Assembly: GCA_902785075.1 (NCBI GenBank)
Contig: CACZXN010000016.1
Coordinates: forward strand, 50,357 to 97,067
Direction: 5' to 3'
Source of the DNA: an uncultured Bacteroidales bacterium
GTDB lineage: Bacteria; Bacteroidota; Bacteroidia; Bacteroidales; Bacteroidaceae
Length of the DNA: 46,711 nucleotides
Both the position numbers and the translations under genes were made by a program. A model generated the notes under the pieces. The model was not told the origin of the DNA. It ran no database searches and saw only the letters and a program-made list of their open reading frames with translations. Below are positions 1 through 46,711 of this stretch, in pieces (the stretch's first letter is position 1; each line of letters starts with the position of its first letter).

Positions 1-235
1 CAAAGATAAAGAAAAAAAACTAAATAGAAAAACTATAGGCAAAAAAAACTGACTGAAACGGCGAAACTTCCTATATAATATAATAAGGTGTACCGAAACT
101 GAAGATTGACTCTAAAGTTCTTAGCTATTTACCCTCTATTCACTACTATCACTACCTTCACTACTTTCCCCACTTTCACTGCCTTCTGCGTCATCGATTT
201 CGCCTTCGTCTGCCCCCGTTTGTTTCCATAGCATT
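1..235. other. AT-rich gap with imperfect 9-bp-like repeats
   Basis: This gap lies downstream of the glycosylase gene. The first eight bases read CAAAGATA, the reverse complement of the Bacteroidetes -7 box TATCTTTG, so a promoter for a leftward gene outside the window is possible, but no matching -33 box is placed correctly. Positions 139-180 hold degenerate TTCACTACT-like repeats. On the minus strand, 234 down to 136 is a 32-codon frame beginning at an ATG two bases past the glycosylase stop codon. Its product would be rich in Glu, Asp and Ser and would end GSDSSE. Whether it is translated is unknown; it may be only a side effect of the repeat. Confidence 0.35.
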
Positions 236-835
236 TTACAACATGCCAGCCAGGGCGTACATCTGTCGATAGGCTTCCGACTTTTTGTCAAAAGCAAGCG
301 GATAGGCGCGCGAAGACGAGGGAAGGCGACAGAGATAGATTTCGTGACGATGGAATTGGGACAAAGAAGGAATCAACAGCCGCTCATTGACCTTGGGAAT
401 GGCGTCAAGCGACAAAGAGGAACAGAGGGTAATGGTGGCAAGCTCGCCAGTAGTGACGATGGTGGTGAGCTGGCAAAGGCCTTGAGTCAGTTGAGGAATG
501 TCGGTAGGTGTGACTATCTCCAAATACTTATCAGAAGCATTGGCTTTCAGTCGACGGACGGCAGATGCCGTGTCGTAGTAGCCAATTCCCCGCTTGAGGA
601 GGAACGCTTTGATGGCATCCAGTCGAAAGGTGCGATGAGCGGAATCAACAAAGTAATCTTTATCGCCAAAGAACACATCACCCGTGATACGCCAGTGGTC
701 GTTGATGTAATTTGGGTAGAAAAAGGGCATACACCATCGCTTTTGCTGAGGAGGAAAGCTGCCAAGGAACAACACTTTGGTATTGCTGGGCAGAAACGGT
801 TGCAGAGGATGCTGTTCGATGCTCGGAGGATTCAT
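236..835 (-). CDS. Uracil-DNA glycosylase-like family protein
   Basis: The 199-residue product resembles the compact uracil-DNA-glycosylase superfamily branch annotated in Bacteroidetes as DNA glycosylase or UDG-like. Visible signs are an early LGSFPP segment near residues 24-29, followed by RWCMPFFYPN, which fits the loop that normally binds the base and activates water. No iron-sulfur cysteine set is seen. The expected role is removal of damaged or deaminated bases in the cytoplasm, but the exact substrate cannot be read from sequence. The start codon overlaps the stop of the upstream glycosyltransferase in an ATGA arrangement, so it is the last visible gene of a leftward operon that starts at parC. 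Family assignment is fairly secure, specificity is not. Confidence 0.72.
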   Translation of the reverse strand: MNPPSIEQHPLQPFLPSNTKVLFLGSFPPQQKRWCMPFFYPNYINDHWRITGDVFFGDKDYFVDSAHRTFRLDAIKAFLLKRGIGYYDTASAVRRLKANASDKYLEIVTPTDIPQLTQGLCQLTTIVTTGELATITLCSSLSLDAIPKVNERLLIPSLSQFHRHEIYLCRLPSSSRAYPLAFDKKSEAYRQMYALAGML

Positions 836-1887
836 GAGGGAGAGGTGGATGGGAGTAACTGCGAGAAGGTTTTACGACGACGGACGTAGTATTGCCAAAG
901 AATGGAAAGGCTGACGAGTTCGGGAAGGGTCTTCGAGAGGTTGCGCTGTGCCTGAATGTGTTGCCGAATGGGAGCATAATACGGAATGAGGGTCGCAAAC
1001 TCCTTGTGCGCTTTGCGTATGGCCTTCATGTTTGCCAAGTCGCCCTTCACCAAAAACTGCACCGCTGCAACGAAATCGAGAAACCGACGCATGCGGATGA
1101 CCGAACGCAGCTGCTGCTCGGGCAGGTTCTTGTAAAGCATCAGCAGATTGTTGCGGAAGTTGAGGAAAGTCTTACGCGGATTCCCTTGGTTCAAGGTAGC
1201 CCCACCGAGATGATAAGCCGTGCTTTGCGGCACACACACGAGGTCGTAGCCCATGATGCGCATACGCCAGCAGAGGTCGATTTCCTCCATGTGGGCAAAG
1301 AACTTGGCATCGAGACCACCAGCCTCCCAATAAACGTTTGAGCGAACCATCATGGCTGCTCCAGTGGTCCACATCACCGATGCCACATCATCATACTGTC
1401 CCCTATCGTCCTCAACCGTAGCGAAAACACGACCGCGACAGAACGGATAGCCGTATTGATCGATGAACCCACCTGCGGCTCCCGCATATTCAAACATCGT
1501 TTTTTCCTCGCCTTGCGGCAATAACTTCAGCAACTTAGGCTGGCAAGCCGACACTTGCGGATGGTGGTCCATAAAGTCGATCATGGGGGTCAGCCACCCA
1601 TCTTGGCGGATTTCCACATCGCTATTTAGCAACAGATAGTATTCAGCCTCGACCTGACGCAACGAGCGATTGTATCCGTCGGCAAAACCGTAGTTCTGGT
1701 CGAGTTGGATGATGCGAAGGTCGGGAAAACAACTGTGTAACATGCTGATGGAGTCGTCGGAAGAAGCGTTGTCTGCCACAATCACCTGGATGCCCTCACC
1801 CCGAGAACACCGAATGACCGACGGCAAGTAGCGACGCATCATGTCGGAACCGTTCCAGTTCAGTATAACTATAGCAAGCTTGCACAT
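832..1887 (-). CDS. Glycosyltransferase family 2 (rhamnosyltransferase-like)
   Basis: A 351-residue GT-A glycosyltransferase of the GT2 family. The N-terminus VILNWNG, the nucleotide-sugar segment VADNASSDDS and the metal-binding NSDVEI are all present. The middle part, with WTTGAAMMVR and EEIDLCWRM, matches the acceptor side of rhamnosyltransferase-like members. It probably transfers a sugar to a cell-surface glycan at the cytoplasmic face of the membrane; donor and acceptor are unknown. The C-terminus is basic and lacks a clear membrane span. The start overlaps the end of mtaB by 19 bases and the stop overlaps the glycosylase start, so translation is likely coupled. No polysaccharide cluster surrounds it, so it is an isolated glycosyltransferase. 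Confidence 0.85.
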   Translation of the reverse strand: MCKLAIVILNWNGSDMMRRYLPSVIRCSRGEGIQVIVADNASSDDSISMLHSCFPDLRIIQLDQNYGFADGYNRSLRQVEAEYYLLLNSDVEIRQDGWLTPMIDFMDHHPQVSACQPKLLKLLPQGEEKTMFEYAGAAGGFIDQYGYPFCRGRVFATVEDDRGQYDDVASVMWTTGAAMMVRSNVYWEAGGLDAKFFAHMEEIDLCWRMRIMGYDLVCVPQSTAYHLGGATLNQGNPRKTFLNFRNNLLMLYKNLPEQQLRSVIRMRRFLDFVAAVQFLVKGDLANMKAIRKAHKEFATLIPYYAPIRQHIQAQRNLSKTLPELVSLSILWQYYVRRRKTFSQLLPSTSPS

Positions 1888-3179
1888 AGGGCATCATTGG
1901 TTTTATTAAATCCTCCCAGCAACACTTCGACAATCTGATTGTCAAGCTCCGGACGGTTGGGAATCTCTATCCTTATATAATTATCGGTGAATCCGTTCAT
2001 CGGTTTGCTGAGCCGTGAGGAGTGCTCCAGCAACACCTTGGCAGTTTTGCCAATGAAACGTTCGTAGAAGGCATGAGTCTTCTGCTCGGAGAGTTCGAGC
2101 AAGCGCTGCGTTCGCAGATGTTTCTCCTTGGGACTCACAACATACGGAATCTGCAAAGCCTTGGTACCAGGACGCTCGGAATAGGTGAAAACATGAAGCT
2201 GACTGATATCGAGACACTCGATAAACCGACAAGCCTCATCGAAAAGCTCGGGAGTTTCGCCCCGCGTACCCGTCATCACATCAACTCCGATGAAGCAATC
2301 GGGCATCAACTGCTTGATACGCTCAATCTTGTACCGGAAAAGCGCCGTGTCGTAGTGGCGATGCATCAGTCGCAAAATGCTATCGCTGCCACTCTGGAGC
2401 GGAATGTGGAAGTGAGGCATGAACCGCTCGGAGTGGGCACAGAACTCGATGATGTCATCCGTGAGCAGGTCGGGCTCGATGGACGAGATTCTGTAGCGCT
2501 CGATTCCGTCAACCTTGTCCAATTCACGTATCAAATCGAGGAAAGTTTCCTTCGTCGAACGTCCGAAATCCCCGATATTCACCCCAGTAAGCACAATTTC
2601 CTTACCGCCCTGCTCCGCTACCCGACGAGCTTGCTCCACCAATGAGGCAATCGAACCATTACGGCTACGTCCGCGTGCCATCGGGATGGTGCAATAAGTA
2701 CAATAATAGTTACAACCATCTTGAACCTTCAGAAAGTAACGAGTACGGTCGCCATGCGAACAAGAGGGGAAGAACTCTTCGCCCTTCATCTCGCCCATGT
2801 GACTGTCCTTTGAAGCCAATGCGTAGCAAATCTGCGGAATGAGTTCACTCCTGTGCTGCGCTCCGACCACCAAACTGACCCCTGGGATGTCGCTAAGCGT
2901 CTGTGGTTGTAACTGAGCATAACATCCAGTCACAGCCACCAGTGCCTCAGGATTATCTTTGATGATTTTATGAATGGCCTGACGGCATTTACTATCGGCC
3001 ATAGCGGTAACCGTACAGGTATTCACGATACATATATCGGCAGGCTCGCCTTTTGCAGCACGTTTCACCCCATGCGACAGCAACATCTCGCCGAGCGTGG
3101 AAGTCTCAGCGAAATTAAGCTTGCATCCTAAAGTGAAAAACGATGCTTTCTTGCCGTCGAGTATGCTATAATCTATCAT
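1869..3179 (-). CDS. mtaB: tRNA (t6A37)-C2 methylthiotransferase MtaB
   Basis: A 436-residue radical-SAM methylthiotransferase. It converts N6-threonylcarbamoyl-adenosine at tRNA position 37 to the 2-methylthio form. The N-terminal UPF0004 domain holds the first cluster ligands C19, C55 and C86. The radical-SAM motif CNYYCTYC supplies C156, C160 and C163 for the second 4Fe-4S cluster. A C-terminal TRAM-like region of about 60 residues follows. The length and the GCKLNFAE motif separate MtaB from RimO and MiaB, which carry different motifs here. It lies 30 bases after the S41 peptidase gene and overlaps the downstream glycosyltransferase, in the middle of the parC operon. The function assignment is strong. 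Confidence 0.92.
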   Translation of the reverse strand: MIDYSILDGKKASFFTLGCKLNFAETSTLGEMLLSHGVKRAAKGEPADICIVNTCTVTAMADSKCRQAIHKIIKDNPEALVAVTGCYAQLQPQTLSDIPGVSLVVGAQHRSELIPQICYALASKDSHMGEMKGEEFFPSCSHGDRTRYFLKVQDGCNYYCTYCTIPMARGRSRNGSIASLVEQARRVAEQGGKEIVLTGVNIGDFGRSTKETFLDLIRELDKVDGIERYRISSIEPDLLTDDIIEFCAHSERFMPHFHIPLQSGSDSILRLMHRHYDTALFRYKIERIKQLMPDCFIGVDVMTGTRGETPELFDEACRFIECLDISQLHVFTYSERPGTKALQIPYVVSPKEKHLRTQRLLELSEQKTHAFYERFIGKTAKVLLEHSSRLSKPMNGFTDNYIRIEIPNRPELDNQIVEVLLGGFNKTNDALCASLL

Positions 3180-3209
3180 AATGAGGTGCTGGTCAATGAG
3201 GAATAATCG

Positions 3210-4226
3210 TCAATTCGCTAATAGCTGTCGGGCGCGCTCAATCAGCGTATCTTTCTTGCGCATCACGTCCTCCATCTGCATTTCGACCTTGACATCAGGC
3301 TCGATACCAAACTCAATATGCTTTTTGTCACGATCTACCGTTACTACCGCACTATAGCGAACGCTCCATCCACACGGAATCTCTTGGGTGAACGGCATAC
3401 CAGAACCTCCTCCGGTCTTGTCGCCTAGCAGCGTGACGTTAGGCAGACAATGCATCATCTTCACGAAGTCGTTTGCCGCAGAGAAACATTGTCGGTTGGT
3501 AATCACAACAACTTTCTTCTGCCAACGAGTTCCCTTGGCAGGCTCCAAGTACTGCGGTTCCATCTTCGAGAAGTCGTTGTGGCCTTTACCCGTTTTATGA
3601 TAGATGTAACCCACCAAAATCTTCTCGTTCGTAAAATGAGAAGCAAGACAATCTGCATTCACGAGACTTCCTCCTCCATTATTGCGCAAGTCGATAATAA
3701 GTCCGTTACAAGGAGCAAGCAATGACAACACACTGCTGACATTCCCATGACCAATATCGTTCGTGAAACTCTCACAGCGAACATATCCGACATTATCGTC
3801 GAGCACAGTATATTTCAGACTCGCAGCTATACCATAATCGTGTCCTAAATAACTACGCGCGATAGAGTCGTAGTAGTTCTCCGGCTCATCTTCCCAATAA
3901 CTCCAATTACGTCCAAGATTGAATGATGCACCAAGATTCACATGCCCGTCTTTCAACTCGGCAATCATCGCACAACAAACCTCAAATAGCTGCAGGGACG
4001 TCATCTTGGGAGAGATCTTCTTCCGATAGCGCTCGTGCACCTCGTTCCAATCAACTCCCAGCTCCGCTTTCTTGTAATCAAAGAAACAATATCTCTCATC
4101 CAACAATTGCCACAACGCATCCAAATTGCCTTGGGGAGTATCAGCTGTTGGCAATTCCTCTTTGACACACGCTGTCAGCGCGAGTACGGACCCAATAATC
4201 ACGATCGTATGGAAAAACTGTTTCAT
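3210..4226 (-). CDS. S41 family peptidase lipoprotein
   Basis: A 338-residue exported serine peptidase of the C-terminal-processing (S41) type. The signal sequence ends in LTAC, so Cys20 is the likely lipidation site and the protein is membrane anchored in the envelope. An N-terminal helical segment (residues 30-100) precedes the catalytic core. The core contains GLIIDLRNNGGG (175-186), the probable nucleophile S249 in QCFSAANDF and K270 in GDKTGGGSG, the usual Ser/Lys arrangement. A classical PDZ domain is not obvious, which is typical for Bacteroidetes members of this group. Its start codon overlaps the stop of the upstream outer-membrane-like gene by four bases (ATGA). The substrate is unknown; envelope protein processing is an inference. 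Confidence 0.85.
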   Translation of the reverse strand: MKQFFHTIVIIGSVLALTACVKEELPTADTPQGNLDALWQLLDERYCFFDYKKAELGVDWNEVHERYRKKISPKMTSLQLFEVCCAMIAELKDGHVNLGASFNLGRNWSYWEDEPENYYDSIARSYLGHDYGIAASLKYTVLDDNVGYVRCESFTNDIGHGNVSSVLSLLAPCNGLIIDLRNNGGGSLVNADCLASHFTNEKILVGYIYHKTGKGHNDFSKMEPQYLEPAKGTRWQKKVVVITNRQCFSAANDFVKMMHCLPNVTLLGDKTGGGSGMPFTQEIPCGWSVRYSAVVTVDRDKKHIEFGIEPDVKVEMQMEDVMRKKDTLIERARQLLAN

Positions 4227-5002
4227 AGCTTAATACCCAAAATGATTGAATGTGAATAAGAATGATGGCGTAACTCGTTGTACTTCGTCTGGTACAATTC
4301 ATTATCATATCCCAGATAAAGGCATCTTCCGCGATTGAATTTGAAATCAATGACAAGACGCTGGCGCAACGATGGAGTGTTAAATGGATGCGCGAACACG
4401 CAGTTATGATCGTAGTTGCCTAACGAGAACTCCTCATAATACGACTGACCGAATTGCGGAGAATAGGCAAACCCAATAAAAGGAATATCGAGGGAGTATT
4501 CTAGTTGAAAATCCTTCCGAAACAGACGAAAATCGTACGTAGCAAGAGCAGAAGCATCGAGCATCAACGCCAACTTCGCCTGAGCGGGGTTATTACCATT
4601 ACGTTCATTATAGATGCATCCCAAGTAGAAGTGTCCCATAGGCCCTGCTTTCACACGGAACGCCCCGTTCTGCAGCAGTTGGAAATGATGAGCAACTCCA
4701 TAAGCCACACCGAAATCGTATTCGTTTACGTTTCCTGCAGGATTCTCAAGTCCTGACACATGTAAACTGGTACGATGCATCGTATGTTCGTACTGCCGCT
4801 CAATCATCATCTTGACGGTTCCGCCCTTATAAGCGTATGGTGACAAATAAGTGTCCAACACATTTGCCCAACCTCCACCGACAAACAACCTTGTGGTAGA
4901 TTCCTGCGTTTCCTGTGCTTTGAGACACATAGGAATCAGAAGTAATATAAAAATAATTCGTCTCACAGTCTTATTAGAATAATGTAAGTTGGATTGGTCC
5001 AT
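4223..5002 (-). CDS. Exported DUF3316-like outer-membrane protein
   Basis: About 259 residues from the ATG at 5002 (in-frame ATGs also lie at 5005 and 5008). A short polar stretch precedes a hydrophobic signal segment, IIFILLLIPMCLKAQ, consistent with export. The mature part has alternating aromatic and polar residues, many Gly and Tyr, and ends in LGIKL, as expected of an outer-membrane beta barrel. Phrases such as NVLDTYLSPYAYKG recall the Bacteroidetes DUF3316 family, a tentative match made from memory. The frame stays open upstream to 5359, but that extension runs through the parC tail repeats and encodes low-complexity LQTLRTFRT, so it is not believed. The start overlaps the parC end by 29 bases; the stop overlaps the peptidase start. 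Confidence 0.65.
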   Translation of the reverse strand: MDQSNLHYSNKTVRRIIFILLLIPMCLKAQETQESTTRLFVGGGWANVLDTYLSPYAYKGGTVKMMIERQYEHTMHRTSLHVSGLENPAGNVNEYDFGVAYGVAHHFQLLQNGAFRVKAGPMGHFYLGCIYNERNGNNPAQAKLALMLDASALATYDFRLFRKDFQLEYSLDIPFIGFAYSPQFGQSYYEEFSLGNYDHNCVFAHPFNTPSLRQRLVIDFKFNRGRCLYLGYDNELYQTKYNELRHHSYSHSIILGIKL

Positions 5003-7967
5003 CATCATGTGGAGGATTCTTCTTTTTGTATTCTTCATCCGACATCGGCTCTTCCTCAATAACCTTGGGTTCTTCTTCAATAACCTTGGGTTCTTCTTCA
5101 ATAACCTTGGGTTCTTTTTCAATAACCTTGGGTTCTTCCTCAATAACCTCGGGTTCTTCGGAATCATCCGAAGTGTCCGGAATGTCCGGAGTGTCTGGAG
5201 TTTCTGGAGTGTCCGGAGTGTCCGGAATGTCCGGAATGTCCGGAATGTCCGGAAAGTCCGGAGTGTCTGGAGCGTCTGGAGTTTCTGGAGTGTCTGGAGC
5301 GTCTGGATCATCTGGAGTCTCTGGAACATCCGATTCATCCTCGACATCCTCTGGTTCATTCACAACTTCTTTGACAGAATCAAGCGCCCAAGTAGTTAGT
5401 CGCTTACCTTTAGCCTTAAAACCTTTTACAGCAATATATTCTTCAACATCCAATTCCTGTGGTCCGCGGAACGTATCTGGTTCTGCAAATGTAAGTATCA
5501 ATTTCGGTGTCGGCTGATCTGTGAGCAGTATCAGTTGAGAACCAGCATTGTCGCCAAGGAAGTTTTGGTGTTTCTGCGATGACTCCATCGTGAATCGCTT
5601 GATATACGGCAACCCTTGATTGTCTGCATCCCACAGTACTGCTGTCCATACCTTCTCACTATTGTACTTCTCAATGCGAAGAATATTCTGTTCGTAGTGG
5701 TTGTTGATGTCGAAATTGGTTGTATAGAACTCTCCGTTGTCGAGCACTACAAGTATCATGTCTTCATTGAAGAACTCTCCCAAGTAGTGTCCATGATTTT
5801 CGTAATTTAATCGTTTCACATCGTTATCAAACCACACATCACGTCCGCCAAGCGTGCTGCCGCCATGAGATTTCAATCCTATTCGGAGCACATCATACTT
5901 GGTGAGTTGATTTCCGCGTGCACTACGTCCTTTTACGTCAATCTCACTGAAATCCTTGTCGAACACCAACTTCTTTAGCTTCGTCTTTTGCTGTTCTTTC
6001 AAAGTGATCTTAATAATTTCTGCCTCGCCATTTGCGTTTGAAGTGAAGTAGGTAATACGCGACTTAGGTGTACCCATCGTTACATCATACTCGCGGTCAC
6101 GCGATAGAGTTGGAATGTTAAAACGCTTTATATATGTAACCCCACTCTTACCATCCTTGTAACATACATTATAGATGGTACGCGTGTCGTTCTTCTTAAA
6201 GACGGCCACATGGATGATTTCCGTCTTACGTTTTTCTGCCTTCGCTTTCTCCGTTTCGCCCACGAAGACTTTCTCCGCAACTTTTACTACCTTGTAAGTT
6301 CCGTCTTTGTAGAATATGATGATATCATCCAAGTCGCTACAGTTACAAACAAACTCATCTTTCTTCAAGCTTGTACCCACGAAACCATCAGCCCTGTTGA
6401 TATACAACTTCTGATTTGCTTCCGCTACGGTTGCGGCTTGAATCGTATCGAAGTTTCGTATTTCGGTCTTTCTCGGGTGATCCTCTCCATACTTCTTTTG
6501 AAGATATTTGAACCATTCTGCTGTTACTTCTACAAGATTTGCCAGATTCTTCGCTATATCTTCCAACTCCTCCTTGATTTTCGCTATCAAATCATCTGCC
6601 TTGTCTTTGTTGAACTTCAGAATACGTTGCATCTTGATTTCTAGCAAACGCAAGAGGTCATCGCGTGTTACTTCACGAATGAAGTCTTTCTTGAACGGTT
6701 CCAGTCGCTCATCTATATACTTCAACGCCTCATCAGTGCTTGCTGCATTTTCGAATGGTTTCCCTTTATAAATGCGTTCCTCTATGAAAATCTTTTCAAG
6801 AGAGCAGAAGTGTAGCTGCTCCAGCAGTTCGTCACGACGTATCTCAAGTTCGCGTTTAATCAGATACTTGGTATAATCCGTCGATCTACGCAACACATCG
6901 CTGACAGTCAAGAACTTAGGCATCCGTTCATCGATGACACAGCAGTTTGGGCTGATGCTGATTTCACAATCAGTAAAAGCATATAATGCGTCTATCGTTT
7001 TATCGCTCGACACTCCTGGCATCAGATGAATCAAGATTTCCACACTCGCAGCGGTGTTGTCGTCCACTTTACGAGCCTTTATCTTTCCCTTATCAATCGC
7101 TTTCAGGATAGAGTCAATCAGTGTGGTGGCCGTTTTGCCGAATGGAATCTCGCGGATGACAAGCGTCTTGTTATCCAGCTTTTCAATCTTAGCTCTCACC
7201 TTCACCACTCCACCACGTTGACCATCATTGTATTTCGACACATCGATACTACCTCCCGTCAAGAAATCGGGATAGAGTTGGAACGGCTCGTTATGCAAAT
7301 AGCTTACAGCAGCCTCGCACAGCTCATTAAAGTTGTGAGGAAGTATTTTTGTCGATAGCCCCACAGCAATTCCTTCGGCTCCCTGAGCCAGCAATAGTGG
7401 GAACTTGACAGGTAAAGAAATAGGTTCTTTGTTACGTCCGTCATACGACAGCATCCATTCTGTTGTCTTCGGGTTGAACACCACTTCATTGGCAAACTTC
7501 GACAGACGCGCCTCGATGTATCGTCCTGCTGCTGCATCATCGCCTGTCAGTATATTACCCCAGTTGCCTTGACAGTCAATCAGCAGTTCTTTCTGTCCCA
7601 ACTGAACCAGAGCGTCCTTGATTGAGGCATCACCATGAGGGTGAAACTGCATCGTGTGACCAACGATGTTTGCAACCTTGTTATATCGCCCATCGTCCAT
7701 TCTCTTCATGGAATGCATGATACGACGCTGAACAGGTTTAAAGCCATCTTCTATATGAGGGATGGCACGATCCAAAATAGCTGAAGACGCATAATCCAAG
7801 AACCAAGTTTGATACATACCACTCAAATGGTGGGTAATACTGTCTTGTATCTTCGTCGGATCATAATCGGTATGCGAAACACTACTTTCCTCGTTCGTCA
7901 CTTCGCCCTCCAAATTCTCATCTCGCAACTCTAAACTCTCATCAATATCGTTAATATTATCGTCCAT
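4974..7967 (-). CDS. parC: DNA topoisomerase IV subunit A with repetitive acidic tail
   Basis: A type IIA topoisomerase A subunit of about 997 residues. It cuts and rejoins DNA during decatenation and pairs with a ParE subunit that is not in the window. The breakage-reunion core includes FKPVQRRIMHSM and GDDAAAGRYIEARLS, where Tyr150 is the DNA-linking residue. A beta-pinwheel C-terminal domain follows (GRSARGNQLTKYDV). The GyrA box is not seen, which favours ParC. The last ~120 residues are low complexity: Asp-Pro-Thr-rich triplets, then five EEEPKVI-like heptads, ending QLTLF. An in-frame GTG at 7985 overlaps the predicted -7 promoter box and would not be transcribed, so ATG 7967 is chosen. 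First gene of the leftward operon. Confidence 0.9.
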   Translation of the reverse strand: MDDNINDIDESLELRDENLEGEVTNEESSVSHTDYDPTKIQDSITHHLSGMYQTWFLDYASSAILDRAIPHIEDGFKPVQRRIMHSMKRMDDGRYNKVANIVGHTMQFHPHGDASIKDALVQLGQKELLIDCQGNWGNILTGDDAAAGRYIEARLSKFANEVVFNPKTTEWMLSYDGRNKEPISLPVKFPLLLAQGAEGIAVGLSTKILPHNFNELCEAAVSYLHNEPFQLYPDFLTGGSIDVSKYNDGQRGGVVKVRAKIEKLDNKTLVIREIPFGKTATTLIDSILKAIDKGKIKARKVDDNTAASVEILIHLMPGVSSDKTIDALYAFTDCEISISPNCCVIDERMPKFLTVSDVLRRSTDYTKYLIKRELEIRRDELLEQLHFCSLEKIFIEERIYKGKPFENAASTDEALKYIDERLEPFKKDFIREVTRDDLLRLLEIKMQRILKFNKDKADDLIAKIKEELEDIAKNLANLVEVTAEWFKYLQKKYGEDHPRKTEIRNFDTIQAATVAEANQKLYINRADGFVGTSLKKDEFVCNCSDLDDIIIFYKDGTYKVVKVAEKVFVGETEKAKAEKRKTEIIHVAVFKKNDTRTIYNVCYKDGKSGVTYIKRFNIPTLSRDREYDVTMGTPKSRITYFTSNANGEAEIIKITLKEQQKTKLKKLVFDKDFSEIDVKGRSARGNQLTKYDVLRIGLKSHGGSTLGGRDVWFDNDVKRLNYENHGHYLGEFFNEDMILVVLDNGEFYTTNFDINNHYEQNILRIEKYNSEKVWTAVLWDADNQGLPYIKRFTMESSQKHQNFLGDNAGSQLILLTDQPTPKLILTFAEPDTFRGPQELDVEEYIAVKGFKAKGKRLTTWALDSVKEVVNEPEDVEDESDVPETPDDPDAPDTPETPDAPDTPDFPDIPDIPDIPDTPDTPETPDTPDIPDTSDDSEEPEVIEEEPKVIEKEPKVIEEEPKVIEEEPKVIEEEPMSDEEYKKKNPPHDDGPIQLTLF
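5049..5153 (-). repeat. Five 21-bp tandem repeats in the parC tail
   Basis: Five near-identical 21-bp units (5049-5069, 5070-5090, 5091-5111, 5112-5132, 5133-5153) encode the heptad EEEPKVI or close variants. The unit is a multiple of three, so gain or loss of copies keeps the reading frame. Differences between copies are mostly third-position or Glu/Lys changes, which points to recent expansion. Confidence 0.9.
5165..5332 (-). repeat. 9-bp Asp/Pro/Thr repeats in the parC tail
   Basis: About 18 degenerate copies of a 9-bp unit like GTGTCCGGA on the plus strand encode runs of PDTPDIPDT and similar on the minus strand. The unit length keeps the frame. The frames on both strands are free of stops here, which creates long spurious reading frames. 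Confidence 0.85.
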
Positions 7968-7984
7968 ATATTTCCAATTTGCCA

Positions 7985-7992
7985 CAAAGATA
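7985..7992 (-). promoter_or_regulatory. -7 box of the parC operon promoter
   Basis: CAAAGATA on the plus strand is TATCTTTG on the minus strand, matching TAnnTTTG. It lies 17 bases upstream of the ATG at 7967. No good TTTG is found 19-20 bases further upstream, so the -33 element is weak or absent. Confidence 0.5.
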
Positions 7993-7998
7993 CAAAAT

Positions 7999-8030
7999 AT
8001 TTACAATTTACGATTTACGATTTACGATTT
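7999..8030. repeat. ATTTACG heptamer array
   Basis: Four 7-bp units (ATTTACA once, then ATTTACG three times) plus four bases fill the parC side of the divergent gap. The same heptamer recurs inside the ccsBA coding sequence at 19820-19837. Confidence 0.85.
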
Positions 8031-8086
8031 TCTTCATTTTTTCACCTTTGACCTTTGACCTTTGACCTCTTTTTCGTAACTTTGCA
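8028..8086 (+). promoter_or_regulatory. Promoter of the GH28 gene with heptamer-borne -33 boxes
   Basis: A full Bacteroidetes promoter: TTTG at 8054-8057, a 19-bp spacer, and TAACTTTG at 8077-8084. The -33 region is made of three ACCTTTG heptamers (8044-8064), so three TTTG boxes lie 7 bp apart and only the middle one has ideal spacing. The segment is closely similar to 15616-15673. Confidence 0.7.
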
Positions 8087-8106
8087 GTCGATAAAACCGC
8101 ATAATT

Positions 8107-9444
8107 ATGAAATTACCCATCATCATCACACTTTTACTTTCATCCATACTGACAGCACTTCCGTCCGTGAATTTGGAGGCAAAAGATCTGTTTCCTGACG
8201 GCACAGAAATTCCGGCTTGGTTCCGAGATACAACACATGTCAAATTATCAGAACTTGGCAAACAATACTGTATTACTGACTATGGTGTTTTGATGGATGG
8301 AAAAATCTACACCCAACAGTTGCAATCGATCATCGATAAAATGGCGGCAAATGGAGGTGGTGTGATGGTCATACCTTCAGGCACTTTCATGAGTGGAGCT
8401 TTGTTCTTTAAGCAAGGTACCCATCTCTATTTAGAAAAAGGAGCTGTGTTAAAAGGTTCTACCGATATCAGCGACTTCCCTGTGATGACCACTCGTATTG
8501 AAGGAGAAACCTGCAAATATTTCCCTGCTTTGGTCAATGCAGACGGATTGGACGGATTCACCATATCAGGCGAGGGTACTATCGACGGAAATGGACTCCC
8601 CTACTGGAAAGCATTCTGGTTGCGTCGCAGTTGGAATCCTGCATGTACCAACAAAGACGAGCAACGCCCCCGATTGGTCTACATATCCAATTGCAAAAAC
8701 GTCCAGATTGAAAACGTCAGCCTACAGAACTCACCATTCTGGACAACACATTATTATAAATCTGAGAACGTAAAACTCCTCAACCTACACATCACATCCC
8801 TCTATAAACCTGTACGAGCACCCTCTACTGATGCTATCGATATCGATGCTTGTAAGAACATGTTGGTAAAGGGATGTTATATGTCCGTTGATGATGATGC
8901 GGTAGCCCTCAAGGGAGGAAAAGGTCCTTGGGCAGATGACCCCGTGAAGATGCCCGAGAATGGGGGAAATGAAAACATCATCATCGAAGACTGCACATTC
9001 GGGTTCTGCGCCAGTTGTGTCACCTGTGGTAGCGAATCCATCTACGACCACAACATCGTTCTGCGACGTATCAAAGTAGATGAAGCAACCAATCTGCTTT
9101 GGCTCAAGATGCGCCCCGATACACCTCAGCATTATGAATATATCACCATAGAGGACATCACAGGCAATGCAAGCAACTTCCTGCTCGTTCGACCTTGGAC
9201 TCAGTTCTACGATTTAAAAGACCGCACAGACACCCCCATGTCGTATAGCAACAATATTGTGATGCGGCGCATCAATCTCGAATGCAACACCTTCTTCAAT
9301 GTCACACCTCGCGAGGACCAATACCATCTCCGTGACTTCCTGTTTGAGAATTGCACCATCAAGGCACGCACCTCAAACTACCACCCTGAGTATATTGAGA
9401 ATCTAAAGACGAAGAATGTCATTGTAAATGGTAAGACTATTTAA
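8107..9444 (+). CDS. Glycoside hydrolase family 28 (polygalacturonase-like)
   Basis: A 445-residue secreted pectinase-type enzyme. A signal peptide of about 25 residues is followed by a right-handed parallel beta-helix. GH28 signatures are visible: STDAIDID at 240-247, carrying catalytic D242, and SVDDDAVALKG at 260-270, with the D263 pair. The region that usually reads GHG appears as VTCGSES (305-311), as in many Bacteroidetes members acting on substituted pectin. It should hydrolyse galacturonan or rhamnogalacturonan linkages in the periplasm or outside; the exact linkage is open. It is followed 47 bases later by a secreted CE1-like esterase, so the pair may act together on esterified pectin. 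No SusC/SusD genes are nearby. Confidence 0.88.
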   Translation: MKLPIIITLLLSSILTALPSVNLEAKDLFPDGTEIPAWFRDTTHVKLSELGKQYCITDYGVLMDGKIYTQQLQSIIDKMAANGGGVMVIPSGTFMSGALFFKQGTHLYLEKGAVLKGSTDISDFPVMTTRIEGETCKYFPALVNADGLDGFTISGEGTIDGNGLPYWKAFWLRRSWNPACTNKDEQRPRLVYISNCKNVQIENVSLQNSPFWTTHYYKSENVKLLNLHITSLYKPVRAPSTDAIDIDACKNMLVKGCYMSVDDDAVALKGGKGPWADDPVKMPENGGNENIIIEDCTFGFCASCVTCGSESIYDHNIVLRRIKVDEATNLLWLKMRPDTPQHYEYITIEDITGNASNFLLVRPWTQFYDLKDRTDTPMSYSNNIVMRRINLECNTFFNVTPREDQYHLRDFLFENCTIKARTSNYHPEYIENLKTKNVIVNGKTI

Positions 9445-9491
9445 TCATAAAACAACATCTTTTTATTCAACTATTTAATCCTATTTCAATT

Positions 9492-10871
9492 ATGAAAAGT
9501 TTCAGAATTACGCTCTTAGCAGCGTTGCTCCTCACAGCTGGAGCATTTGCATGGGCTGCAAAGGTTGACAAAGCCATCAACATCAAAGTAGGGACAAAGA
9601 CTCGTAAGTATCGTCTCTATGTGCCCAACAACGTAAAAGAAAACACCGCTCTTGTATTTTGCCTTCATGGTACAGGAGGCTCATCCGACAACAAACAGCC
9701 TTCGTTTGATGCGATTGCAAATACAGAAGGTATCATCGTGGTTTATGGTCATGGTGAAAACGTCAAGTTCCCCTTCTTCGGCAATATGGAGTTACCTGGA
9801 TGGAATTCGACAGGAGAATGGAGCAATGATTGCGACTATCTACTTGCTGTCATTGAAGATGTAGCGAAGTCCTATACCATCGACCGCAAACGCATCTACT
9901 GCTGTGGGTTCTCCAATGGGGGCATGATGACTTACACGGTTGCAAACCTCCTCGCAGATAAGTTCGCAGCTTTCGCCTCCATCAGCGGATACCCAATTAA
10001 TGAGTTCCACCTCCACCACACAGGTTGTCGTCCTGTTCCGTTCCTTCATATACATGGAAAGAGCGACGACTTCGTGAAATATTCACTCGTTCCAAATATC
10101 ATTTATAATATGGTAGCACGCAATGGTGCCAATCCTAAGCCTATTGTAACTACAAAGACGGGGAAGTATAAAAAGAGTGTGTTTGAGGCAACTGAGGGAG
10201 GATTCCCTGTCGTCTATTACGAAATAGATGGAATGGGACATAATCCTGATACCAACAATACGGAAGACGGTAACTCGGCAAAGACCATGTGGAACTTTAT
10301 GAAGCAATACACGCTCGACTCTCCTTGCGACACTACCCTCAAATGGCGTCCGAACCTTGAGCAGGAAGGATGGGAACCCAAACAACATGGATGGACTCTC
10401 AATAGCGGTCTCACGATTTGCTCTTTCGCGAAAGAACAGGATACAGGCTCCAACGGTAATGCCAATTCCTATCCTTCGCTCCAGTTTGTCAAAGGCAACT
10501 ACCGACTTACTTTCAACGCAATTGGAGAAGAAGGCAAGACTGTCAACGTACAACTCAAACGACTCTCTGGAAAGAAAAACATCGTGTTTAAAGAGAGTGT
10601 TGAGGTGGGCAACAATCGTGCTATCGAGTTCGAAATTCCAGATGATTGGTGCGAGTTTAGTCTTAGTTTCACCAAGCCTACATCAGCAGACAACATCAAG
10701 ATTGAGGCAATCGAGATTCACTCCTATGATCCAAATGCAACAGGAATCAGAAACCTTTCTTCAGCTCTCGCTCCAAACGAGGAAGCAATATACAACCTGA
10801 GTGGTCAGCACATCAATTCGATGCATAAGGGTATCAACATCATTAATGGTCGAAAAGTACTCGTAAAGTAA
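9492..10871 (+). CDS. Secreted CE1-like esterase (PHB depolymerase/feruloyl esterase type)
   Basis: A 459-residue exported alpha/beta hydrolase. The signal peptide ends near AFAWA. The oxyanion motif LHGTGG (59-63) and nucleophile elbow GFSNGG (139-144) place catalytic S141; D192 in HGKSDD and H250 in DGMGH complete a plausible triad. This matches the LpqC/CE1 esterases that remove ferulate or acetate from plant polysaccharides. Residues 290-410 form a second beta-rich, possibly carbohydrate-binding domain. The end, YNLSGQ...KGINII.GRKVLVK, is a C-terminal tail of the kind linked to type IX secretion in Prevotella, also seen on two other proteins here. Co-transcription with the GH28 gene is likely; pectin deacylation is an inference. 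Confidence 0.8.
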   Translation: MKSFRITLLAALLLTAGAFAWAAKVDKAINIKVGTKTRKYRLYVPNNVKENTALVFCLHGTGGSSDNKQPSFDAIANTEGIIVVYGHGENVKFPFFGNMELPGWNSTGEWSNDCDYLLAVIEDVAKSYTIDRKRIYCCGFSNGGMMTYTVANLLADKFAAFASISGYPINEFHLHHTGCRPVPFLHIHGKSDDFVKYSLVPNIIYNMVARNGANPKPIVTTKTGKYKKSVFEATEGGFPVVYYEIDGMGHNPDTNNTEDGNSAKTMWNFMKQYTLDSPCDTTLKWRPNLEQEGWEPKQHGWTLNSGLTICSFAKEQDTGSNGNANSYPSLQFVKGNYRLTFNAIGEEGKTVNVQLKRLSGKKNIVFKESVEVGNNRAIEFEIPDDWCEFSLSFTKPTSADNIKIEAIEIHSYDPNATGIRNLSSALAPNEEAIYNLSGQHINSMHKGINIINGRKVLVK

Positions 10872-10940
10872 CCGTTAATTAGGTTATGATTTAACCATTG
10901 GATCAACTGTTTAGAATCGTCCCTTGATTCGTAAAAAAAC

Positions 10941-10984
10941 TTGCAGCCCTTAAGGGAAAATTTTGTTACCCCTAGGGGCTGCAA
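10941..10984. terminator. Bidirectional hairpin between convergent genes
   Basis: Perfect 9-bp inverted ends, TTGCAGCCC and GGGCTGCAA, enclose two small palindromes, CCCTTAAGGG and CCCCTAGGGG. It lies between the convergent esterase and amidase genes and probably ends both transcripts. A related right half (CCCCTAGGGGCTGCAA) occurs at 31576-31591, so this is a dispersed element. Confidence 0.6.
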
Positions 10985-10998
10985 AAATATTCACATAT

Positions 10999-11760
10999 TT
11001 AGTCCCTATCTCTAAGTACGGGAAATTTCTCACGGAATCGCTGCAATTCGTCCATATCAAGTTCGACTGTAGCGGTTTCCGATTTTCCTGGAGTACACTG
11101 AGCTATGATATGACCATAAGCATTATGAATGACAGAATCGCCTAAGTATTCGCCCTGCTTGTCGTGAGCCTGTCGAACCAACTTGTCTTGGCTTACGATA
11201 TTCGCTCCCACGACAAAGCATTGGTTCTCCAACGCACGTGCCTTCAGTAGAGTTTGCCATACCTCCCTGCGCTTTTGAGGCCAGTTGGCCACATAGATGA
11301 TAGCATCATAATCTCCATGATTACGGCTGAAAACAGGGAAACGCAAATCGTAGCATACCTGAAGGAGGAAGCGTACACCTCGCCATTCGACAACAACTCG
11401 TCGCTCACCTGCTGCATACTTATCAGGCTCGCCTGCATAACTAAACAAATGGTGCTTGTCATAGTAGTCATAGCTTCCGTCAGGACGGACAAAGAACAGA
11501 CGATTCCTCAGTAGCGTCCCATCTTTCATGGCTACACTTCCTGCGATTGCAGCATCCCGACTTCGTGCCTGATCTGTCATCCAATTCAAGATTCGCGGTC
11601 CATGTTCTTCTGCTCCTTCGATCATGAAACCCGTCGCAAACATCTCTGGAAGAACATACAAGTCTGCCTCCTGCTGTTCGTCCATCAAGTCCGTGATATG
11701 TTGGAGCGTCCACTCCACATCTCGCTCTCGAATCTCATGTTGTACAATCGCTACCTTCAT
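10999..11760 (-). CDS. Nitrilase-family omega-amidase
   Basis: A 254-residue carbon-nitrogen hydrolase. The Glu-Lys-Cys triad is visible as E39 in VLPEMF, K102 in YDKHHLF and C136 in QVCYDLRFP. The overall pattern (YDKHHLFSYAGE, AKR-type RALENQ) fits the YafV/omega-amidase branch, which hydrolyses alpha-ketoglutaramate or ketosuccinamate to the keto acid and ammonia as metabolite repair. The frame is open to an upstream ATG at 11784, but the ATG at 11760 begins the conserved MKVAIVQHE strand and is preferred. It follows the large HEXXH protein gene by about 25 bases. No pathway partner is nearby. Family is certain, substrate inferred. Confidence 0.85.
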   Translation of the reverse strand: MKVAIVQHEIRERDVEWTLQHITDLMDEQQEADLYVLPEMFATGFMIEGAEEHGPRILNWMTDQARSRDAAIAGSVAMKDGTLLRNRLFFVRPDGSYDYYDKHHLFSYAGEPDKYAAGERRVVVEWRGVRFLLQVCYDLRFPVFSRNHGDYDAIIYVANWPQKRREVWQTLLKARALENQCFVVGANIVSQDKLVRQAHDKQGEYLGDSVIHNAYGHIIAQCTPGKSETATVELDMDELQRFREKFPVLRDRD

Positions 11761-11785
11761 CTTAACTCTACAATTTATCAACACT

Positions 11786-14700
11786 TTATTTCACGAAAAC
11801 CTTCTTTCCTCCGACGATATTCAAACCCTTCTGAGGAACTGCTAACTTCTGACCAGCAAGGTTAAAAATGGATTTCGTTTTCGTCTTATCAACAGTCACA
11901 TTTTCCTTGATGCCGCTTGTGATACCATTGTCTGCACTCAAGATAAGCCACCTTTGGTTCGTATCATCCATATCGTTATCAAAAGAAGAACCGTTAATAA
12001 TCCCATTCGCACCTCCTGCCATCGCTGTTGCATAACTACCATTAGCTTTCAGCATCCAATAGCTACGCAACTTATAGCTATCTTCACCGTTTTTCCAAGT
12101 GGTGAAATCGCGACTCGGCATCAGTTGCAGTTTTTCGTTGGCAGTTGGGTTTTCGCGTTTTGCCGTTGTAAACCTACTCCCGTTGTATGAGATGTATGCT
12201 CCTGTCCCGATGTTGCGGAAAGAATAGAATTGTGTTTTGGGGTCAAACGAAACTTCCCATGCATAGCTGGCATCAGCCTGAAGGTCAGTTGTTGCTATCT
12301 CCGTCCATTTCAGTCCTGTGCTTGTAGCTTGCAGGTATGCCTTCTGGAATCCATAAGCATCATCTACGTTTTGGATAAAGTAGCAGTTTGGTGCCTCGTC
12401 ATCATACTCGAATGTATAAGCAGGACTTGCAAAACAGTTACTCGTTGGCTGAACGCCATCTTCATGGAGTCCTTCGATAATCAAAGCATTACCATAGTAC
12501 AACAAGTCGGTACCGCTGTCTTCCTGCGCACCATTGATGCCATAAGGCCACATATGCTGCGAGTCACCTTTCATCTGAGCAGAATTATTGTTGTCCCAGA
12601 ATCGGAGCACTTCATTGGCACGAACACCCGTCCAAGTTCCATTAACAAGCAACTGCCACCAACCTCCAATCGTTCCTACACCCACTCCGTGAGCAGCTTC
12701 GTGCATGATAGTACCTGTCTTCTGATAGGCAGAATTTGGTCCTACACGCATACTGCCTCCATAACTACAATCAGCTGTAGGAGTGCCTGCACCATACGAA
12801 ACACTCAAGTTTACTCCCTGAATATTCATCAAGTCGTTCCATATCTTTGTACCGTTCTTCAAGGCATAGCTGATGCGGTCGTTCTCTTCCGTGCTTCCAC
12901 CGTTGTTATACCAATAAGTCATCGTTCCCTTTGGAATGGTAATAATCTTCAGCTCATCGCCGTATGCCACCTGATAGCCTTCTGTGAGGACATAAGGACG
13001 GGCATAATACACAGTTGCAGGAGTCAAGTTCTCCATCACATAGATCAATCCGTTGTTCGAAAGGGTGCGGGTCGATTTCCCATCCACGATAGTTGGACGA
13101 TGGGATGTACTGTAGCAGAAACCTGCCTGTTTCAGTTTTGCACCATTCAGTTTATATGTAAATCGTCCGAATGCCATTGTGGCACCACGCGCATAACGCT
13201 TGTCTGTCGTCAAGGTAGGTACAGCACCTGTAGGCGATTGAATCAGGAACAGCATCTTGGCATCCTCCAGACGGTCGATTGCTGCGTACAATTCATCGTT
13301 TTTGTTCGTTTCACTTTTGTAGGTCGCACGTGCTGCTTCGATGGCGGTGCTGTAATCGTCCGAACCAGGTGCGCTTCCGTCGCCCAGCGTTGTTACGGCC
13401 TCGTTGATAGCAGCTCCTAATGCTGCGTAAGCCTCGACCGACCGTCGTGCTTCTTCTGTGATAAGACGAAGTTGGGTAGACACGTTGGTGATTTCACTGA
13501 TGCGCTTGAATTCTTTTACCTCCCATGCTGCATCAAGGTAAATCGCCAGCGCATTCTTTATACTACAGTGCATTTTCAAGTTGAGGTATTGCCCACCATT
13601 ATCCATATAGCGTTGCAGGGCGTTGTATAAGTCCTCATCCGTACCGCCAATGTAGTACAAACGGAAGTTGTCACATGCCAGCCAGTTGCCCGTAGCTCCC
13701 TCTGCAACGAATCCTATCTCGACATCGTTTTCGATGTTGGTGAATGTCAGCGTGTATTGCTTGCGGGTAGTCACCCTCTGGCTGTCGATATTCGCCACAA
13801 TCCATGCACCGTTCTGTGCTCTCGACGGAGTATCTTCCTGAATGTTCTGGGCAGCTGCTTTCAGTTGATACTTACCCACAGGCAGGTCCTTTAGTGTCTG
13901 AACCACACTTCCGTCACCCACCTTGCTACCTTTGCTCACCCAACGTTCCAAGTAAGTGCTACCAGCCTTGATAGAGAATACTGAATTGCCTTGCGTACCC
14001 ATACCATTCACTGCCCAACCTTCTGTGGCGTCCTCGAAACTCGGGTTGGTGATAAGGTTGGTCCAGTCGAGCGGATTCGTCTCAGAAGCGTTTGCTTTGC
14101 GATAAATATCCATCTCGACATCCAGACCTGAGATTGACTCAGCGATAGATTGGCTAGTGCTCGATTCATTATCGTAAACAGCCTTTGCTTCATTCATCAC
14201 TGTTTTCAGCCATTCTGCTTCCTTGCCCGACCCGTCGCCATACAGTTGCTCAGCCTCTGCAATCTTGGATTTCAGCTGTTCGCGCAAGGCATCGATGCTC
14301 ACACCTTTATAGATGATTACGAACCCCTGCCAGTTGAGCCATTGCGAACCGCTCTTCATCGCTACCTCAAGCGTCACTTCTTCAAAACCGTCCGACATCA
14401 CATCGCGTGCCCATGCAACAGCACCTCCATGAGCCAGCGCCTGTCCGCAAGACTTCATGCCATCGGGTTGGAAGTAGTTTGGTCCTTTCTTCCAGTTATT
14501 ATCTGTTGCATTTGTCACCCCGAAGTCTATGGTGCTCATCAGTGGAACGGTTGTCTTCACGGTGTTCAAAGCCGTTACGGTGAAGGTCGGAGCAGCATCG
14601 CTACCGTCTTGACGATACAAGCTGTGGAACCCTATGTCATAAGTACCGATTGGAAGTTCAACAGGTTGGATGAGCGAGGTGACAGCATGATAGCGTTCGA

Positions 14701-15532
14701 ACTCTGCCCAACTGAAAGCAGGGCTCCCTTTGTCCCATCCATCGGTTGATCCACTACCCACCATGTCGGCATTCTGGGGCATGAACGACACATCGAGAGG
14801 TGTCGTGATGTCGGCATAGACCACCCCGAACAGATTGCGGGCAGCCTTCTGCAAACGCTCCGTCGTAACATCCAACGCAGAGTACTCCTTGTAGGCACTT
14901 TGCAATGCATCTTTATAGGATTCAGTCTTCCCCGCATCCGCCAACACCTTATAGATATTATACAGCTGGCGCTTTGCCTTATACAGCGCATAGTCGCCAT
15001 TCGTCACCGAAGTCTCCTTGATGAAAGCCCAGTGAGTCATGCCCTGTCCGTCTTTCAGCGTAAGCGGACCGCCATAGGTCCAAGCCACATCAAGCGGAGC
15101 CTCCAACGAGGTGTTCTGCAGTGTATATACCCGACTGCCCTCAGCAGTCTCGGTGAAGGCGAACTTCGCATTGGTAGTACGGTTCACCACCACATTGTTC
15201 GCAGTCGCATTCACACACGATATATAGTACGAAGCGTTGTTTGCCATGCGGAATCTTACCGTTCCGTCAGTACCTACAGATGCCGTACAGCGGTGAGGGG
15301 TTGATTCCTTCGTGTCCCCATTCGTTAGACGTGTAGCACATGCCTGCACGTTACTTGTCATACCATTCACTACGAAAGCATCGGCATCTACATTCAGCAG
15401 ATAGCCCACCGTCGCAGACTTCACCGTACTAAGGTCTTCAGCTGGAACTTCAGGAGCAGTCCACACTTGAGCATGCATCGTAGCGAACAACGCAACAGCA
15501 AAAACAGTCAAGAAGATAATTCGTTTACTCAT
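11786..15532 (-). CDS. Large secreted HEXXH (putative zinc peptidase) protein with C-terminal sorting tail
   Basis: A 1248-residue exported multidomain protein. After a signal peptide (cut near MHAQ) come a beta-rich domain (30-190), helical FIVAR-like segments, and jelly-roll-like domains around 500-640 that look carbohydrate binding. A further helical pair follows. A catalytic-looking region has HEAAHGVGVGT with H944, E945 and H948. A metzincin would have His or Asp at 954 but Thr is there; the third metal ligand may be the His of QHMWPYGIN about 40 residues later. Residues 1070-1210 look like a ricin-type or wrapping beta domain. The end IFNLAGQ...KGLNIV.GKKVFVK is the type-IX-like tail. 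Substrate unknown; a glycan- or glycoprotein-directed peptidase is an inference. Confidence 0.7.
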   Translation of the reverse strand: MSKRIIFLTVFAVALFATMHAQVWTAPEVPAEDLSTVKSATVGYLLNVDADAFVVNGMTSNVQACATRLTNGDTKESTPHRCTASVGTDGTVRFRMANNASYYISCVNATANNVVVNRTTNAKFAFTETAEGSRVYTLQNTSLEAPLDVAWTYGGPLTLKDGQGMTHWAFIKETSVTNGDYALYKAKRQLYNIYKVLADAGKTESYKDALQSAYKEYSALDVTTERLQKAARNLFGVVYADITTPLDVSFMPQNADMVGSGSTDGWDKGSPAFSWAEFERYHAVTSLIQPVELPIGTYDIGFHSLYRQDGSDAAPTFTVTALNTVKTTVPLMSTIDFGVTNATDNNWKKGPNYFQPDGMKSCGQALAHGGAVAWARDVMSDGFEEVTLEVAMKSGSQWLNWQGFVIIYKGVSIDALREQLKSKIAEAEQLYGDGSGKEAEWLKTVMNEAKAVYDNESSTSQSIAESISGLDVEMDIYRKANASETNPLDWTNLITNPSFEDATEGWAVNGMGTQGNSVFSIKAGSTYLERWVSKGSKVGDGSVVQTLKDLPVGKYQLKAAAQNIQEDTPSRAQNGAWIVANIDSQRVTTRKQYTLTFTNIENDVEIGFVAEGATGNWLACDNFRLYYIGGTDEDLYNALQRYMDNGGQYLNLKMHCSIKNALAIYLDAAWEVKEFKRISEITNVSTQLRLITEEARRSVEAYAALGAAINEAVTTLGDGSAPGSDDYSTAIEAARATYKSETNKNDELYAAIDRLEDAKMLFLIQSPTGAVPTLTTDKRYARGATMAFGRFTYKLNGAKLKQAGFCYSTSHRPTIVDGKSTRTLSNNGLIYVMENLTPATVYYARPYVLTEGYQVAYGDELKIITIPKGTMTYWYNNGGSTEENDRISYALKNGTKIWNDLMNIQGVNLSVSYGAGTPTADCSYGGSMRVGPNSAYQKTGTIMHEAAHGVGVGTIGGWWQLLVNGTWTGVRANEVLRFWDNNNSAQMKGDSQHMWPYGINGAQEDSGTDLLYYGNALIIEGLHEDGVQPTSNCFASPAYTFEYDDEAPNCYFIQNVDDAYGFQKAYLQATSTGLKWTEIATTDLQADASYAWEVSFDPKTQFYSFRNIGTGAYISYNGSRFTTAKRENPTANEKLQLMPSRDFTTWKNGEDSYKLRSYWMLKANGSYATAMAGGANGIINGSSFDNDMDDTNQRWLILSADNGITSGIKENVTVDKTKTKSIFNLAGQKLAVPQKGLNIVGGKKVFVK

Positions 15533-15560
15533 ATAGCATAAGTTATTAGTTAGTTGCCCA

Positions 15561-15604
15561 CAAAGTTACAAAATAATTGACAGTTGACAGTTGATAGTTG
15601 ATAA
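15561..15604 (-). promoter_or_regulatory. -7 box and heptamer array upstream of the HEXXH gene
   Basis: CAAAGTTA at 15561-15568 reads TAACTTTG on the minus strand, a good -7 box 28 bases before the start. Immediately upstream of it (15577-15604) are four 7-bp units, TTGACAG twice, TTGATAG and TTGATAA. No clear -33 TTTG is present; the array occupies that position. Confidence 0.5.
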
Positions 15605-15615
15605 TTATTTTACTA

Positions 15616-15673
15616 TTTTCTTCATTTTTGGACTTTGAACTTTGAACTTTCACCTCTTTTTCGTAACTTTGCA
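15616..15673 (+). promoter_or_regulatory. Promoter of the TPR kinase gene, second copy of the heptamer cassette
   Basis: TTTG at 15641-15644, a 19-bp spacer and TAACTTTG at 15664-15671. The -33 region consists of GACTTTG, AACTTTG and AACTTTC heptamers. The start (TTTTCTTCATTTTT) and end (ACCTCTTTTTCGTAACTTTG) are the same as in 8028-8084, with the same spacing, so the two are copies of one element. Confidence 0.7.
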
Positions 15674-15730
15674 CACACGATAACCAGTAAAACAGAGATA
15701 AAAAGGTAGAAAACAGAAGTTCAGAAAAGA

Positions 15731-17836
15731 ATGAGGCGAGTTTTGAGGAGAAATATAAGGAAAAGAGTCAGCACAACGTTAGCATTTATCGTCGTGTTAA
15801 TAACAGTTTGCAGCTGCCATGGTGAAAACGAGGCAGGCACAACAGTGATGAACAGCGAAACAGCTGTGAAATCACCAATCACACCAGTTGAGCGCATGAT
15901 TCTGGACGTTCAACAGCAGAACAACTTCGATCGTGAGATATTCCTCATTGACAGTTTGGAACGAACAGGCGACCTTTCGGAGATGAAAGCAAACTATTGG
16001 CGTAGCAACACCTATATCTCCATGTCACAATATCGTACAACAGAATTCTATCTGCGCAAAGTGATCGATGCAGACATCCAAAACGATGATGATTTCAACA
16101 CCTTTTGCCGTGCAGCAACCAGTCTCACCACGATGCTCTTGTACAAGAACGACTATGAAGGAGTGCTGAATGTGTCATCGAAAGTGGTCGAGAAGATTGA
16201 ATCCCACAAGGATACCAACAAACGCACCATCATCATACTACTCAACAACATCGCAAACAGTCAACTCAACCTCGGACACATGGACGAAGCACGTCGGACC
16301 TATGAACGTACCTTCAATTATCTGCAGCAGGAAGCTTCCGACAATCCCTCTGAAATGACCTATCGCGCATTTGTGGACTATGCAAATGCATTCGCCATCC
16401 AAAACAACGAACAAAACAACTTCAGCGAAGGATTGAAATGGGCAGAGCGAACCGATTCGTTACTGAAAGTTTATCAGCAACAGCCCGAAGCAGACCCCTC
16501 ACTGATTGATGAGCTATTAGGCGGTATCTTGCTCAACCAAGCCATAGCCCACGAGGGACTTGGCAACAATGAAGCGGCAGCTGCAGAATATAAGCAGTTC
16601 TGCAAAACCAAGTACGGGCATAATGCCAATGGACGTTTCGAGGCTGTCCGCTACCTGCTCTCGGCGGGAAAATATGCTGAAGCAGCAGACGAATTAGTCA
16701 ATCTCGACCATTGGATGGAGCTTCGTGGCGAGGAATGGGACCTCGACAACATCCGCAAATACCTTACCAACAAATACTACGCCAACCTAAAGGCTGGGCG
16801 CAACGACTCTGCCCTCGCAGTAGCAACTCGCTTGTGCGAAGCCATCGATACAGCAGTCATCGAATGGGAACGCAATAACGCCTCAAACGAACTGGTCAAC
16901 ATCTACGACACCCAGCAGAAAGAAACCGAACTGGCAGAAAAAGACGCTCAGTTGTCCGAGCAAGGGTTTTGGGCGGTAGCAGCCGCACTCATCCTACTCA
17001 CCGTGTTCTTCATCGTCTATGCCGTCTATCGGCGCATGGCAGCCAAGCGACTCAGCATCGCCAACAAACAACTTGAACGGCGTAACCAGCAACTGATTGT
17101 GGCTAACGCACGTGCCGAGGAGTCTGCACGCATGAAGGCAGACTTCATCCAACAAATATCCCACGAGATACGCACTCCACTCAACATCCTCAGCGGTTTT
17201 GCACAAATCATCACCTCGCCCGAGATGACGTTAGAGGAAAACGAGAAGACCGACATCAACAACGGCATCATAGAAAACACGAACCGCATCACGGGACTGG
17301 TCAATAAAATGTTGGAACTCAGCGAAGCTAACAGCCGTGCAGTCATTCCACGCATAGACACCGTAACCCCTCAGGAGATAGCAGAGAAAGCCATTCAGGA
17401 GTCTGGCATCATGGAGGCAAAACATATCCGGTTCGCCTTAAACAACCAAAGTGAGAAACAGATTACAACCCATCTCAAACAGGCCACACGAGCACTTGTG
17501 CTCCTGCTCGATAACGCACAGAAGTTCACCCATCCTGCCGAAGCAACCGTACAGACCAAAGGAGGAATCACCGGCAAGGAAGATGTCACCCTTAGCATAC
17601 AAGACCAGACGGATGGAGTTGCCTTCATCATCGAAGACACAGGAATAGGCATCCCTCCCGAGGAAGCCGAACACATATTCGAGGAATTCGTACAACTCGA
17701 CGAATACTACGACGGAACAGGCATCGGACTGACCGTAGCCCGCTCCATTGCACGCCGCCTGGGAGGAGACATCCGTCTCGACACCTCCTACACCCACGGA
17801 GCACGATTCATCCTGACACTATCCACCAAGTCTTAA
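15731..17836 (+). CDS. TPR-containing sensor histidine kinase
   Basis: A 701-residue membrane kinase. The N-terminus has a hydrophobic segment ending in VCSC, so a lipidated or membrane-tethered periplasmic part is possible. Residues 60-390 are TPR-like helices that probably sense an envelope signal. A membrane span (about 413-433, WAVAAALILLTVFFIVYAVY) leads to a coiled coil and a DHp domain with SHEIRTPLN, phospho-acceptor H478. The ATPase domain shows the N box LLLDNAQKFT, the G1 box VEDTGIGIP-like IIEDTGIGIP and G2 GTGIGLTVA. No receiver domain or response regulator is adjacent, so it is an orphan. It is convergent with the next gene. The kinase call is firm; the signal is unknown. Confidence 0.88.
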   Translation: MRRVLRRNIRKRVSTTLAFIVVLITVCSCHGENEAGTTVMNSETAVKSPITPVERMILDVQQQNNFDREIFLIDSLERTGDLSEMKANYWRSNTYISMSQYRTTEFYLRKVIDADIQNDDDFNTFCRAATSLTTMLLYKNDYEGVLNVSSKVVEKIESHKDTNKRTIIILLNNIANSQLNLGHMDEARRTYERTFNYLQQEASDNPSEMTYRAFVDYANAFAIQNNEQNNFSEGLKWAERTDSLLKVYQQQPEADPSLIDELLGGILLNQAIAHEGLGNNEAAAAEYKQFCKTKYGHNANGRFEAVRYLLSAGKYAEAADELVNLDHWMELRGEEWDLDNIRKYLTNKYYANLKAGRNDSALAVATRLCEAIDTAVIEWERNNASNELVNIYDTQQKETELAEKDAQLSEQGFWAVAAALILLTVFFIVYAVYRRMAAKRLSIANKQLERRNQQLIVANARAEESARMKADFIQQISHEIRTPLNILSGFAQIITSPEMTLEENEKTDINNGIIENTNRITGLVNKMLELSEANSRAVIPRIDTVTPQEIAEKAIQESGIMEAKHIRFALNNQSEKQITTHLKQATRALVLLLDNAQKFTHPAEATVQTKGGITGKEDVTLSIQDQTDGVAFIIEDTGIGIPPEEAEHIFEEFVQLDEYYDGTGIGLTVARSIARRLGGDIRLDTSYTHGARFILTLSTKS

Positions 17837-17928
17837 CCCCATAAAAACGGCTTTAACAGAGAAGGTAATCAAATCATCTTATTGATTTTCCACAAATACG
17901 ATGTAGGAAAACCTATATTCCCTTCTAC

Positions 17929-18843
17929 TCAATCTGCATTGTTGAGATAAAGCTCCGACTCCATGTCGATTTCAGGTGCTTTATAGCTCCACTTGACAGC
18001 TTTTTCCAGACTACACAAGTCAGAGCCGAATGCTGCCTCGTTCAGTACGAGCTGGCAGTTGCTGCGTAGCCAGTTGCCACTCATGTCCTCACGACTGACG
18101 ATGATGCCGGCAGCTACCACGTTGCCGCCACGACCCAGGGCGAAGTTGAAGTGATCGGTGTCAAAAGCAAAGGTCGAGAAGTTCAGCTCGTTCTTTCGGT
18201 TCGAGCACGGAAAACCGCCCTGAACGTCCACTATCTCCGTTGTCATGGAAGCGTCGCTGTCGGCATTGACGGGGTCGAGCACGAGGCGGGCAAACTCCAC
18301 CTCATACTTCCCGTAACGCTTCTGCACAGTAACGAACGTCAGCATGTCACCGCGTTGCAGCCCCCATGCAGTGACAAAGTCAGCATAGGTAGGTCCTGGT
18401 GAATTGACGTACGCCACACTGTTCCCTGCAGTATCGATGCCCACAGCCACCTCGGGCAGATGCCCCTCGGAAATGATGGCAGCAAAGGGGGTCCACTTCA
18501 AACTTTCAAGGGGTTCAAACTGGTAAAATTGGTCCAGTCCCTGACCTGTTACCAAAAGTGTTGACGCATGCTCACGAAGGTATTTCAAATTGACCTTCTT
18601 GAACTTGTTCATACATTCGAAGGCGTTGTCGCAGTCTTCGAACGACTGATTACAGATTTCCTTCAACTTGCTGTAGCTCTTATTTACAGCCTTAACTAGT
18701 ACCCGATGCAGTGACTGATCCTCCGTCTTAGGATTCTTCGGTCGGGTGTTAGTACGTACGATGGTCTTTCCCAAACGCTGGTAGAAAGTCTTATTGCCAA
18801 CTCTACCTACAGCGCCGTACATGTCTTCCGTCATTTCTGCCAT
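17929..18843 (-). CDS. DUF6266-like hypothetical protein
   Basis: A 304-residue cytoplasmic-looking protein without signal peptide or membrane span. The start (GAVGRVGNKTFYQRLGKTIVRT followed by KNPKTEDQ; described in parts) recalls Bacteroidetes DUF6266 proteins, which open with a Gly-rich segment and a stretch with Pro, Asn and Thr before a helical region. The C-terminal half is beta-rich with repeated VAVGIDTAGN and GIIVSRED-type strands. Function is unknown. It has its own strong promoter and a repeat-rich 5' UTR. It converges with the TPR kinase gene. The link to DUF6266 is a recollection of pattern, not a search result. Confidence 0.6.
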   Translation of the reverse strand: MAEMTEDMYGAVGRVGNKTFYQRLGKTIVRTNTRPKNPKTEDQSLHRVLVKAVNKSYSKLKEICNQSFEDCDNAFECMNKFKKVNLKYLREHASTLLVTGQGLDQFYQFEPLESLKWTPFAAIISEGHLPEVAVGIDTAGNSVAYVNSPGPTYADFVTAWGLQRGDMLTFVTVQKRYGKYEVEFARLVLDPVNADSDASMTTEIVDVQGGFPCSNRKNELNFSTFAFDTDHFNFALGRGGNVVAAGIIVSREDMSGNWLRSNCQLVLNEAAFGSDLCSLEKAVKWSYKAPEIDMESELYLNNAD

Positions 18844-18907
18844 AATGATTCTTATATTTATTCCATGTTCTACTCTACTTTAACTCTAATATATCTCTAA
18901 TTATATA

Positions 18908-18962
18908 ACTAGAGAAGAACTAGAGATGAATTAGAGAAGAACTAGAGATGAACTAGAGATAT
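18908..18962 (-). repeat. Five 11-bp repeats in the 5' UTR of the DUF6266-like gene
   Basis: Five consecutive 11-bp units: ACTAGAGAAGA, ACTAGAGATGA, ATTAGAGAAGA, ACTAGAGATGA and ACTAGAGATAT. In the transcript they begin about where transcription should start. A complementary segment (18883-18902) lies downstream in the same UTR, so any unit could pair with it. Confidence 0.85.
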
Positions 18963-18969
18963 GATGTTG

Positions 18970-19001
18970 CAAAGGTAAGGTATTTATTTGAAATGACCAA
19001 A
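18970..19001 (-). promoter_or_regulatory. Promoter of the DUF6266-like gene
   Basis: On the minus strand, TTTG (19001-18998), a 20-bp spacer and TACCTTTG (18977-18970) match the Bacteroidetes consensus exactly. The expected start point is near 18963, leaving a 5' UTR of about 120 bases. Confidence 0.7.
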
Positions 19002-19011
19002 TAAAATATGG

Positions 19012-19050
19012 AAAAAAATGTGGTGAGAGGATGACATTCCACTTACCACA
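19012..19050 (-). terminator. Terminator after ccsBA
   Basis: On the minus strand, TGTGGTAAG (19050-19042) pairs with CTCACCACA (19027-19019) with one mismatch, and seven T follow (19018-19012). It lies just past the ccsBA stop and should end the porin-imelysin-di-heme-ccsBA transcript. Confidence 0.75.
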
Positions 19051-19052
19051 AC

Positions 19053-21281
<2,229 letters not shown>

Positions 21282-21311
21282 ACTCTTTAGACCGTCGAAA
21301 TGGTCCTTAGT

Positions 21312-22967
21312 TTAAATTGCATCGATAAACTTAACAACCGCATCACGATCTGCCTTCGAGAGTTTGCGGAAGTTTTCAGTAGCCCGACGGGCATCTGACT
21401 CTTTCGATCCATGCCACATGATTGCCTCTATGACATTACGGGCACGGCAGTCGTGCAAACGGTCCTCAGCACCGGTACACATCTTGCTCAAACCTCTACC
21501 CCATAACGGAGTTGTACGGCACCAACCTGTGCGGATATCGTTCTTCATGAACAAACGATGTTGTACAAAATCGGTATAAGGCCAAATCTTCTGATGTGGA
21601 TAGCGAGGCATGTCTTCATTACCGAACATGCCATTCGGATCTTGAATCTCATCATCACCAGTCATCCATGAAGGTCTGTGACAAGTAGCACATCCTATCT
21701 CTGTAAACAACTGCTTTCCACGCTGTACCTCCGGTTTGTCAAGGTCGCGAGCTGCAGGAACAGCCAAACCACGATGCCAAACCATGAAGGCTTTATAATC
21801 GCCGTCGCTCATCTCTGCATTGAGGGTATTACTCGTTAAATAGTTGTAGATATCTTTCTCCACGTCACCAGTCTTATTCTCTTGTGGGAAATATTTATAG
21901 AAATCACGCTGCACATCGGGATCTTTCGATGATGTCTCAGCATAATAAGAAAGCGTCTGTGCCTTTGCGTTGAAGTTAAGGTCAAGATAATGATAGCGTC
22001 GATCCGAACGTGTCACATTGGTAATGTTCCAGATAGCGTTCGCTCCTGCTGCATCAAGGATAGGGCCACGTGTCATCGCATACGTATAACGACGCACATA
22101 TTTGGTACCTGTCAAGCCGCTATAATAGCTCACCCACTCGTTATTCGCCTGATTCCAATAAGCAGGATTCAATGCATCGGTCTTACCTATAGAATTGAAA
22201 TACTGGCTCTGACGCACCCACTCGTTCGTAATAGCACTGTCGGGAATCGCATCTGTCAAACCTGTTCCATAGATACCTATCGTTGATTCCAACCGAACAC
22301 CTACGTCCTCAATCGGAATCTCTACATTCTGCCCACCTCGAGCTGCGATAATCGGAGCATAGAAAGCCGACTGAGGAATTGTGACCTCTGGATAAATCAG
22401 CTCGTAGGTCTCGCCATCAGGGAATTGATTCCCCCACTCATCTGTATATTGGCGCCAATCAATCGAAATCTGCTTTTCATCAATCGGAGCCTTAAAGGGA
22501 GCTACAGCACCTGTCTGGGGCATACCAGCCACAGAACGGATGTAGGCATTTGTTGTCTTATCATAAATGACCAACAGATAGCCGTTTCCCATCGTTGACT
22601 CACGATATTCATTCTGACGTTTTCCGTGACCGTATGAAGGATGACAATATAAGCATCCTTTACGTACATAAACAGGACCAAGACCATAGAAAGCAGAACC
22701 CTCCGTCTGATTGAAGTCGCGCTCAAACAGGGTTTCACCTTTCTTAAAGAAATAGGAGAATGTTGCATTGTCGCATGCTGGTGTAGGTTGCTCATAAGCA
22801 TTCGACGTAGCATTGAAAACGGTTCCCAATTTACCTCCCGAGTAGTACTCTTCGCCCAATTCCTTAACAGGAGGATTGGGTGTCTCTGTGTTGACACTAT
22901 CCTCATGACATGCAACCATCAGCATGCCGAGTGAAAACAGAGTGATGTAGAATGATAGATTACGCAT
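21312..22967 (-). CDS. Di-heme cytochrome (DUF1111-type, c-peroxidase-like) lipoprotein
   Basis: A 551-residue exported c-type cytochrome related to the di-heme oxidoreductase/DUF1111 group. The start is taken at ATG 22967, which opens a lipoprotein signal ending MVAC (Cys20). The frame extends to 23036, but that part runs through an intercistronic hairpin. Haem sites are CLYCH (C105, C108, H109) and CATCH (C426, C429, H430). Members of this group often accompany imelysin proteins in iron-uptake loci, and here the imelysin gene is just upstream and the haem-ligating CcsBA just downstream. A role in redox handling of iron at the envelope is inferred; peroxidase activity is not shown by the sequence. 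Confidence 0.85.
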   Translation of the reverse strand: MRNLSFYITLFSLGMLMVACHEDSVNTETPNPPVKELGEEYYSGGKLGTVFNATSNAYEQPTPACDNATFSYFFKKGETLFERDFNQTEGSAFYGLGPVYVRKGCLYCHPSYGHGKRQNEYRESTMGNGYLLVIYDKTTNAYIRSVAGMPQTGAVAPFKAPIDEKQISIDWRQYTDEWGNQFPDGETYELIYPEVTIPQSAFYAPIIAARGGQNVEIPIEDVGVRLESTIGIYGTGLTDAIPDSAITNEWVRQSQYFNSIGKTDALNPAYWNQANNEWVSYYSGLTGTKYVRRYTYAMTRGPILDAAGANAIWNITNVTRSDRRYHYLDLNFNAKAQTLSYYAETSSKDPDVQRDFYKYFPQENKTGDVEKDIYNYLTSNTLNAEMSDGDYKAFMVWHRGLAVPAARDLDKPEVQRGKQLFTEIGCATCHRPSWMTGDDEIQDPNGMFGNEDMPRYPHQKIWPYTDFVQHRLFMKNDIRTGWCRTTPLWGRGLSKMCTGAEDRLHDCRARNVIEAIMWHGSKESDARRATENFRKLSKADRDAVVKFIDAI

Positions 22968-23018
22968 AATGTTATTGATTTTTGTGATAATTTCAATTGA
23001 TACTTTATAGTTGGTTGA

Positions 23019-23049
23019 AGCACCGAGTGACATCACGTCACTTGGTGCT
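23019..23049 (-). other. Strong intercistronic hairpin between imelysin and di-heme genes
   Basis: A 13-bp stem (23019-23031 with 23037-23049, one G-T pair) and a 5-base loop. No T-run follows on the minus strand, so it is more likely an mRNA processing or stabilising element than a full terminator. Confidence 0.6.
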
Positions 23050-23100
23050 CACTGAGTTAGATATATTTATATGGCTTATTTTATTTACAGACATTCGTTT

Positions 23101-24246
23101 TCAGGACTCCTGAAGTTTCTTCTTTAAAGCATCGACAGCATCATCCAGAGCCTCCAACGCTTCGATTGCCTCACCCGCAGATTTGTCCTGATAGTTCAAG
23201 ACAAATGGACGGCGCATGCTGCTCACCTTATTAAGAGCAACATCGAATGCAACTTTCACATCTGCAGCTTCTTTAACGTAATGGCTCATCGCGTATGCCA
23301 TCAACGAAGTTGCCGTATATGAGGCTTCCTTATCTGCTCCTCCATTGATTGCGAAAGCACAAGAGAGCACATTGTCGTAGAAGTCTTGGATAGAATTGTA
23401 AGCATGTGGCGACTCAATGTAGTTTTTGTCTTCACCTGTATAAGGATGACCAATCTTTGAATGTGCCACCTCATCAAGGATATCCTGGCAACCTTCGAGA
23501 ATCTGAACAGATGCCAAAGTGACGGTTGAATAAGTCGAGCCTGCCTTACCTGCATTGATGAAGTTCTCACCATAGTCTCTTGATTCAAACTCAGCTTCCT
23601 CAAGCAGTTGGGCTTGTTCAGCACTTACCTCACCACCCCACGCAGATACGAGTTTGATAGAAGCAAGATAAAGGTCTTCTGCTGCTATCTGACAGAACCA
23701 TGCTTCATTATCTGTGATATCTGCTATCTTTCGAGGCTGACCTTCACGGAACAACAGATACTCAACTGCATGGAAACCCGTCAAACTCTGACCGGTTGCA
23801 ATTGCTTCTGATACGATTGCCTGAGCATCTTCATCCTCTGCAAGGTCAGGATAGCGCGAGATATAATTGTCAAATGCAGCACGATCGAACGGCCATGTAT
23901 CAGTATGTGGGTCGATTCCGAAATCAGTTGCTGGACCATAAAGGAACGACTCCGACTGCTCCCAACTCTTACGAGCGATTTTCCACAAATCACATGCCTT
24001 ATTCACATCCGCCTGAGTTTCCATTTTACCAATAGCCTCAACCAATTGCTTGTTGGCATTCATCAAGTTGGTATAGATAGGCAGGATGGTTTTATTCACC
24101 ATGTCTTTGTTTGTTGTCGCAAGGAACGATTCCTTTGCTTCAAGCTCATTCCCTTCTTTGTTGTCATCTTTGTCATCACTACAAGCTGTGAAGGCAAATG
24201 TTGCTGCAGTCAATACTGCAATGCTGAGTAGTACTTTCATCTTCAT
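23101..24246 (-). CDS. Imelysin-family lipoprotein (IrpA/EfeO-like)
   Basis: A 381-residue envelope protein of the imelysin (peptidase M75-like) family. The lipoprotein signal ends FTAC with Cys22, followed by an acidic DDKDDNKEG linker. The family hallmark GXHXXE is present as GFHAVE at 157-162, and the fold should be two helical bundles. These proteins are tied to iron uptake; most are thought to bind metal rather than cleave peptides. It is the second gene of the leftward module, after the porin and before the di-heme protein. A 9-bp repeat tract separates it from the porin gene. Iron-related function follows from family and neighbours. Confidence 0.88.
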   Translation of the reverse strand: MKMKVLLSIAVLTAATFAFTACSDDKDDNKEGNELEAKESFLATTNKDMVNKTILPIYTNLMNANKQLVEAIGKMETQADVNKACDLWKIARKSWEQSESFLYGPATDFGIDPHTDTWPFDRAAFDNYISRYPDLAEDEDAQAIVSEAIATGQSLTGFHAVEYLLFREGQPRKIADITDNEAWFCQIAAEDLYLASIKLVSAWGGEVSAEQAQLLEEAEFESRDYGENFINAGKAGSTYSTVTLASVQILEGCQDILDEVAHSKIGHPYTGEDKNYIESPHAYNSIQDFYDNVLSCAFAINGGADKEASYTATSLMAYAMSHYVKEAADVKVAFDVALNKVSSMRRPFVLNYQDKSAGEAIEALEALDDAVDALKKKLQES

Positions 24247-24294
24247 GTTTCTTTGTTTTTTTTATTGTTGATAATTAATTAAATCTTGCTTATA

Positions 24295-24348
24295 GGGCCT
24301 ATGGGGCTTATGAGACTTATGAGACCTATGGGACTTATGAGGCCCATT
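24295..24348 (-). repeat. 9-bp repeat tract between porin and imelysin genes
   Basis: Six 9-bp units resembling GGGCTTATG (GGGCCTATG, GGGCTTATG, AGACTTATG, AGACCTATG, GGACTTATG, AGGCCCATT). It lies in the 114-bp gap just after the porin stop codon. Confidence 0.85.
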
Positions 24349-24360
24349 CGCTCCTTCATC

Positions 24361-25662
24361 TCACAAGAACCACCCACAATAGGCCACACCTATCGACACA
24401 CTCGGTTCGTTGTTATAGTTGCTCTTGAGGAAACGTTCGCTCCATTCGCCTTTTACGACTACCTCTTTGACTGGATAATAGTTCACTCCAAACGCCAGAC
24501 GTGTATTGTCGCACCATCCGTAGGCAGACTTCTGACGTCCTGCAGCATAAGAGTTATACTTCTCGAAGCGTCCGAACAAATAGAGTTTCTGCTTGTCTTT
24601 CAATCGTTCAAACTGTGAAAACACATCATACCCAGCCTCCAATCCAACAGCAAAAGCATTCTTGGCGACAGGTTGATGTTTTGATGGGCTACCATCCTGC
24701 CCCGAATGGGTTGGGAAGTTTTTGTTGAAGGTTGTTATTGCTGCATGATCGCTTAGATAAGCATAGTCGGCATTTCCTCTCACCACCCAGTTCCAACGAT
24801 CGAGCATGAAGTCGAACGAAGCTATCGCAAGATTGCCTTTCACCTTATTATATGTAGTACCTATCGAACGAAGCGTGTTCTTGAAGGTGCTACCATAATA
24901 ACCGCTTACACTCAATCGCAACCCTTTCACTGAGTAATTGTCTATACGCAAGGAGGCTGCATAATTGTTAGCGATCTTAAACTCATAAGGACTGGTTGCT
25001 CCATAATGGACAAAACTCTGGCTACCGAAACGTTCCGAGTCAAGTCCAGAAAGGAACTGCACTTCATAACGCCAATCACTCACACGTCCCCACAAAGAAA
25101 TACCCACCTGATGCCAGGTACATGGGAAAAGAGTATTCTCTCCTTCAGGACGATAGCAGGTAAAGAACTCGGTCGGCATGTGGTATTTGTTCGTAGCTCC
25201 TACGGGAACCACGATTTCTCCCATCTTGATATTGAACTCGCCTTGCCCGAATCGTTTGTTTATCCAAAACTGCTCCAATGCTACTTCACCACCCTTTTCT
25301 GTCTCTGCCTCATATTCGCCAGCTTCGTCTGCATCCATTTCTACTGCCGATTCCGTTCCTCCGTGTTCAAACTCTATCTCGCTACCCATTGTCCATCCGT
25401 GACCAAAATCGTAACCGATATTCAATGTGACATGGGGAAGGTCGAATCGTCCGTGACTCGGATCGTTTTTATGGTCGTCTGCACGTGTGTACCTATATAT
25501 ATTATCGCTATAGAAATTACGCGTCATCACAGCTTCACCATAGCCTCCAAGCGAAAGACGGGAAGCCTTCTCTGAAGAAGACGATTGAGCGGATGCACTT
25601 GTCGAAGTAATCATCAAGGCAAGCGCAAACGCTCCTGTTTGAAGAAATCTTTTACAATCCAT
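24361..25662 (-). CDS. Outer-membrane porin (OprO/OprP-like)
   Basis: A 433-residue outer-membrane beta-barrel protein. The signal peptide ends SASAQ. The mature part begins LSLGGYGEAVMTRNF and carries repeated amphipathic strands (NIGYDFGHGWTMGSEIEFEHGG), ending in an aromatic C-terminus, CGWFL, as required for barrel insertion. It resembles phosphate-selective-porin-like proteins often encoded with imelysin and di-heme proteins. It opens the operon, with a -7 box at 25682-25689 (TAACTTTG on the minus strand) 20 bases before the start codon. The probable substrate is an iron or other metal complex, inferred from the neighbours only. Confidence 0.82.
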   Translation of the reverse strand: MDCKRFLQTGAFALALMITSTSASAQSSSSEKASRLSLGGYGEAVMTRNFYSDNIYRYTRADDHKNDPSHGRFDLPHVTLNIGYDFGHGWTMGSEIEFEHGGTESAVEMDADEAGEYEAETEKGGEVALEQFWINKRFGQGEFNIKMGEIVVPVGATNKYHMPTEFFTCYRPEGENTLFPCTWHQVGISLWGRVSDWRYEVQFLSGLDSERFGSQSFVHYGATSPYEFKIANNYAASLRIDNYSVKGLRLSVSGYYGSTFKNTLRSIGTTYNKVKGNLAIASFDFMLDRWNWVVRGNADYAYLSDHAAITTFNKNFPTHSGQDGSPSKHQPVAKNAFAVGLEAGYDVFSQFERLKDKQKLYLFGRFEKYNSYAAGRQKSAYGWCDNTRLAFGVNYYPVKEVVVKGEWSERFLKSNYNNEPSVSIGVAYCGWFL

Positions 25663-25681
25663 TACCTTTTGAAATTTTTTG

Positions 25682-25689
25682 CAAAGTTA
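25682..25689 (-). promoter_or_regulatory. -7 box of the porin-imelysin-ccsBA operon
   Basis: TAACTTTG on the minus strand, 20 bases before the porin start. No TTTG is found at the right distance upstream, which would fit a promoter needing an activator. Confidence 0.45.
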
Positions 25690-25761
25690 CGGCAAAAACG
25701 AAGAAGCGACAATACTCAAAAATGAGTAAAGCCGCTTCCAGCATATTCTGACGCGTTGTGA

Positions 25762-26724
25762 TTAGAGTTTGATTTCTTCCAATTTAACTAGTTTATTTAC
25801 TACACAGAAGATTGCAATACCAGCCGCAGAATGTATGTTCAACTTTCGTGCGATATTGCGACGATGAGTAGTAACTGTATTGAAACTGATGTGAAGCTGG
25901 TCAGCAATTTCCTTGTTCGACAGTCCTTTGGCTACACACACAGCAATTGCTTGTTCACGGTCGGACAGCATCTTCGATACATTATCGGTCATCGCATCCT
26001 TACCGCCTTTATCGGTCTGTTTGTGCTGACTCATACGTCTCCGCTCCAGCTTGCGCACCAAAGGCAACAGCATCTCGTCTTCAATCTGGCAGTGAATACG
26101 AATATCTTCTTCTATACGGTATAGGTTGTAAACCACATCGTTCAACTCCTCGTTGATTCCTTCCTGCGGATAGTACTGAAGGAACATCTGTATCAATTCA
26201 TGAAGGTTGGCTACGAAATCCTCATTATGACGGTGTGTAACCTGTTTTTCCTCTTCCACATACGAGCCGTTCATCAGACTTTCTGCATAGGCAAACACCT
26301 CTTGTTCCTCTTGTGCTACATGCGTCTGAACCTCTGCTACATACATATCGAAATACTTCACAAGCAGGAATGCTACCTCGTTTTGAAGCGAACAATCCAT
26401 CGCAGTGAAGAGTGTCTTTCGCATCCGTGGAAGCTGATACTCCATTAGGTACGCATGTGTTCGTTTCAGGTACTCCAGCAACGAACCCATATTGACCAGT
26501 TCGAGCGACACTTTCTTCGAAGAAGCGCTCAAAATATACACCACCTGATTGATGACAGCAAGAAACGTATGCACATCTACTCCATGCATATGACAAACCT
26601 CACTTACACTCTTGTCCGCATAGCCCATTGTGATATTGAAACGAGCTACAACCTGCATCAGTCGATAGTCGCATTCCATAATCTGGAAAAACCTGTCAGT
26701 TGGTTTAAATTCCTCTGTAGCCAT
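25762..26724 (-). CDS. Hemerythrin-like domain fused to a LuxR-type DNA-binding domain
   Basis: A 320-residue predicted transcription factor. Residues 15-65 resemble the ScdA_N/DUF542 segment of RIC (YtfE) proteins but lack its Cys pair. Residues 85-230 form a hemerythrin-like four-helix bundle with candidate di-iron ligands H90, H135, E139, H166, H211 and E215, spaced as in RIC proteins. Residues 253-312 are a LuxR helix-turn-helix (LSDREQAIAVCVAKGLSNKE). It should sense oxygen, nitric oxide or iron through a di-iron site and switch genes accordingly. It lies 99 bases upstream of the porin operon on the same strand with its own promoter. Ligand and targets are inferred. Confidence 0.85.
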   Translation of the reverse strand: MATEEFKPTDRFFQIMECDYRLMQVVARFNITMGYADKSVSEVCHMHGVDVHTFLAVINQVVYILSASSKKVSLELVNMGSLLEYLKRTHAYLMEYQLPRMRKTLFTAMDCSLQNEVAFLLVKYFDMYVAEVQTHVAQEEQEVFAYAESLMNGSYVEEEKQVTHRHNEDFVANLHELIQMFLQYYPQEGINEELNDVVYNLYRIEEDIRIHCQIEDEMLLPLVRKLERRRMSQHKQTDKGGKDAMTDNVSKMLSDREQAIAVCVAKGLSNKEIADQLHISFNTVTTHRRNIARKLNIHSAAGIAIFCVVNKLVKLEEIKL

Positions 26725-26768
26725 ATTTCTTTTTTGTTTTGCGATGCTGTTGAATTGTATTTCGAGTG

Positions 26769-26800
26769 CAAAGTTACGACTTTTTTATGAATTATGCAAC
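26769..26800 (-). promoter_or_regulatory. Promoter of the hemerythrin regulator
   Basis: On the minus strand GTTG (26800-26797), a 20-bp spacer and TAACTTTG (26776-26769). The -33 box differs from TTTG at two positions; the -7 box is perfect. Confidence 0.55.
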
Positions 26801-26827
26801 CCCATTTATAGGTATATTTCAAGCAGA

Positions 26828-26859
26828 AAGGTGTGGTTCGCAATTGAGAGCCACACCTT
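26828..26859. terminator. Hairpin after the tyrosine-phosphatase-like gene
   Basis: AAGGTGTGG (26828-26836) pairs perfectly with CCACACCTT (26851-26859). It lies between the stop of the phosphatase-like gene and the regulator promoter; T-rich sequence follows weakly on either strand. Confidence 0.55.
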
Positions 26860-26883
26860 ATTATTATATGATAGAGCGTTTGC

Positions 26884-29800
26884 TTACTTCACAACGACTT
26901 TCTGAATCGTTCCGTTGTTGTACTTCACAACATAAACACCCTTCGTATTCTGGAGCACACCTGCTGGCAACTCAGCACCGCTTACACTGTAAACAGTCTT
27001 GACTGCTGCTGCCTTCGTGTCCTTCTCCTGCAGTTCTATGCCCTTGATGGCTGTGGCTGTAGGATCAACGAGCATGATGCTGCGGAACTCTTCAATCTGA
27101 TCCATCGTGATGCCTACTTCCTTTGTCCAATAAGTGTCGAACTTGTCGCGGAGGGTTGCTCCATCGTAAGTCTTGATTTTCTCGATAAGTTTCTGGTGGT
27201 CACCATCTGCATATCCGCTCTTTGGACGGAGACCTGCGAATGAGAGTGATGTCAACTCATACTCGAGGTTCATCTGCTCCTGAGTAAGACCAAGAAGTCC
27301 TTCGAGCAATACAGATACGAGACCTGTACGGTCAGCGCCCCATACACAGTGGTAGTAAACAGCCTTACCTTCCTTGATGTGGTTGAGGATGAATGGGAAC
27401 CACTGCTTGTAGCGAGCCTTTGAGTCAGCATTGGTGAGGTGCTCGAGCTTACAGTCGTAACCGCCTTTCTTGAAGAAGTAGTCAGTTGATGGGAAGCCGA
27501 ATGCACACTTACCAACTGCACCTGGACCGCTATCATAGTTTTCATCCTTACGCAAGTCGATTTCTGCACCTACACCCAGGTCGATAAGCGTCTGACGGTC
27601 TTCTGCTACTGATGGGTGGAGACCATTTGCTTCACCACCACGATAAATCAATCCGTAACGAACAATCTTGCCGTCCTGAACTGGCCAACCACCGATATCA
27701 CGAATGTTGTTGATACTTGGAGCGTAAATCATACGAACAGGACCTTCTACATTGAAGCTTCCCTTTGTCAACACTTCGCTTCCTGCCTCAACTTGGAAGT
27801 AATAAGTGTTGCCAGGGATGAGGTTTGGCATGTATGCCATATCTGAACCGTCGAGTACCAAGCGGCTCTGAGCATCGCTAAGGTCGCTCTCCAAACCAAA
27901 CTTCACAACTGCGTCCTTCACCTTATCGGCAGGAACAGGCACACCAATGTTGTGAGGAATATCGAGACGTGGAGGAGCTGGCTTGAAGTAGTTGCCGATT
28001 ACGGATGGAGTCTCTGGCTCTGGATACTTCGTGTTCTCCAAGAATGTACGAGCACGATAGTTCTCTAGGTTAGCTGTGAATTCCATGTTTGTAGGATCGA
28101 CAAATTCAAACTGTGTGAACTGTGATGCATCGTATTCCTTCTCGTCAAAGCTGAGCATCTTCCAAGTGAATGTTCCAGGTACGCGGTAGAAGAGTCCACC
28201 GTCCCACATCACAGGAATCTGGTCGGGCTGACCAGCTGCGATATAAACCTTTTCGTCAACTTTGATTTCATCTACGTTCTTATCTGTTACTACATAGCAA
28301 GGAACGTTTGCGCTGATGTGGTCAACAGGTACCAACACAGCCTTCTGGTTTGCTGCATCGAGCGAACCGATTGCATAGACAGCCTTGAATGCAGAAGCTG
28401 GGAGTTCGCAAGGAACAGCCAGAGGGGTCAACTCGCCTGCCTTGAAGCTCTTCTTCAGTACCACACCTGCGTAGGTATCGTTGTCAAGATCTGTATCCTC
28501 TGCAACTGTTACAGGAGCAGGAGTTCCGTAGTAGAGACGGAAGTTGTCAACTACAACCCAATCATCAGCTGGAGCACCTGTCAGCAAGCTGACACCTATA
28601 AGCAGATTTCCATCCTCTGCATGTGTAGCAGTATATTCGTTCCAATAGTGTCCGTGGTCGATTGCCTGCTTAGCAATGTCTGGAGTCTTGATGGCATTCG
28701 AACGGTTGTTCTTGTCGATATAATGGCTGTGAGGATAGCCAAGACCGCTTACGACTGCATATACGTCAGCCGACTTCTCGTGCTTACCCTTCAGCATGTA
28801 ACATCCGTCAGCAAAGATGCTCTTCAATGGAGATATGGTCTTGTAGTCGTCGATGAAGATACCTGCCTTCACAACATCCTTGCCACGCTCGTAGTTAGCC
28901 AGCGCTTGCTTCCATTCGCCATTACGATAGAAGCCCTGTACCTTCACGGTGTATTCACCTGCAGGCATATCCTTGATGGTCTGGTACATGCGGGCAGCTG
29001 TCTTCTGGTTGAAGCACTCTACGAGACCGTTTGCCAGTTTAAAGTAGCTGCTTGGAGTTGTCCAGCCTGAAATCTTATCCAAGTTAGGATTCTTCAGGAA
29101 GCCTGTGATGTCATACTGCCCTTCCTTAGCAGGAACGGTCTTCATCAGTTTGAAGAGTTCGTTGCGCAACGTAACCTTAGCTGCAGCCACATCATCATCC
29201 GACATTGAGCCTTCTGCCAATTGCTGCTTGAATTCATTCAGCACCTTGTAGTAAGAACTTGGGTCGGACGACTGGTCAGCATACTGGTTATAGAGGTCGA
29301 ACTGCTCTGCTGCTGCCTCAGATGCTTTGTAGTAACGAGTGAGGGTTACATTGGCAAACGTAAACCAATTGAGGTCGTAGTCGCTGCCTGAATTGTTGTA
29401 AGAAGGAACTGCATATTTCAGTGTCAGCTTACCATCCTTCACACATGCCCATACAGTGGTCGTGTACTTAGGATTGGTGGTGAAGTTTTCGAAGTCGCCA
29501 CGAGAGTAAGGCAATGTGGAACTTGTACGGATCTTCGACCACTCAACAGCCTGCACCTGATTATCATTTGCAGCAAAATAAGCGTTGCAGATGCTGAAGC
29601 CTGCACCAGCAAGATCTGTAAGATATTCACGCTTCGAAGAACGGAATGTATTCTGGATGGTAGCCTTGTAGATACCGTTTGGCACTTCTATCGACTGCGA
29701 AATCTCCATCGCTGTACTCTGATAGAGTGTCATTGGGTACTGTGACTTATAGGCAATGTTCTGATTACCAGCCAACACATTCACTGTCCAACCATCTTGA

Positions 29801-30411
29801 CTTGTAGCCAATGTTGGATTGCTCACAAGACTTGTAGCATCTTCCTGTGTATAGGCAGTGAGTGCTTCTGTGAACAAAGCCACCTTGTCGCCCTCAGCAG
29901 CCAATGTGATACCAGCTGCTTTAGCTACAGCCTCAATCTGTGCCACTTCAGCCTCAGCTACGATTGCATCGCGCTCTGCCTGAGTCAGCAACTGCCATCC
30001 ACGATTGAAGCTCGATGACGTTAGATCAGTCGAAACACCAAGGGTGTTGTCGTTTCCTTCGATACCAAGAAATGTACCATCCTTCAATTCAACTGTGTAA
30101 ATGCCCTTATCACCATCAGCTTTGATGGTTGCATACGCAGCACTCGTCTGGTCACCCTTCACAGCAGTACCGCTCTGAGCAACATAACGGCCGTTGTCGA
30201 GGAACATCATTGAATAAGTGCCATCAGTACTTCCTTTCTTGATTTCTACAGGAATACCAAATCGGTCGATAGTAGCATTACCATTTGCCGCACGGCTCAG
30301 GAATGCCTTGTAAGTGTTGTAGAGATAATACTTGCCTTCGGGCTGAGCCGTTACTTGCAAGCAAACCATTACCATCAATGAGGCAATGAACCATTTGATT
30401 GTCTGTTTCAT
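26884..30411 (-). CDS. Giant secreted tyrosine-phosphatase-like protein with C-terminal sorting tail
   Basis: A 1175-residue exported protein. The signal peptide ends LQVTAQ. The first 130 residues form a beta-trefoil-like or wrapping domain; residues 190-650 hold two jelly-roll-like domains of the sort that bind glycans, linked by a helical stretch. Near 870-1130 is a tyrosine/dual-specificity phosphatase domain (Y_phosphatase3 type): INNIRDIGG, IYRGGEANG and the P-loop HCVWGADRTG with nucleophile C1022 and R1028. The C-terminus (VYSVSGAEL...KGVYVV...VVK) is the type-IX-like tail. Phosphatases of this type may act on phosphoproteins or phosphoinositides; an extracellular substrate is unusual. 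Assignment of the P-loop is firm, the role is not. Confidence 0.78.
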   Translation of the reverse strand: MKQTIKWFIASLMVMVCLQVTAQPEGKYYLYNTYKAFLSRAANGNATIDRFGIPVEIKKGSTDGTYSMMFLDNGRYVAQSGTAVKGDQTSAAYATIKADGDKGIYTVELKDGTFLGIEGNDNTLGVSTDLTSSSFNRGWQLLTQAERDAIVAEAEVAQIEAVAKAAGITLAAEGDKVALFTEALTAYTQEDATSLVSNPTLATSQDGWTVNVLAGNQNIAYKSQYPMTLYQSTAMEISQSIEVPNGIYKATIQNTFRSSKREYLTDLAGAGFSICNAYFAANDNQVQAVEWSKIRTSSTLPYSRGDFENFTTNPKYTTTVWACVKDGKLTLKYAVPSYNNSGSDYDLNWFTFANVTLTRYYKASEAAAEQFDLYNQYADQSSDPSSYYKVLNEFKQQLAEGSMSDDDVAAAKVTLRNELFKLMKTVPAKEGQYDITGFLKNPNLDKISGWTTPSSYFKLANGLVECFNQKTAARMYQTIKDMPAGEYTVKVQGFYRNGEWKQALANYERGKDVVKAGIFIDDYKTISPLKSIFADGCYMLKGKHEKSADVYAVVSGLGYPHSHYIDKNNRSNAIKTPDIAKQAIDHGHYWNEYTATHAEDGNLLIGVSLLTGAPADDWVVVDNFRLYYGTPAPVTVAEDTDLDNDTYAGVVLKKSFKAGELTPLAVPCELPASAFKAVYAIGSLDAANQKAVLVPVDHISANVPCYVVTDKNVDEIKVDEKVYIAAGQPDQIPVMWDGGLFYRVPGTFTWKMLSFDEKEYDASQFTQFEFVDPTNMEFTANLENYRARTFLENTKYPEPETPSVIGNYFKPAPPRLDIPHNIGVPVPADKVKDAVVKFGLESDLSDAQSRLVLDGSDMAYMPNLIPGNTYYFQVEAGSEVLTKGSFNVEGPVRMIYAPSINNIRDIGGWPVQDGKIVRYGLIYRGGEANGLHPSVAEDRQTLIDLGVGAEIDLRKDENYDSGPGAVGKCAFGFPSTDYFFKKGGYDCKLEHLTNADSKARYKQWFPFILNHIKEGKAVYYHCVWGADRTGLVSVLLEGLLGLTQEQMNLEYELTSLSFAGLRPKSGYADGDHQKLIEKIKTYDGATLRDKFDTYWTKEVGITMDQIEEFRSIMLVDPTATAIKGIELQEKDTKAAAVKTVYSVSGAELPAGVLQNTKGVYVVKYNNGTIQKVVVK

Positions 30412-30480
30412 TCTTTCGGTAGTTTAATTATAATTGTTAATAATGTTACTTGTAAAATGCATTTAATTAGGTTCTCCTAT

Positions 30481-30534
30481 CTACTAAGCTCATAAGCTAC
30501 TAAGCTCTTAAGCATAAATTTCACAGCAAAGATA
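30481..30534 (-). promoter_or_regulatory. -7 box and 5' UTR direct repeats of the phosphatase-like gene
   Basis: TATCTTTG on the minus strand (30534-30527). Just downstream are two direct copies of CTACTAAGCTC (30481-30491, 30497-30507; plus-strand reading). Upstream, 30546-30555 and 30569-30578 form an inverted repeat with one mismatch over the place of the -33 box, which itself is missing, suggesting an operator or activator site. Confidence 0.45.
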
Positions 30535-30640
30535 CGAATAAATTTGCAACTTGACATCTTTTCTTGAAGTTAAGTTGCAAAAATATAGGTAGGAAAGCTC
30601 CATTTTACGTCTATTTATACTTTTTCAAAGACGAAATCAC

Positions 30641-31273
30641 TTAGAAGCGATAGCCTAAGCGGAACTCGATATTTGCCCAACGAGCATCGACAGGAAGAGG
30701 AGACGCACCTGTGTAATAACCAAAATCTTGTTGGTAATTGAAGCTAAGCGTATAGCGGTCGTAAACAAAATACGCCCCAACATGCCAACCAAATAATATA
30801 CGGTCGAAATCATATGAATCCTTTCCGTCAAACCAATCGTAAGTCGTTCCGCCGTATTTAGTTTTCCCAAGTGCATAAAAAGATGTATTGAGTCCTGCAA
30901 ATGGTTCTATGGCAAATTTGCTGGAAGAGGGGCGAATTTCACACAACAGGCTGGCTGGCACAAAGAACTTAACGAATTGGTCTTTCCCATAAACATTCAA
31001 ATAAGGGTCTGTTCCCTCAGACCACCCGTACATACCTTGAATACCATAAACAACAGCCAAAGGTTTGGTAATCGGCCTGATGAAATTAAATCCCACTTCC
31101 ACTCCATTACCATAACCCGTTACTTTTGTTGTTTGAAATCCAGAAATACCAAAAGAGTGTACCTTACAATAGTCCATCACACGAGAATAGCCCACATACA
31201 CCTCTTTGGTCGTCTGAGCAGCTGAGCTCAAAGTCATCAGCAGCACTATAGCAATTATAAAAAAACGTTTCAT
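30641..31273 (-). CDS. Small outer-membrane beta-barrel protein
   Basis: A 210-residue exported protein of unknown function. The signal peptide (about residues 1-19, ending SSAAQ) is followed by alternating hydrophobic strands rich in Gly, Tyr and Phe. The last strand, WANIEFRLGYRF, ends in Phe, as expected for an outer-membrane barrel recognised by the BAM machinery. The size fits an eight- to ten-stranded barrel of the OmpA/OmpW type. A well-formed promoter lies 26 bases upstream. It stands alone, with the phosphatase-like gene following 229 bases later on the same strand. No substrate can be proposed. Confidence 0.75.
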   Translation of the reverse strand: MKRFFIIAIVLLMTLSSAAQTTKEVYVGYSRVMDYCKVHSFGISGFQTTKVTGYGNGVEVGFNFIRPITKPLAVVYGIQGMYGWSEGTDPYLNVYGKDQFVKFFVPASLLCEIRPSSSKFAIEPFAGLNTSFYALGKTKYGGTTYDWFDGKDSYDFDRILFGWHVGAYFVYDRYTLSFNYQQDFGYYTGASPLPVDARWANIEFRLGYRF

Positions 31274-31298
31274 AAGTATCGTTATTAATTATTTGCCG

Positions 31299-31330
31299 CA
31301 AAGATATAGCATTTTCAGCTAACCACCAAA
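31299..31330 (-). promoter_or_regulatory. Promoter of the small barrel gene
   Basis: On the minus strand TTTG (31330-31327), a 20-bp spacer and TATCTTTG (31306-31299), an exact consensus match 26 bases before the start codon. Confidence 0.7.
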
Positions 31331-31482
31331 TTATTAGTGTTAAAAAAGGAGTTCTTGACGGAAATCAGCCCTTTAATCCATCATTGTCAGTTTATTGAAC
31401 ACTAAGTGCACACCTTATTATTTATTATACATCGTTTTTTTTATAACCCCTTGGGCTTTTTTTTGTTTCTCCTAAAGGAATT

Positions 31483-31549
31483 TTCTGTTGCAGGTCGTGC
31501 AACCTATGTTGCAGGTCGTGCAACGTACGTTGCACGACCTGCAACAGAA
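31483..31549. repeat. Three palindromic 17-bp units
   Basis: GTTGCAGGTCGTGCAAC occurs at 31487-31503 and 31508-31524, and its exact reverse complement at 31529-31545, with 4-bp spacers CTAT and GTAC. Each unit has GTTGCA/TGCAAC arms. The outer two units, with flanks, form a perfect 21-bp inverted repeat (31483-31503 with 31529-31549). Confidence 0.9.
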
Positions 31550-31753
31550 ATTACCCCTAAGGGAAAAAACATTTTCCCCTAGGGGCTGCAAAAAAAGAGT
31601 ACTGGCTTCACGATTCCGATGTAAGTAGTGAGTTTCCCATAACCACTAATGATGAATGACCCACTATTAACGCCCATTTCTTAACAACAAACGCACAAAA
31701 CAGCGTGAAAACAAACATTTTTCCATCAATTATTGCACTTTTCTTGCAAATTG

Positions 31754-31785
31754 TTTGGTCAAATCGATTATTAGCAATAATTTTG
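31754..31785 (+). promoter_or_regulatory. Promoter of the Phe/Tyr operon
   Basis: TTTG at 31754-31757, a 20-bp spacer and TAATTTTG at 31778-31785, an exact match to the Bacteroidetes consensus. The expected start point is near 31792, about 20 bases before the leader peptide ATG. Confidence 0.75.
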
Positions 31786-31811
31786 CAGCGTCAAAACAGA
31801 AAGACGATAGT

Positions 31812-31868
31812 ATGAATAGATTCTTTGCTGCATATTATTACTTCTACTTTTACTTTCAGAACAAGTAA
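31812..31868 (+). CDS. pheL: Phe/Tyr-rich leader peptide
   Basis: An 18-codon frame encoding MNRFFAAYYYFYFYFQNK, with five Phe and five Tyr codons between 31821 and 31856. It begins about 20 bases after the predicted transcription start and ends in TAA at 31866-31868. The base just after the stop begins the 5' arm of an antiterminator. Its position, composition and the operon that follows (enzymes for Phe and Tyr) match a classical ribosome-mediated attenuation leader. The peptide itself likely has no other function. The symbol is used by analogy with enteric pheL; there is no sequence homology. Confidence is high because composition, promoter, hairpins and gene content agree. Confidence 0.88.
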   Translation: MNRFFAAYYYFYFYFQNK

Positions 31869-31946
31869 GAGCGGGCAATCGTATGTGCAAAGATAGATTG
31901 AAAATGAATCATTGAAACAGTAAAGATAACAAATACGGTCCCGCTC
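31869..31946 (+). promoter_or_regulatory. Antiterminator of the Phe/Tyr attenuator
   Basis: GAGCGGG (31869-31875) pairs with CCCGCTC (31940-31946), and CGTAT (31880-31884) pairs with ATACG (31933-31937) across a small internal loop. The first arm begins directly after the leader stop codon, so a ribosome finishing the leader would cover it. The second arm is the 5' half of the terminator, so the two structures exclude each other. Confidence 0.8.
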
Positions 31947-31966
31947 CTAAAGAGTGGGACTTTTTT
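31938..31966 (+). terminator. Attenuator terminator before pheA
   Basis: GTCCCGCTC (31938-31946), loop CTAAA and GAGTGGGAC (31952-31960) form a 9-bp stem with one G-U pair, followed by six T (31961-31966). The pheA ATG begins at the next base. Confidence 0.88.
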
Positions 31967-32809
31967 ATGAACAGAGAGATGAAAAGAGTTGCTATACAAG
32001 GAGAGATAGGGTCGTTCCACGATATTGCGGCCCATCAGTATTTCGCAGGCGAACAGCTGCAGCTCATCTGCTGCCAAACCTTCGAACAGGTGTATGAGGC
32101 TATTGAGCAAGACCCTACGGTCATCGGAATGGCTGCTATCGAGAACACGATTGCGGGTTCGCTGCTACACAATTACGAACTGCTGCGCGACTCAGGCACT
32201 ACGGTAGTAGGCGAACACAAGTTGCACATCACTCACTGCATCTGCTGCTTGCCTGACGACTCGTGGGAAACCATTACTGAGGTACATTCGCATCCTGTGG
32301 CACTAATGCAGACGCGTAACTATCTGGCTCAGCATCCTAAGTTGCGTGTAGTAGAGGCCGACGATACTGCTGGAGCTGCTAAGATGATAGCAGAGGGACA
32401 GCATCGAGGTTGGGCAGCCATCTGTCATGCAGACGCAGCTCGTCTGTATGGTCTGAAAGTGCTGGAGGACGGCATCGAGGACAACAAGCACAACTTCACC
32501 CGATTCCTCGTATGCTCTACTCCTCAGAAGGCAGACTTGCTGCGACCGCTGGTCGAAGCAAACAAGTCGAGCATCGTATTCGCCCTTCCTCACGAGGAAG
32601 GTAGCCTCTCAGCCGTACTCGCTATCTTGTCGTTCTACAAAATCAACCTGACGAAGATACAATCGCTTCCTATCATCGGCCGCGAATGGGAATACCTGTT
32701 CTATGTGGATGTGACCTACAGCGACCTCACTCGCTATCGTCAGGCCATCGATGCCATCATTCCCCTCACGCGCGACCTGAAGATTTTAGGTGAATACAAG
32801 AAGATTTAG
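31967..32809 (+). CDS. pheA: Prephenate dehydratase
   Basis: A 280-residue prephenate dehydratase that converts prephenate to phenylpyruvate, the committed step to phenylalanine. The catalytic domain (1-185) has IENTIAGS and the hallmark NFTRF with T178, R179 and F180. A C-terminal ACT domain (about 197-275) is the expected Phe-binding site; its GALxxxL counterpart reads GSLSAVL, and the usual ESRP motif reads QSLP, so feedback control may differ. No chorismate mutase domain is attached; that activity sits on the DAHP synthase two genes later. The ATG at 31967 abuts the attenuator T-run and has no Shine-Dalgarno sequence; a second ATG at 31979 (MKRVAIQG) is possible. Confidence 0.92.
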   Translation: MNREMKRVAIQGEIGSFHDIAAHQYFAGEQLQLICCQTFEQVYEAIEQDPTVIGMAAIENTIAGSLLHNYELLRDSGTTVVGEHKLHITHCICCLPDDSWETITEVHSHPVALMQTRNYLAQHPKLRVVEADDTAGAAKMIAEGQHRGWAAICHADAARLYGLKVLEDGIEDNKHNFTRFLVCSTPQKADLLRPLVEANKSSIVFALPHEEGSLSAVLAILSFYKINLTKIQSLPIIGREWEYLFYVDVTYSDLTRYRQAIDAIIPLTRDLKILGEYKKI

Positions 32810-32861
32810 AACTTCATTTCTTCAATCCTTCACTTTTTGAACTTATCAATTTTAACAAAAT

Positions 32862-34046
32862 ATGGACTTCAAACCAGCAGACAGAATAAGTGCGGTAAGC
32901 GAATACTACTTTAGCCGCAAACTGAAGGAAGTGGCGAAACTCAACGCCGAAGGAAAGGACATCATCAGCCTTGCTATCGGTAGTCCTGATATGCCCCCTT
33001 CAGAAGCCACAATACAAACACTATGCGATAATGCAAAGAAAGCCGATGCACACGGCTACCAACCCACTGTGGGTATTCCAGAACTGAGAAAAGCGATGGC
33101 TCAGTTCTACAAGCGTTGGTACGGAGTAGAACTCGATCCAGCAACAGAAATCCAACCGCTTATCGGCAGCAAGGAGGGAATCCTACATGTTACCCTCGCA
33201 CTCTGCAACCCAGGCGACAAGGTGCTGGTTCCCAATCCTGGCTACCCCACCTATACTGCGCTAAGCAAGATTCTGGGACAGCAGATTGTAAACTACGACC
33301 TGCGTGAGGATAATGGGTGGCATCCCGACTTCGCCCAACTGGAACAGATGGATCTGGAGGGAGTAAAGCTCATGTGGACCAACTACCCTAATATGCCGAC
33401 TGGCGGACGGGCTACTCGTGAGCTATACGAGCAACTGGTGGACTTCGCCCGCAGACACCATATTATTATTGTGAACGACAATCCCTATTCGTTCATCCTC
33501 AACCGCGATGAGCACCTCAGCATCCTGCAAGTGCCTGGAGCAAAGGAGTGTTGCATCGAGTTCAACTCGATGTCGAAGAGCCACAACATGCCTGGATGGC
33601 GTGTAGGACTGCTTGCAACAAATGCGCAGTTCGTTCAATGGATTCTGCGTATCAAGTCGAACATCGACTCAGGAACCTTCCGTCCTCTCCAACTCGCTGC
33701 AGCACAGGCATACGAGAACTCGGACGATTGGCACACACAGGCGAACGTAGCCACCTACGCCTCTCGTCGCAAGATTGCAGAAGCCATCATGACGGAACTC
33801 GGTTGCAGCTTCGACCCCACACAGCAGGGTATGTTCCTTTGGGGAAAGATTCCCGACAGCATCGCAAATGTGGAGGATCTCACAGAGCGTGTACTACACG
33901 AGGCACGAGTGTTCATCACCCCAGGCTTCATCTTCGGCTCGAATGGCGAACGCTACATCCGTATCAGTCTCTGCGCCAAAGATGAGAAAATGCAGGAAGC
34001 ACTAAAGAGGATCAAGGAGACCCTCCCCCTGGCCCCCTCCCTTTAG
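32862..34046 (+). CDS. PLP-dependent aminotransferase (aromatic amino acid type)
   Basis: A 394-residue class I/II aminotransferase. The cofactor lysine is K239 in SMSKSHNMPGWR; NDNPYS (205-210) and YPNMPTGG give the other usual PLP contacts. In family terms it resembles LL-diaminopimelate/aromatic aminotransferases. Its place between pheA and the DAHP synthase gene makes transamination of phenylpyruvate and 4-hydroxyphenylpyruvate, the last step to Phe and Tyr, the likely role. The last nine codons (TLPLAPSL and the stop) come from a repeated GC-rich element, so the native C-terminus seems to have been replaced. It follows pheA by 52 bases. Role by context is strong, specificity is inferred. 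Confidence 0.85.
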   Translation: MDFKPADRISAVSEYYFSRKLKEVAKLNAEGKDIISLAIGSPDMPPSEATIQTLCDNAKKADAHGYQPTVGIPELRKAMAQFYKRWYGVELDPATEIQPLIGSKEGILHVTLALCNPGDKVLVPNPGYPTYTALSKILGQQIVNYDLREDNGWHPDFAQLEQMDLEGVKLMWTNYPNMPTGGRATRELYEQLVDFARRHHIIIVNDNPYSFILNRDEHLSILQVPGAKECCIEFNSMSKSHNMPGWRVGLLATNAQFVQWILRIKSNIDSGTFRPLQLAAAQAYENSDDWHTQANVATYASRRKIAEAIMTELGCSFDPTQQGMFLWGKIPDSIANVEDLTERVLHEARVFITPGFIFGSNGERYIRISLCAKDEKMQEALKRIKETLPLAPSL

Positions 34047-34156
34047 GGCGGGGAGTAGTCACCAAAGCATAATCAATAAATACAAATAATATTAGTAGAA
34101 TCCTCCCCACAAACATTCTACTCTCCCCCTAGAGGGGGAGCGGGGAGGGGGTCTTT
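34019..34156 (+). repeat. GC-rich intercistronic element, copy 1
   Basis: About 138 bp beginning AGACCCTCCCC and ending GGGGAGGGGGTCTTT, with imperfect inverted ends. It contains CTCCCTTTAGGGCGGGGAG and the hairpin CTCCCCCT-AG-AGGGGGAG. It supplies the aminotransferase stop codon and the GGAGGGGG ribosome-binding region of the next gene. Copy 2 is at 35217-35358. Confidence 0.88.
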
Positions 34157-35212
34157 ATGGAACTTTTACCACTCAATTTTCCCAGCGACAATCCGCGCCC
34201 ATTCGTCATCGCAGGTCCATGTTCTGCAGAGACGGAGGAGCAAGTGATGAAAACAGCCAAAAGTCTGGCTAAGAAAGGATGCCACATGTTCCGTGCAGGA
34301 GTGTGGAAACCACGTACCAAACCAGGTGGATTCGAAGGAAACGGCGAGATTGCCCTCCCTTGGATGAAACAAGTGAAAGACGAGACAGGCATGCTGGTTG
34401 CTACAGAAGTAGCGACTCCTGAGCATGTAGAACTGGCGCTGAAATACGGGATCGACATCTTGTGGATTGGTGCTCGAACCACAGCCAACCCATTTGCCGT
34501 ACAGGCACTTGCTGATGCATTGCAAGGGGTGGACAATCCTGTCCTCGTGAAGAACCCTGTAAATCCCGACCTCGAACTGTGGATTGGTGCACTCGAACGT
34601 ATCAACAACGCAGGTGTGAAGCGAATGGGAGCCATTCATCGAGGATTCTCGAGCTACGATAAGAAAATCTATCGAAACCTGCCTATGTGGCAAATTCCTA
34701 TCGAACTACATCGTCGCATTCCCAACATACCGATCTGCTGCGATCCAAGCCACATCGGAGGACGTCGCGACTTGATTGCACCACTCTGTCAGCAAGCGCT
34801 CGACCTGGGTATGGATGGTCTGATTGTTGAGAGTCATTGCAACCCAGATGCTGCGTGGAGTGATGCAAGCCAGCAAGTCACACCCGACATCCTCGACTAC
34901 ATCCTCTCAATCCTCGTCATTCGCGAGAAAGTGGTAACCACAGAAAACATCATCGCCCTGCGTAAGCAGATTGACGAGATAGACGACAGCCTGATTGACC
35001 TGCTCGCCAAACGGATGCGCATCAGTCGCGAAATCGGTCAGTACAAGAAAGAGCACTCGATGACAATCGTGCAAACAAGCCGCTACAACGAGATTCTCGA
35101 GAAACGTGGCGCACAAGGTTCGCTGATGGGTATCGGAGCCGAGTGTATCAAGGAGATATTCGAAACCATTCACGAGGAGTCCGTCCGCCAGCAGGTAGAA
35201 GTAATGAAGTAA
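34157..35212 (+). CDS. Bifunctional DAHP synthase-chorismate mutase
   Basis: A 351-residue two-domain enzyme. Residues 1-260 are a type I-beta DAHP synthase (FVIAGPCSAET, GTRTTANPF-like IGARTTANPFAVQ, CDPSHIGG), which joins phosphoenolpyruvate and erythrose 4-phosphate at the entry of the shikimate pathway. Residues 265-351 are a type II (AroQ) chorismate mutase (LRKQIDEIDDSLIDLLAKRM), which makes prephenate. The order, synthase then mutase, matches Bacteroidetes fusions in which the mutase also serves as the regulatory domain, sensing prephenate or chorismate. It therefore controls both ends of the route that feeds PheA and TyrA. The start codon lies right after the first GC-rich element. 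Confidence 0.92.
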   Translation: MELLPLNFPSDNPRPFVIAGPCSAETEEQVMKTAKSLAKKGCHMFRAGVWKPRTKPGGFEGNGEIALPWMKQVKDETGMLVATEVATPEHVELALKYGIDILWIGARTTANPFAVQALADALQGVDNPVLVKNPVNPDLELWIGALERINNAGVKRMGAIHRGFSSYDKKIYRNLPMWQIPIELHRRIPNIPICCDPSHIGGRRDLIAPLCQQALDLGMDGLIVESHCNPDAAWSDASQQVTPDILDYILSILVIREKVVTTENIIALRKQIDEIDDSLIDLLAKRMRISREIGQYKKEHSMTIVQTSRYNEILEKRGAQGSLMGIGAECIKEIFETIHEESVRQQVEVMK

Positions 35213-35216
35213 CAAG

Positions 35217-35358
35217 GACCCTCCCCCTGAACCCCTCCCTTTAGGGCGGGGAGAGGTTACCAAAGAAAATCAATAATAATTACAAATAAATAAAAGTAGA
35301 ATCCTCCCCACAAAACATTCTACTCTCCCCCTACAGGGGGAGCGGGGAGGGGGTCTGT
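35217..35358 (+). repeat. GC-rich intercistronic element, copy 2
   Basis: About 142 bp, close to copy 1 throughout, including the CTCCCCCT-AC-AGGGGGAG hairpin and the GGAGGGGG just before the next ATG. It differs mainly in A/T-rich spacer bases and begins five bases after the stop of the synthase-mutase gene. Confidence 0.88.
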
Positions 35359-36132
35359 ATGAAGATATTAATATTGGGAGCAGGTAAAATGGGGTCGTTC
35401 TTTATCGACCTGCTCAGCTTCGACCACGAAGTAGCCGTATACGATATCGACCCCAAGCGTCTGCGCTTCACCTACAACTGCCGACGCTTTACCTCGCTCG
35501 ACGAAATCGACGCATTCGCACCCGAACTCGTCATTAACGCGGTTTCATTGAAGCATACGCTCGACGTGTTCCGTCAAGTGATCCCTCATCTCACCAAGAG
35601 CTGCATCCTCAGCGACATCTCATCGGTGAAGACAGGATTCAAGGAGTTTTACGATGAAAGCGGATTCCACTATGTATCAACCCACCCTATGTTCGGACCA
35701 ACCTTCGCCAACCTCGGCCAACTCTCGAACGAGAACGCCATCATCATCAGCGAAGGCGACTTTATGGGACGTTGTTTCTTTAAGGAGTTATACTCACGTC
35801 TGGGGCTCCACATCTGCGAGTACACCTTCGACGAGCACGACCGCACAGTGGCTTACTCTCTCTCCATCCCGTTCATCTCTACCTTCGCCTTTGCTGCCGT
35901 GATGAAGCATCAGGACGCTCCTGGTACAACCTTCAAGCGCCACATGCTCATTGCTCAAGGTGTACTGAGCGAGGACGACACCCTCCTGCGTGAAATCCTC
36001 TTCAACCCCTACACCAAGGATCAAGTATCACAAATACGCGACGAGATGGCAGAACTAATCGATATCATTGACAAAAAAGATGAGGACCACATGCAAGCAT
36101 ACCTCACCAAGATTCGCGCAAACATCAAGTAG
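35359..36132 (+). CDS. tyrA: Prephenate dehydrogenase
   Basis: A 257-residue NAD(P)-dependent prephenate dehydrogenase, which makes 4-hydroxyphenylpyruvate for tyrosine. The Rossmann loop is GAGKMG (7-12), followed by YDIDPKRL for the cofactor ribose. The segment STHPMFGPTFAN carries the catalytic His (H111 region), and a helical C-terminal dimerisation domain completes the protein. No ACT domain is present, so feedback by Tyr may act elsewhere, for instance through the leader attenuator. It is the last gene of the operon and is followed by a strong hairpin. Start codon chosen directly after the second GC-rich element, with GGAGGGGG as ribosome-binding site. Confidence 0.9.
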   Translation: MKILILGAGKMGSFFIDLLSFDHEVAVYDIDPKRLRFTYNCRRFTSLDEIDAFAPELVINAVSLKHTLDVFRQVIPHLTKSCILSDISSVKTGFKEFYDESGFHYVSTHPMFGPTFANLGQLSNENAIIISEGDFMGRCFFKELYSRLGLHICEYTFDEHDRTVAYSLSIPFISTFAFAAVMKHQDAPGTTFKRHMLIAQGVLSEDDTLLREILFNPYTKDQVSQIRDEMAELIDIIDKKDEDHMQAYLTKIRANIK

Positions 36133-36158
36133 ATTCTGTAAACCCAGCCTTATTCAAC

Positions 36159-36196
36159 AATAACCCACCCTTATCGCCGAATAAGGGTGGGTTATT
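36159..36196 (+). terminator. Terminator of the Phe/Tyr operon
   Basis: A perfect 16-bp stem, 36159-36174 with 36181-36196, and a 6-base loop (CGCCGA). The T-run after it is weak, but the stem is the longest in the window and sits 27 bases past the tyrA stop. Confidence 0.8.
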
Positions 36197-36409
36197 ATGT
36201 AATAAAGGTAACGTTATTCTACTTACGAACGATATAATGAAATCAAGTGGCTTCAATCAAGAATCTGTTTCGACAACTACCACACAAAAATGTTAGTTCA
36301 CACACGAAAATAACATGATTTTAGGTATGTAGGTCCCGATATTTAACTATTTTTGGGTAATTCGTACACATTTTTACCTTTAAGGGCTTATCATTTCGAA
36401 AAAAATATC

Positions 36410-36417
36410 TAAATTTG
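36410..36417 (+). promoter_or_regulatory. -7 box of the Cache sensor pair
   Basis: TAAATTTG matches TAnnTTTG and ends six bases before the ATG at 36424, so the transcript would start at or next to the start codon. No good -33 box is seen. Confidence 0.45.
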
Positions 36418-36423
36418 CAACCG

Positions 36424-37893
36424 ATGAAGAGACTAACAGAAAAACAATCGAGAAATTCGTTAACCACACAAATTGTGCTGTGGGTAGTTGGTTTCGTGTC
36501 TGTACTCTTCGTCGCCGCTCTCATCATCATGTTCCGCAATGCGCGTAAGTCTATCTATGAGGAGGCTATGGAGAAAGCCCGCCAGACATTACGTACGACA
36601 GAGCTACGCATCGACAATACCCTAAAAGAGGTAGAAACAGCTACTCGTAGCTTACACTGGACGGTAGAAAAGCGTCTGCACAGACCAGAAATCGCGGATA
36701 GTCTCTGCCGTCAGCTGTTGAAAGTGAACCCACACATTGAGAGCTGTGCCATCGCTTTCGAACCTGGATTCTATCCGCAACTTGGCACCTATCATGAAGT
36801 GTATGCCTACCGCAGTAAAAACGATTCAACACAAATACTCATAAGGGTAAACGGCGGGGACAAGCTTTATACACGTCAGAAATGGTACTTCACTCCCTTG
36901 CACCTTGATAAACCGATTTGGATAGACCCTTATGTCGATGAAGAGAGCGAAGAGAAAAACATCGTCACATCCTATGGAATGCCACTTCACAACAAAGATG
37001 GCGAATTGGTGGGAGTGTTGTCGGCACACATCTCGATGAAATGGTTTGCCGACTTGGTGCTTTCGCTAAAACCCTTCCCCAACTCACACGCTTTGGTGAT
37101 GGGTACAGACGGACACCTGATAATCCACCCCGACAGTACACTCGAAGAGCATGAGGCATTCTTTACGGAAGCGTTCAACGATCCTACCAGCGAGGGACAT
37201 CTGGCTGCTATATCAATGAAGACGGGCCACATAGGACATAGCGAGTTGAACATGGACGGTTTAGATAATTTCATGTTCTACCATCCCTTTGAGAATGCAG
37301 GATGGAGCGTGGCTATCGTATGTCCCGAGAGCGACATCTTCAGTTCCTACAATTCTTTGTTACGCTATACGATTATTCTCAGTTTTGTCGGACTGTTGCT
37401 ACTGTTTCTGTTCTGTCTCTTCATCAGCCACTACATGCTGAAACCATTGCAGAAACTGGTAGATGCAGCACATCGTATGGCAAACGGAAAACTGGATAAT
37501 CCTGTAAAGAAAAGTCACCGCGACGACGAGGTAGGCTACATGCAGAACTCATTCCGCCACATGCAACAGAGCATCAGCAATCAGATTGCTCAAATCAACC
37601 ACCTGACCAATGTGCTCACCCAACGTAACGAAGACTTGAAACTAGCATACGATCAGGCTCGCGAAGCCGACCGCATGAAGGATGCCGTCATTCTGAACAT
37701 GAGTGACCGTATGGAAAAATCGATTAAGACAATCCACACCACCATTGACGATTTCCGCAAGCATGCGGCAGATATGCATGTCGACGAATGCCGCGAAATG
37801 GCAGGAAAGATACAGAAACAAACTGAGATAACCATCGAATTGTTGGGAAATCTGCTCAAGATGGCTGACAAGAAAGAGGAGGTGCGCCCATGA
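36424..37893 (+). CDS. Cache-HAMP sensor with degenerate DHp and no ATPase domain
   Basis: A 489-residue membrane sensor. A first span (about 13-33) is followed by a large periplasmic double-Cache-like domain (60-310), a second span (about 320-340) and a HAMP domain (LKPLQKLVDAAHRMANGKLD). The C-terminus is a coiled coil and a DHp-like helix pair, where NMSDRMEKSIKTI aligns with DMTHQIRTPLNIV of the neighbour: the phospho-acceptor His is Asp428 and the RTPL motif is lost. No ATPase domain follows. It may pair with the adjacent kinase and modify its signal. The stop overlaps the next start (ATGA). The TTG start at 36415 lies inside the -7 box and is not used. Confidence 0.8.
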   Translation: MKRLTEKQSRNSLTTQIVLWVVGFVSVLFVAALIIMFRNARKSIYEEAMEKARQTLRTTELRIDNTLKEVETATRSLHWTVEKRLHRPEIADSLCRQLLKVNPHIESCAIAFEPGFYPQLGTYHEVYAYRSKNDSTQILIRVNGGDKLYTRQKWYFTPLHLDKPIWIDPYVDEESEEKNIVTSYGMPLHNKDGELVGVLSAHISMKWFADLVLSLKPFPNSHALVMGTDGHLIIHPDSTLEEHEAFFTEAFNDPTSEGHLAAISMKTGHIGHSELNMDGLDNFMFYHPFENAGWSVAIVCPESDIFSSYNSLLRYTIILSFVGLLLLFLFCLFISHYMLKPLQKLVDAAHRMANGKLDNPVKKSHRDDEVGYMQNSFRHMQQSISNQIAQINHLTNVLTQRNEDLKLAYDQAREADRMKDAVILNMSDRMEKSIKTIHTTIDDFRKHAADMHVDECREMAGKIQKQTEITIELLGNLLKMADKKEEVRP

Positions 37894-39821
37894 TAGAGAT
37901 GAGGAAACATATACGTCAGTCACTATCCACCAGACTCAGTCTCTACATTCTGTTGGTTGTGGTAGTGGTGTTCACGTTGTCGCTCGGATTCCTCTATTGG
38001 CAGTCGCGTAACATCATCCGTGAAGAGGCTATCAACGAGGCATCGCATGTGTTGGACAATACGGCTCTGCGTGTCAAGGGATACATGGTAGAGGTGGAGA
38101 CAGCCACACGCAACATCATTTGGCTCGTCAACCTTCACCACGATAAAGACTCCCTGCTGAAGTACACGCATCGAATCGTAGCCAACCACCCCAACATAAA
38201 CGGCTGTTCCATCACAATGGAGCCTAACGTCTTCCCCAATGAGGAATACGGGTTCTCCGCCTATTCAGTACGCCTTGAAGAATTATCAACACCAGAAAAA
38301 GACTCGGTTAGCACCGTACGTGAAGCCAATTATGACTATTATAATAAGGTATGGTATAAGACTCCTCGCCAGAAAAGGGCTGCTTGTTGGGTGGACCCAT
38401 TCGACGACTTTAATGACGGAACGCTGTCAAGTCCCGAGTTAATTGCTTCGTACTGCGTACCTCTATTCAATCAAGAGGAAAAGTTCGTAGGCGTCATATC
38501 AACCGACCTTTCGCTGAAGAAACTCACAGAAACCATTACGGCAGAGCACCCATACAAGAACTCCTACTTCATCATGCTGGGAGCCGATGGGCATTACTTT
38601 GTTCATCCCGACACCACAAAACTGCTGAGGCAAACCATCTTCACAGGCAGGGATCCCAGAGAACATACCGACCTCGTAGCGTTGGGATATGAGATGACAA
38701 GCGGACGAACCGGACACATGGATGTTGAAATCGACGGTAACTCAAACATCGTTCTCTACCGACCTCTTGAAGGCACACAATGGAGTGTCGCCCTCGTATG
38801 CCCATCCAACGAAATGCTCCGCGGATACAACACTCTGAACTACATTCTGTTGCCAATACTCTTTATAGGATTATTGATGCTGACATGGGGGTGTCGCCGA
38901 ATTGTAAAACACTTCGTACAGCCATTGGGTCTGCTGTCCGCCGAATTGCGACAGATAGGCGAAGGCGACTATGACAAGCGCTTACCAGAAAGTAAGCGTA
39001 CCGACCTGATTGGTCAGTTGCAAAACAGCTTCTGCTTGATGAGACGGACAATCAGTCAGCAAATCAAAGATGCAGAGCAAGCAAAAAAGGAAACCGAGGA
39101 GCGTACAAAAGAACTGGAGGAAGCTACACAACTGGCACGAAAGGCAAGTGAACTGAAAACACAGTTCATGCAAGATATGACACACCAGATACGTACGCCT
39201 CTCAACATTGTTCACGGATTCTCACAGGTGTTGAGAAGTGATGATGTACCGATAACCGACGAGGAAAAGCAGGAGATGGCCGATACAATGTACGTTCAAA
39301 CCAATGCCCTCGACTATATGGTGAGCAAGCTCATCATCGCCTCGCTAATCGAGAGCCGCCAAACCATCAGCACAGACGACAACGTATGCTGCAACGATTT
39401 GGCACGCGAAGCTTTCGAAAAAGCCAGCAGTCTGATTACTCATACTGTTGAGTTGCACCTTGACAGCCAAGTGGATGACAAACTGACTGTTCAGACCAAC
39501 CGACATCATCTGCTCATCGTACTCACCGAACTGCTCGTCAATGCACTCCATTTCACCCACGAAGGTAGCATAACCATGCGTATAGAGGCAACCAAAGAAA
39601 CTGTAAACTTCATCGTTGAAGATACAGGTATTGGCATTCAAGCCGATAAGGCTGAATTCGTCTTCGAGAAGTTTACAAAGATTGATATGTTTACCGAAGG
39701 ACTCGGTCTAGGACTATTCCTTTGCCGTCGTGTAATCATGTTGATGGGTGGAACCCTCAAGCTCGACACCGAATACACGAATGGAAGTCGATTTGTTGTG
39801 AGTCTCCCTTTACACCATTAA
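37890..39821 (+). CDS. Cache-HAMP sensor histidine kinase
   Basis: A 643-residue sensor kinase, paralogous to the preceding gene. It has an N-terminal span, a periplasmic Cache-like domain (60-310), a second span around 327-347, HAMP, coiled coil, a DHp with MTHQIRTPLN (phospho-acceptor H432) and an ATPase domain with ELLVNALHF, VEDTGIGI and GLGLGLFLC. The Cache part shares VETATR, PYVDEES-like PFDDF and HPDTTK with its partner, so the two probably arose by duplication. No response regulator is adjacent. Signal is likely a small molecule bound by the Cache domain. Translation is probably coupled to the upstream gene. Confidence 0.9.
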   Translation: MIEMRKHIRQSLSTRLSLYILLVVVVVFTLSLGFLYWQSRNIIREEAINEASHVLDNTALRVKGYMVEVETATRNIIWLVNLHHDKDSLLKYTHRIVANHPNINGCSITMEPNVFPNEEYGFSAYSVRLEELSTPEKDSVSTVREANYDYYNKVWYKTPRQKRAACWVDPFDDFNDGTLSSPELIASYCVPLFNQEEKFVGVISTDLSLKKLTETITAEHPYKNSYFIMLGADGHYFVHPDTTKLLRQTIFTGRDPREHTDLVALGYEMTSGRTGHMDVEIDGNSNIVLYRPLEGTQWSVALVCPSNEMLRGYNTLNYILLPILFIGLLMLTWGCRRIVKHFVQPLGLLSAELRQIGEGDYDKRLPESKRTDLIGQLQNSFCLMRRTISQQIKDAEQAKKETEERTKELEEATQLARKASELKTQFMQDMTHQIRTPLNIVHGFSQVLRSDDVPITDEEKQEMADTMYVQTNALDYMVSKLIIASLIESRQTISTDDNVCCNDLAREAFEKASSLITHTVELHLDSQVDDKLTVQTNRHHLLIVLTELLVNALHFTHEGSITMRIEATKETVNFIVEDTGIGIQADKAEFVFEKFTKIDMFTEGLGLGLFLCRRVIMLMGGTLKLDTEYTNGSRFVVSLPLHH

Positions 39822-40139
39822 ATAAAAAACTCCCTATCAAATAGTAGCAGCCCTCTTAATGAGAGTTGCTACTTATTGTTTAATAGGTAGGATAAAAAGT
39901 GGAAGAAACGCTTGGCTTAAAGGCAAAAAACAACACCATTGTTTCAGCCATACATCGGTGTAGGAATGGCAAGAAAACGGCGTTGTATTTTAAAGACACG
40001 TTTTCTTGAAAGGTTTTCAAAGTTTGACTTGGTTAATCTCATGATATGATTAGTGTTAGAAATTTGTCTAAAATGTATTAAAATGGATGAACAGCGATAT
40101 CCTCACTAGGCATCACAACCTCCCCCGAAGCAACGGCGA
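39822..40139. other. Gap between convergent genes with a bidirectional hairpin
   Basis: The hairpin AGTAGCA (39843-39849) with TGCTACT (39867-39873), extended by CTCT/AGAG, lies 21 bases past the kinase stop. A second inverted repeat, AAGAAAACG with CGTTTTCTT, lies near 39971-40014. No gene or other known element is visible in the remainder. Confidence 0.55.
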
Positions 40140-41801
40140 TTACTTCTTAATGCGCAACACGGGCATGATGCTGTTGAGCGGTTCAGGAAGGGTTACGACA
40201 AGCGCATCGGGAGTGCGCTCGAACTTCACCTTACCAAAACCTAACAGCTCAACCTTCGTAATACGCTGTGGGAAGAACTCACTACCCTCAGCCAACGACT
40301 TGATAGTAATCATATGGTTCTGAGGCCAAGCAAGAGCACTTACGTAAAGGTTCTTATCCGTCTGGGTGAAACGAATCTCATCAGAACCAGCACGGGTGTA
40401 GTTACCATCGTTGAAGCCCTGATTGTTGATAGCAATCTTCGCCTCGGCTATCGGACCTTCACCAAACTTGACCCACGGACGGGTCTTGACGATGCTCTCA
40501 CTATTGATTTTCATCCACGCTCCAAACTCACGCAGGATGGCATATTCCTTCTCATCAGGAGTGCCGTCTGCTCTCAATGGTACCGATAGCAACATGTTAC
40601 CGTTCTTCGAAACAATATCCACAAGCAGTTTTGCAACAATAGCTGCACTTTTATAACCGTTTCGCTGATAAACGGAAGTGTTATAGTGCCAATCACCTAA
40701 GCAATTACAGCACTGCCAAGGGCGAGGCATAATTTGATTGGGAGCACCACGCTCCACATCCCAAACGAGTGCATCCTTCTGGTTGTCCTCAAGTATTTTT
40801 CCAAACACAACAGCCTGATTCTTTCCTCCATGTGTAGCGGCACTATGATTATACATATGGGTTGCAATCTTCATGCCCGCATCACTTACCGGATAGAACG
40901 GAAGAACTGTCACATCGAAATAGATGAGATCAGGATTGTAACGGTTGATGGCATCGAGACAGCGGTTGTAGAAGTTCGTGATGTATTCACGCGTTGGTAT
41001 GTTAGCTCCGTTCTGCCAACCCCACTGAGAATGAATGGCCCCATTGTCCCATGTATTGTTTGAGAAGTCATGATCTTGGGCATAGAGTTTCTGCGGGTCG
41101 AGACCCTTCCACCACTTTTCTGTTCCGTCTGCATTAGGCTTGTAACCATCTTCCTTAGTCAGCCACCCGTCATATTTCACACCGCGCATCGGGCCTTTCA
41201 GGTCGAATCGGCGAGACGGCTCATACCAAGTCCATGCATGATCGGCATGAAATGACACGCCAAACGGCAGACCTGCCTTCTTTGCCGCTTTTGACCAACC
41301 ATCTAAGATATCCTTATGTGGACCTATGGCCTTAGAGTTCCACTCTTGATACTTGCTATCCCACAAGTCGAAATTATCATGATGATTTCCCAGCGCAAAG
41401 AAATACTGAGCTCCGACAACTTCCTTGTAGAACTTCACAAGTTCTTCTGGATTCCAGTTCTCTGCCTTGAACAAAGGCAAGATATCCTTAAAGCCGAACT
41501 CTGATGGATGCCCATAATGCTCACGATGGTAATTGGCCTTTCCGTTACCTTCCATATAAAGCTCGCGAGCCATCCAGTCACCAGAGCCTTCCACACACTG
41601 AGGTCCCCAATGGGCCCATATACCAAACTTGGCATCGCGGAACCATTCAGGAACTTGATAGTTGCGAAGAGATTCCCAATTGGGAGAGAACTCTCCAGTA
41701 GCCATCGGTTCATCGGCTTCAGAAACCAACACTTGATAGTTCTGAGCAAAGACTGTTGAGACGCACATCAATGCTGTCAAAAGTATATATGTCTTATTCA
41801 T
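40140..41801 (-). CDS. Alpha-L-fucosidase, GH29
   Basis: A 553-residue secreted glycoside hydrolase. The signal peptide ends VFAQ. Substrate-pocket motifs include FGIWAHWGPQ (H64, W65), GNHHDNFDLWDS and SFHADHAWTW; the nucleophile is most likely D296 in LIYFDVTVLP. The general acid/base cannot be set from sequence. A C-terminal beta-sandwich (about 440-553) follows. It should release terminal L-fucose (or the close analogue L-galactose) from glycans in the periplasm or outside. It is the last gene of the leftward operon that encodes the uptake and oxidation of this sugar, so its product is likely the operon substrate. Confidence 0.9.
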   Translation of the reverse strand: MNKTYILLTALMCVSTVFAQNYQVLVSEADEPMATGEFSPNWESLRNYQVPEWFRDAKFGIWAHWGPQCVEGSGDWMARELYMEGNGKANYHREHYGHPSEFGFKDILPLFKAENWNPEELVKFYKEVVGAQYFFALGNHHDNFDLWDSKYQEWNSKAIGPHKDILDGWSKAAKKAGLPFGVSFHADHAWTWYEPSRRFDLKGPMRGVKYDGWLTKEDGYKPNADGTEKWWKGLDPQKLYAQDHDFSNNTWDNGAIHSQWGWQNGANIPTREYITNFYNRCLDAINRYNPDLIYFDVTVLPFYPVSDAGMKIATHMYNHSAATHGGKNQAVVFGKILEDNQKDALVWDVERGAPNQIMPRPWQCCNCLGDWHYNTSVYQRNGYKSAAIVAKLLVDIVSKNGNMLLSVPLRADGTPDEKEYAILREFGAWMKINSESIVKTRPWVKFGEGPIAEAKIAINNQGFNDGNYTRAGSDEIRFTQTDKNLYVSALAWPQNHMITIKSLAEGSEFFPQRITKVELLGFGKVKFERTPDALVVTLPEPLNSIMPVLRIKK

Positions 41802-41828
41802 AGTCGGATGATTATGTTTGTCATTTCA

Positions 41829-42206
41829 TTAATCGTATAGTCGGAACATACGTTCCATCATCTGCCACTTTTCATCGCTACGGGCATCTGGACTGCAACC
41901 TTGCAAGCGAGACACAAATGCTTCCCACTCGGCCTGACGAGGAAGGGTAGCAAGACGATTCATGGCCTCCGTCCAATTGAAATCTTCAGGAGCATCGACA
42001 ATCATCACCAATCGAGTGCCCAAGATATAGATTTCCATCTCGATGATTCCAACGGCCTTTATACCTTCGCGTATCTCATGCCAATGAAATTCCTCGGAAT
42101 GCCATTTGCGATACTCGCGAATCATCTCAGGGTCATCACGAAGGTCTAGCGTCTGCACGAATCGCTTCACCAGCCCCTCATGAGGTCTTTGGATATATCC
42201 ATCCAT
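41829..42206 (-). CDS. L-rhamnose mutarotase-family protein (probable L-fucose mutarotase)
   Basis: A 125-residue protein of the RhaM/DUF718 family, dimeric ferredoxin-like enzymes that interconvert alpha and beta anomers of 6-deoxy sugars. Recognisable parts are KRFVQTLDLRDDPEMIREY, the WHSEEFHWHEI segment that replaces the usual YR-H-N-W arrangement, and IVDAPEDFNW. Rhamnose genes are absent and fucose genes surround it, so L-fucose is the expected substrate; mutarotation after fucosidase or transport would feed the dehydrogenase, which needs one anomer. It lies 27 bases before the fucosidase and 14 after fucP. Family match is good, substrate is inferred from context. Confidence 0.75.
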   Translation of the reverse strand: MDGYIQRPHEGLVKRFVQTLDLRDDPEMIREYRKWHSEEFHWHEIREGIKAVGIIEMEIYILGTRLVMIVDAPEDFNWTEAMNRLATLPRQAEWEAFVSRLQGCSPDARSDEKWQMMERMFRLYD

Positions 42207-42220
42207 GCTTTTCTTCTTTG

Positions 42221-43540
42221 CTATTCTTTTACCTCTTCAATCTTCCTCTGCTTAAAGGTTTGATAACCATATATGGTAATCAGCACGAAACAGATGAACG
42301 GCAAGCAGAACGAAACATTAACTGCTGGCCAGCCAAGGATAACCTCTTGGTCAATGAGATAGCCCTGAAGAGGAGGCATCAAAGCTCCACCCACAATAGC
42401 CATCACAAGGAAAGCGGCACCCAACGAGGTATCTTCAGTGCGGACGTTTTCAAGTGCGATACCATAGATGCTGGGGAACATGATAGACATGAAGAAGCTG
42501 ATGCAGACAAGACTATACAATCCCCATATACCTTCGATGCAGATAGTGCCGAACGTAAACACAGATGCACCGACACCGAAGATCATCAACAATCGACGTT
42601 GGTTGACATACTTCATGATGTAAGTACCGAGGAAACGACCTGTAAGCGACAGAGACATTGCCACGATGTTGTATGTTTGAGCGGTTGCCTTATCAATGCC
42701 TAAATGATCAGCATACTGAATGATGAAGGTCCACACCATAATCTGAGCAGCTACATACAGTACCTGGGCCAACACACCATTGCGGTAAATCTTGTTGCTC
42801 CACAGGCGTGAAAGCGTAGTGCGAGCTGTGGTCTTTGAGTCGTTCTCTCCTTTCAGTGAAGGCATCTTTGTGAGAGCAATGATAATAAACATCACCAACA
42901 CAACCAAACCGATAGCTACATAAGGGTCACGAATGACAGCCAAGTCGTGAAGTCGGATATCTGCTTTCTCGGCCTCAGAAAGGGAACCAAAAATAATCTG
43001 TCCCGCTGCATCACGTTTGTCAGAAATGAGATTTGGTAGCACGATAAACGATGCCACAGCCATACCTGAGAGAGAACCAACGGGATTGAAGGCCTGTGCC
43101 AAATTGAGTCGTCTGGTTGAATTTTCCTTCGAACCAAGCGAAAGAATGAAAGGGTTAGCACTGGTCTCAAGGAATGCAAGACCGAAGGTAAGTATGTAAA
43201 GCGAGATACAGAAGAATGTGAACTCCTGGAATTGCGCAGCAGGAATGAACAGGAATGCACCCACGGCATAAAGCCCGAGACCGATGAGTACACCAACCTT
43301 ATAAGAGTACTTGCGAATGAACAGCGCAGCAGGAATTGCCATTGTTGCATAACCGCCATAGAACGCAAACTGCACCATAGATGCCTTAGCTGCAGATATC
43401 TCCATCAGCGTCTGGAACGCTGCCACCATCGGATTTGTGATATCATTGGCAAATCCCCAAAGGGCAAACAACGATGTCACCAGGATAAACGTCACGAGAT
43501 ATTTCTTCTCGACCAGTTTTGAACCACTCTTTGTTTTCAT
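42221..43540 (-). CDS. fucP: L-fucose:proton symporter
   Basis: A 439-residue major-facilitator permease with about twelve membrane spans. It matches FucP through features such as FALWGFANDITNPMV, FGLAFLETSANPF and the C-terminal-half segment FMSIMFPSIYGIAL, where acid residues in the first spans (the N-D-I region) couple protons to sugar. It should import L-fucose across the inner membrane; FucP-type carriers also accept L-galactose and D-arabinose. It sits between the Zn-dehydrogenase and the mutarotase gene, with a hairpin upstream. The cytoplasmic basic N-terminus (SKLVEKKYL) is usual for Bacteroidetes FucP. Confidence 0.9.
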   Translation of the reverse strand: MKTKSGSKLVEKKYLVTFILVTSLFALWGFANDITNPMVAAFQTLMEISAAKASMVQFAFYGGYATMAIPAALFIRKYSYKVGVLIGLGLYAVGAFLFIPAAQFQEFTFFCISLYILTFGLAFLETSANPFILSLGSKENSTRRLNLAQAFNPVGSLSGMAVASFIVLPNLISDKRDAAGQIIFGSLSEAEKADIRLHDLAVIRDPYVAIGLVVLVMFIIIALTKMPSLKGENDSKTTARTTLSRLWSNKIYRNGVLAQVLYVAAQIMVWTFIIQYADHLGIDKATAQTYNIVAMSLSLTGRFLGTYIMKYVNQRRLLMIFGVGASVFTFGTICIEGIWGLYSLVCISFFMSIMFPSIYGIALENVRTEDTSLGAAFLVMAIVGGALMPPLQGYLIDQEVILGWPAVNVSFCLPFICFVLITIYGYQTFKQRKIEEVKE

Positions 43541-43597
43541 AAAAAGGATATTGATTTGTTGTTAGTATTATCGGATGAAACTGTATAATCAAATGAA

Positions 43598-43625
43598 GTC
43601 CCTCCCCTCGAAGGATGGAAGGGAC
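43598..43625 (-). other. Hairpin between the Zn-dehydrogenase gene and fucP
   Basis: GTCCCTCC (43598-43605) and GGAAGGGAC (43617-43625) form an eight- to nine-bp stem with one bulge. No T-run follows on the minus strand, so partial termination or mRNA processing is possible. Confidence 0.5.
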
Positions 43626-43635
43626 CTTTTATACT

Positions 43636-44655
43636 TTAGAATGCTACCAAAATGCGGAAAACCTTGCCTGGATTCTCGCTCCACCAACGCATGGTGTCCA
43701 GTCCCTCTTCTGGCTTAATCACTTTGGTAATAAGCTCGTCTGTGGGACAAGTTCCACGCTCCAGATAGTGTATGACAGCACGGAAATCATTAGGCATCGC
43801 ATTGCGTGATCCGCGAATGTCGAGTTCTTTCTGCACGAAGAACTTGGTCTGCAACAACACCTCACTCTTTGCATAACCGATACAAACCACACGACCTGTG
43901 AACGCAACTTCATTGACTGCCATCTGATATGTAGGAACAGAACCAACAGCCTCAATCACTACGTCAGGTCCAAAGCCTTCCGTCAGTTCTGACAAACGCT
44001 GATGTACATCTTCTGTCTTTGTATTAATCGCATAAGCAGCTCCCAACTGCTTTGCCAATGCTAACTTCTCATCATCAATATCTGCAGCTATCACAGTAGC
44101 TCCACGAAGAGCAGCACGGACAATCGCACCCAATCCGACCATACCACAACCTATCACCATCACCACATCAATATCTGTCACCTGACCACGATTCACAGCA
44201 TGGAAACCAACTGACATTGGTTCGATAAGTGCACAGGTCTTAGTTGACAAACCTCCAGCTGGAATAATCTTCTGCCAAGGAAGAACGATGTATTCACGCA
44301 TTGCACCATTACGCTGAACACCAAGCGTCTCATTATGCTGACAAGCATTCACACGTCCGTTACGACAGCTGGCACAATGACCACAATTGGTGTAAGGGTT
44401 GCATGTCACCACCATTCCAGGCTTAAGGGTTTCTGGAACTCCTTCTCCTACTGCTTCAATCACAGCACCTATCTCATGACCAGGAATCACAGGGTTCAAC
44501 GCCATTGAGTTCCTACCCATAAACGTATTGATATCTGAACCACAAAAACCTACGTATTGTATCTTTAACAACACTTCGCCTGCTTGTGGTGCAGCAGGAC
44601 GTTCAAGTTCAATCACATTATATTCCTGATTGTGGGAAATCTGAATTGCTTTCAT
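43636..44655 (-). CDS. Zinc-dependent alcohol dehydrogenase (L-galactonate 5-dehydrogenase-like)
   Basis: A 339-residue medium-chain dehydrogenase. Catalytic zinc ligands are C38, H60 and E61 (GFCGSD, PGHE), and structural zinc cysteines C91, C94, C97 and C105. The Rossmann loop is GCGMVGLG. In overall pattern, including RGSRNAMPNDF late in the protein, it recalls the E. coli L-galactonate 5-dehydrogenase and related sugar-acid dehydrogenases. With an L-fucose dehydrogenase and lactonase upstream, L-fuconate (6-deoxy-L-galactonate) is a reasonable substrate, or a 2-keto-3-deoxy derivative if a dehydratase exists elsewhere. The start overlaps the stop of the amidohydrolase gene (ATGA). Enzyme class is sure, substrate is inference. 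Confidence 0.8.
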   Translation of the reverse strand: MKAIQISHNQEYNVIELERPAAPQAGEVLLKIQYVGFCGSDINTFMGRNSMALNPVIPGHEIGAVIEAVGEGVPETLKPGMVVTCNPYTNCGHCASCRNGRVNACQHNETLGVQRNGAMREYIVLPWQKIIPAGGLSTKTCALIEPMSVGFHAVNRGQVTDIDVVMVIGCGMVGLGAIVRAALRGATVIAADIDDEKLALAKQLGAAYAINTKTEDVHQRLSELTEGFGPDVVIEAVGSVPTYQMAVNEVAFTGRVVCIGYAKSEVLLQTKFFVQKELDIRGSRNAMPNDFRAVIHYLERGTCPTDELITKVIKPEEGLDTMRWWSENPGKVFRILVAF

Positions 44656-45548
44656 TCTGACATATTTTTGATATAAGGTAGTTCTGGAAGATGCTTAAAG
44701 CCATAGAACTGTATTGCATTCTCTCCCAAGAACTTCGCCTTATCTTGTTCTGATAATTCTTTTGTTTTGACGATAAAATCATATGACATCTTGTAGGTAA
44801 TCGCAGTAATAGTGCGAGGATAATCGCTTCCCCACATCAGTCTGTCCATACCTACCCAGTCTGCGGCTTCTTTGATACTGCGAACCGCAGAAGGATAAGG
44901 ATAGAATTCCGAATTATACAGCCATGTGATACCACCCGACTCAACCATCACATTCTCTCCACATCGTGCCAACATCACCTGACTCTTGAAAGCTGGTGTT
45001 GTAACCATTCCGAAATGACCAATAGCGACTTTTAACCGTGGGCACTCCTGTATCACTTCTGCCATCTCTGCTATCTGTTTTTCGTCTTCTCCAAGACACA
45101 TCGAAAGCACCATCCCTTTCTCTTCCATCATCTTAAAGATTGGCATCAGGGTTTGAAGAGGGGCATGCATGCGATGACCTGGGAAAGCAATACCTTTCAG
45201 TCCCGCCTCACAGACAACTTTAGCTTCGTCGAGATTCCAAGCCAAACCCATACAGAAGAAGCGGTCAGGATACTGCTGCTGAACCGTGATGAGATAGTCA
45301 TTCTGATTACCGTCTATCACCTCCTGGACAACTACAGCGGCACCAACTTGCGCATAATCCATATTCGACAGGAACACCTCTGCCGAATTCTTACCATCAA
45401 TCATAAATGGAGGTAGCATCTGGCGCTCCTCGCCAAAAAACAAAGAGCGACTACGATTCGACTCCAACTGGCAGATTTGCTGTCCGTCAACCGTCGTATC
45501 TTGTTTCAGCCACAGATGACTATGTGCGTCGATTATGTATTTGACCAT
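44652..45548 (-). CDS. Amidohydrolase-2 family protein (probable L-fuconolactonase)
   Basis: A 298-residue TIM-barrel metal hydrolase of the amidohydrolase-2 family (COG3618-like). The metal motif is HSH at 9-11 (DAHSHLW), with AIGHFG and the late WGSDYPR that carries the catalytic Asp. Lactonases of this family open sugar lactones, and a gene of this family directly after an L-fucose dehydrogenase gene suggests hydrolysis of L-fucono-lactone to L-fuconate. It overlaps the upstream gene by 16 bases and the downstream gene by four, so the three are translated as a unit. It has no signal peptide and is cytoplasmic. Lactonase role comes from context. Confidence 0.78.
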   Translation of the reverse strand: MVKYIIDAHSHLWLKQDTTVDGQQICQLESNRSRSLFFGEERQMLPPFMIDGKNSAEVFLSNMDYAQVGAAVVVQEVIDGNQNDYLITVQQQYPDRFFCMGLAWNLDEAKVVCEAGLKGIAFPGHRMHAPLQTLMPIFKMMEEKGMVLSMCLGEDEKQIAEMAEVIQECPRLKVAIGHFGMVTTPAFKSQVMLARCGENVMVESGGITWLYNSEFYPYPSAVRSIKEAADWVGMDRLMWGSDYPRTITAITYKMSYDFIVKTKELSEQDKAKFLGENAIQFYGFKHLPELPYIKNMSE

Positions 45549-46480
45549 GACACTCTCTTTTGATTGCCGATAATCTGCTGCACTTCTTCCACTAATCTCC
45601 AGTCAGGTTCTTCATTAGCCCAGTCGATATTGCGTTGTACATTCACTGGATTTGCTGAAGAGAACAAAGTTCCTGCGATTCTTGGATTGCTAACAGAGTA
45701 CTGGATTGCTAACTTCTCAATCGGATAACCCTTCTCTTCACAATACTTTGCAGCTTTCATACAGGCTTCAGCCAAAGGAGCTGGAGCTGGATGCCAAGCT
45801 GGTGCGCCACGTGAGGAAAGAAGACCCATACTCAGTGGAGAGGCATTAATCACACCTACCCCCTTACTTTCAAAATAATCCAAGAAGTCAACCAACTTAT
45901 CGTCATTTAGGCAATAATGGCAGAAATTCAACACACTCTCAACCGTTCCTGGTTCACTATGATCAATTACCCATTTGAGGTTCTCCAACTGCAAGTCTGT
46001 AATACCTACATGTCCTACCAAACCTTTCTTCTTCAATTCAACAAGCGCAGGTAACGTCTCATCAACTACCTTCTGAAGTCCTCCAGGAAGAGAAGCCTGA
46101 AACTCAATATCATGAACATTGATGATATCGATATAATCCACATTGAGACGTTCCATACTTTCATAAACACTCTCTGTAGCACGTTTGCCAGAGTAGTCCC
46201 AAGAATTCACACCATCCTTTCCATAACGTCCTACTTTCGTGGAAAGATAGTATTTATCGCGTGGAATAATCTTCAACGCCTTACCTAAAACGGTCTCAGC
46301 CTTATAATAGCCATAATAAGGACTCACATCAATAAAATTAATACCCCCTTCAATAGCGGTTTCAACAGCCTTGATGCTCTCAGCTTCTTTCGTCTCATGG
46401 AAAACACTGCCAAGCGAAGAAGCGCCAAAACAAAGGTTGGAGAGTTTCAGTCCTGTTTTTCCTAATTCTGTATATCTCAT
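45533..46480 (-). CDS. Aldo/keto reductase (L-fucose/L-galactose dehydrogenase-like)
   Basis: A 315-residue aldo/keto reductase. The catalytic tetrad is D51, Y56, K82 and H123 (FIDVSPYYG, STKVG, NVHD). The region SPLSMGLLSSRGAPAWHPAP and the C-terminal LAIQYSV.NPRI closely follow plant L-galactose dehydrogenase, an enzyme that oxidises C1 of L-galactose; L-fucose is 6-deoxy-L-galactose, so oxidation of L-fucose to the lactone is expected. It is the first gene of the operon, with a promoter 49-80 bases upstream and an rRNA operon terminator behind that. NAD(P) preference cannot be read safely. Family and general substrate class are good. Confidence 0.85.
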   Translation of the reverse strand: MRYTELGKTGLKLSNLCFGASSLGSVFHETKEAESIKAVETAIEGGINFIDVSPYYGYYKAETVLGKALKIIPRDKYYLSTKVGRYGKDGVNSWDYSGKRATESVYESMERLNVDYIDIINVHDIEFQASLPGGLQKVVDETLPALVELKKKGLVGHVGITDLQLENLKWVIDHSEPGTVESVLNFCHYCLNDDKLVDFLDYFESKGVGVINASPLSMGLLSSRGAPAWHPAPAPLAEACMKAAKYCEEKGYPIEKLAIQYSVSNPRIAGTLFSSANPVNVQRNIDWANEEPDWRLVEEVQQIIGNQKRVSWSNT

Positions 46481-46528
46481 ATCGTGTAAACAATTAATAC
46501 AGTAAGTAAATTATTCGTTTTATCATGC

Positions 46529-46560
46529 AAAGATACACATAATTATTTAAATTAGCAACA
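46529..46560 (-). promoter_or_regulatory. Promoter of the fucose operon
   Basis: On the minus strand GTTG (46560-46557), a 20-bp spacer and TATCTTTG (46536-46529). The -33 box departs from TTTG; the -7 box is perfect. Confidence 0.6.
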
Positions 46561-46611
46561 GATAGAAAGTTAAAATGTACAATCAATATCGATTTGACCT
46601 GATAATATAAC

Positions 46612-46650
46612 AAAAAAAGCAGTCTCGCAGGAGATTTCCTGAAAGACTGC
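46612..46650 (-). terminator. Terminator of the rRNA operon
   Basis: On the minus strand AGCAGTCTTTCAGGA and its partner TCCTGCGAGACTGCT form an imperfect long stem (46650-46619), followed by seven T (46618-46612). It comes directly after the 5S gene. Confidence 0.88.
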
Positions 46651-46659
46651 TGTACTAAA

Positions 46660-46711
46660 AAGGCGGCGACCTACTCTCCCACATTGCGGTGCAGTACCAT
46701 CGGCGCGCCTG
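46660..46711 (-). rRNA. rrf: 5S ribosomal RNA, 3' part
   Basis: The reverse complement reads GCGCCGATGGTACTGC and then GTGGGAGAGTAGGTCGCCGCC (in parts), the conserved 3' portion of bacterial 5S rRNA. The gene runs off the right edge, so only about 50 of its ~110 bases are present. A 23S gene is expected further right. Confidence 0.92.

Follow-up and report, generated by a model that had tools for sequence, protein, structure and literature searches.

A candidate leader-peptide attenuator with phenylalanine and tyrosine codons before the aromatic operon of a Prevotella relative, and its counterparts in other Bacteroidota

Transcription attenuation by a translated leader peptide is a known, textbook mechanism, of which the Phe/Tyr version analyzed here is without an RNA-family entry. 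Among the closest described likenesses is the pheA leader of enteric bacteria, where a Phe leader peptide, alternative hairpins and a terminator precede pheA. The leaders of thr, ilvGMEDA and ilvBN carry mixed codons, i.e., one leader answers to several amino acids of one operon, as in our locus but for other amino acids and in another phylum. The Bacteroid-trp RNA (RF01692) is a trp attenuator with Trp codons and, unlike the Phe/Tyr element considered here, is named for trp. Bacteroidota are prominent in the gut and the rumen, and a concrete candidate switch for synthesis of Phe and Tyr is of interest in a phylum whose control of amino acid synthesis has been little studied; a comparative survey of attenuation by Lopatovskaya et al. 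(2010) may contain predictions of relevance.

The thr, ilvGMEDA and ilvBN operons are listed in PMC1183508, and Bacteroid-trp is presented as a probable cis-regulatory RNA in Bacteroidetes (PMC2864571). Structured 5' elements without Rfam hits have been reported before pheA and hisG in Flavobacterium psychrophilum and Flavobacteriaceae, and leader-peptide attenuation before amino acid operons has been proposed for F. psychrophilum, in a section that concerns Flavobacteriaceae (PMC9723704). The pheA element of F. psychrophilum shares phylum and gene with ours and has no Rfam hit; compared by its description, since that section does not give leader sequence, codons or arms, it is probably of the same kind. 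The uORFC-13-1 motif before aroF in Acholeplasma, proposed to combine a Phe-codon uORF with a terminator (PMC8632094), likewise precedes an aromatic gene but belongs to another phylum, and the cited section refers to at least one Phe codon and does not mention Tyr. Short ORFs reminiscent of leader peptides have been described in 5' UTRs of B. thetaiotaomicron, according to the part of the article cited (PMC7366714). Among the matches listed in the open-access literature searched, none describes a leader peptide with Phe and Tyr codons in Bacteroidales, nor dual Phe/Tyr sensing, gene-content tracking or tandem modules in the phylum. The novelty claimed in a preliminary description of the locus, made from the sequence alone, nevertheless has to be narrowed, since 5' elements before pheA and hisG and attenuation have been reported for F. 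psychrophilum of the same phylum (PMC9723704) and a Bacteroidetes trp motif, RF01692, is present in Rfam.

The window, i.e., the whole stretch of DNA that was analyzed, comprises 46,711 nt (assembly GCA_902785075.1, contig CACZXN010000016.1, positions 50,357 to 97,067 of the forward strand); all positions refer to the window numbering, and the source organism is a Prevotella relative. We consider it highly probable that the region before pheA (Table 1) is a class I ribosome-mediated transcription attenuator of a phe-tyr operon that would sense the charging of tRNA-Phe and tRNA-Tyr together, and the same switch very probably works in many relatives across the phylum. The parts of the leader, their conservation, the co-variation of the 2:3 and 3:4 pairings (antiterminator and terminator) and a codon content that follows the genes form the basis of this reading, all of them taken from the sequences. 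We recognize class I attenuators by a short predicted ORF enriched in codons for those amino acids that the operon makes, an intrinsic terminator between leader and first gene, an antiterminator with one arm in common with the terminator and maintained by co-variation, and a 1:2 hairpin that includes the sensor codons; each of these is found here, the last as a predicted and conserved helix without compensatory changes. The preliminary description had proposed mutually exclusive antiterminator and terminator structures, leader-peptide attenuation before an aromatic operon and Phe and Tyr codons in the leader, all of which our sequence comparisons support; its 18-codon frame is confirmed, and the downstream genes are those of an operon making Phe and Tyr. 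The aligned MKKVAIQG start in relatives suggests that pheA begins at ATG 31979.

Table 1. Features of the leader region and the downstream genes in the window
Feature	Position	Strand	Basis or remark
Promoter, Bacteroidetes type, TTTG-N20-TAATTTTG	31754-31785	+	pattern match, presumed consensus
Leader ORF MNRFFAAYYYFYFYFQNK and TAA (31866-31868)	31812-31868	+	ATG 31812, 18 codons, 5 Phe and 5 Tyr
Sensor run YYYFYFYF, eight consecutive Tyr/Phe codons	31833-31856	+	sequence
Arm 1 of 1:2 hairpin, CTTTTACTT, within the last sensor codons	31847-31855	+	predicted fold, kept in relatives
3' side of 1:2 hairpin, AAGTAAGAG	31863-31871	+	pair probabilities 0.85-1.0
Arm 2, antiterminator 5' arm GAGCGGG	31869-31875	+	sequence, co-variation
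Antiterminator 5' extension ATCGTAT	31878-31884	+	fold, 7 further pairs with 31933-31939
Antiterminator 3' extension ATACGGT	31933-31939	+	fold
Arm 3 CCCGCTC, common to antiterminator and terminator	31940-31946	+	sequence, co-variation
Intrinsic terminator	31937-31966	+	stem 31937-31961, T tract 31961-31966 (six T)
pheA, prephenate dehydratase	31967-32809	+	likely start ATG 31979
Class I/II aminotransferase gene	32862-34046	+	
DAHP synthase fused to chorismate mutase	34157-35212	+	
tyrA, prephenate dehydrogenase	35359-36132	+	

Among Rfam families, the best match in the window is a sub-threshold one to the enteric pheA leader RF01859 (Phe_leader) at 31815-31967, with 23.7 bits and an E value of 0.069; homology to this family cannot be claimed because the score is far below the gathering cut-off of 55 bits. 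Unlike the enteric leader, the window has Phe and Tyr codons together and an operon with tyrA and DAHP synthase. No match to RF01692 (gathering cut-off 49 bits) was found in the window or in G000; matches occur in 3 of 31 genomes, two of them over the cut-off and one in G004 of the window's genus. The Bacteroides sRNA family BTnc060 was rejected as the same element (13.8 bits compared with a threshold of 228.9, and 0 matches in the loci of 14 relatives), and no paper on it was found in the open-access literature searched. The alignments assembled here could seed an Rfam family.

Conservation was assessed with a rule that accepts any ORF 8 to 50 codons long in which 6 or more of 12 codons are Phe/Tyr and which is located within 420 nt of pheA. 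Of 135 Bacteroidota loci, 125 carry such a Phe/Tyr leader upstream of pheA, compared with 8/135 on the reverse strand and 35/2700 dinucleotide shuffles. The 135 upstream regions (106 inside the order and 29 outside) are a selection made up of 11 true pheA loci of the genus, the best 26 further loci and 40 regions chosen over genera among 268 genomes with a match in the family, the best-scoring 29 of 68 genomes with a match in the order and the best-scoring 29 of 128 in the phylum; L012-L014 (matches of 25-29% identity) and L295 (a weak partial match) were left out of the pheA counts. Outside the order a leader is present in 26 of the 29 best-scoring loci, three of the 26 lying outside the class. 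A second set of 80 loci from named organisms, picked by pheA similarity and partly overlapping the 135 (e.g., L110/L002 and L174/L006), has a leader in 79, including Xylanibacter ruminicola and Marseilla massiliensis; the named relatives are largely rumen Prevotella. Ten of the 135 loci have no leader by the rule: contig ends truncate L072 and L098, the leader of L107 starts at a GTG further upstream, pheA lies apart from other aromatic genes in L006, L090 and L096, and the remaining ones are L093, L215, L216 and L217.

The pairing partners of the preliminary description are all present, and its coordinates are correct throughout, GAGCGGG lying right behind the stop codon, CCCGCTC following after 64 further bases, and CGTAT (31880-31884) matching ATACG (31933-31937) as a second pairing. 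The antiterminator is longer than was seen at that time, the 7-bp arm match being continued by the 7-bp extension ATCGTAT/ATACGGT to 14 bp. The terminator with six T was found independently by a separate scan, which gave its stem 10 pairs, 6 of them G-C. Folded alone, antiterminator and terminator have free energies of -20.0 and -17.1 kcal/mol, respectively. When the arm-2 stretch is shuffled 5000 times at the mononucleotide level, 1.4% of the shuffles reach the 7-bp arm match, which is thus, as a single-sequence result, only moderately unusual; chance is ruled out because leader and arms are kept in relatives.

Among 133 leader ORFs, 120 have a terminator by a relaxed rule, an earlier stricter rule having missed 29 of 106 leaders; about ten of the 13 that were dropped resemble leaders of the same type. 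The 2:3 helix score over the 120 leaders has a median of 22, compared with 16.5 for arms exchanged among groups and 12 for shuffled arms, and exceeds the 99th percentile of shuffles in 64% of them. The arm cores change along with their partners across the phylum, for example GCCGGGACT/AGTCCCGGC in L200 and, with G.U pairs, GGGTGGGT/GCTCACCC in L103. With anchors set independently of pairing, 90 distinct group/triple combinations contain 30 double-change cells in 2:3, where shuffles average 8.4 and reach at most 16, and 56 in 3:4, where they average 15.0 and reach at most 27. Across 93 substitutions in arm 3, pairing is retained with arm 2 in 39, with arm 4 in 66 and with both in 33; the less strict maintenance of arm 2 is due in part to failure of the anchoring in distant groups, where the anchors are weak and spacing is therefore unreliable.

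A closer comparison used 42 aligned leaders chosen over genera from the 70 own-family leaders with a terminator, with alignment A2 left out of the counts. For 2:3, 91.5% of cells are paired and 24 are double-change cells (shuffle mean 9.4), and for 3:4 the corresponding values are 91.2% and 23 (shuffle mean 11.0), 0 of 500 shuffles being as high in either case. Two of five measures for 2:3 in these leaders are not above shuffles, namely pairs changed on both sides (94/500 shuffles as high) and pair types (500/500); the same measures for 3:4 give 19/500 and 35/500. The slid controls of the 2:3 test are biased because the structure came from one of the rows. The preliminary description had named loss of the leader frame or of stem complementarity in relatives as grounds for abandoning the proposal; the frame is conserved in the proportion of loci given above, and the complementarity is kept with co-variation in both 2:3 and 3:4.

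The preliminary description saw no 1:2 pause hairpin, and this part of it has to be withdrawn. The unconstrained fold pairs arm 1, in the last Phe/Tyr codons, with AAGTAAGAG in a predicted 9-bp hairpin that is kept in relatives and whose 3' side shares bases with the stop codon and, over three bases, with the beginning of arm 2. Of the 1:2 cells in the 42 leaders, 88.9% are paired, compared with 59-65% when the helix is slid, and compensatory changes amount to 1 cell compared with a shuffle mean of 0.9; the test used one helix register, and it understates the pairing in the window's genus because the helix there is shifted by one base from that register. The ends of the sensor runs are nearly invariant in relatives (TTT-TAC-TTT): the last sensor codon, where Phe, is TTT in 105/113, and the penultimate one, where Tyr, is TAC in 91/99, while at the sixth codon from the end the numbers are 44/64 for TTT and 24/68 for TAC. 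Among the 133 leaders, 91 have a helix no shorter than 7 bp (only 6 bp, e.g., in L034 of g5). Set against synonymous recodings, the helix surpasses their mean in 107 of the 133 but ranks among the top tenth for only 6. A synonymous-codon free-energy test gives a mean z of -0.58 over the 133 related leaders; within the genus of the window the effect is small (-0.26), and no such signal was found in g5 (+0.31) or g14 (+0.06). We read the predicted 1:2 hairpin as real but modest.

The position of the stop codon bears on how arm 2 would be masked. A stop codon that ends no more than 15 nt from the last Phe/Tyr codon is seen in 35 of the 120 leaders, and in 9 of 10 leaders of the genus, the window's included in both counts; in the other 85 of the 120 the frame continues into or through arm 2, which among the leaders is read in all three frames. 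The proposal that a ribosome halted at the stop codon covers arm 2 consequently fits the genus and some other leaders and does not extend to the 85 frames that enter or pass the arm. Since the stop position varies and arm 2 often lies within the frame, masking may proceed along two routes, via a ribosome at the stop (in this genus) or via one that moves through the arm while the 1:2 hairpin closes in its wake. The arm core lies 12-15 nt 3' of the last sensor codon in 55 of 90 leaders and, from the size of the ribosome footprint, should therefore stay clear of a ribosome stalled in the run. The strongest alternative is the three-segment version of the preliminary description, without a 1:2 hairpin, in which termination would come about only through a ribosome parked at the stop over arm 2. 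The stop directly 5' of arm 2 in the window, its position in the genus leaders and the absence of compensatory changes in the 1:2 helix agree with this version, which we nevertheless find unlikely in view of the 9-bp hairpin predicted and retained in relatives and the reading of arm 2 in so many leaders.

In the class I attenuator that we favor, the start site, the stalling, the read-through and the response to Phe and Tyr are what we infer from the parts. Transcription would start near 31790, as judged from the promoter, and a ribosome would begin the leader at 31812. When both amino acids are plentiful, the ribosome would traverse the Phe/Tyr run and occupy or pass arm 2 (in the window, by halting on the TAA just before it), the 1:2 hairpin could re-form behind it, and arm 3 would be free to pair with arm 4, so that RNA polymerase would stop at the T tract before pheA. 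When either tRNA is short, the ribosome would stall in the run, holding arm 1 open and leaving arm 2 free ahead; arm 2 would then capture arm 3, along the 14 bp that include the extension, before arm 4 emerges, and antitermination would carry transcription into pheA, the aminotransferase gene, the DAHP synthase-chorismate mutase gene and tyrA. When the complete leader is folded with codon 8, 11 or 15 occupied by a ribosome, the predicted equilibrium structure retains the terminator, and the antiterminator forms only with RNA ending at 31947-31950. The model consequently depends on timing, and the established race model of attenuation, in the section cited, likewise relies on timing (PMC1183508).

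The hairpin next to pheA might alternatively block the initiation of pheA translation instead of terminating transcription, with the ribosome on the leader controlling access to the pheA start. Its proximity to the gene would suit such a role, the T tract of the window directly abutting ATG 31967, 12 bases before the likely start, and the hairpin end being separated from the aligned pheA start by a median of 22 nt. We regard this as quite improbable: all 120 analyzed leaders have a T tract at the hairpin, although the search rule required it, and in 14 of the 120 the hairpin is over 60 nt away from the aligned start of pheA.

Leader codons were also compared with the downstream genes. Where pheA is linked to the aminotransferase gene, a leader is found in 156 of 161 loci, a count that includes overlapping named loci and leaves out the short L041-L080 (40 loci without downstream genes). 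All 156 leaders contain Tyr, its share of Phe and Tyr codons ranging from 0.25 to 0.67 with a mean of 0.51 and never being zero. Seven further loci, where DAHP synthase is present and no aminotransferase lies within reach, likewise have leaders with Tyr. We defined pheA as alone when about 1.5 kb of sequence behind it matched neither the aminotransferase nor the DAHP synthase or TyrA of the window, extended the test to stretches of 5-6 kb for G321, G331, G433 and G404, and located tyrA on another contig by PF02153 in these genomes (four tested of eleven). Eleven distinct loci are of this kind (G013, G321, G404 and eight genomes of G331's family). Three of them, from two lineages, have a leader, and all three runs are Phe-only: MTRFFTHFFFFFTQQ in G321, MRRNSFRFFFFFAFFFCNGRNGVSYLY in G331 and MKHDTFRFFFFFAFFFCNGRNGVSYSY in G602, the last two being close relatives whose leaders have two Tyr codons 3' of arm 2 and none in the run; a leader was not found in the other eight. 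Mixed leaders stand at the sixteen loci of G321's family in which aromatic genes are linked (for L291 in this comparison only a tyrA-like frame was seen, by eye). In G013, a leader with 6 Tyr and 3 Phe codons stands before an aminotransferase gene without pheA (L235). A leader resembling that of G013 occurs at L263 in G007, a genome that contains, in addition, a pheA-aminotransferase locus preceded by another leader (L005); departure of pheA from the operon is insecure in G007 (3% contamination) because of that locus. In G013, pheA itself (L006) appears by eye to lie apart, behind a trpA-like gene.

Dependence of the Tyr codons on a linked tyrA alone was considered and rejected, as Tyr codons persist in G344, G454, G531 and G508, where tyrA lies elsewhere or is unrecognized. 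These four genomes have DAHP synthase beside pheA, and we therefore confine the statement on codon content to lone pheA. With this restriction, codon content appears to track gene content, which supports dual Phe/Tyr sensing by the putative attenuator.

The same pattern bears on the suggestion that the peptide encoded by the short ORF functions in trans, the terminator being incidental. Leader peptides can act in trans elsewhere, as the part of the literature cited reports for peTrpL (PMC7298713). We consider this very improbable for the present ORF, whose Phe/Tyr richness is retained although its length and both ends vary, whose arm 2 is read in all three frames and whose Phe/Tyr balance follows the downstream genes. 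A tRNA-binding T-box or a ligand-binding riboswitch, which the position before an amino acid operon and the terminator might bring to mind, is rejected as having next to no probability, given 0 matches to the T-box and other Rfam riboswitch families at the gathering threshold in the window, no Rfam family at gathering score in the window or the loci of 14 relatives, and a Phe/Tyr ORF that it would leave unexplained.

Runs of six or seven Tyr without Phe precede a sodium:solute symporter gene (PF00474) in G010, G001 and G021, and a YHYYYY run does so in G627; T-tract hairpins are visible by eye behind the first three. These Tyr-only leaders, found in 4 of the best 30 symporter loci (L231:1477-1620, the same place as L297, and L298, L304 and L307), include MLFNISKKYYYYYYYRTLTVGL and MNINHTVNKYYYYYYRTTNVGL. 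Leader codons can thus predict the substrate of nearby genes, and here they predict that the symporter is a putative tyrosine importer under Tyr attenuation. The series of mixed, Phe-only and Tyr-only leaders amounts to a natural experiment on the retuning of an attenuator. A search for Phe/Tyr runs in 17 genomes of the genus matched a reversed control pattern about equally often, and because of this the genus-wide run counts are no evidence; among the run-search matches examined, which also comprised L231, L235 and L263, no leader was seen at L224 and L237.

Two complete tandem modules lie within 360 nt before a single pheA in L082, L085, L087 and L092, i.e., in 4 of 106 loci and in three families of the order Bacteroidales. 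Each module consists of an ATG, a Phe/Tyr run, arms 2-4 and a T tract, and the second has different arm sequences; L191, outside the order, may be a fifth and less clear case. A broader reading, in which our confidence is about evenly divided, is that the attenuator is ancestral in the Bacteroidota, being mixed before the joint operon, Phe-only before lone pheA, Tyr-only before the symporter (which would then be a tyrosine importer) and duplicated in tandem in several Bacteroidales families; outside the order this reading draws on the best-scoring 29 of the matched genomes. It would include a stop position that is free, since arm 2 is read in all three frames, and a distance from run to arm that is more constant than the stop position.

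The consensus promoter noted earlier upstream of the leader proves to be of the Bacteroidetes type, assigned by what we take to be the consensus for this phylum. Patterns of this type occur within 90 nt upstream of 61 of 133 leaders, compared with 8 of 2660 shuffles. An E. coli-type promoter for the leader was rejected, a scan giving 0 on the + strand. Around the upstream promoter box, TGTTTGGTC at 31752-31760 seems by eye to be kept in the genus beyond the presumed consensus, and an operator at this place is conceivable. Just 5' of the promoter, a palindromic intergenic repeat (31436-31596) has 78-nt arms that are 76% complementary and holds a perfect 40-nt palindrome (31507-31546). A 106-base query from this repeat gave 61 matches in its own genome, which correspond to fewer places because both strands of the palindrome are counted, and fewer matches than this in 6 of 16 other genomes of the genus.
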